Shown: positions 1-44,131 of the stretch, piece after piece
How the letters are laid out: the number at the start of each line of letters is the position of its first letter
How positions within the stretch are numbered: position 1 is the first letter of the stretch
From: Acidimicrobiales bacterium
GTDB lineage: Bacteria; Actinomycetota; Acidimicrobiia; Acidimicrobiales; VFJN01
Length of the DNA stretch: 44,131 nucleotides
Reading direction: 5' to 3'
Assembly (NCBI GenBank): GCA_030681555.1
Contig: JAUXRW010000113.1
Span: 1-44,131 of the forward strand
The notes under the pieces: model-generated
What the model was told of the DNA's origin: nothing
Databases searched by the model: none
What the model saw: the letters and a program-made list of their open reading frames with translations, nothing else
Translations under genes and position numbers: made by a program

Positions 1-1
1 C

Positions 2-106
2 AGCCGCGACGACCTCATCACCAAGATGCTCACCTTCATCGCCGACTACGACCAGAACGCCAGGCCCTTCAAGTGGACCTACGCCGCCGACCCCCTCGCC
101 GCATGA
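2..106 (+). CDS. IS630-type transposase, C-terminal end (partial)
   Basis: The frame is open from the window edge and ends at a TGA, giving 34 residues. The sequence is typical of the last helix and tail of IS630/Tc1-mariner DDE transposases: a TFIADYDQNARPFKWTY stretch followed by a short tail. The catalytic domain lies outside the window, so it cannot be told whether the element is intact. I see no convincing terminal inverted repeat in the following 100 bases. This is the only transposase trace in the window and it sits beside a region rich in damaged genes. Confidence 0.75.
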   Translation, partial: SRDDLITKMLTFIADYDQNARPFKWTYAADPLAA

Positions 107-220
107 ACCACACGCGATCAACTTCTGCGCGGCAGCACTAGTGCTCAAGCAGCCACCGAAGACGCCTCGTGCTGGAAGGGCGCATGGCGCCGGGGTGGCT
201 GGGCGTACGGTGCTGGGCGA

Positions 221-789
221 TCAAGCCGTAGCTCGCGTGGGCCGGTATCGCACGGCGACTGCCCCCGACCGGAACTCATGGCGATCCACGAGCTCCAGCT
301 GGATGCGCTCGCGCAGCCCGGCGAGCAACGTCGGCCCGTGTCCGGCAAGGACCGGCTGCACAAGGAACTCGTACTCGTCGATCAGTCCCAGATCTGTCAA
401 CGCCAGGGGGAGCGTCACGCCACCCACGAACAGGCCTTCGCCAGGCTCCTGCTTGAGCCACTGCACCGCTTGCCCCACGTCGCCCCGCACCAGCTCGGCA
501 TTCCAATCGACCCCGCTCAGCGTGCTCGACACGACGTACTTCTTCGCCCGGTCGATGGTCTCGGCGAACGGGATCTCCCACTCACCCATCCAGTCAGGCC
601 ACGTGCCCGTGGCCGGCTGCCGCCATGCCGACTCCATCATCTCGTAGGTCACCCGGCCGAACAGCAGGGCATCGGCTCGTGCCATCTCAGCGGTCCAGTA
701 GCGCATCGACTCTCGTCCGGGGAGAGCCCTGCCTCGTGATGGCAGCAGCCGTCGAGCGTGACGTTGATCGAGTATCGAAGTGGTCTCAT
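221..789 (-). pseudogene. dihydrofolate reductase-like (RibD C-terminal domain) gene with a frameshift
   Basis: A 161-residue open frame (221-706) carries the body of a RibD-C/DHFR-like reductase, including ADALLFGRVTYEMM, GEGLFVGGVTLPLALTDLGL and the C-terminal FLVQPVLAGHGPTLL. The expected N-terminus, MRPLRYSINVTLDGCCHHEA, is present in a different frame starting at ATG 789, with an AG-rich ribosome site upstream. The two frames join at about 707-718, where one missing base would restore DE-x-SMRYWTAEM. The gene is therefore either a recent pseudogene or carries a one-base sequencing deletion. Most members are uncharacterised NADPH-dependent reductases. Starting at 706 instead would drop the first beta strand of the fold. 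Confidence 0.7.
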
Positions 790-1116
790 CTCGTTGCTCT
801 CTCTTGATGCGCGCCGCGCGTTGACCGGACCGTACTCAGACGACTGCCGGCGCCATCTCTCATCGGCGCCCGATCGCGCCTACTCACCGCCGTCGTGGTG
901 CGAACCGGACCGCAGACCGAGCGCGTGACCGATTCGGCGGTTCGGGTCGATCCAAGGGCTGCCGCAGGACGCGCGTCGATGGTGAGCTGCTGCCGGTGCG
1001 GCGAGCGGTTGGTGAGTCCCCCCTCGCTCCCCACTCTTTGCGCTTCGAATCCAGGTTGCGGCCCCCCGGCGGGCAGCCGGTGCCACCGAGCGTCGTCGAG
1101 CCGTCGTCAGCGGTGG
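790..1116. other. gene-free stretch between two DHFR-like genes
   Basis: No open frame here has third-position GC bias or a recognisable domain. A GCTTCGAATCC string near 1049 resembles a tRNA T-loop but has no surrounding cloverleaf. I see nothing functional apart from the likely promoter of the frameshifted reductase gene near 790-830. Confidence 0.4.
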
Positions 1117-1788
1117 TCACCGCCGCCAGAACAACAGGTGCGTGACGCCGCTGGGGCTGGGCACGGACTCGAGGTGGAACCGGTCGAGCAGGTCCTCGTG
1201 GGAGGTCCAGAGTCGCTCTCCTCGGCCGATCTCGATCGGCGCAACGGCGACATGGAGGGTGTCGATGAGATCGGCCTCGAGGAACTCCCGAACGGTGGCG
1301 ACGCCGCCTCCGACCCGTACGTCCTTGCTCTCGGCGGCGTCCTTGGCCTGCCGCAACGCCTCTGCGGGCGACGCATCGAGGAAGTGGGACGTGGTGTCGG
1401 CCAGCGTGAAGCTGGGTCGGTGGTGGTGCGTGAGGACGAACACGGGGATGTGGAAGGGCGGGGTGTCTCCCCACCAACCCTGCCAGTCGAGGTCCTCCCA
1501 CGGGCCGCGCTGAGGCCCGAACTTGTTGCGGCCCATGATCTCGGCACCGATGTTCCTCGTGACGTCGCGGGTGAAGTAGTCGTCCAGCCCGCGCGAACCG
1601 CCGGGCTCGGTTCGGCCCGGCCAGCTGGCGGTGGCGAACGCCCACGAGGCCAGGTCGATGGGGAGGCGGGCGACGTCACCACCTCGGCGCTCGCCATGCC
1701 CGAAGGGCGCCTCGAGGCTCTGGCCCTGACCAGCGCCGAACCCGTCCATCGACACGAAGAAGTTCTGCACTCGCACTAGCTGAGACAT
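1117..1788 (-). CDS. dihydrofolate reductase family protein (RibD C-terminal domain)
   Basis: This is a 223-residue protein of the RibD-C/YwjB-like reductase family, probably an NADPH-dependent reductase of unknown substrate. Visible family features are the N-terminal strand FFVSMDGFGAGQGQSLEAPF, the EIMGRNKFGP segment, the FVLTHHHRPSF strand, the cofactor-loop motif DVRVGGGVATVREFL and the C-terminal IDTLHVAVAPIEIGRGERLW. Residues 32-55 (HGERRGG to WAFATASW) fit relatives less well and could hide a small compensated indel. It lies 43 bases after the SRPBCC gene on the same strand, so it is probably the third gene of an arsR-SRPBCC-reductase operon. The same fold is found in the damaged gene just downstream. 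Confidence 0.8.
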   Translation of the reverse strand: MSQLVRVQNFFVSMDGFGAGQGQSLEAPFGHGERRGGDVARLPIDLASWAFATASWPGRTEPGGSRGLDDYFTRDVTRNIGAEIMGRNKFGPQRGPWEDLDWQGWWGDTPPFHIPVFVLTHHHRPSFTLADTTSHFLDASPAEALRQAKDAAESKDVRVGGGVATVREFLEADLIDTLHVAVAPIEIGRGERLWTSHEDLLDRFHLESVPSPSGVTHLLFWRR

Positions 1789-1831
1789 CCCACGATCCTC
1801 TCTCGGTGTGTGCGAACGACCTCGGTCGACG

Positions 1832-2362
1832 TCACGACGCCTCGACCGGCGGGGCGAGTCCGAGGCGGGCGTAGTGCGCCTGCGCTGCGGCGAAGCCGTC
1901 CCAATCCCAGGCGACAGGGCGACCGGCGAGGCACGGTTCGAGCCGCGCCAGCGATGCGTGCAGGCCGACGACGTAGCAGTTGTCGATCGCGCCAGCGGTG
2001 TCGGTCACGAAGTGGGTGAGCCGCAGCACGCATCCCGTGTCGACGGGCTCGAGCTCCCAACGCAGGTAGCTGGCATCGGCGTGGGTGTGCTCGAGGAGCA
2101 TCGGCGGCTCGACGCGAAGGATCGTGAAGGTCATCGTCACCGGTTCCTCACCGCGGCCGGCGAACACCATCTCGCCGCCCTCGCGGAGGTCGACGGTGAT
2201 GTCGGCGTCGAAGGGCAGCAACCAGTCGGCCAGCCGCGCCGGATCGGTGACCGCGTCCCAGACGTCGCGGATCGGATAGGCCAGGCGGCGTTCGAATCGG
2301 ATGACGCCGCCATCGGCGGTGCGCTCCAACGTGCCGTCGCCTGCAGCGGGGACGTCGCTCAT
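1832..2362 (-). CDS. SRPBCC (AHSA1/START-like) family protein
   Basis: This 176-residue protein has the AHSA1-type SRPBCC fold, a hydrophobic-cavity ligand-binding barrel. The N-terminal strand and helix contain RFERRLAYPIRDVWDAVTD followed by PARLADWLLP, which is the classic entry motif. The middle strands include GGEMVFAGRGEEPVTMTFT and the C-terminal helix ends the domain. A longer frame exists, but ATG 2362 is chosen because it overlaps the stop of the upstream arsR gene by one base (TGATG), a standard translational-coupling junction. Genes of this type are routinely paired with ArsR repressors in Actinobacteria. The ligand is unknown. Confidence 0.85.
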   Translation of the reverse strand: MSDVPAAGDGTLERTADGGVIRFERRLAYPIRDVWDAVTDPARLADWLLPFDADITVDLREGGEMVFAGRGEEPVTMTFTILRVEPPMLLEHTHADASYLRWELEPVDTGCVLRLTHFVTDTAGAIDNCYVVGLHASLARLEPCLAGRPVAWDWDGFAAAQAHYARLGLAPPVEAS

Positions 2363-2706
2363 CAGGTCTCCTTCGAGCTCGGGGGAATCGGTTCGGCGGT
2401 GCGTTGCAGGTGCCGCTCGAGCGAGTCGAGGCGCGCTGCCCACTCCGCCCGAAAGGGCTCGAGCCATGCGTCGAGCTCCATCAGCGGCTCGGGACGGAGG
2501 CGGTAGAGCCGTCGCTGCGCGTCCCGCCGCACCTCCACCAGCCCGGCGTCACGCAGCACCTTGAGATGGCGGGACACCCCAGGCTGGTGCATGCCGATCT
2601 CCTCGACCAGCTCGCCGACGGACCGCTCACCGCTGCGGACGGCATCGAGGATTCGCCGTCGCGTCGGTTCAGCGATCACCTCTAGGACAGCGATCCCTGG
2701 ACGCAC
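2362..2706 (-). CDS. ArsR-family winged-helix transcriptional repressor
   Basis: This 114-residue winged-helix protein has the motif series AVLEVIAEPTRRRILDAV, VGELVEEIGMHQPGVSRHLK (recognition helix) and LVEVRRDAQRRLYRL (wing). There are no Cys-rich metal sites, so it belongs to the non-metal ArsR group typically encoded with an SRPBCC protein. GTG 2706 is preferred over GTG 2739 because a good promoter (TTGTGC, 17 bp, TATGCT) lies at 2713-2741. That promoter would place the transcript start almost exactly at 2706, giving a leaderless mRNA. The 5' part overlaps the end of the upstream metallophosphoesterase frame. It probably autoregulates its own operon. Confidence 0.88.
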   Translation of the reverse strand: MRPGIAVLEVIAEPTRRRILDAVRSGERSVGELVEEIGMHQPGVSRHLKVLRDAGLVEVRRDAQRRLYRLRPEPLMELDAWLEPFRAEWAARLDSLERHLQRTAEPIPPSSKET

Positions 2707-4201
2707 GCGGCAAGCATACGCAATAACGTATATATGCACAACCGTATAGGCTCACTCCGCTAGCCGCCGGGTTCCGGAACGGGTTCCTGCCGGGTCGTTC
2801 CGCGTCGGCGGCCCGCTCCCGGTCCAGGATGTGGCGTTCGATGCGGACGCCGGCGCCGCCGAGGCCGTCCACCGTGATCCGGTCGTAGGCCAGCAGCCGG
2901 TCGGTCCTGTCGTCGAAGTACAGGACCGAGGCCGTCAAGGGATGCGGGTCCTCGCCCTGGAGGCCTCGAAGGCCGGCCCCACCGGTGGAGCCTTCGACGA
3001 GCAGTACCGCATCGTCGATCTCGCCCTGCCGGGGCTTGTGCGTGTGGCCCGACAGCACCAGCGGGGTGCGCGTGCCGATGCCAGCGGCGATCCGGGCGTC
3101 GTGGACGAGCACCACGTCGACGCCGCGAGCGCGCTGGAGCTTGCGAGCGACATCATCGGCGAACGCGTCCGCCCGGTCGCGCTCCTCGTCCTTGCCGGTG
3201 GGCTGGTCCTTGTTCGGCGTGTAGCGGGGATCGCCGATGCCCCACAGGCGCAGCCCGGCGACGTCGGCCACGTCCCCGTCGAGGACGACGGCGTTCGGCT
3301 GCCCGGCGACGGCCGCCTGCGTGCGCCGCGAGTCGTGGTTGCCCCGCACCCACACGTAGGGCACGTCCAGATCGGCGATCTGGTCGACCAGGCGACCCTC
3401 GGGCTCCGTGCCCCAGTCGGTCATGTCGCCGGTGTCGAGGACGGCATCGAGGTCGAACTGGGCGACCAGCTCCTCGGTGAGGTCGAACGCCTGCGGGTTG
3501 TTGTGGAGGTCGCTCACGTGGAGGACCCGAACGGTGTCCGCTCCCGGGTCGAGGTCCGGGAGCGACCGGCCCGCTTCGTACAGCGTCGCCACGTTGGCGA
3601 CCAGCTTGGTGAGCTGTGCCCGGTAGTCGTCGAACCGCTCGATGATCGCCTCGACGTCACCCACCGCGTTGGGGGCGGTGGCCAGCAGCCCGGTGTAGCG
3701 AGGCTCGGCCACGGCCTCCGCTCGGAAGGTGAGCGCGCACACGGCTGCGATGCCACCGGCCACCACCGCCCCCACCCCGATCCCCGCCACGGCGGCCGTC
3801 AACCTCCGCCGGGCGACGAGCGCACCGAGGCCACCGCCCACCGCGCCGACCACCAGCACGCGGCCGAGCAGCGCGAGGAGTGCTCGCTTCGCGTCGGCCG
3901 CGATGTCGTCCTCCACCTCCTCCAGGAGCGCCGGGTTCCGCGCGATCCGCTCCGCCTCGTCGGGCCGCAGCTCGTCGACCCGCAGGACGATCCCCACGGG
4001 CCCCGCATGCGTGTCGAGCTCGATGCTCCCGAGCGGGGCCAACTCAAGGGTGCTGTCGCCCGTCAGCGACGGTCGGGCCGAGAGGGTGGTGTCAAAGGGC
4101 CCGATCGTCGCTTGGACGTTTCCTGCCAGCGCCACCGCGATGGATGCGCCGAGGACCGCACCGGCCAGCGTTGCCGCTCCCCTGAGCCGACGGCGATCCA
4201 C
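2669..4201 (-). CDS. membrane-anchored calcineurin-like metallophosphoesterase
   Basis: This protein of about 510 residues has an N-terminal transmembrane segment (residues 9-28), an extracytoplasmic beta-rich region, two more TM segments (about 113-130 and 136-158), then a phosphoesterase domain from about residue 225. All binuclear metal motifs are present: VSDLHNNPQ, DTGDMTDWG, WVRGNHDSR, VLVHDARIA and SGHTHKPRQG. The likely start is GTG 4201 just before the first TM; the longer upstream frame runs through palindrome A1 and is not protein-like. The frame has no stop until 2669. Its last 30 or so residues therefore read through the promoter and first codons of arsR, an unusual same-strand overlap that suggests loss of the original stop. 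Confidence 0.82.
   Translation of the reverse strand: MDRRRLRGAATLAGAVLGASIAVALAGNVQATIGPFDTTLSARPSLTGDSTLELAPLGSIELDTHAGPVGIVLRVDELRPDEAERIARNPALLEEVEDDIAADAKRALLALLGRVLVVGAVGGGLGALVARRRLTAAVAGIGVGAVVAGGIAAVCALTFRAEAVAEPRYTGLLATAPNAVGDVEAIIERFDDYRAQLTKLVANVATLYEAGRSLPDLDPGADTVRVLHVSDLHNNPQAFDLTEELVAQFDLDAVLDTGDMTDWGTEPEGRLVDQIADLDVPYVWVRGNHDSRRTQAAVAGQPNAVVLDGDVADVAGLRLWGIGDPRYTPNKDQPTGKDEERDRADAFADDVARKLQRARGVDVVLVHDARIAAGIGTRTPLVLSGHTHKPRQGEIDDAVLLVEGSTGGAGLRGLQGEDPHPLTASVLYFDDRTDRLLAYDRITVDGLGGAGVRIERHILDRERAADAERPGRNPFRNPAASGVSLYGCAYIRYCVCLPRASRDRCPRGDR
2713..2741 (-). promoter_or_regulatory. candidate sigma-A promoter of the arsR-SRPBCC-reductase operon
   Basis: On the minus strand, TTGTGC (2736-2741) and TATGCT (2713-2718) are separated by 17 bases in the most AT-rich patch of the neighbourhood. 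The predicted transcription start is at about 2706, the GTG start of arsR. The surrounding ATACGGTTGTGCATATATACG contains loosely symmetric half-sites and may also be the ArsR operator. Confidence 0.55.
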
Positions 4202-4286
4202 GCGGCGAGCCTGACACGCCAGGGCGCGCTCGTGACAGCGCGCCCAGCCCCGAGCACCGCGCGTTCTTGCACTAGGTGGCACTGCG

Positions 4287-4343
4287 CCGTTCTTGCGCTC
4301 GGAGCCGCTGTCTGGCGGCGGCTGGGAGCGCAAGAACGGGGGG
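4287..4343 (-). repeat. palindromic repeat family A, copy 1
   Basis: Perfect 14-bp arms CCGTTCTTGCGCTC (4287-4300) and GAGCGCAAGAACGG (4326-4339) enclose an asymmetric GC-rich loop, followed by a G run. The loop is conserved with copies at 4765 and 11303, which gives the element a direction. This copy is in minus orientation relative to the one at 4765. It lies just upstream of the metallophosphoesterase start. Confidence 0.85.
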
Positions 4344-4403
4344 TTGGCGCGCCATCCGGTTGCGTGGCCGCAATGAAGTCGGCCGTCGGCGCGAAACCCC
4401 TGC

Positions 4404-4754
4404 AGGGAGATCGAGCTGTTCGCCGGGGTCGCCATCAGCGACCTGCCGCGCGCCATCCGTTGGTACGACCGCTGCAGGGCGACGTCGAGACGTTCGAGCC
4501 GTACAACATGGAACGGTTCTGGACGCTGGCCGAGCACCGCCACGTCTACGTCGACCTGCGACCCGAGCAGGCCGGCCACGCCATGCTCACGCTGCTCGTC
4601 GACCACGACGCGTTCCTCGCCGTCGGCCACCGAACGGGCATCGAGCCGGAGTCGGAGGAGACCTAGGACAACGACCGTCCGCAAGGCCATCTACCGCTAA
4701 CCGGACGGCAACGAGGTCGGCGTCGGCGGGGCCACCAACGAATCGACCGCCTGA
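4404..4754 (+). pseudogene. VOC/glyoxalase-family protein, decayed
   Basis: Read in the correct local frames, this is a complete VOC-fold gene: IELFAGVAISDLPRAIRWYD, then a shift, then GDVETFEP, FWTLAEHRHVYVDLRPEQAG and HAMLTLLVDHDAFL, then another shift, then VRKAIYR and PDGNEVGVGGATN. At least two one-base frameshifts are needed (near 4474-4480 and 4673-4680). In-frame TAG (4663-4665) and TAA stops interrupt the C-terminal third. The combination of shifts and nonsense codons marks real decay rather than sequencing noise. It is enclosed by oppositely oriented copies of palindrome A (4287-4343 and 4765-4827). Confidence 0.75.
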
Positions 4755-4764
4755 GGCCGTCAAA

Positions 4765-4827
4765 CCCCCCGTTCCTGCGCTCTCAGCCGCCGCCACACAG
4801 CGTCTCAGAGCGCAAGAACACGGGGGG
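4765..4827 (+). repeat. palindromic repeat family A, copy 2
   Basis: CCCCCCGTTCCTGCGCTCT (4765-4783) pairs with AGAGCGCAAGAACACGGGGG (from 4807). The loop contains GCCGCCGCCACACAGCGTCT. It shares the 20-base string CAGCGTCTCAGAGCGCAAGA with the reverse complement of the 11303 copy. Taken as the plus orientation of the family. Confidence 0.88.
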
Positions 4828-4886
4828 TGACGGGCGTTGACCGCACATGCCGCACGTGCCGGCGGCGGTGGGTGCCGGCAGGAGGG

Positions 4887-5624
4887 TCAGGAGTGGCAGA
4901 TCGCGAGGCGGTAGCCGCCGTCGAAGGACGGGGCGGTGCGCAGGTGGCCGTAGCGCTCGTCCCAGCCGCCCGAGACCAGGTCGGCGCGGAGCCGCTCGAT
5001 GCCGGCGCGCCGCAGCCGGTCGTCCATCGTCGCCATCGCCGACATCCCGGCCTGCACGGTGCGGTCGAGGTAGGCCTCGGGCCGGGCCCAGTACGCGGCC
5101 GCGAAGCCGTCCGTGCAGTCGGGGGGGACGAGCACCCTGCGCACCTCGCCCACCGTCAGGACCTCGGCGATCTCGGCGCGGCCGGGTGCCTCGAGCTCGA
5201 TGGCGCTGTCGGCCACTTCGGGGAAGTAGTCCAGCAGCCAGTAGCGCGTCGCGACCAGCGGCTCGAAGTAGAGGATCACCTGGCGCGCGACGCGGGCCAG
5301 CTCGGCCAGTCCCGCCCGGCGGTCGCTCCAGTGGTGCACGGTGAGCACGGCCATGGCCACGTCGAACGTCGCCGAGCGAAGCGGCAGCGCTTCCGCCGTG
5401 GCCTGCAGCACGGGCGCCGAACCGGCAGGGCGCTGGGCGATCATCACCGGCGAGGGCTCGACGGCGACGACGGTGCGATCCAGCGGCTCGTAGCTGCCGG
5501 TACCGGCGCCGACGTTCAGGATGCGATGGCCGGGGCCCAGCCCGTCATGGATCTGCGCGGCGATGCGGGGGTCCTCCACCCGGACGGCGGAGTACGTCGT
5601 GCCGATCGAGTCGTAGAGGCCCAC
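4887..5624 (-). CDS. class I SAM-dependent methyltransferase
   Basis: This protein of about 245 residues begins VGLYDSIGTTYSAVRVEDPR, the usual opening of UbiE/type-11 methyltransferases. Motif I is HRILNVGAGTGSYE, motif II is VVAVEPSPVM, a later motif is FDVAMAVLTVHHWSDRRAG and the post-motif is QVILYFEP. GTG 5624 is chosen because it has a G-rich ribosome site about nine bases upstream and lies four bases after the DUF389 stop, implying cotranscription. The substrate cannot be read from sequence; relatives act on small molecules. Confidence 0.85.
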   Translation of the reverse strand: MGLYDSIGTTYSAVRVEDPRIAAQIHDGLGPGHRILNVGAGTGSYEPLDRTVVAVEPSPVMIAQRPAGSAPVLQATAEALPLRSATFDVAMAVLTVHHWSDRRAGLAELARVARQVILYFEPLVATRYWLLDYFPEVADSAIELEAPGRAEIAEVLTVGEVRRVLVPPDCTDGFAAAYWARPEAYLDRTVQAGMSAMATMDDRLRRAGIERLRADLVSGGWDERYGHLRTAPSFDGGYRLAICHS

Positions 5625-5628
5625 GCCG

Positions 5629-6549
5629 TCACGCCCCCCGGCGCACGGTCGACGCGGCCAGCACCTGCAGCGTGACCACGCCGGCCACGGTGAGCCCGAG
5701 CACGTTGATCGCGAGCTGGAGGGCCGCCCCGCCGAGGTCGGACCACTCGGCATAGGCCGCCGCGGCGCCGACGTTGGCCGCGGCCGGGATGGTGGTCACC
5801 GACACCAGCACGCCGACCAGAGCACCCACCCGGGACTGCGTGAGCGCGACCATCCCGGCGATCCCTGCGAACACGGCCACGACCGCCGCCATGCCGTCGG
5901 GACGGGAGATGAAGGCGGTGAGCTGCCGGTCGCTGACGTAGGTGTCCGGGGCCAGGCCGGTCGCCTTGAAGACGACGGCGGCGATCAGGGATGCGGTGGC
6001 GGCGACGCCCAGCCCGATGGCGAGCGACCCCACCGACCGGCCGGCCGTGCTCCACCGGCGGCGCGCCAGCGCCACGCAGGAGGCCGCCACCGGGCCGTAG
6101 TCGGGCCCGACCGCCATGGCGCCCACGAGCAGGATCGGCGAGTCGAGGAGGATACCGGCCAGGGCGATGACGGCGGCCACCGCCATCATCACCAGGTACG
6201 ACGTGCTCGTCGTGGCCTCGGCGCGCGCCCGGGCCTCCAGGTCCTCCCACACGAGGGCGTCGGCGCCTTCACCCGGGGCGGCGGCCTCCGCCACCTCCGC
6301 GGCATCGGACACGACGGAGTCCGCCGACTCGATCGTGATCGAGCCCCGGTGGTGCACCTCGATCGACTGCAGCCATTCGACGACGTCGTTGGCTGCCTCG
6401 CGGACGACGTCGCACAACACGACGTCACCCGGTGGCTTCAGCGCGGCCGCCGGAAGGCGCACGAGGTGGGCCACGCCGGGCAGGTCGGCGAGGTGCTCCA
6501 GCACCTGGTCCGTGCGGTCGATCGGGACGATGAGGCGCAGGTGGATCAT
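5629..6549 (-). CDS. DUF389 family membrane protein
   Basis: The product is 306 residues. The N-terminal 90 residues form a soluble ACT-like fold starting MIHLRLIVPIDRTDQVLEHL. The C-terminal part has about six membrane segments and the DUF389 signature DSPILLVGAMAVGPDYGPV. ATG 6549 is the start that matches the family; a longer frame reads into the neighbouring pseudogene. DUF389 proteins are widespread in Actinobacteria and cyanobacteria and have no established transport role. It is followed after four bases by a methyltransferase. Confidence 0.85.
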   Translation of the reverse strand: MIHLRLIVPIDRTDQVLEHLADLPGVAHLVRLPAAALKPPGDVVLCDVVREAANDVVEWLQSIEVHHRGSITIESADSVVSDAAEVAEAAAPGEGADALVWEDLEARARAEATTSTSYLVMMAVAAVIALAGILLDSPILLVGAMAVGPDYGPVAASCVALARRRWSTAGRSVGSLAIGLGVAATASLIAAVVFKATGLAPDTYVSDRQLTAFISRPDGMAAVVAVFAGIAGMVALTQSRVGALVGVLVSVTTIPAAANVGAAAAYAEWSDLGGAALQLAINVLGLTVAGVVTLQVLAASTVRRGA

Positions 6550-6589
6550 GGCCCGCCCATCATGGGTCGTGGCCGGCGACGGGCCCGTG

Positions 6590-6817
6590 TCAGCGTCGGT
6601 CGAGCGGCACCTCGCGCAGCGCATCGCCGCCATCGGCGAAGAACCGGCCACCCGGCGTCAGCGCAGCGCGCAGCCGCTCGAGCCCTGCTGCGCCCGCCGC
6701 AGGGTGGCGACCTCCCGAGCAGCGGCGCCCGGTCCGCAGCCGATCTCGATGACCCGCAGCCGGGGGCGCAGGGGCCGGGCAGCCACGGGCGAACACCGTA
6801 GGGGCGTCCTGCGCCAC
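6590..6817 (-). pseudogene. SAM-dependent methyltransferase remnant with internal deletion
   Basis: The first residues (VAQDAPTVFAR, from GTG 6817) and the C-terminal block GLERLRAALTPGGRFFADGG with ALREVPLD share one frame. Motif I, LRVIEIGCGPGAAAREVA, lies in another frame between them. Intact relatives of this shape are about 190 residues, whereas here only about 75 codons remain. An internal deletion after motif I plus at least one frameshift has removed most of the Rossmann fold. It sits 40 bases upstream of the DUF389 gene on the same strand. Confidence 0.65.
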
Positions 6818-6848
6818 AATCGTGCCGGCGGCGGGTCAGGATGGGCCC

Positions 6849-7238
6849 GTGAGCGAGCCGATCGTCGAGCTGCTCGGCGTGTACAACGCCAACGGGTCGC
6901 TGCGGGGCGAGCTCTCCTACGTGCTGGGTCGGCTTGTCGGCCGGGCGCACTGCGGCCTGTGCGACATCACCCACGGCACGCTGCGCCGGCGCCCTGAGCT
7001 CGATGCAGCGGTCGAACCGCTCGGGGTGCCGCTCACGTTGCTGCACCTCGACGAGGTGCCCGACGACGTGGCCCGACTGGTGGCGGAGTCGGGCGCGCCC
7101 TGTGTGCTCGCCCGAACCGCTGCCGGGCTGAGCCTTCTGGCCTCGGGCGCCGAGCTCGATGCCTGCGAGGCCGACCCCGAGCGGTTCGTCGCTCTCGTGC
7201 GAGCCGGCGCCGGCCGCCTCGACCTCACCCTCGCGTAG
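6849..7238 (+). CDS. conserved hypothetical protein with HCGLC motif
   Basis: This 129-residue soluble protein has strong third-position GC bias. It opens with VSEPIVELLGVYNANGSLRG and contains RAHCGLCDITHG, whose CxxC pair could bind a metal or be redox active. The C-terminal half is a regular alternation of beta strands and helices. GTG 6849 is preferred over GTG 6822 because the first nine codons of the longer frame lack coding bias. It is divergent from the methyltransferase remnant. No function is assigned. Confidence 0.6.
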   Translation: MSEPIVELLGVYNANGSLRGELSYVLGRLVGRAHCGLCDITHGTLRRRPELDAAVEPLGVPLTLLHLDEVPDDVARLVAESGAPCVLARTAAGLSLLASGAELDACEADPERFVALVRAGAGRLDLTLA

Positions 7239-7281
7239 CTGCGCAGGGATCCCCGGGGGCGGGTCGGGGTAGGCGTTGCGC

Positions 7282-7479
7282 ATGGCAGAGCCTCGGGCGC
7301 AGGACGAAGCGACGTGGGCCGGGCACTCGGCGGACGACTCGGTCACCCCGCCGGCCCCGGCCAACCAGTGGACGCCGCACGACGGTGGCATCGAACCGGC
7401 GCCACCGAAGGCCAACGCCGCCGCCTCCGCCCTCCGCCGGTTCGGCGCAGCGGCGCGTCGCCTCCTGCGCCGCACCTAG
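7282..7479 (+). CDS. small hypothetical protein with basic C-terminus
   Basis: A 65-codon frame from ATG 7282 with almost uniformly G/C third positions. The N-terminal half is acidic and polar, the middle reads PPAPANQWTPHDGGIEPAPP, and it ends in a short amphipathic basic helix (SALRRFGAAARRLLRRT). The opposite strand also has an open frame, but with poorer codon bias. No family recognised. Confidence 0.45.
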   Translation: MAEPRAQDEATWAGHSADDSVTPPAPANQWTPHDGGIEPAPPKANAAASALRRFGAAARRLLRRT

Positions 7480-7610
7480 CGACCGCAAGCCGACACCGGG
7501 CTCGGGCGCAGCGCTAACACACCTCGGCCGTTGCACACCGTCGGTGGACGAAAACGGTTGAGGGGGTCGCTTGAGCGATACCGGCCTCGAGCGGGACCCT
7601 GCCGGGCAGA

Positions 7611-7745
7611 CGATGCCGGCTCGTCGGCACCTTGCTCGTAGACAGCTTCGAGGGCCGCGTCGCCTTCGTGGCCAGCGGCATGGAGGAGGGCGTGGTGCAG
7701 GGCTACGAGCAGCTCGACGACCTGCCGGCCCGCTCCGCCGGACCG
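7611..7745 (+). pseudogene. fragment of an AHSA1/SRPBCC gene (C-terminal helix)
   Basis: The codons spell a segment ending ASGMEEGVVQGYEQLDDL, matching the terminal helix of AHSA1 proteins (pattern GMEEG-x-x-x-x-Y-x-x-L). No upstream SRPBCC strands are visible, so only the tail is left. It lies in a 320-base interval (7480-7800) before the aminotransferase that otherwise contains no recognisable gene. Confidence 0.4.
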
Positions 7746-7800
7746 GGGTTCCGATCCGACGCTGCGGCCCGTTGCTCGCGAGCCGTAGCCTCGGACCCGC

Positions 7801-8961
7801 ATGGGCCGCCGTCACGTCGCCTCCCGCCTGCACGGCTTCGGCTCGACGATCTTCGCCGAGATGTCGGCGCTGGCGGCAGCGACCGGCGCTATCAACCTCG
7901 GGCAGGGCTTCCCCGACACCGACGGCCCCGCCGCCATCGCGGAGGCGGCGGTCGAGGCGATCCGAGCCGGCGACAACCAGTACCCGCCGGGCATCGGCAT
8001 CGGGCCGCTGCGCGAGGCGATCGCCGCCCACCAGCGGCGCTTCTACGGCCTGACCTTCGATCCCGACACCGAGGTGCTCGTGACCGCCGGGGCCACAGAA
8101 GCGCTGGCCGCCGCGTTCCTCGCCCTGTGCGAACCCGGCGACGAGGTCGTCACGTTCGAGCCCTGGTACGACGCCTATACCGCCGACGCGGCGCTGGCCG
8201 GGGCGGCGCGGAAGACGGTGCCGCTGCGGGCCCCGACCTACGACTTCGATCCCGCCGCGCTGCGGGCCGCGATCACCGTGCGCACCCGCTTCGTGCTGCT
8301 CAACACGCCTCACAACCCCACCGGCAAGGTGTTCGCCCGCGACGAGCTCGCGCTGATCGCCGAGCTGTGCGTGGAGCACGACCTGCTCGCCGTGACCGAC
8401 GAGGTGTACGAGCACCTGGTGTTCGACGGGGTTCACCTCCCGCTGGCGGGGTTCCCGGGCATGGCGGAGCGCACGCTCACGATCTCGTCGGCGGGCAAGA
8501 CGTTCTCGTTCACCGGGTGGAAGGTCGGGTGGGTCGTCGGGCCGGCCGACCTGGTGACGGCGGTCCGCACGGCCAAGCAGTGGCTCACGTTCGTCAACGG
8601 TGCCCCGTTTCAACCGGCGGTGGCGCTCGGGCTCGGTCTCGACGATGCCGTGTACGAGGCCCTCGCCGTTGATCTGCGGGAGAAGCGGGACCACCTCTGC
8701 GAGGGGCTGGAGAGGGTCGGCTTCGAGATCCGTCGGCCCGCAGCCACCTACTTCGTCACCGTCGACGTGCGGTCCATCGGCGAGGAGGACGGCGTGCGCT
8801 TCTGCCGCTCGCTCCCCGAACGCTGCGGCGTGGCCGCCGTGCCGAGCACCGTGTTCTACGACGACCAGCTCGCCGGGCGGTCGCTCGTGCGCTTCGCGTT
8901 CTGCAAGCGGCACGAGGTGCTCGACGAGGCGATCACCCGCCTGAAGGTCCTCACCGCGTGA
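7801..8961 (+). CDS. class I/II PLP aminotransferase, YbdL/KAT III-like
   Basis: This 386-residue fold-type I aminotransferase resembles E. coli YbdL and kynurenine/glutamine transaminases. Hallmarks are AINLGQGFPDTDGP near the N-terminus, VTAGATEALAAAFLAL, the NTPHNPTGK loop, the VTDEVYEHLVF aspartate/tyrosine region, the PLP lysine in ISSAGKTFSFTGWKVGW and the C-terminal VRFAFCKR arginine. The stop overlaps the GTG of the omega-amidase gene by four bases, so the two enzymes are translationally coupled. This pairing points to transamination of 2-keto-4-methylthiobutyrate or similar keto acids with glutamine, followed by hydrolysis of the resulting 2-ketoglutaramate. N-succinyldiaminopimelate aminotransferase is an alternative annotation for the family. 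Confidence 0.88.
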   Translation: MGRRHVASRLHGFGSTIFAEMSALAAATGAINLGQGFPDTDGPAAIAEAAVEAIRAGDNQYPPGIGIGPLREAIAAHQRRFYGLTFDPDTEVLVTAGATEALAAAFLALCEPGDEVVTFEPWYDAYTADAALAGAARKTVPLRAPTYDFDPAALRAAITVRTRFVLLNTPHNPTGKVFARDELALIAELCVEHDLLAVTDEVYEHLVFDGVHLPLAGFPGMAERTLTISSAGKTFSFTGWKVGWVVGPADLVTAVRTAKQWLTFVNGAPFQPAVALGLGLDDAVYEALAVDLREKRDHLCEGLERVGFEIRRPAATYFVTVDVRSIGEEDGVRFCRSLPERCGVAAVPSTVFYDDQLAGRSLVRFAFCKRHEVLDEAITRLKVLTA

Positions 8962-9725
8962 CCGTCCTCCGGGTCGGCCTCCTCCAGCACGACATCGTCT
9001 GGGAGGACCGCGAGGCCACGCTCGAGCACCTTGCGCCCATGGTCGCCTCCGCGGCGGCCAAGGGCGCCGGGCTCGTGCTGGCGACCGAGCTGTTCGCCGT
9101 CGGCTTCTCCATGGCGACGGACGCCATCGCCGAGCCGGAGGGCGGCCCCACCTCAAGGTGGCTGTCCGAGCAGGCGGCCCGGCACGGGGTGTGGATCGGC
9201 GGGTCGATCCCGGAGGTGGCGCCGAGCGCGGATCGCCCGGCCAACTGCTTCGTGCTGGCCGCCCCCGACGGCACCCAGCACCGCTACGCGAAGGTGCACG
9301 GCTTCACCTACGGCGGTGAGCACGAGCACTTCGCGCCCGGATCCGGGGAGCTGACCGTGGACGTCGAGGGCGTCCGCGTCACACCCTTCGTCTGCTACGA
9401 CCTCCGCTTCGCCGACCGGTGGTGGCAGCGCGCCAAGGGCACGGATCTGTACGTGTGCGTGGCGTCGTGGCCGCAGCAGCGTCGGGCGCACTGGCAGACG
9501 CTCCTGCGGGCGCGGGCCATCGAGAACCTGGCCTACGTGGCCGGCGCGAACCGCGTGGGCGCCGGCGGTGGGATCGACTACGCGGGCGACAGCTGCGTCA
9601 TGACGCCCTTCGGTGACGTGGTCGCCGACGGCGAGCGCGCCGGCGAGGCCGTCCTGGTGGCCGATGTCGACACCGACGTGGTGGCGGCCACGCGGGCCCG
9701 GTATCCGTTTCTCGACGATCGCTGA
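8958..9725 (+). CDS. carbon-nitrogen hydrolase, omega-amidase (Nit2/YafV type)
   Basis: This 255-residue nitrilase-superfamily enzyme contains the catalytic triad: Glu in LATELFAVGF, Lys in RYAKVHGFTYGGE and Cys in FVCYDLRFADRWW. The YGGEHEHFAPG segment and the lack of an N-terminal extension match omega-amidases, which deaminate 2-ketoglutaramate and 2-ketosuccinamate. It starts at GTG 8958 inside the last codons of the aminotransferase, mirroring the functional pairing of YbdL and YafV in methionine salvage. The product should be cytosolic. The exact substrate is inferred from family and context. Confidence 0.85.
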   Translation: MTVLRVGLLQHDIVWEDREATLEHLAPMVASAAAKGAGLVLATELFAVGFSMATDAIAEPEGGPTSRWLSEQAARHGVWIGGSIPEVAPSADRPANCFVLAAPDGTQHRYAKVHGFTYGGEHEHFAPGSGELTVDVEGVRVTPFVCYDLRFADRWWQRAKGTDLYVCVASWPQQRRAHWQTLLRARAIENLAYVAGANRVGAGGGIDYAGDSCVMTPFGDVVADGERAGEAVLVADVDTDVVAATRARYPFLDDR

Positions 9726-9735
9726 CCCGCAACCG

Positions 9736-10644
9736 TCAGGGCAGGAAGACGACCTGCTGGTGCTCGTCGGCCGGCAGGTCGCCGTGCACGACCGCCATCA
9801 CCTCGGCCTCGAGGAGCTCGGCGGACCCCGTCGTGGTAGTGGCGAACGCCGTGTCGGCGGCGTCCCGTCCGGTGCTGATCCGCACCAGCGACTGGCGAGG
9901 CGCGAGCTTCGTCGCGTCGATGACCTGCCACCGCCCGTCCACCACGACCTCGGTGACGGCGTGGAAGTCCATGGGCGAGAGCCCGGGGGCGTAGACGGAC
10001 ACGAGACGCGCCGGGAGCTCGACCGCGCGGGCCAGCGCAACGGTGAGGTGGGCAAAGTCGCGGCACACGCCGCGACTGGCGAGGAGGGTGTCGACGGCGG
10101 TGTCGAGCGGCCCGCTGCTGCCGAGCTCGTAGCGGAGCCGCTCGAACACCCAGTCGCCGATGGCCCGAGCCCGCGCCGCACCGTCGGGGAGCTCGCGTAG
10201 CTCGGCGTCGGCAAAGGCCGTCAGCGCGTCCGACGGGGCGTACCGGCTCTGGCGCAGGGCTACCAGTCGCTCTGCGGCCGTGACTTCGGGGGGATCGGCG
10301 GGGCGCGGCTCCACCACGGCGCGGTAGGCGATCGTGAGGCGCCCGGCCCCACACGCGAGGACATGGGTCCGCGCGCCGTCGACGTCCACCTCGATGACGT
10401 CCACGGCCAGGCCGTCGAGGGTCACCGCGAGCTCCTCCTCGTGCCGGTCGCCGGCCGACGACGCCACCGCCACCTGCAGCGCCAGGTCGACCCGATCCGG
10501 CACGTCGAAGGCGAGGCGGCAGCCGACCTCGGCGAGGGGGAGGGGGGACGGCGGCACGGTGCGACGACTGTGCCAGCCGCCGGCCTCGCCCACAACCGCC
10601 CGGCGGACCCGGGGCGTGAGCGGTCGCGGCATGATGCAGGCCAT
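9736..10644 (-). CDS. transglutaminase-like cysteine protease family protein
   Basis: The C-terminal half is a transglutaminase-like domain with a Cys-His-Asp triad: SRGVCRDFAHL, PMDFHAVTEV and WQVIDATKLAP. The N-terminal 120 residues form the beta-rich domain often seen before it (CRLAFDVPDRVDLALQVAVA). No export signal is visible. The start is uncertain: ATG 10644 gives 302 residues, but the first 29 look non-conserved and GTG 10557 would begin close to the first strand. The actinobacterial family has no known substrate. It converges on the omega-amidase gene and diverges from the truncated aldehyde dehydrogenase. Confidence 0.8.
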   Translation of the reverse strand: MACIMPRPLTPRVRRAVVGEAGGWHSRRTVPPSPLPLAEVGCRLAFDVPDRVDLALQVAVASSAGDRHEEELAVTLDGLAVDVIEVDVDGARTHVLACGAGRLTIAYRAVVEPRPADPPEVTAAERLVALRQSRYAPSDALTAFADAELRELPDGAARARAIGDWVFERLRYELGSSGPLDTAVDTLLASRGVCRDFAHLTVALARAVELPARLVSVYAPGLSPMDFHAVTEVVVDGRWQVIDATKLAPRQSLVRISTGRDAADTAFATTTTGSAELLEAEVMAVVHGDLPADEHQQVVFLP

Positions 10645-10662
10645 GTCGCTGGACGTGTGTCG

Positions 10663-11241
10663 ATGAGCCCGTCATCCGCTGCTGAACGAGCCGTGGTGGA
10701 GCGGGTGCCGAAGGACCTCTTCATCGGCGGCGAGTGGCGTCCGGCGGCGGGGGGCTGCACCCTGGCGGTGGAGGACCCGTCGACCGGGCAGGTCCTCTGC
10801 GAGGTGGCCGACGGCGAGGCCGCTGACGGCAAGGCGGCGCTCGACGCAGCTGCTGCGGCCCAGGCGGAGTGGGCCACCCATCCGCCACGAGAGCGCGGGG
10901 AGATCCTGCGGCGGGCCTTCGAGGCGATCATGGCGGACCTCGACGACCTGGCGCTGCTGATGACCCTCGAGATGGGCAAGCCGGTGGCGGAGTCGAAGGC
11001 GGAGGTCGCCTACGCCGCCGAGTTCCTCCGGTGGTTCGCCGAGGAGGCCGTGCGGATCGACGGCCGGTTCGCGGTGGTGCCCAACGGGCAGGGGCGGCTG
11101 CTCACGATGCGCCAGCCGGTCGGCCCGTGCCTGCTCATCACGCCGTGGAACTTCCCGATGGCTATGGGCACCCGCAAGATCGGCCCGGCCGTGGCGGACC
11201 AGCTCGGCCGGTGCACCATCGACGCGGCCTGGGCGGGCTGA
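10663..11241 (+). pseudogene. NAD(P)-dependent aldehyde dehydrogenase, 3'-truncated
   Basis: The first 178 codons are an intact aldehyde dehydrogenase N-terminus of the succinate-semialdehyde dehydrogenase type: KDLFIGGEWRPAAGG, VEDPSTGQVLCEVADGEA, LLMTLEMGKPVAESKAEV and VGPCLLITPWNFPMAMGTRK. Homology stops after GPAVA (about 11195) and the frame ends 15 codons later in unrelated sequence. About 300 residues are missing, including the catalytic Cys and general-base Glu, so the product cannot be active. Palindrome A copy 3 starts 62 bases after the stop. ATG 10663 overlaps the stop of a seven-codon frame (10643-10666), probably by chance. Confidence 0.8.
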
Positions 11242-11302
11242 GGGCGCACCGCGTCGGTCGGCCGTGGGACGGCGATTGGTGGGCCAGGTCGGTCGGAGCT
11301 CG

Positions 11303-11360
11303 TTGTTCTTGCGCTCTGAGACGCTGCGAAACGGCGGCGGGCAGCGCAAGAAACGGGGGT
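11303..11360 (-). repeat. palindromic repeat family A, copy 3
   Basis: GTTCTTGCGCT (11305-11315) pairs with AGCGCAAGAAAC (from 11343) around a loop that matches the other copies. On the minus strand it shares CAGCGTCTCAGAGCGCAAGA with the 4765 copy. It lies between the truncated aldehyde dehydrogenase and the acetyltransferase, close to the deletion end of the former. Confidence 0.82.
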
Positions 11361-11394
11361 CTGAGCCGGCGAGGGCGGCGGTAGGGTCCGGTCA

Positions 11395-11679
11395 GTGGCT
11401 GACGAGACCGTGGTCGACAACACCGCCGAGCAGCGCTTCGAGCTCGAGGCCGAAGGTCATCGCGCCGAGCTCCTCTACCAGCTCGACGGCGACCAGCTGG
11501 TGCTCGTCCACACCGGCGTGCCCGACGAGCTGGAAGGGCGCGGCCTGGGTGGCCAGCTGGCGAAGGCCGCCGTCGAGCGGGCGCGCGCCGAGGGGCTCAC
11601 CGTCGTGCCGCGGTGCTCGTTCGTCCGCTCGTGGATCGAGCGGCATCCGGACGAGGTGGCCGGCGTCGAGGTGGCCTAG
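11395..11679 (+). CDS. small GNAT-like N-acetyltransferase (YjdJ/COG2388 type)
   Basis: This 94-residue single-domain protein has the abbreviated GNAT core of the YjdJ family: RFELEAEGHRAELLYQLDGD, the strand HTGVPDELEGRGLGGQLAKA (the acetyl-CoA pyrophosphate loop is RGLGGQLAK) and the LTVVPRCSFVRSWIERHPD terminus. The cysteine in PRCSFV is typical of this subfamily. The start is GTG 11395. Targets are unknown. Confidence 0.82.
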   Translation: MADETVVDNTAEQRFELEAEGHRAELLYQLDGDQLVLVHTGVPDELEGRGLGGQLAKAAVERARAEGLTVVPRCSFVRSWIERHPDEVAGVEVA

Positions 11680-11696
11680 CTGCGGGCGGGGTTTCG

Positions 11697-11875
11697 CGGC
11701 GCGAACACGGGCCGCAGGTCGGCCAGCCCGCCGGGAGCTCGATCGGCGGGCCCCCGGGAGACCCGATGGGCGTGCCGGGCCCGCTCGGCACCCCGTTGCA
11801 GGGAACCGAGCCCTCGAGGACGGTCAGGGTGTGCGGGCTGTGGTGGCCGTGGGGCCGCACGTACGCTGGGCCCAT
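11697..11875 (-). pseudogene. cupin-domain remnant
   Basis: The minus strand encodes PHGHHSPHTLTVLEGSVPCN followed by GPGTP, a nine-residue interruption and IELPAGWP. This matches the metal-binding cupin motif (HxHxxx...HTLxVLEG...GPGxxIELPAG) of a small cupin, with the N-terminal strands missing and a disrupted middle. There is no intact frame of cupin length. Its first codon lies on the CATG that also forms the start of the divergent amidase gene. Confidence 0.4.
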
Positions 11876-12896
11876 GTGCGAGCCGCCCCCGATCGCGGAC
11901 CGTCGTGTGTCGCGCCGCCACTTCCTCGCCGCCGTCCCGGTCGGTATCGCTGGCGTGACGATGTTCGCCGGGCTGCGGGCGGTTCAGGCCGCGGCCGGGA
12001 TCTCGATCGTCCCGCGCAGCGAGTGGGGCCCATCGCTGGCCCCCACCGGACCCGTGCCCGACGAGCCCGACGTGCGGTTCCTGCTCGTGCACCACTCGGT
12101 CAACGCCAACACCTACGCGGCGGGTGCCGTGCCCGGGTTGCTCACCGGCATCTACGAGTTCCACACCGGCACCAAGGGCTGGCCCGACATCGCCTACAAC
12201 TTCTTCGTCGACCGGTTCGGCGGCGTGTGGGAGGGCCGCTCGGGCAGCCTGGCCGGCGCCAAGGCGGTCGACGCAACAGGGGGCAGCCAGGGGTTCGCCC
12301 AGCTCTGCTGCTTCCTGGGCGATCACTCGACGTCTCCTCCGAGCTCGGCTGCGCAGTCCTCGATGGGGGCGTTGCTCGGTTGGCTCGCCGGCCGCCATGG
12401 CATCGACCTGGCCGACGGGGCGCGCACCCGGTTCACGTCTCGGGGGTCGAACCGCTACCCCACGGGCAGCGCCGTCGACATCGGCACCATCGCAGGGCAC
12501 CGGGACGTCAGCCAGACGGCGTGTCCCGGCGACGCGGGCTACGCCCTCGTGGCCGACGGCACCTTCCGGCGGCTCGCCCGCGGGGGCGCACCGGTGGCGG
12601 CGCCCCCCGCGGCCCCGCCCGCCACGGCCCCGGCGACGACGGCCGCACCGCGCACCAGCGCCCCCGCCACCACCTCCTCGACGGTGGCACCGACGACCAC
12701 CGCCTCATCGACGACGACCAGCACGGCGCCCACCTCCACCACGCCGCGCTCGCAGCCATCCGATGGCCTGGCCTCGGCGCCGTCGCGCCCGCCGAGGGAC
12801 GGCGGGTCGTCGTGGGCCCCCGCAGCGGCCGGCGCCGGGGTGCTGGCCGCTGTCACGGCCGGGCTGCTGGCCGTGCGGGCCCGCCGGCTGCCCTAG
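11874..12896 (+). CDS. Tat-exported, membrane-tethered N-acetylmuramoyl-L-alanine amidase (PGRP/amidase_2 fold)
   Basis: The 340-residue precursor begins with a twin-arginine signal (RRVSRRHFLAAVPVGIAGV, residues 8-26). Residues about 40-230 form an amidase_2/PGRP domain: WGPSLAPTGP, LLVHHSVNANTY (zinc His), GWPDIAYNFFVDRFGGVWEG and GHRDVSQTACPG (zinc His, Cys). A Pro/Thr/Ser-rich linker of about 80 residues follows, then a C-terminal transmembrane segment and RARRLP tail, suggesting a wall-spanning stalk. It should cleave peptide stems from peptidoglycan outside the membrane. Its stop shares a CTAG with the stop of the convergent arsR gene. Confidence 0.9.
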   Translation: MCEPPPIADRRVSRRHFLAAVPVGIAGVTMFAGLRAVQAAAGISIVPRSEWGPSLAPTGPVPDEPDVRFLLVHHSVNANTYAAGAVPGLLTGIYEFHTGTKGWPDIAYNFFVDRFGGVWEGRSGSLAGAKAVDATGGSQGFAQLCCFLGDHSTSPPSSAAQSSMGALLGWLAGRHGIDLADGARTRFTSRGSNRYPTGSAVDIGTIAGHRDVSQTACPGDAGYALVADGTFRRLARGGAPVAAPPAAPPATAPATTAAPRTSAPATTSSTVAPTTTASSTTTSTAPTSTTPRSQPSDGLASAPSRPPRDGGSSWAPAAAGAGVLAAVTAGLLAVRARRLP

Positions 12897-13240
12897 CCGA
12901 GCACCGCGCGCAAGCCCTCGAGGCGCTCGGGCACCACGCGCCACCACATCCAGCGGCCGCGCTTCTCGCCGACGATGAGCCCGGCCTCGGCCAGCGCCTT
13001 GGTGTGGTGGCTGATGGTCGGTTGGGCCCGGTCGAGGGGCGCCATCAGGTCGCAGGAGCAGCACTCGCCGGCTGCGGCGATCAGCGACAGCAGGCGGAGC
13101 CGCACCGGGTCGGCCAGCGCGGCGAACTGGCGGGCCAGGCCCTCGGCGTGCGCCTCGTCGAGGGCGGCGGCCTGCAACGGGGTGCAGCACGCTCCGGCGT
13201 CGGCGTCGGCGTCGGGGGTGGGGTGGACCTTCGTGGCCAT
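12893..13240 (-). CDS. arsR: ArsR/SmtB-family arsenic-responsive repressor
   Basis: This 115-residue winged-helix repressor starts at ATG 13240, below a longer frame. Cysteines occur as an N-terminal ACC pair (C18, C19) and in GECCSCDLM of helix 3 (C60, C61, C63). Pairing of an N-terminal CC with a helix-3 Cys is how Corynebacterium-type ArsR proteins bind arsenite. The recognition helix reads RAQPTISHHTKALAEAGLI. The gene is divergent from arsI-aquaporin-arsC, so the 86-base intergenic region is expected to carry its operator. Arsenite or antimonite should release it. Confidence 0.9.
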   Translation of the reverse strand: MATKVHPTPDADADAGACCTPLQAAALDEAHAEGLARQFAALADPVRLRLLSLIAAAGECCSCDLMAPLDRAQPTISHHTKALAEAGLIVGEKRGRWMWWRVVPERLEGLRAVLG

Positions 13241-13326
13241 GGAGCGGCTCCTACGCATTGACAAGCGTCGATGTATCTGCGATGGTCAATGCATCGACAA
13301 CTGAGAATGTACCCGGAGGTACCGAC
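13241..13326. promoter_or_regulatory. divergent ars promoter/operator region
   Basis: The region between arsR and arsI contains TCGATG (13268-13273) and CATCGA (13292-13297) as an inverted repeat. These are embedded in two similar blocks, CATTGACAAGCGTCGATG and TCAATGCATCGACAAC, that are inverted relative to one another. This is the size and symmetry expected of ArsR operators. A strong ribosome site GGAGGT (13315-13320) serves arsI at GTG 13327. Confidence 0.55.
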
Positions 13327-13782
13327 GTGTCCAGAGTGCAGCTCGCCCTCAACGTGTCCGACATCGACCAGGCGGTGGCCTTCTACACCAAGCTCTTCGC
13401 TACCGAGCCGGCCAAGCGACGTCCGGGCTATGCCAACTTCGCCGTCGCCGAGCCGCCCCTGAAGCTCGTCCTCATCGAGAACCCGGGAGCGGAAGGGCGC
13501 CTCAACCACCTCGGCGTCGAGGTGGTGTCCCCCGAGGAGGTGGTGGCCGCCCAGCGGCGCCTCGCCGACGACGGCCTCGCCACGGCGGTGGAGGAGAACG
13601 TCACCTGTTGCTACGCCGCCCAGGACAAGGTCTGGGTCGACGACCCCGACGGCGCTCCCTGGGAGGTGTACACGGTGCTGGCCGACGCCGAGACCCCCGA
13701 CGTCCGGGCCCAGGGCGCCGACGTCTGCGGCGCCGGTGCGTGCGGCACCAGCGCCCCGGAGTCCGTCGTCGGCTGCTGCTGA
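13327..13782 (+). CDS. arsI: ArsI/CadI-family VOC metalloenzyme (organoarsenical C-As lyase family)
   Basis: The 151-residue VOC-fold protein has both beta-alpha-beta-beta-beta modules: VQLALNVSDIDQAVAFYTKL and LNHLGVEVVSPEEV. It has the family signature VTCCYAAQDKVWVDDPDG, with the vicinal Cys pair that binds trivalent arsenicals and a metal-binding His/Glu set. The C-terminal tail is Cys-rich (DVCGAGACG and a final CC), as in actinobacterial CadI. GTG 13327 follows a perfect GGAGGT. It leads the arsI-aquaporin-arsC operon divergent from arsR. Function could be C-As bond cleavage of methylarsenite or metalloid buffering; the name cadI is also used. Confidence 0.88.
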   Translation: MSRVQLALNVSDIDQAVAFYTKLFATEPAKRRPGYANFAVAEPPLKLVLIENPGAEGRLNHLGVEVVSPEEVVAAQRRLADDGLATAVEENVTCCYAAQDKVWVDDPDGAPWEVYTVLADAETPDVRAQGADVCGAGACGTSAPESVVGCC

Positions 13783-13784
13783 CG

Positions 13785-14486
13785 GTGGCCCACCGCCGCC
13801 CGCTCGGTGCACGGGCCCTCGCCGAAGGGCTCGGCACCGGGCTGCTGGTCGCGGTCGTCGTCGGCTCCGGGATCGCCGCCGAGCGACTGTCGCCGGACGA
13901 CGTCGGCCTCCAGCTGCTGGAGAACTCGACGGCGACGGTGCTCGCCCTCGCTGCCCTCATCTTCACCTTTGGCCCGGTGTCCGGCGCCCACTTCAACCCG
14001 GTCGTCACGCTCGCCGAGCGCCTGTCCGGCAAGCTCGACGCCCGGTCGGCACTCGCCTACCTCGCGGCGCAGGTGGTGGGCGGGTGCTGCGGCACGGTGG
14101 TGGCCAACCTGATGTACGAGCTGCCGGCGATCGAGCTCTCCACGCGCGATCGCTCCGCGGCGGCGCTCGCCCTCGGCGAGGTCGTCGCGACCTTCGGGCT
14201 CCTCATCGTGATCTTCGGCGTCGTGCACTCGGGGCGCGCCGCGGCGGTGCCCGTCGCCGTAGCCGGCTACATCGGGGCGGCCTACTGGTTCACGTCGTCA
14301 ACCTCCTTCGCGAATCCTGCGGTCACGGTCGCGCGGACGCTGACGGACACGTTCGCCGGGATCGAACCCGCCTCGGCGCCGCTGTTCGTGCTCGCCCAGC
14401 TGGTGGGCGCCGGCCTCGCCATCGGCGCCGCCCGGCTCCTGTTCCCGCTTCCCGAACCGTCCCTGGAAGAGGTGCTCGATGCCTGA
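13785..14486 (+). CDS. aqpS: MIP-family aquaporin of the ars operon (arsenite channel candidate)
   Basis: The 233-residue six-TM major intrinsic protein has both half-helix motifs: SGAHFNPVVT (NPV instead of NPA) and TSFANPAVTVART. It sits between arsI and arsC and overlaps arsC by eight bases. This AqpS arrangement replaces the ArsB/Acr3 pump: arsenate reduced by ArsC leaves the cell as arsenite through the channel. Start GTG 13785 is two bases after the arsI stop. The NPV change in the first motif is common in ars-linked aquaporins. Arsenite specificity is inferred from context. Confidence 0.85.
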   Translation: MAHRRPLGARALAEGLGTGLLVAVVVGSGIAAERLSPDDVGLQLLENSTATVLALAALIFTFGPVSGAHFNPVVTLAERLSGKLDARSALAYLAAQVVGGCCGTVVANLMYELPAIELSTRDRSAAALALGEVVATFGLLIVIFGVVHSGRAAAVPVAVAGYIGAAYWFTSSTSFANPAVTVARTLTDTFAGIEPASAPLFVLAQLVGAGLAIGAARLLFPLPEPSLEEVLDA

Positions 14487-14895
14487 CCGCGAGCCGGTGG
14501 TGCTGTTCCTCTGCGTGCACAACGCCGGTCGCTCGCAGATGGCTCTCGGCTGGTTTCGGCACTTTGCCGCCGGGCGCGCTTCGGGCCTCTCGGGTGGCAG
14601 CGAGCCGGCGGCGCAGGTGAACCCGGCCGCCGTCGAGGCGATGGCCGAGGTGGGAATCGACATCGCGAGCGAGCAGCCGACACAGTGGACCGCCGACATG
14701 GTCGGCTCCGCCGACGTCGTCGTCACGATGGGCTGCGGCGACGCGTGCCCGTACGTGCCCGGCACCCGCTACGAGGATTGGCCACTCGACGATCCGGCCG
14801 GCCGAGGCGTCGAAGCGGTCCGGCCCATCCGCGACGAGATCGAGCAGCGCGTCCGCACCCTCCTCACCGACCTCGGCGTCGCACCCGTCCGTTGA
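14479..14895 (+). CDS. arsC: arsenate reductase, low-molecular-weight phosphatase type
   Basis: The 138-residue protein of the LMW-PTP-like ArsC family has the anion-binding loop LCVHNAGRSQMA (nucleophile C12). Two further cysteines (C86, C90 in MGCGDACPYV) could form the disulfide relay of thioredoxin-coupled enzymes. The general-acid region is DWPLDDPAGRG. It reduces arsenate to arsenite in the cytosol. ATG 14479 overlaps the end of the aquaporin gene, making it the last gene of the arsI-aqpS-arsC operon. The presence of extra cysteines argues against the strictly mycothiol-dependent subtype. Confidence 0.9.
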   Translation: MPDREPVVLFLCVHNAGRSQMALGWFRHFAAGRASGLSGGSEPAAQVNPAAVEAMAEVGIDIASEQPTQWTADMVGSADVVVTMGCGDACPYVPGTRYEDWPLDDPAGRGVEAVRPIRDEIEQRVRTLLTDLGVAPVR

Positions 14896-14919
14896 TGCGG
14901 CGTCCGGCGTCGGCCTGGG

Positions 14920-15765
14920 CTAGGCGGCGGCCTGCGCGGCGCGGGCCGCCTGTCGCTCGTCGAACTGGCGGACGTGGCGCTCGGCCAGCCACAGCAGGAA
15001 GACGCCCTGCAGCCGAGGGCCGGTGACGCGCAGCGCCCGGGGCGTCACCCTGAACGCGGTGCGCACGAGACGGCGGGCCCGGTCGTAGCGGCGTTGCGCC
15101 CGTGCATCCCAGGCGGCGCCCAGCTGGGAGCGGATCGGTGCGGGCAGCGCCCCGAGGGTGAGCATCCGTTGGGCCGCCAGCAGCGGCCGCAACGGGAGGT
15201 GCAGCCCGAAAGGCAGCTTCGGATCGAGGATGAACGACGCGAGGTCCCGTCCCACCGCGGTGACGTCCATCGCCGCGATCTGCTCGTCGACGTAGGCCTC
15301 GAACTCGGCGAGCGTGGCCGGCTGCTGGTCCCGGGGAACGCCGAAGACCTCGGCGACGCGGGTCATCTCCTGGTAGTAGGTCTCCGCGTCGGCCGGCGAG
15401 AGCGGACCCACGAGCTCGGTGTAGCAGCGGAGCGCGGTGTCGGCGAGCGTGGCGTGCACCCACATGAGGTTCGCCGGGTCGTTGGCGCTGTAGGTCGGCC
15501 CGACGACGAAGGTGTGGATCCACTGGATCCGCCGGCCGACGCCCCGGGCGAGCTCCTCGGATCCGTAGACGACCGCATACATCGCTTCGAGCGTGCCGAG
15601 CAGGCGCTTGAAGGGGTTGCCCTTGAAGTCGCTGTGCTCCTCGACGCCCTGGGCCACCGCCTCGTGGGCGAGCTGCAGCAACAGCGCGCGCCCGGCGCCG
15701 AACATGATCGCCGGCTCGAGGTTGACCCGCCGGACGACGGAGCCCTTGGGGAACCGGTCGGTCAC
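14920..15765 (-). CDS. oxygenase MpaB family protein (DUF2236)
   Basis: The 281-residue alpha-helical protein of the MpaB/latex-clearing-protein-like family is a candidate haem-dependent oxygenase. Family landmarks are SVVRRVNLEPAIMFGAGRAL, LGTLEAMYAVVYGS, WIHTFVVGPTYSANDPANLM with WVHATLADTAL (His ligands) and YYQEMTRVAEVFGVPRD. GTG 15765 is chosen because AAGGGAG lies six bases upstream; GTG 15780 is the alternative. It is convergent with arsC. No substrate can be assigned. Confidence 0.85.
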   Translation of the reverse strand: MTDRFPKGSVVRRVNLEPAIMFGAGRALLLQLAHEAVAQGVEEHSDFKGNPFKRLLGTLEAMYAVVYGSEELARGVGRRIQWIHTFVVGPTYSANDPANLMWVHATLADTALRCYTELVGPLSPADAETYYQEMTRVAEVFGVPRDQQPATLAEFEAYVDEQIAAMDVTAVGRDLASFILDPKLPFGLHLPLRPLLAAQRMLTLGALPAPIRSQLGAAWDARAQRRYDRARRLVRTAFRVTPRALRVTGPRLQGVFLLWLAERHVRQFDERQAARAAQAAA

Positions 15766-15969
15766 GGTCGCTCCCTTCACATCATCATCTGACCGGCAGG
15801 GCGTGGACAGCTTCGCCCGACAGGGCCGGCGTCCTCGGACAGGAGCCTCGTGATACCCGGGCGGTCCAGTGCGACGACGCGCTCGAGTCGTACCCGCGGG
15901 CCACCGGGGGGCTCTGACCGACCGGGTGGAACGGGCGTGGGCACCGAGCGCAGGGGCCAGGGCGGCACG

Positions 15970-16953
15970 TCAGTGACCGCCGAGGTCGAGGGAATCGATG
16001 AAGGTGAGCAGGGCGGCGTTGACCTCGTCAGGGCGCTCTTGCTGCACCCAGTGGCCGGCGCCATCGACGGTGGTCGTACCGCGGTGGTCCTCCACCCAGC
16101 CGTCCATCACCGCCGCGGGCATCATGAGGGCGACCGGGTCGGCGCTCCCGGTGATGAAGGCCGAGGGGACGGTGACCTTGGCCCCGTCGAGGTGGGCGGT
16201 GAGCTTCCAGTTCCGGTCGAAGTTGCGATACCAGTTGATCCCGCCGGTGAAGCCGGTGCGGGTGAACTCGTCCGTGTAGTGGTCGAGGTCGTCCTGGGTG
16301 AGCCAGGACGGGAGGCCTTCGGCCTCCGGGAGGCGATCGACGAACCCGGCCCCGTCGGGCGCGGCGAGCCCGGTCATGTCGACCGACCCTCCCTCGGGCA
16401 CCGACAGCCCGGCCAGCATCCGGCGCATCGTCGTTCCCGGATCGCGCCCGAGGTCGGCGTCGGCGACCCCGGGCTCCTGGAAGTACACGATGTAGAAGAA
16501 GGCGTCGCCGAAGGCCTTCCGCATCAGCTGCACGGGCGGCATCGGGCCGCGGGGGACGAACGGCACGCTGAGCCCGGCCACGCCCGCCACCCGGTCCGGA
16601 TGCAGGAGCGCCATGTTCCAGACCACCATCGAGCCCCAGTCGTGGCCGACGAACACGGCCCGCTCGGCGCCGATGTCGTCGACGAGGCCGAGGAGGTCGT
16701 CGGTGAGGTGGACGATGTCGTAGTCCTCGATCGCCTCGGGGCGCGAGGAGCGGCCGTACCCGCGCTGGTCCGGGGCGAGCACGCGGTAGCCGGCGGCGGC
16801 CAGTGCGGGCACCTGGTGGCGCCAGGAGTAGGAGAGCTCGGGGAAGCCGTGAGCCAGCACGATCGGGAACCCGTCCCCCGCGTCGGTGACGGCGAGCTCG
16901 ACGCCGTTCGTGGCCACCGTGCGGGTGGTGGCGGACACGTGCTCGATGGGCAT
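15970..16953 (-). CDS. alpha/beta hydrolase, soluble epoxide hydrolase-like
   Basis: The 327-residue alpha/beta hydrolase has the epoxide hydrolase motif set: the HGFPE oxyanion motif, GRSSRP, nucleophile Asp in VGHDWGSMVV, acid Asp in TGSADPVALM and base His in GAGHWVQQERP. The cap domain contains NWYRNFDRNW, which can supply the ring-activating tyrosine. ATG 16953 has GGAGCC six bases upstream. A soluble cytosolic enzyme is predicted; dehalogenase activity cannot be excluded because the families overlap. The 200 bases downstream (15766-15969) hold no recognisable gene. Confidence 0.85.
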   Translation of the reverse strand: MPIEHVSATTRTVATNGVELAVTDAGDGFPIVLAHGFPELSYSWRHQVPALAAAGYRVLAPDQRGYGRSSRPEAIEDYDIVHLTDDLLGLVDDIGAERAVFVGHDWGSMVVWNMALLHPDRVAGVAGLSVPFVPRGPMPPVQLMRKAFGDAFFYIVYFQEPGVADADLGRDPGTTMRRMLAGLSVPEGGSVDMTGLAAPDGAGFVDRLPEAEGLPSWLTQDDLDHYTDEFTRTGFTGGINWYRNFDRNWKLTAHLDGAKVTVPSAFITGSADPVALMMPAAVMDGWVEDHRGTTTVDGAGHWVQQERPDEVNAALLTFIDSLDLGGH

Positions 16954-16963
16954 CACAGGGCTC

Positions 16964-17146
16964 CTAAGCAGCGGGGTTCGAGGCCAGGGCGTCGAGCAGG
17001 TCGGCGGCGCACGACGATCACGTGCAGCGGCCGTGGGCGGCAGCGGGTCGCGCTCGAGGACGTCACCGGGTGGTCGGTCCGCTTGAAGGCCAGCGCAGCG
17101 GTCAGCCTGCCACGCCGCCGCTGATGACCACCACCTGCTCGGGCAC
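16964..17146 (-). pseudogene. FAD-dependent monooxygenase N-terminal remnant
   Basis: Three frames together give QVVVISGGVAG, then LTAALAFKRTDHPVT, then VLERDPLPPTAA, which is the dinucleotide-binding N-terminus of PHBH-type FAD monooxygenases. Each junction needs one restored base (near 17102 and 17058). A short DLLDALASN block near the end may be a further piece. Only about 60 of the expected 400 codons remain. It lies directly upstream of the epoxide hydrolase on the same strand. Confidence 0.6.
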
Positions 17147-17173
17147 GCTCCTCTCCGTGCCGGTCCCCCGAGT

Positions 17174-18928
17174 TCACCAGCTGCCGCCCCCCCCTCCGCC
17201 GCCCCCGCCGCCGACGCTCCCGCCGCCTCCCCCGCCGCTACCGCTCGACGACGGCGCCGTCGACGCCGAGCGCGTGGAGGACATGAGGCTCGGCGCCATG
17301 TGGGCGTAGCCGATGCCGGCCGCCGTCGGCGGGATCAGGGCCCGCCCTACCGCGCGCTCCCACCGGTCGACCTCGCCGACCGCGACCGCCCACGCCGTGT
17401 ACTCCCGCAGTACGCCGCGCTCGGCCGCCTCCTCGGCGTGGCGTGCCTCCGAGTCGTGGAGGAACCGGCGGAACGACTCGACGCGCAGCCACAGCCCGGA
17501 ACCCTTGGGCGTTCGCACGCGCAGCTCCCAGCCGCGGATGGCGGCTGCCCACCCGATGCCCCCGGCGACCCCTCCCGCGACGACCAACGCGAGCCACGAC
17601 TCCCCGAAGCGCGCCGCCAGCGCGCCTCCGACACCGACCGCGGCGAGGCCGGCGACCGCGGCGACGACGCCCAGGATGCGCCAGATGGTGCGGCGCCGGT
17701 CGCCGGCCGGATCCCACAGGGCCTCGCTTCGTGCGGCGGCCTCGAGGTGCCGGTCGATCTCGGAGAAACCCTTGGCGAACGTCGGGTCGTACTCCCCGAG
17801 CGAGATCTCGTCGCGCCCGCCGAACATCGTGTCGAGCACGTCCTTCGTCGTCCCCGCGCCGGGAGCCGTGCGCAGGACGCGCACCTTCCTGCCGTCCTCC
17901 ACCAGCTCAACCGCGCCCTCTATGGCTGCTTCGATCAGCCACGCCACTCGGTGCTCGGGCCGGACGGCCTCGGCGAGGACGACGCCGCCGAGCGGGGCGG
18001 ACACCCCCTCGGGCGGGGCGAACTCCGTGGTCGCCATCGTGGAGAGCTCGTCGGCGTCGAGCCGGACCTCAGACGTTGACGTGCCGCCGTCGGACCACGC
18101 CGCGTCGGTCGGCCCGCCGGCGCCGACGCGCTCCCGTCCGGCGCGCCGCACGAAGCGCGACGTCGACGCGGAGGCGCCGAGCCCGGCCACGAGGGCCACC
18201 GACGCCGGCATGAGGATCCCCGCCCCCTCGGCCGGCGGCGCGTCGCCGGGCGGCGCGGGCAGGGGCGGGGCCCCGGCGCTCAGGGGGCTCCCCTGAACCG
18301 CGTAGATCGTGGCTCCCTGGTGGTCGTCGAGCTCGCCGATCTCGGCAACCAGGTGGCCGGGCTCCGGCTGTGAGGTCTCGCAAAGCTCGTCCGATCCCTC
18401 CCCACCCACGACGCATCGGAGGCTCCCGAGTTCCCAGGGCGCCACCACGTGCACCTCGGCGTCGCTGATCGGGACGGGCCACCCGGTGCCCACCGCGTCC
18501 CACGCCAGCCGGTCACCCTGCTGCAACGTCGCGAGTGGGTACTGGATGAGGTAGCGGTGGCGGCCGGTCACGGTCCTGTCGGCGTCACCGATCTTGATCG
18601 ACATCCCGGCCTCGCCGCCGACGAAGGTCGGCGAGAATGCGGCGATGTCGTCTGGCGCGGTCGCGGAGTGGACGGCGATCGGGGACTGCGGGCTGAGGCC
18701 GGGGACGTCGCGGAAGATGCCGTGCTTGTCGAGGGCGAGGCCGAAGTCGTAGTCGATGGCCTCGGTGACGGTGGCGCCTCCGCCGGGCTGCAGGGAGGCG
18801 GCCACCCACATCCGGTCGATCCGCTCCCAGTTGCCGACGACGGCGCCGATGGCGGTCGCGCCGGCGGCGATGCCGCCACCGACCACGAGCAGTACGGCGT
18901 CGAGGCGCCGGCGACCCTTGGTGCGCAT
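17174..18928 (-). CDS. DUF2207 domain membrane protein with glycine-rich tail
   Basis: The 584-residue protein has an N-terminal TM segment (about residues 9-30). An extracytoplasmic DUF2207 domain follows (VTEAIDYDFGLALDKHGIFR, then DVPGLSP, YLIQYPLATLQQGDRLAWDA). Further membrane segments sit near residues 235-252 and 425-475, followed by a cytoplasmic helical region. The tail is almost pure glycine ending GGGGSW, typical of the family. The poly-C tracts that encode it are slippage-prone. ATG 18928 follows the zinc-ribbon gene by 39 bases on the same strand. No biochemical role is established for DUF2207. Confidence 0.85.
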   Translation of the reverse strand: MRTKGRRRLDAVLLVVGGGIAAGATAIGAVVGNWERIDRMWVAASLQPGGGATVTEAIDYDFGLALDKHGIFRDVPGLSPQSPIAVHSATAPDDIAAFSPTFVGGEAGMSIKIGDADRTVTGRHRYLIQYPLATLQQGDRLAWDAVGTGWPVPISDAEVHVVAPWELGSLRCVVGGEGSDELCETSQPEPGHLVAEIGELDDHQGATIYAVQGSPLSAGAPPLPAPPGDAPPAEGAGILMPASVALVAGLGASASTSRFVRRAGRERVGAGGPTDAAWSDGGTSTSEVRLDADELSTMATTEFAPPEGVSAPLGGVVLAEAVRPEHRVAWLIEAAIEGAVELVEDGRKVRVLRTAPGAGTTKDVLDTMFGGRDEISLGEYDPTFAKGFSEIDRHLEAAARSEALWDPAGDRRRTIWRILGVVAAVAGLAAVGVGGALAARFGESWLALVVAGGVAGGIGWAAAIRGWELRVRTPKGSGLWLRVESFRRFLHDSEARHAEEAAERGVLREYTAWAVAVGEVDRWERAVGRALIPPTAAGIGYAHMAPSLMSSTRSASTAPSSSGSGGGGGGSVGGGGGGGGGGSW

Positions 18929-18967
18929 GAGCGCAACCTAGTGCGGGCTACCGGGCGTCCCCGGCGG

Positions 18968-19129
18968 TCAGATGGCGGGACGGCGGCGCGGAAAGCGGGT
19001 GGAGCCGCTCTCGCCGCACGTGCAGTGCCAGCGGACGACGATGGCGCGCTCGGAGTTATCGATGCCGTCGATGTACGCGGTGGGCAGCAGGACGGGGCGG
19101 CCGTGGCGGGGGCAGTGGGCGCGAAGCAT
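18968..19129 (-). CDS. small zinc-ribbon-like protein
   Basis: The 53-residue protein starts MLRAHCPRHGRPVLLPTAYI and ends CTCGESGSTRFPRRRPAI. A first CxxH pair and a later WHCTCG pair are spaced like a minimal zinc ribbon. Coding bias is strong from ATG 19129. It is divergent from glxA and upstream of the DUF2207 gene, perhaps cotranscribed with it. Function unknown. Confidence 0.6.
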   Translation of the reverse strand: MLRAHCPRHGRPVLLPTAYIDGIDNSERAIVVRWHCTCGESGSTRFPRRRPAI

Positions 19130-19173
19130 GCCGCCATCTTCCGGCGGATTGCCGCCAACGACGAGTGGCAGTC

Positions 19174-19204
19174 TTGACGCCGTTCGCATGATTACCGCCA
19201 TACT
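19174..19204 (+). promoter_or_regulatory. candidate promoter of the GlxA-family gene
   Basis: TTGACG (19174-19179) and CATACT (19199-19204) lie upstream with a 19-base spacer, slightly long. The predicted start of transcription coincides with ATG 19211, so the message may be leaderless. Confidence 0.4.
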
Positions 19205-19210
19205 GCGCAC

Positions 19211-20218
19211 ATGGCCAGAACCGCCCGCCGCCCGCACCTCGTCGCCGCGATTGTCAGCCACGGGGTCAGCCCCTTCGAGCTGAGCGTGGCCTGCGAGGTC
19301 TTCGGCCTCGACCGCAAGGAGCTCGTCGATCCCTGGTACGAGCTGCGAGTGTGCGCGGCCGTCGAGCCGCCGGTCCGTGCCAAGAGCTCGAACGGCATGA
19401 CGATCGACACGCCGTACCGGCTCGACGACGTCGACCAGGCCGACACCGTGGTGATCCCGATGTGGAACGTCGACGACGTGCCCGCGGCCGAGCTGGTGGA
19501 TGCGCTGCGCGCCGCCCATGCCCGCGGGGCGCGGATCCTGAGCTTCTGCAGCGGCGCGTTCCTGCTGGCCCACGCCGGCCTCCTCGACGGCCGCCGGGCC
19601 ACGACGCACTGGATGTACGCCGGCCTGCTCCGCGAGCGGTTCCCGGCCGTGGCGGTGGAACCCGACGTGCTCTACGTCGTCGACGGCAACGTGATGACCT
19701 CGGCCGGCACGGCGGCCGCGATCGACCTGTGCCTCTACCTGGTGCGCTCCGACCACGGGGCCGAGGTGGCCAACGCTGTCGCCCGGCGGATGGTGGTGCC
19801 CCCGCATCGTGACGGCGGCCAGGCGCAGTACATCCAGGCGCCGGTGCCGGTGTGCGCCGAGGACGATCCCCTGCGGGCCACGCTCGACTGGGCGCTGGAG
19901 CACCTCGATGAGCCGCTGACGGTCGAGGCGCTCGCCCGCCGGGCGGCGACGAGCCCGCGCACCTACGCCCGCCGGTTCGTCGCCGTCACCGGCACCACCC
20001 CGCTGCAGTGGCTGCTGCGCCAGCGGGTGGTGCTGGCCCAGCGGCTGCTCGAGGTCACCGACGAGCCCGTCGAGCGCATCGCCACCCGGTGCGGGTTCGG
20101 TACGTCCGCCGGCATGCGAGTGCACTTTCAGCGCCAGGTCGGCACCAGCCCGATGGCCTACCGCCGCACGTTCCAGGCCACGTCCGCCGCCCAGGAAGGT
20201 GCCGCCGTCTCGGCATGA
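19211..20218 (+). CDS. GlxA-family AraC-type transcriptional regulator
   Basis: The 335-residue regulator has a DJ-1/PfpI-like sensor domain (residues 8-190: PHLVAAIVSHGVSPFELSVA, SFCSGAFLLAHAGLLDGRRA with the nucleophile-elbow Cys, TSAGTAAAIDLCL). A C-terminal AraC DNA-binding domain follows, with two helix-turn-helix units: LTVEALARRAATSPRTYARR and ERIATRCGFGTSAGMRVHFQ. This architecture regulates amino-acid, choline/carnitine or aldehyde-stress genes in relatives. ATG 19211 is preceded by a plausible promoter. The downstream lipoprotein hydrolase may be a target, but palindrome B lies between them. Confidence 0.88.
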   Translation: MARTARRPHLVAAIVSHGVSPFELSVACEVFGLDRKELVDPWYELRVCAAVEPPVRAKSSNGMTIDTPYRLDDVDQADTVVIPMWNVDDVPAAELVDALRAAHARGARILSFCSGAFLLAHAGLLDGRRATTHWMYAGLLRERFPAVAVEPDVLYVVDGNVMTSAGTAAAIDLCLYLVRSDHGAEVANAVARRMVVPPHRDGGQAQYIQAPVPVCAEDDPLRATLDWALEHLDEPLTVEALARRAATSPRTYARRFVAVTGTTPLQWLLRQRVVLAQRLLEVTDEPVERIATRCGFGTSAGMRVHFQRQVGTSPMAYRRTFQATSAAQEGAAVSA

Positions 20219-20220
20219 CC

Positions 20221-20273
20221 CCGTTCTGTGAACCGAATCCGGCAACTACTACCCGATCCGGTTCACAGAACGG
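20221..20273 (-). repeat. palindromic repeat family B, copy 1
   Basis: Perfect 15-bp arms CCGTTCTGTGAACCG (20221-20235) and CGGTTCACAGAACGG (20259-20273) are separated by 23 bases. It starts two bases after the glxA-type gene stop. The centre reads opposite to copies 2 and 3, so it is called minus. Confidence 0.9.
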
Positions 20274-20288
20274 TTCCGTACGTGGTTG

Positions 20289-21146
20289 GTGACCTGGACG
20301 CGCCGACGTTTCCTCGGGGTGACCGCGGGCGCAGTGGGGCTGGCGGCGTGCTCCGATGGGAGCACCACACGATCGGGAGGGGCCATGGAGGTCGTTGGCT
20401 ACGGAGCGGCGCGCCAGCAGCGGTTCGAGCTGACGCGCACGGCGGCGGGCGCTCCGACGGTCGTGCTCGTCCACGGTGGGTTCTGGCAGGCCGGCTACGG
20501 CCTCGACCTGATGCAGCCGCTCGTGCCGAGCCTGGTCGCGGCGGGGTGGACCGTCGCCAACATCGATTACCGCGGCGTCGGTGACGACGGTGGCGGGTGG
20601 TCGGGCACGTTCGAGGACGCTGCGGCGGCCACCGACGCCTTGGCCGCCATCGACGGCATCGACGTTCGGCGAATCGTGACCGTTGGCCACTCCGCCGGAG
20701 GCCACCTCGCGGTGTGGCTCGCCGGGCGGCACCGGCTGCCCGACGGCGCGCCGGGCGCGTCGCCGCAGGTGCGCCCGATCGGTGCGCTGTCGCAAGCGGG
20801 CGTGGTGGACCTCGTCGCCGCTGCCGAAGCTCGCCTCGGTGACGGCGCGACGCAATCGCTCCTGGGCGGCGAGCCGTCCGAGGTGCCCGACCGCTACGCG
20901 ATCGGGTCTCCGGCGGCGCTCGTGCCGATCGGGGTGCCGGTGGAGCTCGTCCACGGCGTGGACGATCGGATCGTGCCGCCGGACCAGAGCCGCCGCTACG
21001 ACGACGTGACCCGCGCCGTCGGTGACCCGGTCGTCCGCACCGAGGTGCCCGGTGACCACTTCACCATGATCGACCCCGCCACCGACGCGTGGGCCGCCTG
21101 CGTCGCCGGGATCCGCCGCCTCCTGGCCCCGCACCTCGTTCTGTGA
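20289..21146 (+). CDS. Tat/lipoprotein-signal alpha/beta hydrolase
   Basis: The 285-residue precursor begins VTWTRRRFLGVTAGAVGLAA followed by C, combining a twin-arginine motif with a lipobox, so it is probably a lipid-anchored extracytoplasmic enzyme. The hydrolase domain resembles BD-FAE/carboxylesterase-like proteins: the LVHGGFW oxyanion motif, NIDYRGVGDDGG, nucleophile Ser in VGHSAGGHLAVWLAG, Asp in HGVDDRIVPPDQS and His in VPGDHFTMID. GTG 20289 is preferred over TTG 20286. The whole gene is enclosed by inverted copies of palindrome B, and its stop codon (21144-21146) lies inside the second copy. Confidence 0.82.
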   Translation: MTWTRRRFLGVTAGAVGLAACSDGSTTRSGGAMEVVGYGAARQQRFELTRTAAGAPTVVLVHGGFWQAGYGLDLMQPLVPSLVAAGWTVANIDYRGVGDDGGGWSGTFEDAAAATDALAAIDGIDVRRIVTVGHSAGGHLAVWLAGRHRLPDGAPGASPQVRPIGALSQAGVVDLVAAAEARLGDGATQSLLGGEPSEVPDRYAIGSPAALVPIGVPVELVHGVDDRIVPPDQSRRYDDVTRAVGDPVVRTEVPGDHFTMIDPATDAWAACVAGIRRLLAPHLVL

Positions 21147-21190
21147 ACCAACTCGGGCAGCTGTTGCCGGATTCGGTGCACAGAACGGGG
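21137..21190 (+). repeat. palindromic repeat family B, copy 2
   Basis: CGTTCTGTGAACC (21137-21149) pairs with GGTGCACAGAACG (21175-21187, one mismatch) around CAGCTGTTGCCGGATT. It carries the stop codon of the preceding hydrolase and ends just before the stop of the convergent MBL gene at 21192, so it could act as a bidirectional terminator. Confidence 0.88.
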
Positions 21191-21191
21191 G

Positions 21192-21917
21192 TCAGCGGGC
21201 GAACATGGCGAGCCACTGCTCCTTGGAGCTGGGGCTGAAGACGTAGTTGAAGCGGCGGGTAGCCCCCATCGTGGCGGACGGCTCCGCAGAGTAGAGGTGG
21301 CCGGGGAAGAGCACGGCGTGGTCGGGCACCTTGGCGAGCTTGGTGGTGAGGCTGTCGTACAGCGCCGCCGGATCCCCGCCCGGCAGGTCGGTGCGGCCGC
21401 AGCCCTCGAGGAACAGGGTGTCGCCGCTCACGAGGCAGTCGTTCACGAAGAAGCACTGGCTGCCCGGTGTGTGGCCCGGCGTGTGGATGAGCTCCACGGG
21501 GATCTCCCCGACCATGACGGTGTCGCCGCTCTGGTGGGTGATCAGATCGGTCTCGGAGAGGTTGGTGACCCGCAGCACCCACGGCGCCTCGTCCGCCTGC
21601 ACGTGGACCGGCACCGAGGCGGCGGCCAGCAGCTCGTCGACGCCGGCGATCGTCATGCCCATCATCGAGCCGCCGACGTGGTCGGGGTGGTAGTGCGTCG
21701 CCAGCGCGCCGGTGAGCCGCATGCCGTCGGCCTCGACGATCTCGAGCAGCCCGGGGATGTCGTAGGCGGGATCGATCACCAGCGTCTCGCCGGTGTGGCG
21801 ATCGCCGATGAGGTAGACGAAGTTCACCATCTGGCGGGCGACGGGATCGGCGCGGGCGAGGTCGCGGCCGGCCAGCAGCTGGCGGAAGTAGATGCGGTCG
21901 TCGGTGGTGTCGGCCAT
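21192..21917 (-). CDS. MBL-fold metallohydrolase, glyoxalase II/persulfide dioxygenase-like
   Basis: The 241-residue protein has the metallo-beta-lactamase signature THYHPDHVGGS, the second-sphere HTPGHTPGSQCFF, SGDTLFLEGCGR and LFPGHLYSAEP. The pattern is that of hydroxyacylglutathione hydrolase-like or ETHE1-like enzymes. The insertion after THYHPDHVGG (MMGMTIAGVDELLAAASVPV) is larger than in classic glyoxalase II. Cytosolic, mono- or binuclear. In an organism without glutathione the thiol partner would be something else, such as mycothiol or persulfides. Confidence 0.83.
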   Translation of the reverse strand: MADTTDDRIYFRQLLAGRDLARADPVARQMVNFVYLIGDRHTGETLVIDPAYDIPGLLEIVEADGMRLTGALATHYHPDHVGGSMMGMTIAGVDELLAAASVPVHVQADEAPWVLRVTNLSETDLITHQSGDTVMVGEIPVELIHTPGHTPGSQCFFVNDCLVSGDTLFLEGCGRTDLPGGDPAALYDSLTTKLAKVPDHAVLFPGHLYSAEPSATMGATRRFNYVFSPSSKEQWLAMFAR

Positions 21918-21973
21918 CGGGCGGAGCCTACGGCCGTCGGCCGGCTACCCGCCGGCGGGGAGGGAGCGCGTGC

Positions 21974-22750
21974 TCACGCCTCGAGCCAGCGCCGAAGGAC
22001 GGCGCGGTAGACGCGGTCGTAGCGGTCGTACTCCGCACGGAGCGCGTCGCCCGGCCAGTCGGGAGGGAGCAGCTCAGGCGGCAGCAGGGGGTCGGCCTGC
22101 AAATGGCGCAGCACGTCGGCGGACGTGACGAAGCCCGCAGCGAGGGCACTGAGGTCCTCCGCCCCCAACGGCACGAGGAGCGCCTCCATCTCGGAGCGGA
22201 GGTCCGCCGCCCGGACCTCCCACGCGGTCAGGTCCCAGAGCGCGGCCGCGTCGGGGGCGGGCTCCGGGACGGCGCCGCGCCACCAGCGGCACCACGTGGC
22301 GGCGACGGCCGACGCGCCAGGGGAGCGCTCCGGCTCCAGGTTGTCCGGTCGGCCCCACAGACCTTCGCGCAGCTCGACGAGGCGGAGCTGCCCGAGGGCC
22401 TCGCGCAGCGCGGCCCGATCGGCCGCCGGTCGCTTCCGGTCGCCGTCCACCGCGGCCAACTCCCACGAACCGGCCCAGGGGCGCACGCTCGCCCTCCGGC
22501 TGGCTGACTGGCGGTCCTGCCGGGCGACGAGGCGACCGACCAGCCGGTAGCCGTCACGCACGCCCTCCGCCTCGCCGGCCGCCACCATGCGAGACAACGC
22601 CGTACGGGTGGTGCCCTCCGAGATGCCGAACAGCTCGGCGGTCCGCACGAGCCGGCGGGTCGGCAGCCAGGGCGGCGACGTGCCGAGGAGCACCGATGCC
22701 AGTACCGAGCGGGCCGTCAGCTGCGCCGGACCCTTACGGTCTGGCGACAT
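21974..22750 (-). CDS. PaaX-family transcriptional regulator
   Basis: The 258-residue protein has a PaaX-like N-terminal winged helix: TARSVLASVLLGTSPPWLPT, then LVRTAELFGISEGTTRTALS with RMVAAGEAEGVRDGYRL. The effector-binding C-terminal PaaX domain includes WAGSWELAAVDGD and ALREALGQLRLVELREGLWG. PaaX regulators usually respond to CoA thioesters. It is divergent from the fatty acid desaturase with only 26 bases between start codons, so it very likely controls that gene and itself, perhaps in response to an acyl-CoA. Confidence 0.85.
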   Translation of the reverse strand: MSPDRKGPAQLTARSVLASVLLGTSPPWLPTRRLVRTAELFGISEGTTRTALSRMVAAGEAEGVRDGYRLVGRLVARQDRQSASRRASVRPWAGSWELAAVDGDRKRPAADRAALREALGQLRLVELREGLWGRPDNLEPERSPGASAVAATWCRWWRGAVPEPAPDAAALWDLTAWEVRAADLRSEMEALLVPLGAEDLSALAAGFVTSADVLRHLQADPLLPPELLPPDWPGDALRAEYDRYDRVYRAVLRRWLEA

Positions 22751-22764
22751 CTGTGCAGTTGCTG

Positions 22765-22770
22765 TAAGGT
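22765..22770 (+). promoter_or_regulatory. candidate -10 box of the desaturase gene
   Basis: TAAGGT ends six bases before ATG 22777, consistent with a leaderless transcript. The 26-base intergenic gap must hold signals for both divergent genes; no clear -35 is visible. Confidence 0.35.
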
Positions 22771-22776
22771 GACCGC

Positions 22777-23751
22777 ATGGCGTTGATGATGGAGCCTCGC
22801 ACGACGGTGGTGCCAGCGGTGGATGCCCTGCCCGAGGTGCTCCCCACCGAGCGGCTGACCGCCAACGGCATGCCCGTGCCCGAGCTGCGGGCCGAGCTCC
22901 GCCGCATCGACGACGTCCGCAACGTCGGCAGCGTGCTGCTCACGTGGACGCAGGCGATCGTCACCATCGGCGGCGCCGTCTGGATCGACCACCCCCTCGC
23001 CTACGTGGCCGCCTTCCTCCTCATGGGGCCGGCTTTCGCCCGTTTCGCGATCATCGGCCACGAAGCCGCCCACAAGCTCCTCTTCACCGACAAGGGCTGG
23101 AACGACCGCATCGGTCGATGGGTGCTCGCCTATCCGGCGTTCGTGCCGCTGGAGGCCTACCGGCGCGGCCACTTCGCCCACCACAAGGAGGAGTTCGGCC
23201 CCAACGAGCCGGACATGAACCTCTACGGCGGGTACCCGATCACGCGGGCCAGCTTCCGGCGCAAGCTCTGGCGTGACGCCCGTGGCTCCTCCGGCTGGAA
23301 GAACCTCAAGGGCCTCCTGCAGGCGTTCGGGAGCCCGACAGCCCGCCCGATGGCCGTGCGGATCGCGGTGGTGCAGCTGCCGCTCATCGCTGTGGCGATC
23401 CTCCTCGGGCGCTGGTGGCTCTACCCGGTGCTCTGGCTCGGGCCGTGGCTCACCACCTGGCGAGTGATCAACCGGCTCCGCTCGATCGCCGAGCACGGCG
23501 GGATGGAGCATTCGAAAGACCGGCGCCGCACGACCCACCACGTGCGCCAGTCGTGGTCGGCGCGGTTCTGGCTGGTGCCGTTCAACACCGGCTGGCACCT
23601 GGCCCATCACGTCGACATGGGCGTGCCGTGGCGCAACCTGCCCAAGCTCCACCGCGAGCTCGAGGCCGCCGGCTGGGTCACCGACGAGCTCACCTACCCG
23701 AGCTACCGCGCCCTCTGGCAGGCCCTCCGGGCCCGCGCCGACGCCACCTGA
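22777..23751 (+). CDS. membrane fatty acid desaturase
   Basis: The 324-residue di-iron membrane enzyme has all three histidine boxes: IGHEAAHKLLF, RGHFAHHKEEFGPNEPDMN and TGWHLAHHVDMGVPWRNLP. An additional AEHGGMEHSKDRRRTTHH region is typical of actinobacterial acyl-lipid or acyl-CoA desaturases. Four membrane segments flank the boxes (about 50-68, 73-92, 190-208, 212-232). It inserts double bonds into membrane fatty acids using electrons from a ferredoxin-type donor. The divergent PaaX-type regulator probably controls it. Confidence 0.88.
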   Translation: MALMMEPRTTVVPAVDALPEVLPTERLTANGMPVPELRAELRRIDDVRNVGSVLLTWTQAIVTIGGAVWIDHPLAYVAAFLLMGPAFARFAIIGHEAAHKLLFTDKGWNDRIGRWVLAYPAFVPLEAYRRGHFAHHKEEFGPNEPDMNLYGGYPITRASFRRKLWRDARGSSGWKNLKGLLQAFGSPTARPMAVRIAVVQLPLIAVAILLGRWWLYPVLWLGPWLTTWRVINRLRSIAEHGGMEHSKDRRRTTHHVRQSWSARFWLVPFNTGWHLAHHVDMGVPWRNLPKLHRELEAAGWVTDELTYPSYRALWQALRARADAT

Positions 23752-23781
23752 CCCCGCGCCATTCGACCAGTTCGGAGCTCG

Positions 23782-24768
23782 TCAGCGCTCGGGCTCGACG
23801 ACGACGGTGTCGCCGGTGCGCACCAGGCCGGGCTCGCGCACCCAGGCGTAGGCGCGGCTCCACCCCGGGTGGCGGTCGTGGTGCATGCGGTTGAAGTAGC
23901 CGTCCCGGAACCAGCGGGCGTTCTTGGCGCACGGCGTGGCGTAGGCGGACACCTCCGCGAGCACCTCACCGATGCGGACCCGCACCCCGGTGCGGATCGT
24001 CGTCCAGTCGACGCCGGCGACCGTGACGTTCTCGCCGCAGGCGCCGGGGTGGATCGGGTGGCCCTCGCCCCGCAAGGCATCGATGAGCTCGGCGGACCAG
24101 AGACACAGAGCCTGGAGCGGCCGGCCGTGGTTGTGGCGGTCCGCCTGGACGTCGCCGACCAGCCCCCCGTGCCCGACCTCCGCCGCCTGCACAGCCTCCT
24201 TGGGCACCCCGCCTCCGCCGGCGCTGAGCTGAACGACGGAGCCCGTCTGGGTGGGCGCGCCGGCGCCGAGGCGATGGAGCCCGCGCGCCGCGTCCATGAG
24301 GTGGTGGGTCGCGTCGTGCACCGCGTGGCGGACGATCCACCCTGCGTCGATGTCGTGGCCGTCGGCCACGGCCGTGCGCGACCATTCCGCGGCGTCCTCG
24401 CCGCCGATCCCGCGGGCCCTGCGGTAGAGCCGCTCCACATTGCGGGTGAGACGGGTGAGCGCCTCCGCCGGTCCTCGGGAGACGTCGGGCTCCGCGGCGG
24501 ACAGCGGGCCGACCCGCAGGTCGTCGACCACCAGGGTCCCGTGCAGCAGCCGCCCCATGGCCTCGGTGACGACAGCGCTGTGCGCGGCGTACTCGGCCGC
24601 CGACCAGACGTCCGGCGCGGGCCGGGCCCCGAGCACGTCTTCGGACAGGCCCTCCACGAGCTGCCGCCACATCGGGGGAACCGCCCGCAAGGTGCCGACG
24701 GCGTCGCCGAGGTCGTACTGCAACCCGTCGAAGCCGCACTCGTCGCACCGCTCGGCGGGCTCGGTCAC
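23782..24768 (-). CDS. DinB-like domain fused to MOSC domain
   Basis: The 328-residue protein starts at GTG 24768 (four-base overlap with larC). It opens with a CDECGFDG knuckle. Residues 15-160 form a DinB-like four-helix bundle: PPMWRQLVEGLSEDVLGARP, WSAAEYAAHSAVVTEAMG and HAVHDATHHLMDAARGLHRL (metal-type His set). Residues 170-325 are a MOSC domain with EVGHGGLVGDVQADRHNHGR, GACGENVTVAGVDW and the sulfur-carrying cysteine in YATPCAKNARWF. MOSC domains transfer sulfur with a molybdenum cofactor or PLP enzymes; DinB domains often act as thiol-dependent S-transferases. Their fusion beside larBC suggests thiol or metal-cofactor chemistry, but that is inference. Confidence 0.82.
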   Translation of the reverse strand: MTEPAERCDECGFDGLQYDLGDAVGTLRAVPPMWRQLVEGLSEDVLGARPAPDVWSAAEYAAHSAVVTEAMGRLLHGTLVVDDLRVGPLSAAEPDVSRGPAEALTRLTRNVERLYRRARGIGGEDAAEWSRTAVADGHDIDAGWIVRHAVHDATHHLMDAARGLHRLGAGAPTQTGSVVQLSAGGGGVPKEAVQAAEVGHGGLVGDVQADRHNHGRPLQALCLWSAELIDALRGEGHPIHPGACGENVTVAGVDWTTIRTGVRVRIGEVLAEVSAYATPCAKNARWFRDGYFNRMHHDRHPGWSRAYAWVREPGLVRTGDTVVVEPER

Positions 24769-25979
24769 GCGGGCTCCGACCCAGGCGGCGGTGGCTCGGG
24801 ATCGGGGACGGCGCGGAGCGTGCGCCGGCCCTCCTCCTCGGCCAGCGACAGCACCTCGCGCAGCGGCAGCCCGGCCCGGCCGGCCACGCGGGCCGCATCG
24901 TCGTGCTCCACCTTCACGCGACCCGGGCTGATCTTCACCCGCACGGGGTAGCCCGCCACCTCCACCACGTCGTGCCTGCGCTCGGTCGGCCAGCGCTCGA
25001 AGGTTGACCCGCGCACGCCCAGCGACCCGGTCTCCGCGGTCAGCACGGCAGCCACCTGCGCGGCGAGGGCGACGTCCGTCAGCGCCGAGACCGTGTGCGC
25101 GGGTCGGCCCTTCTTCATCAGGATCGGGGTGACCCACGCGTCGTGGGCTCCGGCGTCGAGCAGCGCGCCGATGGCGTGGGCCAGGACCTCGCCCGTGGCG
25201 TCGTCGACGTTGGCCTCGAGCAGCACGACGGGCTGGCCGGCCGCCTGAGCGTGGACGGCGGTGCCGATCACGACCTGCGTGGCGTTGGGGCGGCCGTCGA
25301 TCTCGCGCGATCCCGCCCCGAAGCCGCTGCGCTCCACGGCCATCGGCGGTACCGGCCCGAAGCCGGACGACAGCGCGGCCAGCAGCGCCGCGCCGGTTGG
25401 GGTGGTGAGCTCCACGCCGACGTCCAGGCCGACGGTCGGCGCGGTCACCGATGCCAGCAGCTCCACGACGGCCGGCGAGGGGTTGGGGAGGAGCCCGTGG
25501 GCGGCTCGCACCATCCCGGTGCCCGTGGCCACCGCCGAGGCGTGCACCTGGTCGATGCCGAGCACCTCCAGCGCCGCGCACGTGCCGACGATGTCGACGA
25601 TCGCATCGAGGCCCCCGACCTCGTGGAAGTGCACCTGCTCGGGCGGTCGGCGGTGCAGGCGGCCCTCGGCCTCGGCCAGCGCTCCGAAGACGGCGAGGGC
25701 GCGCCGGCGCACCCGGTCGGGGAGGCGCCCCTCCTCCACGAGGGCCGTGATGTGGGCGGCGGTGCGGACGACCGACGTCTCCTCCACGCGCACGTGCACC
25801 TGCGTGGCCGCCAGGCCGCAGCGCAGCACTGGCTCCGCTTCCACGGCCCAGCCGGCCACCGGAAGGCGCTCGACCAGTGTCCGCACCTCACCGAGGTCGG
25901 CGCCGGCGTCGACCAGCGACCCGAGGGCCATGTCGCCGGCGATGCCGGAGAAGCAGTGGAACCAGGCGAGGCGGGTCAC
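24765..25979 (-). CDS. larC: nickel-pincer cofactor biosynthesis protein LarC
   Basis: The 404-residue protein contains the LarC hallmarks: WFHCFSGIAGDMALGSLVDA at the N-terminus, PEQVHFHEVGGLDAIVDIVG, HGLLPNPSPAVVELL, ELTTPTGAALLAAL and the C-terminal ANVDDATGEVLAHAI. LarC inserts nickel into the sulfurated pyridinium cofactor made by LarB and LarE. Here it is a single uninterrupted frame, unlike Lactobacillus, where a programmed frameshift joins LarC1 and LarC2. GTG 25979 overlaps the larB stop by four bases. larE and larA are not in the window. Confidence 0.9.
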   Translation of the reverse strand: MTRLAWFHCFSGIAGDMALGSLVDAGADLGEVRTLVERLPVAGWAVEAEPVLRCGLAATQVHVRVEETSVVRTAAHITALVEEGRLPDRVRRRALAVFGALAEAEGRLHRRPPEQVHFHEVGGLDAIVDIVGTCAALEVLGIDQVHASAVATGTGMVRAAHGLLPNPSPAVVELLASVTAPTVGLDVGVELTTPTGAALLAALSSGFGPVPPMAVERSGFGAGSREIDGRPNATQVVIGTAVHAQAAGQPVVLLEANVDDATGEVLAHAIGALLDAGAHDAWVTPILMKKGRPAHTVSALTDVALAAQVAAVLTAETGSLGVRGSTFERWPTERRHDVVEVAGYPVRVKISPGRVKVEHDDAARVAGRAGLPLREVLSLAEEEGRRTLRAVPDPEPPPPGSEPA

Positions 25980-26710
25980 TTGACCATCCGCAGGATCGCG
26001 GAGGCGGCGCCGTAGCCGTTGTCGATCCCGACGACCGTGAGCCCAGCGGCGCAGGACGCCAGCATGGCCAGCAGCGCGGTGACGCCCTCGAGGCTGGCGC
26101 CATAGCCCACGCTCGTAGGGACGGCGACCACGGGGGCGCCCGTGAGGCCGCCCACGAGGCTGGCCAGCGCGCCCTCCATGCCGGCAACCACGACCACCGC
26201 ATCGGCCGTGGCCAACGCCTCTGCCTCGGCCAGCAGGCGGTGCACTCCGGCGACGCCGGCATCGGTGATGCGCACCGGCGCGATCCCGTGGGCGCGCAGC
26301 ACCGCCACGCACTCCTCAGCTACGGGGAGGTCGGCGGTGCCGGCCGTGCACACCACGATCCGCTCCGGTCGGGCGGCGGCGGGACGCCACACCACGGTGG
26401 TCCCGTGCTGCACTCCGCCGGGGTTGGCGGCGAGGGCCGAGGTGACCTGGTCGTCGGTGGCGCGTGTGAGGACGACGGGTGCGGCGCCTCCGTCGAGCAA
26501 CTCGGCGACGATCGCCGCAGCGTGCTCCGGTGCCTTGCCCGGGCCGTAGACCGCCTCGGCGACGCCCTGTCGGAGCGCACGGTGGTGGTCGACGCGTGCG
26601 AAGCCGAGGTCGGCGAAGGGGAGGCGGCGCAGCGAGGCGACGGCGTCGTCGGGGTGCAGCGCTCCGGAGCGCACGTCGGCGAGCAATCGCAGAAGGGCCG
26701 CTTCGTCCAC
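25976..26710 (-). CDS. larB: nickel-pincer cofactor biosynthesis protein LarB
   Basis: The 244-residue LarB is the carboxylase/hydrolase that converts nicotinic acid adenine dinucleotide to the dicarboxylated pyridinium intermediate. It has the LarB N-terminal block RLPFADLGFARVDHHRALRQ followed by GVAEAVYGPGK, and a PurE-like domain: VVVVAGMEGALASLVGGLTG, VVAVPTSVGYGASLEGVTAL and VVGIDNGYGAA. GTG 26710 begins VDEAALLRLL, matching relatives; the longer frame is antisense to pheA. It is first in a larB-larC-(DinB-MOSC) operon divergent from pheA. Confidence 0.88.
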   Translation of the reverse strand: MDEAALLRLLADVRSGALHPDDAVASLRRLPFADLGFARVDHHRALRQGVAEAVYGPGKAPEHAAAIVAELLDGGAAPVVLTRATDDQVTSALAANPGGVQHGTTVVWRPAAARPERIVVCTAGTADLPVAEECVAVLRAHGIAPVRITDAGVAGVHRLLAEAEALATADAVVVVAGMEGALASLVGGLTGAPVVAVPTSVGYGASLEGVTALLAMLASCAAGLTVVGIDNGYGAASAILRMVK

Positions 26711-26715
26711 GTCGG

Positions 26716-26722
26716 TAGCATT
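26716..26722. promoter_or_regulatory. overlapping divergent -10 boxes between larB and pheA
   Basis: Only 19 bases separate the two start codons. TAGCAT (26716-26721, plus) ends eight bases before pheA GTG 26730, and AATGCT (26717-26722, minus) ends six bases before larB GTG 26710. A single TAGCATT core may serve as the -10 of both leaderless transcripts, so polymerases would compete. Confidence 0.4.
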
Positions 26723-26729
26723 GCGCCTC

Positions 26730-27683
26730 GTGACCGCCGACGCCGCACCGCCCCTCCGACGGGTCGGCTTCCTCGGCCCCGAGGGCACGTTCACCGAGCA
26801 GGCGCTGCTGTCCCAGCCCGACCTCTCCAGCGAGGAGCTCGTGCCCATGAGCACCTTCGGGGAGATCCTCGCCGCGGTCGACGCAGGCGAGATCGACCTC
26901 GGCTTCGTGGGGATCGAGAACTCGATCGAGGGCACCGTGACGGTGACGATGGACGCTCTCGCCCTCGAGCACGACCTGCTGATCCAGCGCGAGGTCGTCC
27001 TCGGCATCCAGCTGAACCTGCTCGCTCCGCCGGGCACCGGTCTGGCCGACATCCGCCGGGTGCTCACCTTCCCGGTCGCAGCCGCGCAGTGCCGCACCTG
27101 GCTGGCCCGGGAGCTCCCCGGCGTCGAGGTCGTCGCGGCCAACTCGAACGCGGAGGCGGCTCGGCTCGTGGGGGAGGAGGCCGACGGCGTGTCCGCGGCG
27201 GTGGCGCCCGCTCTCGCGGCCAAGATCTACGGCCTCGACGTCCTCGCCGAGGGCATCGAGGACCACTCGGAGAACGAGACCCGCTTCGTCCTCGTTGGTC
27301 ACGGCCCGGTGCCGCCGCCCACCGGTCACGACAAGACGACGATCGTGGTGTTCCAGCGCACCGACCGGGCGGGCTCGCTCCTCGCGATCCTCCAGGAGTT
27401 CGCAGCTCGCAACATCAACCTCACGAAGCTCGAGTCGCGCCCCACCAAGAAGGCGCTCGGCGACTACTGCTTCATCATCGACCTCGAGGGCCACCTCGAC
27501 GACAAGTTGCTGTCCGACTGCCTCCGGGACGTCCGGTCGAAGGTCGCCGACATCAAGTACCTCGGCAGCTACCCCGCCGCCGGCGTGCACGGCCCGGCCC
27601 GGCGGCGCGACGCCGAGGAGGCGTGGCGCGCCGCCGATGCGTGGATCAACGCGCAGCGCGCCCGGCTGACTCCGCCCTCCTGA
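26730..27683 (+). CDS. pheA: prephenate dehydratase
   Basis: The 317-residue monofunctional enzyme converts prephenate to phenylpyruvate in phenylalanine synthesis. The catalytic domain has RVGFLGPEGTFTEQALL, DLGFVGIENSIEGTVTVTMD and the catalytic-threonine region ENETRFVLVGH. The C-terminal ACT domain has TDRAGSLLAILQEFAARNIN followed by LTKLESRPTKKALGDYCF, the ESRP motif being the phenylalanine-binding feedback site. GTG 26730 is the likely start; TTG 26721 would extend it three codons. It is followed by two tRNA-Ser genes. Confidence 0.93.
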   Translation: MTADAAPPLRRVGFLGPEGTFTEQALLSQPDLSSEELVPMSTFGEILAAVDAGEIDLGFVGIENSIEGTVTVTMDALALEHDLLIQREVVLGIQLNLLAPPGTGLADIRRVLTFPVAAAQCRTWLARELPGVEVVAANSNAEAARLVGEEADGVSAAVAPALAAKIYGLDVLAEGIEDHSENETRFVLVGHGPVPPPTGHDKTTIVVFQRTDRAGSLLAILQEFAARNINLTKLESRPTKKALGDYCFIIDLEGHLDDKLLSDCLRDVRSKVADIKYLGSYPAAGVHGPARRRDAEEAWRAADAWINAQRARLTPPS

Positions 27684-27731
27684 CCCTCCGCTCGGCGCAC
27701 CCCCGCCGGCGACTGTGCGATGCTCCCGGGC

Positions 27732-27816
27732 GGAACGGTGGCCGAGCGGACGAAGGCAACGGCCTTGAAAGTCGTCGACCCGCAAGGGTCCGTGGGTTCG
27801 AATCCCACCCGTTCCG
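27732..27816 (+). tRNA. tRNA-Ser (anticodon TGA)
   Basis: Acceptor stem GGAACGG (27732-27738) pairs with CCGTTCC (27809-27815), with discriminator G. The anticodon loop is CTTGAAA, giving TGA. A long variable arm (GTCGACCCGCAAGGGTCC) and the T-loop GGTTCGAATCC confirm a class II serine tRNA. CCA is not encoded. Confidence 0.95.
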
Positions 27817-27841
27817 CGCGGGTACGCTCGTGCGCTCCCCG

Positions 27842-27930
27842 GGAGCGGTGGCCGAGTCAGGTTGAAGGCGCATCCCTGCTAAGGATGTGAGGGCGCAAGT
27901 CCTCCGTGGGTTCGAATCCCACCCGCTCCG
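27842..27930 (+). tRNA. tRNA-Ser (anticodon GCT)
   Basis: Acceptor GGAGCGG (27842-27848) pairs with CCGCTCC (27923-27929), with discriminator G. The anticodon loop CTGCTAA gives GCT. A long variable arm and GGTTCGAATCC are present. It reads AGC/AGU codons. Its own -10-like TACGCT lies at 27823-27828. CCA is not encoded. Confidence 0.95.
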
Positions 27931-27999
27931 CCCACCGCCCACCGCCCGGCGTCCACCGCCGGGCGGCGTCGCGCCGGTGGCAGACGCCCCAGATCCCGG

Positions 28000-28033
28000 G
28001 CCTGGCCCGGGGGATTCGCGATTCGGGCCAGGC
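28000..28033 (+). terminator. GC-rich hairpin after the tRNA-Ser pair
   Basis: GCCTGGCCC (28000-28008) and GGGCCAGGC (28025-28033) form perfect nine-bp arms with a 16-base loop. An overlapping CCCGGGCC/GGCCCGGG palindrome lies at 27995-28011. There is no T-tract. It probably ends tRNA transcription or isolates the downstream gene. Confidence 0.4.
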
Positions 28034-28054
28034 GGGCGGCCATGATGTTGCGCT

Positions 28055-28819
28055 GTGATTTCGAACCGTCGACTGATCGCAATGTTCGAGGGACGGGCCC
28101 AGGCGGGCGACTCGACGCCGGGCGCTCCCCTTGCGGCCCAGCCCCGGGTGGTGCGCGCCTTCTCCCGGCTCACCCTCGTGGTGGGCGCAGCAGGGGTTAT
28201 CGCCGCCGGCGTCGGTCACCTCGGCGGCCCGGGCACGGCCCCGCCGCCCGAGGTCGCCGTGGCCGCCGGTCAAGTGCCGGGCATCGTCGCCGTCCGGGCG
28301 ACGCTGGTCGACCCGGCATCCGGGTCGGCGCCCATCGGCTCCCTGGCGGCGGCCGCGGTGCCGGCCGACGTGACCGCCGTCGAGGCGCCGGCCGTGGCCC
28401 CGACGGCCGCCCCCGTCGCTCCCGTCCCTGCGCCGGTCGTCGCCGCGCCGCCTTCGCCTCCCCCCACCTCAGCGCCGCCCCCGCCGCCTGCGCGCCCGGC
28501 CGACACCGCTGTACCGGCCTCGACGCCGCCCTCCTACGACCCCGCCTCCGTGGAGGCTGCCATCGTCGAGGTGTTCGGCGAGCACGCGGAGGCGGCGATC
28601 GCCGTGGCGCGGTGCGAGTCCGGGCTGAACCCCGGCGCCATCAGCCGGGGTGGCGGCAACTGGGGCCTCTTCCAGATCAACCAGGTGCACCACCGCCGGG
28701 TGGCCGCCATGGGCTACGCCTGGGAGGACATGCTCGACCCGACCGTGAACTCGCTCGTCGCCCGGTCGATCTTCGAGGAGCAGGGCTGGCAGCCCTGGGC
28801 CTGCCGCTACGCCGCCTGA
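28055..28819 (+). CDS. exported lysozyme-like transglycosylase (SLT fold)
   Basis: The 254-residue protein has an N-terminal membrane/signal segment (LTLVVGAAGVIAAGV, about residues 39-55). A Pro/Ala-rich spacer of about 90 residues follows. The C-terminal lysozyme-like domain has the catalytic Glu in VARCESGLNPGAISRGGGNW followed by GLFQINQVHHRRV, and ends DPTVNSLVARSIFEEQGW. It should cut or remodel peptidoglycan outside the membrane. GTG 28055 is taken as start, with ATG 28082 as an alternative. Its 3' end overlaps the convergent membrane-protein gene by 13 bases. Confidence 0.85.
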   Translation: MISNRRLIAMFEGRAQAGDSTPGAPLAAQPRVVRAFSRLTLVVGAAGVIAAGVGHLGGPGTAPPPEVAVAAGQVPGIVAVRATLVDPASGSAPIGSLAAAAVPADVTAVEAPAVAPTAAPVAPVPAPVVAAPPSPPPTSAPPPPPARPADTAVPASTPPSYDPASVEAAIVEVFGEHAEAAIAVARCESGLNPGAISRGGGNWGLFQINQVHHRRVAAMGYAWEDMLDPTVNSLVARSIFEEQGWQPWACRYAA

Positions 28820-30675
28820 ACCCCCCTCGGCACCGTGTCCCCCATCGGCGGCGCCTTCCGGGGAGGCGTCGGATCGAGCCGGCGCAGCCCCCAGCTGAGG
28901 ATCAGCATCCACCCGGCGGCCAGGCCGGCCAGGGCGAGGTAGGCCAGCCGCTCCAGGTTGACGTTGTCGGTGTTGGCCTCGCGCTGGAGCAGCGACTTCT
29001 CGCGTTCGAAGCTCCGGCGACCGTCGACGGCCGGCACCTCCGCCGCGTCGAGGGCTGAGTCCTCCGGCAGGAAGACCGGCACGGCCTGCATGCCGGTGCC
29101 GGCGTGCAGGCGCAGGAGCGTCTTGTACGACCCACCGACCGGGATCGGCGATTCCGTGCGCCAGGTCCGCTGGTCGATGCGCTCCATGTCCCGGAGCTCG
29201 AACCCCCCGGGGCCGCCCTCCCCGGCGCCCTGCCAGGCGATCGTCTCGAACCAGGCCGCGCCGTCGGCGGCCGCGTCGGCCTCCTCATCGAGCACCACCA
29301 CCAGGTCGGCCATCGGCGCGCCGGTGTTCTCGTCGGCGCCCGCGGGGGTGAGGCGGAGGTCGGCTTGCCAGTCGGTCGACTCCGTCATCGGCAGGCACAG
29401 CCCGATGACCCCTACCGCGCCCACCCACGCGGCGCCGGCCGCGAAGCGGGGCGTCGGCTCGTGGGCCACGCCGAGCGGGGCCACGGCCCGTCCGATGAAG
29501 CCGCCGAGGAGGCCGCCCGCCGTGCCCGCCACGGCCGTGAGGACGATGGCCTCCGGCAGGAGGTCGCCGGTCCACGGCTCGGGCATCCACACGTGGCTCC
29601 ACGCCCACGCGGTGGCGAAGCCCACCGTCCCGATGAGGAAGCCGGCCACCGCGCCGAGGGTGAGCTGTTTGTCGCGACCGACGCGGGCGGCGACCAGCTC
29701 CACGATGATGGCCTCGGCCACGTAGAGCGGGATGTGCTGTGTGCTCCGCTCGAAGGCGACGATCCCGGCGGTGAGCGCGCCGCGTGCCACCCAGAAGAAC
29801 GCCAGCGCGGCCAGCGCGCCCCCTCGTCCGAGGCGGATGCGCACCGTCACCAGCGCGACGCCGGCACCGAGGGCGATCAGGATCGGGTGCAGGACCCCGC
29901 GGAACTGCGGCACGCCGAAGTCGAACTCCACCTGCAGGGTGGACAGGCCGATCAGCAGCGCTCCGGCGAAGCCGACGTCGGCCACCTTCGTGACGGCCCG
30001 GCCGAGCCGGGTGAGGCCGTCACCGGCCACCCGCTGGCCCTCGACCACCAGCGCCCAGCACGCCAGGGTAGACAGCGAGGCGCCACCGATGAGCTGGATG
30101 TGCGTCGGTCCCCACGCAGTGACGTCCTGGCCGAACAGCCGGTGCCAGATGTCGTCCAGGGGGAAGCCGGCCAGCGCGATCACGCCGCACGCCGACAGCA
30201 GCAGCGAGCCCACGGGCACCGACCAGTTCCTCGTCAGCCGCACGGCCGACGGGCTGCGGTCGTCGCCGAGGATCACTGCGAGGAGGGCGCCGAAGGCGAT
30301 CCCGTCGAGGCCGAGGATGATGAACCAGTGGGCCGGGTTGGCGAACGCGCCCGGGTCGCGGCCGCGGTCGATGTGCCAGCTGACGTCCCAGTAGTAGCCC
30401 CACACGGCGACGAGGAGGCTGGCGCCGACGATCCCCACCGGCAGCACGGCCCACGCAGGGAGGCCGGTGCGGTCCTCCACCTGGCGGACCAGCGGGTCGA
30501 GCAGCCCCCGCCGGCGGTGGAGGAGGCCGACGACGGCCACCGCGGCCACCGCTGCGAAGGACACGAGCGTGGCGATGATGATCTCGCCGATGTCGCCGCC
30601 CCCCGCCGGCGGTGTCTCCTCCGCGGCGACGGCTCCCAGCGATCCGAACGTGGCGACGGTCGTGGACAAGCTCAT
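28807..30675 (-). CDS. polytopic membrane protein with repeated D-x-x-WH motifs, unknown function
   Basis: The 622-residue protein has about 12 membrane segments between residues 28 and 420. An extracytoplasmic domain of about 150 residues follows (ADLVVVLDEEADAAADGAAW to FLPEDSALDAAEV), then a last TM near the C-terminus. Two loop/TM-edge motifs are alike: YYWDVSWHIDRGRDPG and FPLDDIWHRLFGQDVTAWGP, each with Asp three residues before Trp-His. A PTHIQLIGG helix entry follows the second. These Asp/His positions could bind a metal or haem, but no family name is recognised. ATG 30675 has GGAGA upstream. It follows the adenylation-acyltransferase fusion by 47 bases on the same strand and probably works with it. 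Confidence 0.75.
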   Translation of the reverse strand: MSLSTTVATFGSLGAVAAEETPPAGGGDIGEIIIATLVSFAAVAAVAVVGLLHRRRGLLDPLVRQVEDRTGLPAWAVLPVGIVGASLLVAVWGYYWDVSWHIDRGRDPGAFANPAHWFIILGLDGIAFGALLAVILGDDRSPSAVRLTRNWSVPVGSLLLSACGVIALAGFPLDDIWHRLFGQDVTAWGPTHIQLIGGASLSTLACWALVVEGQRVAGDGLTRLGRAVTKVADVGFAGALLIGLSTLQVEFDFGVPQFRGVLHPILIALGAGVALVTVRIRLGRGGALAALAFFWVARGALTAGIVAFERSTQHIPLYVAEAIIVELVAARVGRDKQLTLGAVAGFLIGTVGFATAWAWSHVWMPEPWTGDLLPEAIVLTAVAGTAGGLLGGFIGRAVAPLGVAHEPTPRFAAGAAWVGAVGVIGLCLPMTESTDWQADLRLTPAGADENTGAPMADLVVVLDEEADAAADGAAWFETIAWQGAGEGGPGGFELRDMERIDQRTWRTESPIPVGGSYKTLLRLHAGTGMQAVPVFLPEDSALDAAEVPAVDGRRSFEREKSLLQREANTDNVNLERLAYLALAGLAAGWMLILSWGLRRLDPTPPRKAPPMGDTVPRGVQAA

Positions 30676-30722
30676 GCGTCTCCTCGTCTGGGCGGCGGCT
30701 TCGGCGACATGCGAGCCGCACC

Positions 30723-33308
30723 CTACGACGTGACGGTTACCCGCGGTAGGGCCTCATTGCGTCTCGTGGCGGCGCCCCGCCGTCGAGGCACCCGACGGCC
30801 CAGCGCTCGCACGACGGACCAGCCGAGGGTGCCGACGGCGAGGCTGCCCAGCAGCGCGACCACCGGGCCGAAGCGATCGTCGAGCGGCGGGAACACCTGC
30901 CAGTGCGTGAGGTAGGTGGAGAGCGACCCGGCCGCGACGGCGCCGATCACGCGGGTGGCCGGGCGGATCAGCGGGAGGCTCGGCAGCCACAGGAGCAGCA
31001 GCATCCCGACGACGACGAAGATCTCGCGCTGAGGCTCCCCGAAGTAGCCCGGCACGCTCGCCAGCACGACGGCGGACAGCAGCAGGCGATCGCGAGCGCG
31101 GCCGGCCTGGGCGGCCGCCCAGCCGATGGCGAACATCCAGGAGATGTCGTGCGGTCGGATGTCGTGCGGTTCGACCACCGGCAGGTCGATCACGTGGAAG
31201 CGCACGAGGAGGCCCGCCGTCAGCACGCCGAGCGGGAACCCGAAGCGGTGGCGGCGCTCCAGGCCACGCACCGCCGGCACGGCGAGGAGCAGCCCGAGCG
31301 GCACCAGGATCTGGACGACCGACTCGATGTACCAGTACCCGCCGTGGGCGTCGTCGCCGCCGAGCCAGCCGTTCAGCAGCAGCACGTGGGTCAGGTGGAT
31401 CCGCTCGTCGAGCAGGCTGGCGAAGGCCAGCCACGCCATGCTCGGCACGGCGACGCGGGCGATGCTGCGGGCCCGGTCGGCCGAGCCGACCTGGAAGCGG
31501 GTGAAGTTGTAGCCCGCGATGGCGAGGAGGAGGTGGGCCCCACCGAGCAGGTTGAAGAGCTTGATGTGGGTGCCGACCACCAGCACGATCGCGATCGCCC
31601 GCAGCACCACGCTGGTCTCGGTGCGGACGACGAAGCGCCGCGGGCGGCGGACCGCCGCGAGGTCGCGGATCGGGGTGACGTGCCAGTCCGGCGGCAGCTC
31701 GCTGAGGGCCTCCTCGAGCGCGATCGAGACCTCCACGTACGACATCGAGTCGCCACCGAGGCTGACGAAGGTGTCGGAGGGGGCGATGGGCACGCCCGAG
31801 AGGACGTGGGCGAAGGCCCGGTGGACGTCCGGGTGGATCTCGGGGTGGGGGGCCGGACCGCCGGGCGACGGCGGGACGGTGGGTACGTCGGCCGGGGCGG
31901 CCAGGGCGGCCAGGGCGAGGGCGCCCACGGCGGCGTGGTCGGGCTTGCCGTTCGGTCGCCGGGGCAGCTCGGCGACCGGCACCACGACCAGGCGTGAGGT
32001 GGGGAGACGGCAGGCACCGCCCAGGAGCTCGACGACGGCGCTGACCTGGCGCTCGCCCTCGACCGCCACGAACAGCCGCTGGTCGTCGCTGGTGCAGAGT
32101 GCGGCGAACCCCGCCTGGCCGAGCAGGCGCTCCAGGTGCTCGAGGTCGAGGCGCAGCCCGAAGACCTTGGCGAACCGGGTGCGGCGCCCCACCACCTCGA
32201 ACAGGCCGTCGGCCGTGCGTCGGGCCAGATCGCCCGTGGCGAGCGCGTCGACCGTCGGGCCGAGGGCGAGGTCGGCCGGCTCCTCGGCGTAGCCCAACAT
32301 CACGTTGGCGCCCCGGTAGACGAGCTCGCCCACGTCCGGGTCGTCGTGGCCCTCCACCGGCGCCAGCTCGAAGGACCCTCCGGGGATGGGGCGCCCGATG
32401 GCGGAGGGGTGCGCCTCCGCCAGGTGCGGCGGCAGGTAGGCCATGCGGGCCGTCGCCTCCGTCTGCCCGTACATGACCACCAGGTCCCAGCCGTCGCGCC
32501 GGCCCTGGCGCGCCAGTGCCCGCACCCGCTCCGGGTCGAGGCGCCCGCCGGCCTGGGTGACGAAGCGCAGGCTCGTGAGGTCGAGCGACTCGAAGCCCGA
32601 CCGTTCCAGGAGATCGAACGTGAAGGGGACGCCGGCCAGGTTGGTGGCGCCGTACCGCCGGGCGTCGTCCCAGAAGCAGCGATCGACCACCGACCGGTCG
32701 GTGACGATGAGCGCGGCGCCCGCCAGCAGGTGGCTGTGGATGACGGAGAGGCCGTAGCAGTACGCCATCGGCAGGGACGTCACGCCCACGTCGTCGGGCC
32801 CGAGGCCGAGGTACTCGACGATGGCCTCGGCGTTCGCCTGGAGGTTGGCTCGCGACAGGCGGACGAGCTTGGACGAGCCGGTGGAGCCCGAGGTGCAGAG
32901 GAGCAGGGCCAGGTCCGGGTGGAGCTCGTGGCTCCTCGCGGCCTGCCGCTCGGTGAGCTCCCATCCGGAGCGGACGCCCACGATGACGTCGGGGTCGTAG
33001 GCCGAGATGAAGCCGTCGACCGTGGGGTCGTCGTCCCCCGGCACCAGCAGCACCGGGTGCCCGGCGCTCAGCGCGCCGAGGTACCAGACGAGCGCGTCGA
33101 GCCGGTTGGCACCGGCGATCAGCACGAGCCGGGGCTCGGCCCCGAGCTGGGCGGCCGCTCGCGCGACCCGGTCGGCCAGGTCCTCGTAGGAGAGGAGCAG
33201 CCCATCCGGTGTCGCCACGGCAAGCCGGCCGCCGTGGCGCCGGAGGTCGCTCGCGAACGAGACGGCGCAGCGCTTCGCCGCGAGCGGCGCCGGTTCTAGC
33301 AGGGTCAC
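30723..33308 (-). CDS. AMP-binding (adenylation) - carrier - membrane acyltransferase-3 fusion protein
   Basis: This 861-residue three-part protein has an adenylation domain at residues 15-460: the P-loop-like LLLCTSGSTGSSKLVRLSRA, VMYGQTEATARM, ATGDLARR and the C-terminal lysine in RRPNGKPDHAAV. A carrier domain (about 490-550) has the phosphopantetheine serine in VSLGGDSMSYVEV. About ten TM segments of the acyltransferase-3 family follow (570-845), with the conserved His in VVGTHIKLF. The logic is to activate an acid with ATP, load it on the carrier and hand it to a membrane or extracytoplasmic acceptor. This resembles the DltA-DltC-DltB system in one chain, although DltB is an MBOAT. GTG 33308 follows a -10-like TAACGT (33316-33321, leaderless). 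Substrate unknown. Confidence 0.88.
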   Translation of the reverse strand: MTLLEPAPLAAKRCAVSFASDLRRHGGRLAVATPDGLLLSYEDLADRVARAAAQLGAEPRLVLIAGANRLDALVWYLGALSAGHPVLLVPGDDDPTVDGFISAYDPDVIVGVRSGWELTERQAARSHELHPDLALLLCTSGSTGSSKLVRLSRANLQANAEAIVEYLGLGPDDVGVTSLPMAYCYGLSVIHSHLLAGAALIVTDRSVVDRCFWDDARRYGATNLAGVPFTFDLLERSGFESLDLTSLRFVTQAGGRLDPERVRALARQGRRDGWDLVVMYGQTEATARMAYLPPHLAEAHPSAIGRPIPGGSFELAPVEGHDDPDVGELVYRGANVMLGYAEEPADLALGPTVDALATGDLARRTADGLFEVVGRRTRFAKVFGLRLDLEHLERLLGQAGFAALCTSDDQRLFVAVEGERQVSAVVELLGGACRLPTSRLVVVPVAELPRRPNGKPDHAAVGALALAALAAPADVPTVPPSPGGPAPHPEIHPDVHRAFAHVLSGVPIAPSDTFVSLGGDSMSYVEVSIALEEALSELPPDWHVTPIRDLAAVRRPRRFVVRTETSVVLRAIAIVLVVGTHIKLFNLLGGAHLLLAIAGYNFTRFQVGSADRARSIARVAVPSMAWLAFASLLDERIHLTHVLLLNGWLGGDDAHGGYWYIESVVQILVPLGLLLAVPAVRGLERRHRFGFPLGVLTAGLLVRFHVIDLPVVEPHDIRPHDISWMFAIGWAAAQAGRARDRLLLSAVVLASVPGYFGEPQREIFVVVGMLLLLWLPSLPLIRPATRVIGAVAAGSLSTYLTHWQVFPPLDDRFGPVVALLGSLAVGTLGWSVVRALGRRVPRRRGAATRRNEALPRVTVTS

Positions 33309-33355
33309 CCGCTAGACGTTAGTAGGCCTCCCTAATGTCCGGCCAGGTCTCTTGG

Positions 33356-33556
33356 TCACGGATCGTTGCGCAGCGAGCGGCTCAGCAGATAGGCGCGCAC
33401 GAAGGCCGTCACGGCGATGGCGAACATCACCGCCTTGCCGGCGGGTGCCTCGATGACGACCACCATCATGATGGCCACCACCACCACGAGGGAGATGATC
33501 GCCAGCCCGATCCGGATCTTGCGGCGATCGAGCTCGGGTGGGGTGACGTCGGCCAT
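33356..33556 (-). CDS. small two-TM membrane protein
   Basis: The 66-residue protein starts MADVTPPELDRRKIRIGLAI. Two hydrophobic segments (about residues 16-36 and 42-58) are separated by EAPAGK, and it ends RSLRNDP. Codon bias supports coding. It lies upstream of the adenylation-acyltransferase gene on the same strand, about 50 bases away. Function unknown. Confidence 0.65.
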   Translation of the reverse strand: MADVTPPELDRRKIRIGLAIISLVVVVAIMMVVVIEAPAGKAVMFAIAVTAFVRAYLLSRSLRNDP

Positions 33557-33621
33557 GGCGCATTCTGGCCCAAGGGGTCGACCGCGCCGTGGGCTCCGTC
33601 AGATACCCATCAGGCTTGTGA

Positions 33622-33670
33622 CGGCGACATGGCGACTGCTTGAACGCCTCGGTTCACCGCGGCGACATGG
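33622..33670. promoter_or_regulatory. repeat-bearing control region upstream of amt
   Basis: CGGCGACATGG occurs twice as a direct repeat (33622-33632 and 33660-33670). Between them sits an inverted repeat TGAAC-N6-GTTCA (33641-33656). The array is 80 bases before the amt start codon and could bind a nitrogen regulator. It does not match the known GlnR box. Confidence 0.4.
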
Positions 33671-33752
33671 GCGTGTGACACCCCTTCCTTAGGTTCAGCG
33701 TCGGGTCAGACAACACGGTCGGCGGCCCGTTCTCGTGCCGAAAGGAAGGTGC

Positions 33753-35432
33753 ATGACCTCTCGTCCCCGCTCCCGAATGCCCGGAGGGGCAGCGCTGCAG
33801 ACGAAGGTTCTCGCGGGCCTCGGCGTCGCCGGTGCTGCCCTCCTGGCCTTCCCAGCCGTGGCCGGCGCCCAGGACGTGGACCCGGTCGAGGCGGTCGAGA
33901 CGCTCGGCAAGCAGACGAACCTGCTGTGGGTGATCCTCGGCGCCATCCTTGTGATCTTCATGCAGGCCGGTTTCGCCCTCGTCGAGACCGGCTTCTGCCG
34001 GGCCAAGCACGCCGCCCACGTGGTGAGCACGAACTTCGCCATCTTCGGCCTCGGGTTCGTGGGGTACTACCTGGTCGGCTACGGCCTCATGTTCGGCGGG
34101 TACTCCGTGCCGCTGATCGGGTTCGACAACGCCCCTGGTGACGCGATGATCGGCAGCGGCAACTGGATCTTCTTGTGGAAGGGCGGCTTCGGCCTTACCG
34201 ACATGGCCGGACAGGGTGCCGGAGGCGCCGCCGCCATCGGCTTCTTCCTCTACATGGTGGCCTTCATGGACACCGTGGCCACGATCCCCACCGGGGCCAT
34301 GGCCGAACGGTGGAAGTGGAACGCCTTCGTGGGTTGGGGCCTCTTCTGCGGCGCTATCTACTACCCGCTGTTCGGCGCCTGGACCTGGGGCGGCGGTTGG
34401 CTGGCCAAGCTCGGCGACTCCGCCGACCTGGGCTTCGGCTACGTCGACTTCGCCGGCTCCGGGGTCGTGCACTCCGTCGGCGCCGCCGCCGGCCTGGCCG
34501 GGGCCATCGTCCTCGGGCCCCGCATCGGCAAGTTCAACAAGGACGGCTCGGCCAACACCATCCCGGGCCACCACATCCCGATGGCAATGCTCGGATGCTT
34601 CATCCTGCTGTTCGGCTGGTTCGGCTTCAACGCCGCCTCGACGTTCGCGGCAACCGACGTGCAGTTCGCGGTCGTGGCCACCAACACGGCGCTGGCCGGA
34701 GCCTTCGGCGCCGTGGTCTCGATGTTCTACATGCAGATGAAGACCGGCAAGCCGGACCCCGGGATGATGGTGAACGGCATGCTCGGTGGCCTCGTGGCCA
34801 TCACTGCGCCGTGTGCCTTCGTCGACCCGTGGGCAGCAGCGGTCATCGGCTCCATCGCCGGTGTGCTCATCCCCTGGGCGGCCGGTTTCATCGAGCGTCG
34901 CGGCATCGACGACCCGGTCGGCGCGGTCGCCGTGCACGGCGTCGGCGGCGGGTTCGGTGTGCTCGCCGTGGGCCTGTTCTCGAACGGCACCTACGGTGCC
35001 GGCTGGAACGCCACCACGGAAGGCGCGGCGGCGGAGTCTGGTCTCGGTGTGATGGGCATCTTCGGCGGCGACTTCGAGGTGGGCCTGCGCCAGCTCGGTG
35101 CCCAGGCCATCGGCGTGCTGACGATCTGGACGGTGATCTTCGGGATCGCCTTTCTCTTCTTCACGATCCAGAACGCAGTGATGAAGGGCGGGATCCGTCC
35201 CTCGGCGGACGTGGAGATGGCCGGCATGGACATCCCGGAGATGGGTGCTCTCGCCTACCCGGAGTTCGAGCTCGCGATCGAGGGGAGCGACCCGGAGATC
35301 GGGGAGCGGGCCCTCGTCGGCTCGTCCCGAGGGAGCGAGCCGGAGGCCACGCCGGCGACCAGCACCGGGTTCACCACACCCGGCGACGGCACGACCCCGC
35401 CTCCGGGCCCGCGGCCCTACGGCGGCAGCTAG
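33753..35432 (+). CDS. amt: ammonium transporter (Amt family)
   Basis: The 559-residue protein has an N-terminal signal-like segment (residues about 14-40, ending AVAGAQ) and 11 TM segments. Amt signatures are present: FALVETGFCRAKHAAHVV, DTVATIPTGAMAERWKWNAF, YVDFAGSGVVHSVGAAAGLA (first pore His) and GAVAVHGVGGGFGVLAVGLF (second pore His). The tail of about 85 residues after the last TM is long, acidic and then Pro/Gly/Thr-rich. ATG 33753 follows AAGGAAGG; GTG 33735 is less likely. No glnK lies beside it. The next gene is instead an antiporter fused to GlnD-like sensor domains. Its upstream region carries a repeat array (33622-33670). Confidence 0.92.
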   Translation: MTSRPRSRMPGGAALQTKVLAGLGVAGAALLAFPAVAGAQDVDPVEAVETLGKQTNLLWVILGAILVIFMQAGFALVETGFCRAKHAAHVVSTNFAIFGLGFVGYYLVGYGLMFGGYSVPLIGFDNAPGDAMIGSGNWIFLWKGGFGLTDMAGQGAGGAAAIGFFLYMVAFMDTVATIPTGAMAERWKWNAFVGWGLFCGAIYYPLFGAWTWGGGWLAKLGDSADLGFGYVDFAGSGVVHSVGAAAGLAGAIVLGPRIGKFNKDGSANTIPGHHIPMAMLGCFILLFGWFGFNAASTFAATDVQFAVVATNTALAGAFGAVVSMFYMQMKTGKPDPGMMVNGMLGGLVAITAPCAFVDPWAAAVIGSIAGVLIPWAAGFIERRGIDDPVGAVAVHGVGGGFGVLAVGLFSNGTYGAGWNATTEGAAAESGLGVMGIFGGDFEVGLRQLGAQAIGVLTIWTVIFGIAFLFFTIQNAVMKGGIRPSADVEMAGMDIPEMGALAYPEFELAIEGSDPEIGERALVGSSRGSEPEATPATSTGFTTPGDGTTPPPGPRPYGGS

Positions 35433-35455
35433 ACCACACTCCCCCTCCAGGCGCA

Positions 35456-35490
35456 TCCGGGCGGGCACGGCAGGGGCGTGCCCGCCCGGA
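35456..35490 (+). terminator. strong hairpin between amt and the antiporter-GlnD fusion
   Basis: TCCGGGCGGGCACG (35456-35469) and CGTGCCCGCCCGGA (35477-35490) are perfect 14-bp arms around a seven-base loop. There is no T-tract. It may terminate amt transcription or tune readthrough into the next gene, which starts 44 bases later without an obvious promoter. Confidence 0.6.
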
Positions 35491-35533
35491 GCGCGCCTCG
35501 AAACGAAACCGTCTGACCCCTGACTGACGAGCC

Positions 35534-38239
35534 ATGGACATCGCCGAGATCCTCCGCCACATCCTGATCGTGCTGGTGGCCGCCAAGGTGGCAGCCGAGG
35601 TGGCCGAGCGCGTGGGCATCCCTGCCGTGGTGGGCGAGATCGTCGCTGGGATCCTGGTGGGCCCGTCGGTGCTGAACGCGGTCGGTGGCAACGACGAGGT
35701 CCTCCGCACCCTCGGCGAGATCGGGGTCATCCTCCTCCTCCTCGATGTGGGGATGGAGATGGACCTGCGGGAGCTCGGCAAGGTCGGGCGCACCTCGCTG
35801 CTCGTGGCCACCATCGGGGTGGTGGCGCCGATGGTCCTCGGCATCGGTGCCATGCAGCTCATGGGTGAGGACGGCAAGACCGCCTTGTTCGTCGGCGCCG
35901 CGCTGACGGCCACGAGCGTCGGCATCACTGCCCGCGTGTTCGGCGACCTGCGGGCCCTGGCCACGAGAGAGGCCCGGATCGTGCTGGGCGCGGCGGTTGC
36001 TGACGACGTGATGGGGCTCATCGTGCTCACCGTCGTCGTACGGCTCGTCACCGAGGGCTCCGTGTCCGTCCTCTCCGTGGCCGGGATCATCGGCGTGGCC
36101 CTGCTCTTCCTGGTGGTCGGCGGCCTCGTGGGCCTCCGGGTGGCGCCGCCCCTGTTCGCCGCCATCGAGCGCGTCTCCCGGTCGACCGGCACGCTGGTCG
36201 CGCTGGCCCTCGCCTTCACGCTGGCCTTCGCGGAGCTGGCGGACCTGGCCAAGCTGGCGCCCATCGTCGGCGCCTTCGTCGCCGGGATCGCGCTGACCCG
36301 CACACGCGAGTCGCCGCGGATCCGGCGGGAGCTCGGTCCTGTCGGCCACCTGTTCATCCCCGTGTTCTTCCTGCAGATCGGCATCGACGCCGACGTCGGC
36401 CGGTTCTTCGACGGGCGCGTCCTCCTCGACGCCGGGATCCTGCTCGTGGCCGCCGTGGTCGGGAAGCTGCTGTCCCCCCTCGGGGCGATCGGCGCCGCCG
36501 GCGACAAGCCCCTCATCGGGCTCGGGATGCTCCCCCGCGGCGAGGTGGGCTTGATCTTCGCCACGCTCGGCCTCCAGAACGGGGTGCTGGGCGAGGACCT
36601 CTACGCCGCGCTCCTGCTCGTCGTCCTCGTGACCACGCTGGTGGCGCCGCAGCTGCTGAAGGTCCGCTACGCCAAGCTGCGCGGCGCGACGAGGCCCGTG
36701 ACCACGCCGGCCGACGCCCCGACGCCCGACGGCGGGTGGCTCGCCGTGTCCGCCGATCAGGTGCACGTCACCTCCCGACCACCGGACCACCTCGCCCCGA
36801 TGCTCGGCCTCGACGCCGCCATCGCCCTCGCCCGGCGCCGCCCCACCGACGACCTGCTGGCCTGGCTCGACGACGCCGAGCCGGTGCCGACGTGGACGCC
36901 GGAGCTCACGGACAAGCTGCTCGACGTCATCGAGCGAGGAAACGCCCGGTCATGGCGGTTCGTGGAGCTCTCCCACCTGTTCGATCGCGCGCTGCCAGAG
37001 CTGGCGGACGCCCTGCGGACCCGCCGCCGGGACGGCTTCTCCCTCGATCCGCTCGACCACCACCGCTTCGAGAGCATGGAACGGCTGCGGATGCTCGACG
37101 GCGACGACCCCGTCGCCCAGGAGCTGCGCCAGCTGGCCGAGATCGACCACCTGTTCCTCGCCACGTTCCTCGCCGAGGCCTTCGAGGACGACCTGGATCC
37201 CGAAGCCTCGGTGGTCGTGACGCTCACGAAGCTCCGGCTGCCGGAGGCCGATCGGCGCGCCGTCCTCGAGCTGTTCCACGATCGCGACCTCCTGTGGTCC
37301 GCGGCCCATCGCCCCGGCGGCCTCGGCGAGGAGCCCGTGCTCCAGCTGGCCGCCCATCTCGACGACCCGGACCGCGCCCGCGCCCTCTACGCCCTCAGCG
37401 CCCTGCGCGCCCCGGACCCGGAGCGATGGGAGATGGAACGGCTGCGCACCCTGCACGAGCTCGTGCAGGCCGCGCTGGCCGACGACGAGCTGGTGGGCTC
37501 CGACGCGAGGACGATCGTCGAGGCCCGCCGGCTGCGGGCGGGCGAGCTGGCCGGCGACTCGCCCGGGGCCCGACAGAGGCTCGAGCTGGCGCCACGGGCC
37601 TACGTCCTGCGCACCCCGCCCGAGGCCCTCGCCCGACACGCCGTCCTGCTGGACCCCGTCCCCGCCACCCGCCCCCGCCTCCGGGTGCTGCCCGCCGATG
37701 ACCGCTGGTGGCTGGACGTGGCGTGGCACGACCGCCCGGGGCTGCTCGCGGGGCTGACGCACGCCCTCGCGAAAATCGAGATGGCGGTCGACGACGCCGT
37801 CCTGGCGACGTGGCCAGACGGCGCAGTGCTCGACTCGTTCCTCGTCCGAGCGAAGGGGCCCATTGACGAAGCCGCGCTGCTGGCGGCCATCGAGACGGCC
37901 ACCGCCGCGCCCCTGGCGTCCATGCCCCTACCGGAGGCGGAGGTCGATGTCGACCACCACGCGTCCCCCTGGCACACCATCTGCGAGGTGCGCTGCCCGG
38001 ACCGTCCAGGGCTGCTGGCTGCGCTGGCGACAGCGTTCGCGGCCGCCGGGATCGAGGTGCGGTCAGCCCACGCGACGCTGGCCGACGACCTTGCGATCGA
38101 CCGGTTCGAGGTGACCGACCGTGCCGGGGCCAAGCTGGGTCCGGACCACGAGGAGCGCCTGCGGCAGCTCGTGCGCGCCGGCGTGACCGTGCGGCGCCGG
38201 CGCCTCGGGCGCGGCCTGGCCGTGAAAGCGTTGGCCTGA
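35534..38239 (+). CDS. CPA2 cation/proton antiporter fused to GlnD-like degenerate HD region and two ACT domains
   Basis: In this 901-residue protein, residues 1-385 are a complete CPA2 antiporter: VAERVGIPAVVGEIVAGILV, the ion-binding AVADDVMGLIVLTV (tandem Asp), LAPIVGAFVAGIALTRTRES and GMLPRGEVGLIFATLGL. Residues 430-690 resemble the helical and HD region of GlnD uridylyltransferase (LFDRALPELADALRTRRRDG, then HHRFESMERLRML), but LLHDIGKG-type metal ligands are absent (TFLAEAFEDD in their place). Residues 727-790 and 815-885 are two ACT domains (AWHDRPGLLAGLTHALAKIE; VRCPDRPGLLAALATAFAAA), as at the GlnD C-terminus where glutamine is sensed. No nucleotidyltransferase domain is present. It follows amt, suggesting ion exchange gated by nitrogen status. 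Confidence 0.88.
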   Translation: MDIAEILRHILIVLVAAKVAAEVAERVGIPAVVGEIVAGILVGPSVLNAVGGNDEVLRTLGEIGVILLLLDVGMEMDLRELGKVGRTSLLVATIGVVAPMVLGIGAMQLMGEDGKTALFVGAALTATSVGITARVFGDLRALATREARIVLGAAVADDVMGLIVLTVVVRLVTEGSVSVLSVAGIIGVALLFLVVGGLVGLRVAPPLFAAIERVSRSTGTLVALALAFTLAFAELADLAKLAPIVGAFVAGIALTRTRESPRIRRELGPVGHLFIPVFFLQIGIDADVGRFFDGRVLLDAGILLVAAVVGKLLSPLGAIGAAGDKPLIGLGMLPRGEVGLIFATLGLQNGVLGEDLYAALLLVVLVTTLVAPQLLKVRYAKLRGATRPVTTPADAPTPDGGWLAVSADQVHVTSRPPDHLAPMLGLDAAIALARRRPTDDLLAWLDDAEPVPTWTPELTDKLLDVIERGNARSWRFVELSHLFDRALPELADALRTRRRDGFSLDPLDHHRFESMERLRMLDGDDPVAQELRQLAEIDHLFLATFLAEAFEDDLDPEASVVVTLTKLRLPEADRRAVLELFHDRDLLWSAAHRPGGLGEEPVLQLAAHLDDPDRARALYALSALRAPDPERWEMERLRTLHELVQAALADDELVGSDARTIVEARRLRAGELAGDSPGARQRLELAPRAYVLRTPPEALARHAVLLDPVPATRPRLRVLPADDRWWLDVAWHDRPGLLAGLTHALAKIEMAVDDAVLATWPDGAVLDSFLVRAKGPIDEAALLAAIETATAAPLASMPLPEAEVDVDHHASPWHTICEVRCPDRPGLLAALATAFAAAGIEVRSAHATLADDLAIDRFEVTDRAGAKLGPDHEERLRQLVRAGVTVRRRRLGRGLAVKALA

Positions 38240-38243
38240 CGAC

Positions 38244-38765
38244 TTACGGCTGGCCCTGTCGCAGCACGACGCCGCGTCGCCGCACTGCGATCAGCTCCAG
38301 CCCGAGCGGCCGGATCCTTGTGTGCAGGCGGTTCACGGCGGTGCGCAGCGCGGACGGGTGCCCACTGCCCCCGGTCGTGGCGTACGCCGCGGCGATGGCC
38401 TCGTAGCGCACCACTCGGTCGACCTGCTCGAGCAGCAGGCGCAGCACCGGTACCTGCCCCTCGCTGATCGCCACCCAGCGGTCGCCCTTGCGGAGGAGGC
38501 CGTCCTCGTCGAGCAGAGGGAGGGCGGGCGCGGGGGCGGGAGCAGCGATGCGACCGAGGCAGGCGGCCCGAGCTCGGAGGTCGTCGGGGTCGGGCGGCCA
38601 CCGGAGCCAATCCTCGAGTGGATCGAGGACGTCCGGCGGCGGTGTGCCCTGCTCGACGAGCAGCATCCGGGGGCGGCCGCGCGCGGCCAAGGCGCGACGC
38701 AGCGACTCCTCGGCGGGCCATCGGAGCACGCGCACCTGGTCGTCCTGCGCCTCGGTCCTCGTCAT
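38244..38765 (-). CDS. winged-helix (OmpR/PhoB-type C-terminal) DNA-binding protein
   Basis: The 173-residue protein starts at ATG 38765 with GAGGTG upstream. Residues about 95-170 form an OmpR-type winged helix: LLRKGDRWVAISEGQVPVLR, LLEQVDRVVRYEAIAAAYA, ALRTAVNRLHTRIRPLGLEL and the wing IAVRRRGVVL. The N-terminal 90 residues (EESLRRALAARGRPRMLLVE) look like a receiver-type alpha/beta fold without the phosphorylatable Asp, so it may be phosphorylation-independent. It converges on the antiporter-GlnD gene with four bases between the stops. Targets unknown. Confidence 0.72.
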   Translation of the reverse strand: MTRTEAQDDQVRVLRWPAEESLRRALAARGRPRMLLVEQGTPPPDVLDPLEDWLRWPPDPDDLRARAACLGRIAAPAPAPALPLLDEDGLLRKGDRWVAISEGQVPVLRLLLEQVDRVVRYEAIAAAYATTGGSGHPSALRTAVNRLHTRIRPLGLELIAVRRRGVVLRQGQP

Positions 38766-38920
38766 CGGTATCTGGCACCTCGCGTGCCGGCGCCATCGAG
38801 CCGGCTCTCTGTCGTGGGCCTGACGATACGGAGACGTGGTTTCGCCCGTGTGGGCCGGCGAGGGCGCGGCGGTTGCAGTTCGCTGAACCGTTCCTGACGA
38901 TGCCGGGCCGGTGACCAGGG

Positions 38921-39303
38921 ATGCGCGGGAGCGGGCAGGAGCGGCTCTCACCACGCGGGCGCCTGGTCATCGGCATCCTCGTGGCCAAGGCCATCGCCAA
39001 GGCGGCCGACGCCGTGTCTACATGGGGCTCGCCATCATCGCCGGCTCGTCAATCATCACCATGGGCGGTGGCGGCATCCGGCCGATGCAGGAGCGCTGGG
39101 AGTCTGCGCTGAGCCGCTACGACGAGGAGAAGCCCCGTATGCAGCAGGAGATGGAGGGTGCCTGGGAGCGCATCGAGGATCGGGTCGAAGAGGTGAAGGG
39201 CGAGGCGAAGGCGGAGCTGCAGTCTTCCGGCTCGAAGTCCGGCGCCAAGCCGGCCGCCTGGGCCAGGGCGGCTCGGCGCTCTCGGGACGGACCGATCGTG
39301 TAG
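38921..39303 (+). pseudogene. small membrane/coiled-coil protein gene with an apparent frameshift
   Basis: From ATG 38921 the frame encodes GRLVIGILVAKAIAKAADAV, an amphipathic/membrane helix. Continuation is in another frame from about 39013: YMGLAIIAGSSIITMGGGGI, then a charged helix (RMQQEMEGAWERIEDRVEEV). One base is missing between AADAV and YMGL. After KGEAKAEL (about 39220) the frame runs antisense to the convergent gene, so the true end may be earlier. It could be a pseudogene or an assembly indel. Function unknown. Confidence 0.45.
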
Positions 39304-39422
39304 GTGACGGTGCCGCACGCGTTGCTGGGGCCGCCGTACAGCGACACGACGAGCCGTTCGCCGTCCACGCTCACCGCGAAGACCGACAGGTCCTGGATGA
39401 GGTCCCCTTCTGCCATCGCCAT
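39117..39422 (-). CDS. conserved hypothetical protein, 3' end overlapping a convergent gene
   Basis: The 101-residue frame from ATG 39422 is preceded by an excellent ribosome site (GGGGGAGG, seven bases upstream). The first 65 residues (MAMAEGDLIQDLSVFAVSVD, LVVSLYGGPSNACGTVTYTI, RRAALAQAAGLAPDFEPEDC) have strong coding bias. The last 35 are Ser/Phe-rich and antisense to the charged helix of the opposite gene, so the natural C-terminus may once have been near 39225. No family recognised. Confidence 0.55.
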   Translation of the reverse strand: MAMAEGDLIQDLSVFAVSVDGERLVVSLYGGPSNACGTVTYTIGPSRERRAALAQAAGLAPDFEPEDCSSAFASPFTSSTRSSMRSQAPSISCCIRGFSSS

Positions 39423-39486
39423 CGTCACGCCTCCCCCGGCGAGATCGTACCGCCACCGCGGGTGGCGCTTCGGGAGACAATGGCAC

Positions 39487-40098
39487 GTGGCTTCCCTCCC
39501 CGTCGCCTCCCTGCCGGTCCCCGCCGAGCTGTGCACCGACCGTCTGCGGCTGCGGCGATGGCAGCCGGAGGACCTCGAGCCGTTCGCCGCGCTGAACGAC
39601 GACCCGGTCGTCATGGAGCACTTCCCGTCGCGGCCGAGCGGAGCGGAGAGCGACGCGATGGTCGAGCGCATCGAGGCGGCGTTCGGGCGCGACGGCTACG
39701 GCCTCTGGGCCGTCGAGGTGGTGGCGTCCGGGCGCTTCGCCGGCTTCACCGGTCTGTGGCCGGCCACCTTCGAGGCTCCGTTCACGCCGGCGGTGGAGGT
39801 CGGCTGGCGCCTCGCCCGCTGGTCGTGGGGACGCGGGGTGGCCACCGAGGCCGCCCGCGCCGCGCTGGCCGACGGCTTCGCCCGGCTCGCCGTCGACGAG
39901 ATCGTGTCCTTCACCTCCGTGGGCAACGAGCGATCGCGGCGCGTGATGCAGAAGCTGGGCATGACCCACGACCCGCACGACGACTTCGAGCACCCGGCGC
40001 TGCCCGCTGGCCATCCGCTGCGCCGGCACGTGCTCTACCGCTTGGGTCGCCCTCGCGAGGCCGAGGCGGACGGGCCCCTCAGGTCGGCGTCGGGGTGA
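39487..40098 (+). CDS. GNAT N-acetyltransferase, RimJ/RimL-like
   Basis: The 203-residue protein opens ASLPVASLPVPAELCTDRLR followed by LRRWQPEDLEPF, the RimJ/RimL start. The acetyl-CoA loop is WSWGRGVATEAARAALADG, and the C-terminal FTSVGNERSRRVMQKLGM motif follows. These enzymes acetylate protein N-termini or small amines. GTG 39487 is preferred; the longer frame reads antisense to the neighbouring gene. Its 3' end overlaps the RRE-SET gene by 20 bases tail to tail. Confidence 0.88.
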   Translation: MASLPVASLPVPAELCTDRLRLRRWQPEDLEPFAALNDDPVVMEHFPSRPSGAESDAMVERIEAAFGRDGYGLWAVEVVASGRFAGFTGLWPATFEAPFTPAVEVGWRLARWSWGRGVATEAARAALADGFARLAVDEIVSFTSVGNERSRRVMQKLGMTHDPHDDFEHPALPAGHPLRRHVLYRLGRPREAEADGPLRSASG

Positions 40099-40744
40099 AC
40101 GCCAGCTCGGTGACGCCGCCGCCCGTGTAGTCGATCAGGATCTCCTCGCCCGCCTCGATGGGCCGGAGGGCCACGATCTCCAGGATCAGCTCCCGGTCAT
40201 GGGCCTGGTACTCGGCGTTGTTGCGCGGGCTGTGGTTGTAGAGGCTCCCGAAGCCGAGGGCGAGGCCGGACCGACCCTCTCTCCAGTCGAACACGTACCG
40301 GCCCAGGACCGTGTGCTGGATCGCGTCCGCCTCGTCCGCCTCGATGACGATCATCGGGCAGCGCTCGATGACCTCGCCCGCGTCGAAGCGACGGCGGGCG
40401 AACACCCCCCGCCCGGCGCCCACGGTGACACGCACCGCGAGGTGCTCCTGCTCCGGCTGCGGCGGTGGGGGCCACTCGACCTCGTCCGCGTCGACGACGA
40501 GCCCGGCTTCGACGAGCTCGGCGACGCAGGCCTCGACGAGCTCCTCCGGGACCTCGGGGAGGTCGAACGCGGACTGCACCTCGCCCGTGATCTCGGCGGC
40601 CGAGCACGGCTCGGCGCAGCGCTCCAGGATGAACAGCGCGGTGGCGGTGAGGTGGTGCTCCCCCCCGGCCAGGTCGGTCACGACGTAGCCATCCGCCGCC
40701 TCACCGATGGAGAGGGCGAAGCCCTGCACGTACGTCGGGTTCAT
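40079..40744 (-). CDS. PqqD-like (RRE) domain fused to a SET-domain lysine methyltransferase
   Basis: The 221-residue protein has two parts. Residues 1-88 look like a PqqD/RiPP-recognition-element winged helix: SIGEAADGYVVTDLAGGEHH, LTATALFILERCAEPCSAAE followed by ITGEVQSAF, then ELVEACVAELVEAGLVV. Residues 100-215 are a compact SET domain: GAGRGVFARRRFDAGEVIER, the NH motif in FGSLYNHSPRNNAEY and the catalytic tyrosine in GEEILIDYTG. No pre/post-SET zinc sites are present. RREs bind leader peptides of ribosomal natural products, and SET domains methylate lysine with SAM. A leader-guided lysine methyltransferase is a reasonable but untested reading. Confidence 0.85.
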   Translation of the reverse strand: MNPTYVQGFALSIGEAADGYVVTDLAGGEHHLTATALFILERCAEPCSAAEITGEVQSAFDLPEVPEELVEACVAELVEAGLVVDADEVEWPPPPQPEQEHLAVRVTVGAGRGVFARRRFDAGEVIERCPMIVIEADEADAIQHTVLGRYVFDWREGRSGLALGFGSLYNHSPRNNAEYQAHDRELILEIVALRPIEAGEEILIDYTGGGVTELAFTPTPT

Positions 40745-40765
40745 GGGTCGGGGCCGCCGCAGGGG

Positions 40766-40930
40766 TTACGGTTCCGCCACCGCGAGCGACGGAGGCGAGG
40801 GTGAGCAGGGAGCGGCCCAGGATGCCACGCCGGCGGGCTCCGCCCTCCACCGGTGCTCCCTCCGCAGGCGCTCCCTCGGCCGCAGCTCGGTGAGGACCGG
40901 GGCGTCAGCGGCCCCTCCGTGGCCGGCCAT
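40766..40930 (-). CDS. 54-residue small ORF directly upstream of the RRE-SET gene
   Basis: ATG 40930 to TAA 40766, with high third-position GC. The product has a polar N-terminus (MAGHGGAADAPVLTELRPRE), an Arg-rich middle and a Trp/Cys/Ser/Pro C-terminus (ASWAAPCSPSPPSLAVAEP) without any lysine. It ends 21 bases before the RRE-SET gene on the same strand. No good ribosome site is visible. It could be a peptide partner of the RRE, or a fortuitous frame in a 242-base intergenic gap. Confidence 0.25.
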   Translation of the reverse strand: MAGHGGAADAPVLTELRPRERLRREHRWRAEPAGVASWAAPCSPSPPSLAVAEP

Positions 40931-40986
40931 GCCCGGAACCCGGGGGAGCCGGCCGTGGGCGAACGGGCGCGCGATCGTCGCGGCGG

Positions 40987-41430
40987 TCAGAAGGAGCGGC
41001 CGAAGTAGGTGGCGCTGGTCGTGGCGACGAGCGTGCCGTGTTCGTCGTGGAGCTCCTGCTCGAGCACGTACTTGGCCCTGCCCTGCAGCTCGAGGTCCTG
41101 GGTGATCCGGTTGATCTCGGCGTCGGTCATTCCCGCGTCGACGGTGACCGACGTCATGGCCGGCCGCATGAAGCGGACCTGCATGTCGCCCACGATCGGG
41201 TAGAAGCGGGCGACGTCGAACGCGCTGACGAAGAGCACGCCGCCCGGCATCTCGGCGAGCGTGAACAGCGCGCCGGCATAGACCATCCCGACGTGGTTGA
41301 TGTTCGGCTCGAACGGCAGCCGCAGCACGGCGCGCCCGCGCTCGAGGTGCAGGAGCTCGAGCCCCGCACGCTCGATGAACGGGAAGTCCCTGAGCGGTCG
41401 CGGCGGCTCGAGGTTGTACGACTCGGCCAT
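40987..41430 (-). CDS. hotdog-fold thioesterase family protein (DUF4442/PaaI-like)
   Basis: The 147-residue single-hotdog protein contains ERGRAVLRLPFEPNINHVGM followed by VYAGALFTLAEMPGG, the hotdog helix with its surrounding strands, then MQVRFMRPAMTSVTVDAGMT. This resembles DUF4442/YiiD_C thioesterases that hydrolyse acyl-CoA esters. ATG 41430 has GGAA about 11 bases upstream. Substrate not deducible. Confidence 0.8.
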   Translation of the reverse strand: MAESYNLEPPRPLRDFPFIERAGLELLHLERGRAVLRLPFEPNINHVGMVYAGALFTLAEMPGGVLFVSAFDVARFYPIVGDMQVRFMRPAMTSVTVDAGMTDAEINRITQDLELQGRAKYVLEQELHDEHGTLVATTSATYFGRSF

Positions 41431-41529
41431 CTGCGATCGGTTCCTTTCGGGCTCGGCGCCGGGAAGGGTCCGTGGCGCAGCGCCGGGAGCGTACCGACTG
41501 GATCTGGCGGGGCCCGACGGGCGCGGGCC

Positions 41530-42060
41530 TCAGAAGCGCCGGCGGGTGGCGCCGCCGGGCTCCACCGTGGCGAGGGCCGTAGCCGAGCGCGCGACGAGCC
41601 GGTAGACGAGCCACGGCGGGGGGCCGGCCGAGGGAGCGCTGTAGTCGGCGGTGAGCGCGGTGCCAGACGCGTCGGGCTCCGCCGGCCAGCCGTCGGACGC
41701 CCAGGCGTCGGCCATCGCAGCAACGGTGTCGGGATCACGCACGGGTTTGGCCTCGCCCTCCACCACGAGGTCGAACTGCTCGGTGGCGACGCTCAGCGTG
41801 CATCGCGGGTCACGTGCGAGGTTGGGCCCCTTCCGGGAGTGCTCGCCGGTCTCGAACCACCAGGCACCGTCCACCCACATCGCGCCGATGCCGGTGGGGT
41901 GCGGCGAGCCGTCGGCGTTCACCGTGGCGAGCCAGCAGGTGTGCCGGTTCGGCCCCCCACCGCCGGGCCCCTGGGTGATGCCCGCGTCGAGGCGCTTGGC
42001 GATCTGGTCCCAGTCGAGCGGCGGCAAGCTGTAGAGTTCGGCGAGGTTTTTCTCGTCCAT
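41530..42060 (-). CDS. pyridoxamine 5'-phosphate oxidase-like split-barrel protein (FMN/F420 family)
   Basis: The 176-residue protein has the FMN-binding split barrel pattern: CWLATVNADGSPHPTGIGAM followed by WVDGAWWFET, SRKGPNLARDPRCTLSVATE and FDLVVEGEAKPVRDPDTV. Family members use FMN or F420; the actinobacterial context makes F420 possible. ATG 42060 opens MDEKNLAELYSLPPLDWDQI. It is divergent from the hotdog-cyclase gene, with palindrome B copy 3 in the 142-base gap between them. Confidence 0.82.
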   Translation of the reverse strand: MDEKNLAELYSLPPLDWDQIAKRLDAGITQGPGGGGPNRHTCWLATVNADGSPHPTGIGAMWVDGAWWFETGEHSRKGPNLARDPRCTLSVATEQFDLVVEGEAKPVRDPDTVAAMADAWASDGWPAEPDASGTALTADYSAPSAGPPPWLVYRLVARSATALATVEPGGATRRRF

Positions 42061-42112
42061 GCGAGGCAGATGCTTGCACGACGGCGATCTCATCGCCGCC
42101 GTCTCGTCGAGC

Positions 42113-42166
42113 CCGTTCTGTGAACCGGATCCGACAGCTGTTGCCCGATCCGGTCGACAGCATCGG
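42113..42166 (+). repeat. palindromic repeat family B, copy 3
   Basis: CCGTTCTGTGAACCGGATC (from 42113) partly pairs with GATCCGGTCGACAGCATCGG. The centre ACAGCTGTTGCCCGATC matches the orientation of copy 2. The right arm has diverged. It lies in the gap between the split-barrel gene and the cyclase fusion. Confidence 0.8.
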
Positions 42167-42202
42167 GGGGATACGGAAGGGGGTGGGCCTGAAAGAGCGC
42201 CC

Positions 42203-43747
42203 ATGACCGGTCGGAAGGTTGCGGGCGTCGGGGCCGGGTGGGTTCGGAGCGATCCGTCGGACGCGGCTCGGATCGGGCACCATGTGGCGGTGCTGAACGA
42301 GCCCGTGCGGGGGGTGGTTCCGGAGGCGAGCTTCTCGTCGCTGACCGGCGTCGAGCAGATGCGCACCTACCTCCGGGGCCGATTGCCGAGGACGCCGCAC
42401 GCCCACCTGCTCGGCTACCGCATGACCCAGGCCTCCGCCGGGGCCTCCGTCGTCAGCCAGCCGATCTCGCCGTGGTTCGAGATCTACGACGGGTTCGTCG
42501 ATCTCACGGCGACGGCCGAGCTGAGCGTCTTCGTCACGGCCATGACCGTGGCCCCTCCGGGCACGATCCTGCGGCCGGTCACGATGTCGCTCCGCTACCT
42601 CCGGCCCTGCACCGTGCAGGACAAGTCGGTGATCGCACGGGGACGCGTCCTCCACGCCGGGTCGACCTTCACGACCGTCGAGACGACGATCGAGGACACG
42701 CTCGGCCGAGGTGTCGCCCACGCGACGGGATGTGTGGTGGGGGTGGCGATCGTGCCCGCGCCGCCGGCCCTGGCGCAGGCGCTGGACGAGGCGGCCGATG
42801 AGCCCGTGTACGGAACCCCGGATCCCCCGCGGCGCAGCGTGCCGGCCTCGCTGAGCCGCACCACGGTCCCGCCGTTCGCCACGTTCCTCGGTCTGCAGGT
42901 CGTCGAGGAGTCGGCGAGCCGGGCGGTGACGACGATGCCGGCTTCGGAGTGGTTCTGCAACGCCGCTCGGGAGGTCGAGGCGGGCGTCATCGCCTGCCAC
43001 AGCACGCTCACCGCCAGCCTGATCACCGCCAGGATCGCGGAGCCGCATCAACGGGCGGTCACGTTCGAGCAGGCGTCGAGCTTCCTGCGGCCGGTGCCGG
43101 CCGACGGGCGCCAGATCGTCTCCACCGCCACGACGCACGTGCGCACCGCCGACTCCTTCGTCCTCGACGCCGAGGCGGTCGATGCGGATGGCCAGCAGAT
43201 CATGGTGGGGCGCGGCACGCTGCTCCTGCGTGATCGCAAGCCACCGAACGCCCGTCGGCCCGTGGAGCGAGTCCTGCTGACCGTGCTCTTCACCGATGTC
43301 GTCGGCTCGACGGAGACAGCGACCGAGATGGGAGATGCACGCTGGCGCGAGGTCCTCGAGGAGCACCACCAGCTGGTCCGGCGGCAGATCGACGGGCATG
43401 GGGGGCGCGAGGTGAAGACGACGGGTGACGGCTTCCTCGCCACGTTCGACTCGCCCTCACGGGCGGTCGAGTGCGCGACAGCAATACGCCATGCGATTCG
43501 GGCGCTGGGCCTCGAGATCCGGGCGGGCCTGCACACGGGGGAGTGCGAGGTGGTCGGCAGAGATGTCGCTGGCATCGCGGTCCACGTGGCCTCGCGCGTG
43601 CAGACCGCGGCACAACCCGGCCAGATCCTGGTGTCCGGCACCGTGCGCGACTTGGTGACCGGCTCCGGTCTGCGCCTCGTGGACCAGGGGACGCGCCAGC
43701 TGAAGGGCCTTGGCGGCGATTGGCTTCTGCTGTCCGTGGAGGACTGA
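42203..43747 (+). CDS. double-hotdog acyl-CoA thioesterase-like region fused to a class III nucleotide cyclase
   Basis: In this 514-residue protein, residues about 55-200 and 215-345 are two hotdog-like halves (ISPWFEIYDGFVDLTATAEL, FVTAMTVAPPGTI; then TMPASEWFCNAAREVEAGVI, THVRTADSFVLDAEAVDADG), like TesB/PaaI tandem proteins. Residues 355-514 are a class III adenylate/guanylate cyclase domain. It has both metal-binding Asp regions (VLFTDVVGSTETATEM and EVKTTGDGFLATF, the Lys there favouring ATP) and the transition-state Arg in VHVASRVQ, although the usual Asn is replaced by His. It may make cAMP under control of an acyl-CoA or fatty ligand. ATG 42203 is the first sensible start; GTG 42284 is an alternative. 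Confidence 0.83.
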   Translation: MTGRKVAGVGAGWVRSDPSDAARIGHHVAVLNEPVRGVVPEASFSSLTGVEQMRTYLRGRLPRTPHAHLLGYRMTQASAGASVVSQPISPWFEIYDGFVDLTATAELSVFVTAMTVAPPGTILRPVTMSLRYLRPCTVQDKSVIARGRVLHAGSTFTTVETTIEDTLGRGVAHATGCVVGVAIVPAPPALAQALDEAADEPVYGTPDPPRRSVPASLSRTTVPPFATFLGLQVVEESASRAVTTMPASEWFCNAAREVEAGVIACHSTLTASLITARIAEPHQRAVTFEQASSFLRPVPADGRQIVSTATTHVRTADSFVLDAEAVDADGQQIMVGRGTLLLRDRKPPNARRPVERVLLTVLFTDVVGSTETATEMGDARWREVLEEHHQLVRRQIDGHGGREVKTTGDGFLATFDSPSRAVECATAIRHAIRALGLEIRAGLHTGECEVVGRDVAGIAVHVASRVQTAAQPGQILVSGTVRDLVTGSGLRLVDQGTRQLKGLGGDWLLLSVED

Positions 43748-43841
43748 CCCCTCGTGATGCGCATGAGGGCGGTGCGCGAAGTGGACGCGCCGCGCCAGAT
43801 CGCCGCCGGGCTCGGGATCGACCGGGCTGGAGGGCCTCTTG

Positions 43842-43847
43842 TAGAGT
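43842..43847 (+). promoter_or_regulatory. -10 box of the tRNA-Arg gene
   Basis: TAGAGT lies 15 bases before the tRNA 5' end, preceded by the AT-richer CTCTTG. This is appropriate spacing for a stable-RNA promoter and suggests the truncated tRNA was, or is, transcribed. Confidence 0.45.
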
Positions 43848-43862
43848 CGCTCGTCCAACCCA

Positions 43863-43905
43863 GCGCTCGTAGCTCAATTGGATAGAGCATCTGACTACGG
43901 ATCAG
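43863..43905 (+). tRNA. tRNA-Arg (anticodon ACG), 3' part missing or replaced
   Basis: Acceptor 5' strand GCGCTCG, D-arm GCTC-AATTGGATA-GAGC and anticodon arm TCTGA-CTACGGA-TCAG are canonical for tRNA-Arg(ACG). After 43905 the sequence diverges: no variable loop or GGTTCGAAT T-arm follows. A GAGCGC at 43914-43919 could mimic the acceptor 3' strand in a tRNA lacking a T-arm, but this is probably chance. An integration or deletion junction at the anticodon arm is more likely. Confidence 0.6.
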
Positions 43906-43988
43906 CCCGGCCTGAGCGCTGTGCCGAAGAGCGTTTCCGCAGGTCGGCGATGAGCGAAACCGACAGAATCAGATGCTGTGCTCGAGGT

Positions 43989-44131
43989 CTACGCCGTGGC
44001 CGTCAGCCGCGGGCACGCCCCGGTGAGTGCTGCGAGCACCTCGGCCATCGGTGCGTCCACATAGCTCCCGAGGATGATCGCCCGGTCCTTCCCGGCCCAC
44101 CTCGGGATGGTCAGCGCACGCGACGCGGTCC
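43989..44131 (-). CDS. hypothetical protein, C-terminal end (partial)
   Basis: The open frame enters from the right edge and ends at TAG 43989-43991. The visible C-terminus contains ALTIPRWAGKDRAIILGSYV and ends GACPRLTATA. Third positions are GC-rich, so it is probably coding. No family can be named from 47 residues. It lies immediately beyond the broken tRNA-Arg and may belong to an inserted element. Confidence 0.45.
   Translation of the reverse strand, partial: TASRALTIPRWAGKDRAIILGSYVDAPMAEVLAALTGACPRLTATA

Follow-up and report, generated by a model that had tools for sequence, protein, structure and literature searches.

Within the window, by which we mean the whole 44,131-nucleotide stretch of DNA analysed, a single open frame of 901 amino acids (35534..38239, + strand) joins a CPA2 antiporter to the whole of GlnD's non-catalytic half, consisting of a degenerate HD region and two ACT domains. 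It lies 101 bp downstream of an ammonium transporter gene on the same strand, amt (33735..35432, +; 565 aa, with an alternative ATG at 33753; PF00909, E 6.2e-97). As the sensing half of GlnD is here attached to an exchanger that is usually encoded beside amt, nitrogen status probably gates the ion exchange directly, and we judge it somewhat better than an even bet that the fusion is a nitrogen-status-gated cation/proton antiporter working with its partner Amt.

The N-terminal part of the fusion (residues 1-385, 35534..36688, +) was assigned as a NapA-type antiporter membrane domain by phmmer, by Foldseek and by three invariant residues (D157, D158 and K311), and Pfam places PF00999 (Na_H_Exchanger) at residues 16-375 (1.2e-64, 219 bits). 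It is followed by a mostly helical region that shares homology with the neck and HD region of GlnD (residues 400-706, 36731..37651, +), identified by hhalign, by its ligand columns, in which the HD ligands are lost, and by its fold, and then by two ACT domains, each carrying a DRPGLL motif. The second of these (residues 802-885, 37937..38188, +) matches PF01842 at residues 816-879 (8.6e-13) and completes a tandem ACT arrangement like that of CASTOR1 and aspartokinase, whereas the first (residues 714-795, 37673..37918, +) is weak by Pfam, with a lesser ACT_6 match at residues 732-754, but clear in the secondary structure of the predicted model.

The descent of the tail from GlnD had been proposed in the original prediction, with profile-profile comparison set beforehand as its possible refutation, and the comparison came out in its favour. 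Nine fusion tails aligned by hhalign with 10 canonical GlnDs from the same order gave a probability of 99.8 and an E-value of 4e-28 over 427 columns, the match starting at GlnD column 306 and running to the C-terminus. The NCBIfam GlnD model TIGR01693 likewise matched the fusion (E 2.9e-25), residues 454-882 corresponding to positions 372-847 of its 850; the score of 88.6 bits is far under the family cut-off of 519.4 bits, since the fusion lacks the first half of GlnD. Both alignments thus leave out the nucleotidyltransferase half, which is absent from the fusion, and in a merged alignment H393, H400, H428, H470 and D511, each invariant in 10/10 canonical GlnDs, show no conservation across the 39 fusion tails, where D429, the Asp of the HD pair, is the sole HD residue retained (32/39). 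The proposed loss of catalysis is therefore borne out, as is the presence of an ACT pair, on which Pfam, hhalign and the structural model agree and whose D-x-x-G-L positions are kept in 33-38 of the 39 fusions.

A sequence search of the PDB copy found no solved GlnD structure, and the fold of the tail was assessed with AlphaFold2, using the 39 tails as input. The tail was modelled as a single confident unit (mean pLDDT 93.4, pTM 0.87), in which the best solved relative of the helical region is the neck and body of an A-adding tRNA enzyme of the nucleotidyltransferase family (3wfq; VIA Z 17.0, rmsd 3.8, 234 residues aligned) and the C-terminus adopts a tandem ACT fold resembling aspartokinase (Z 11.0) and CASTOR2/CASTOR1 (Z 8-9). 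The full-length model was weaker (pLDDT 85.9, pTM 0.67), leaving the placement of the tail relative to the membrane domain uncertain, and its membrane part matched NapA 5bz2 (Foldseek 1.7e-16, target TM 0.90).

Among solved structures, the closest relatives of the antiporter by phmmer are NapA (4bwz, 8e-57) and then KefC (2e-15). D157, D158 and K311 are invariant in 39/39 homologues, and the combination of an Asp-Asp pair with Lys marks the electrogenic class of antiporters, which exchange two protons per cation (PMC6181914). KefC, taken to be electroneutral, has QD at its ion site (PMC11150392); this QD motif of KefB and KefC is absent from the fusions, which have DD in 39/39. Judging from these residues, the fusion antiporter is predicted to be electrogenic, moving net positive charge inward, its cation and stoichiometry likewise being predictions. 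Pfam found no C-terminal RCK (KTN) domain, the tail being GlnD-like instead, and so regulation of the RCK type was rejected.

To determine how widely the fusion occurs, we searched the order at a tail match threshold of 1e-35 and found it in 22/397 genomes (~5%), spread over 19/203 genera. A scan of named genomes, queried with the full-length alignment of the fusion, recovered fusions in assemblies that, with few exceptions, were labelled Acidimicrobiia or other actinobacteria; a contig scan with the tail alone as query gave no match, whereas the full-length alignment succeeded. A survey of the phylum added two fusion genomes from another class, and none of the plasmid records covered 80% of the query, so that plasmid carriage was rejected. 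In a tree of the antiporter the fusions form one clade (support 0.91) with the two genomes of the other class at its base, and the fusion thus arose once. Nested inside this clade are ACT-less proteins of 394, 590, 685 and 690 aa, which often still adjoin amt, and the loss of the ACT domains is therefore secondary and occurred at least twice. Parts of the tail were also seen on their own: ACT-ACT proteins resembling those of the fusion stand alone at L061 (6844-8085, -), with amt and PII a few kb off, and at L136 (524-3262, -), both ORFs probably being over-long at the N-terminus, and a soluble 470-aa HD-like-ACT-ACT protein lacking the antiporter at L149 (7533-8942, -).

Purifying selection on the tail is strong. 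Across four pairs of close homologues, dN/dS was 0.04-0.08 in the HD-like region and 0.04-0.11 in the ACT domains, compared with 0.03-0.06 in the antiporter; in a fifth, more distant pair, near saturation, it was 0.13-0.31. These low values in the HD-like and ACT parts indicate that the fused frame is a maintained protein. A chance read-through or fusion artefact was rejected on the same grounds, together with the open frame found in ~40 distinct loci and the single clade.

The tie between the fusion and ammonium transport, which had been proposed from the window, proved to be real, and the second refuting condition set at the outset, a fusion missing from close relatives with amt and antiporter unlinked, likewise came out in its favour. 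An amt directly adjoins the fusion in 30 of the 39 loci that are informative and non-redundant (9/39 are not amt-linked), in three arrangements (amt upstream, downstream or divergent), and this linkage is also seen in the second class. In most loci the linked Amt belongs to a clade separate from the ordinary glnK-linked Amts, and this clade is present in 16/22 fusion genomes against 33/375 others (Fisher p 1e-11, uncorrected for descent). Close relatives follow the same pattern: three genomes of the same genus (G001-G003) and two of the same family (G004 and G006) have neither the fusion nor the linked Amt clade, while G005, of the same family, has both. At fusion-less loci of this Amt clade, PII lies beside Amt in 13/20 and this antiporter in 0/20. 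The window Amt has its twin-His, Phe gate and W/S site all intact, and its closest solved relatives are Ks-Amt5 (6eu6, E 2.8e-65) and the Amt of 8qj3. Four freshwater fusion loci without amt (L077, L078, L089 and L126) carry instead, immediately downstream, a conserved ferredoxin-like protein of 396 aa with a cysteine cluster.

The original prediction had also stated that amt here has no adjacent glnK. This holds for the window, in which no PII ORF adjoins amt, the two PII genes of the genome sitting on other contigs, and PII is missing from the cluster in 15 other amt-linked fusion loci as well. It does not hold in general, since in 14/30 linked loci, mostly of a freshwater subclade, PII lies within 2.6 kb; Amt there keeps its usual regulator, and so the fusion is not a simple PII replacement, and the notion that it replaces PII everywhere was rejected. 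Outside the clade, tailless CPA2 genes adjoin amt in L105 (Armatimonadetes, with PII) and L104 (Acidobacteria). In two Bifidobacterium loci (L117 and L121) a tailless CPA2 antiporter gene is divergent from an amt-PII-glnD cluster, which suggests that the tie between antiporters and ammonium is wider than the fusion.

Examining the genome of the window itself, we found three amt genes, two PII genes and a canonical GlnD whose sequence is divided between contigs C100 and C114. The fusion is therefore an addition to the classic pathway and not a substitute for it, and a replacement of a lost GlnD was rejected. PII was present in 8/9 fusion genomes tested; in the ninth, G024 (96% complete), whose sole amt is the fusion-linked one, neither PII nor canonical GlnD was found, in a single assembly where a gap could hide an amt-glnK-glnD cluster.

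Convergent with the fusion lies a gene for a 173-aa OmpR-type winged-helix regulator without a receiver domain (38244..38765, - strand). Trans_reg_C matches three of its homologues at 2.4e-12 to 3.2e-11, but reaches only 0.03 with the window protein itself. The regulator adjoins the fusion cluster in L052, L054, L066, L067, L070, L073, L075 and L127, in three of which (L066, L073 and L075) it is beside the fusion with amt not adjacent, and its two good paralogues in the window's own genome lie before a PII gene (C62) and beside amt (C39). Its family is thus a further conserved neighbour tied to nitrogen genes, and since in several genomes its relatives are found beside amt, PII and the fusion, it may represent a nitrogen regulator of this group that has yet to be named. 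Elsewhere in the window, one ORF (30723-33308, -) combines AMP-binding, phosphopantetheine carrier and membrane acyltransferase domains, and another (40079-40744, -) joins a PqqD-like domain to a SET domain.

How might such a protein work? GlnD activity follows the glutamine level (PMC4285133), and KefC is controlled by a C-terminal ligand-binding domain (PMC11150392). By analogy with glutamine sensing in the GlnD family, the ACT pair would bind glutamine or a related amino acid or metabolite, and the helical HD-like region would pass the resulting change to the membrane domain, as the RCK domain does in KefC. Weighing against this reading are the PII genes near 14/30 linked loci, the ACT losses in lineages that often kept amt adjacent, the nine loci without an amt link and the uncertain placement of the tail. 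More speculatively, and with the sign of gating being itself a proposal, the rise in glutamine after an ammonium surge would open the antiporter, upon which protons might enter and sodium, possibly ammonium, might leave; the lower membrane potential would then leave less drive for Amt, providing a possible brake where GlnK is absent. The idea, put forward at the outset, that the antiporter offsets what ammonium uptake costs in protons or cations is not supported: Amt is electrogenic (PMC10433425), the DD/K site predicts that the antiporter also brings positive charge inward, and balancing thus fits poorly. In our speculation, it would fit better if the antiporter restrained Amt by way of the membrane potential, or exported sodium or ammonium in nitrogen excess. 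The fullest version of this scheme is a one-protein circuit, in which glutamine on the GlnD-derived sensor sets both the ion exchange and the driving force for Amt, bypassing PII and the catalysis of GlnD and replacing GlnK control where the locus lacks PII; we regard it as possible though doubtful.

The tail could, alternatively, serve as a docking site, with PII (GlnB or GlnK) binding the HD-like region, just as GlnD has to be bound by it, and so controlling the antiporter, while the ACT pair tunes the interaction. PII is the known substrate of GlnD (PMC4285133), and its presence in the cluster in 14/30 linked loci and in 8/9 of the fusion genomes tested is consistent with this, as is L091 (690 aa), which has lost the ACT domains, keeps an HD remnant and is clustered with PII. 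We nevertheless consider docking unlikely, given that the would-be docking region has lost its catalytic residues, that the window and the 15 other loci mentioned above have clusters without PII and that G024, subject to the same possible assembly gap, has no detected PII or canonical GlnD.

That the tail chiefly stabilises the antiporter as a structural part or relic, and that the antiporter is an ordinary Na+/H+ exchanger with an incidental part in ammonium metabolism, appears quite improbable to us. The persistence of tailless or shortened descendants in the clade, and the tailless CPA2 genes beside amt outside it (the four loci named above), would sit well with such a history, but against it stand ACT domains with dN/dS nearly as low as the antiporter's in the four close pairs and with the D-x-x-G-L positions kept in 33-38 of the 39. 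It is very improbable, finally, that the pair is a signalling unit and not a transport pair, with the linked Amt acting as a sensor of the Ks-Amt5 type to which the antiporter responds. The closest solved Amts do include the sensor fusion Ks-Amt5, along with that of 8qj3, and two of the three pore-blocking residues of Ks-Amt5, F27 and F34, are present in the Amt clade (PMC5764959); the third, Y30, is however Val in nearly all clade Amts, related Amts outside the clade share both the F and the V, nearly all clade Amts keep their transport residues intact, and the linked Amt has no fused signalling domain.

In the literature searchable here, the sensory half of GlnD is known solely as a controller of PII modification. 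We found no open-access paper combining an antiporter, GlnD and the ACT domain, most of the subscription literature being outside the scope of the search, and no open-access paper on a proton antiporter with glnK in Acidimicrobiia, which is weak evidence of novelty. A GlnD sensor detached from catalysis, kept by selection and placed on an antiporter beside Amt suggests that membrane energetics can respond directly to nitrogen status, and with the tail glutamine sensing by GlnD could be studied in a natural HD-ACT-ACT module free of catalysis.

The gated antiporter that we favor resembles several known systems in part. It is homologous to GlnD from column ~306 through the C-terminus, where in both the helical HD region is followed by the ACT pair, but it has neither the nucleotidyltransferase nor the HD ligands, a membrane antiporter replacing the catalytic half. 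With NapA it has 38% identity across the whole membrane domain (Foldseek match), the DD motif, the Lys and the PRGEVGL motif being invariant, yet NapA is tailless, whereas the fusion continues into a 500-residue sensor-like domain. KefC and KefB, the glutathione-gated K+/H+ antiporters, likewise have a cytoplasmic regulatory domain C-terminal to a CPA2 membrane domain, though theirs is an RCK and not a GlnD-like domain, and their ion site is QD and not DD. As in the amtB-glnK(-glnD) operon, amt adjoins the gene of a nitrogen-status protein, but in the window the place of PII is taken by an antiporter that carries the sensor half of GlnD. In Ks-Amt5, an Amt-histidine kinase, an Amt family protein is similarly tied to a cytoplasmic signalling part; there the sensor is on the Amt itself, whereas here the sensor-like part is carried by a separate antiporter.
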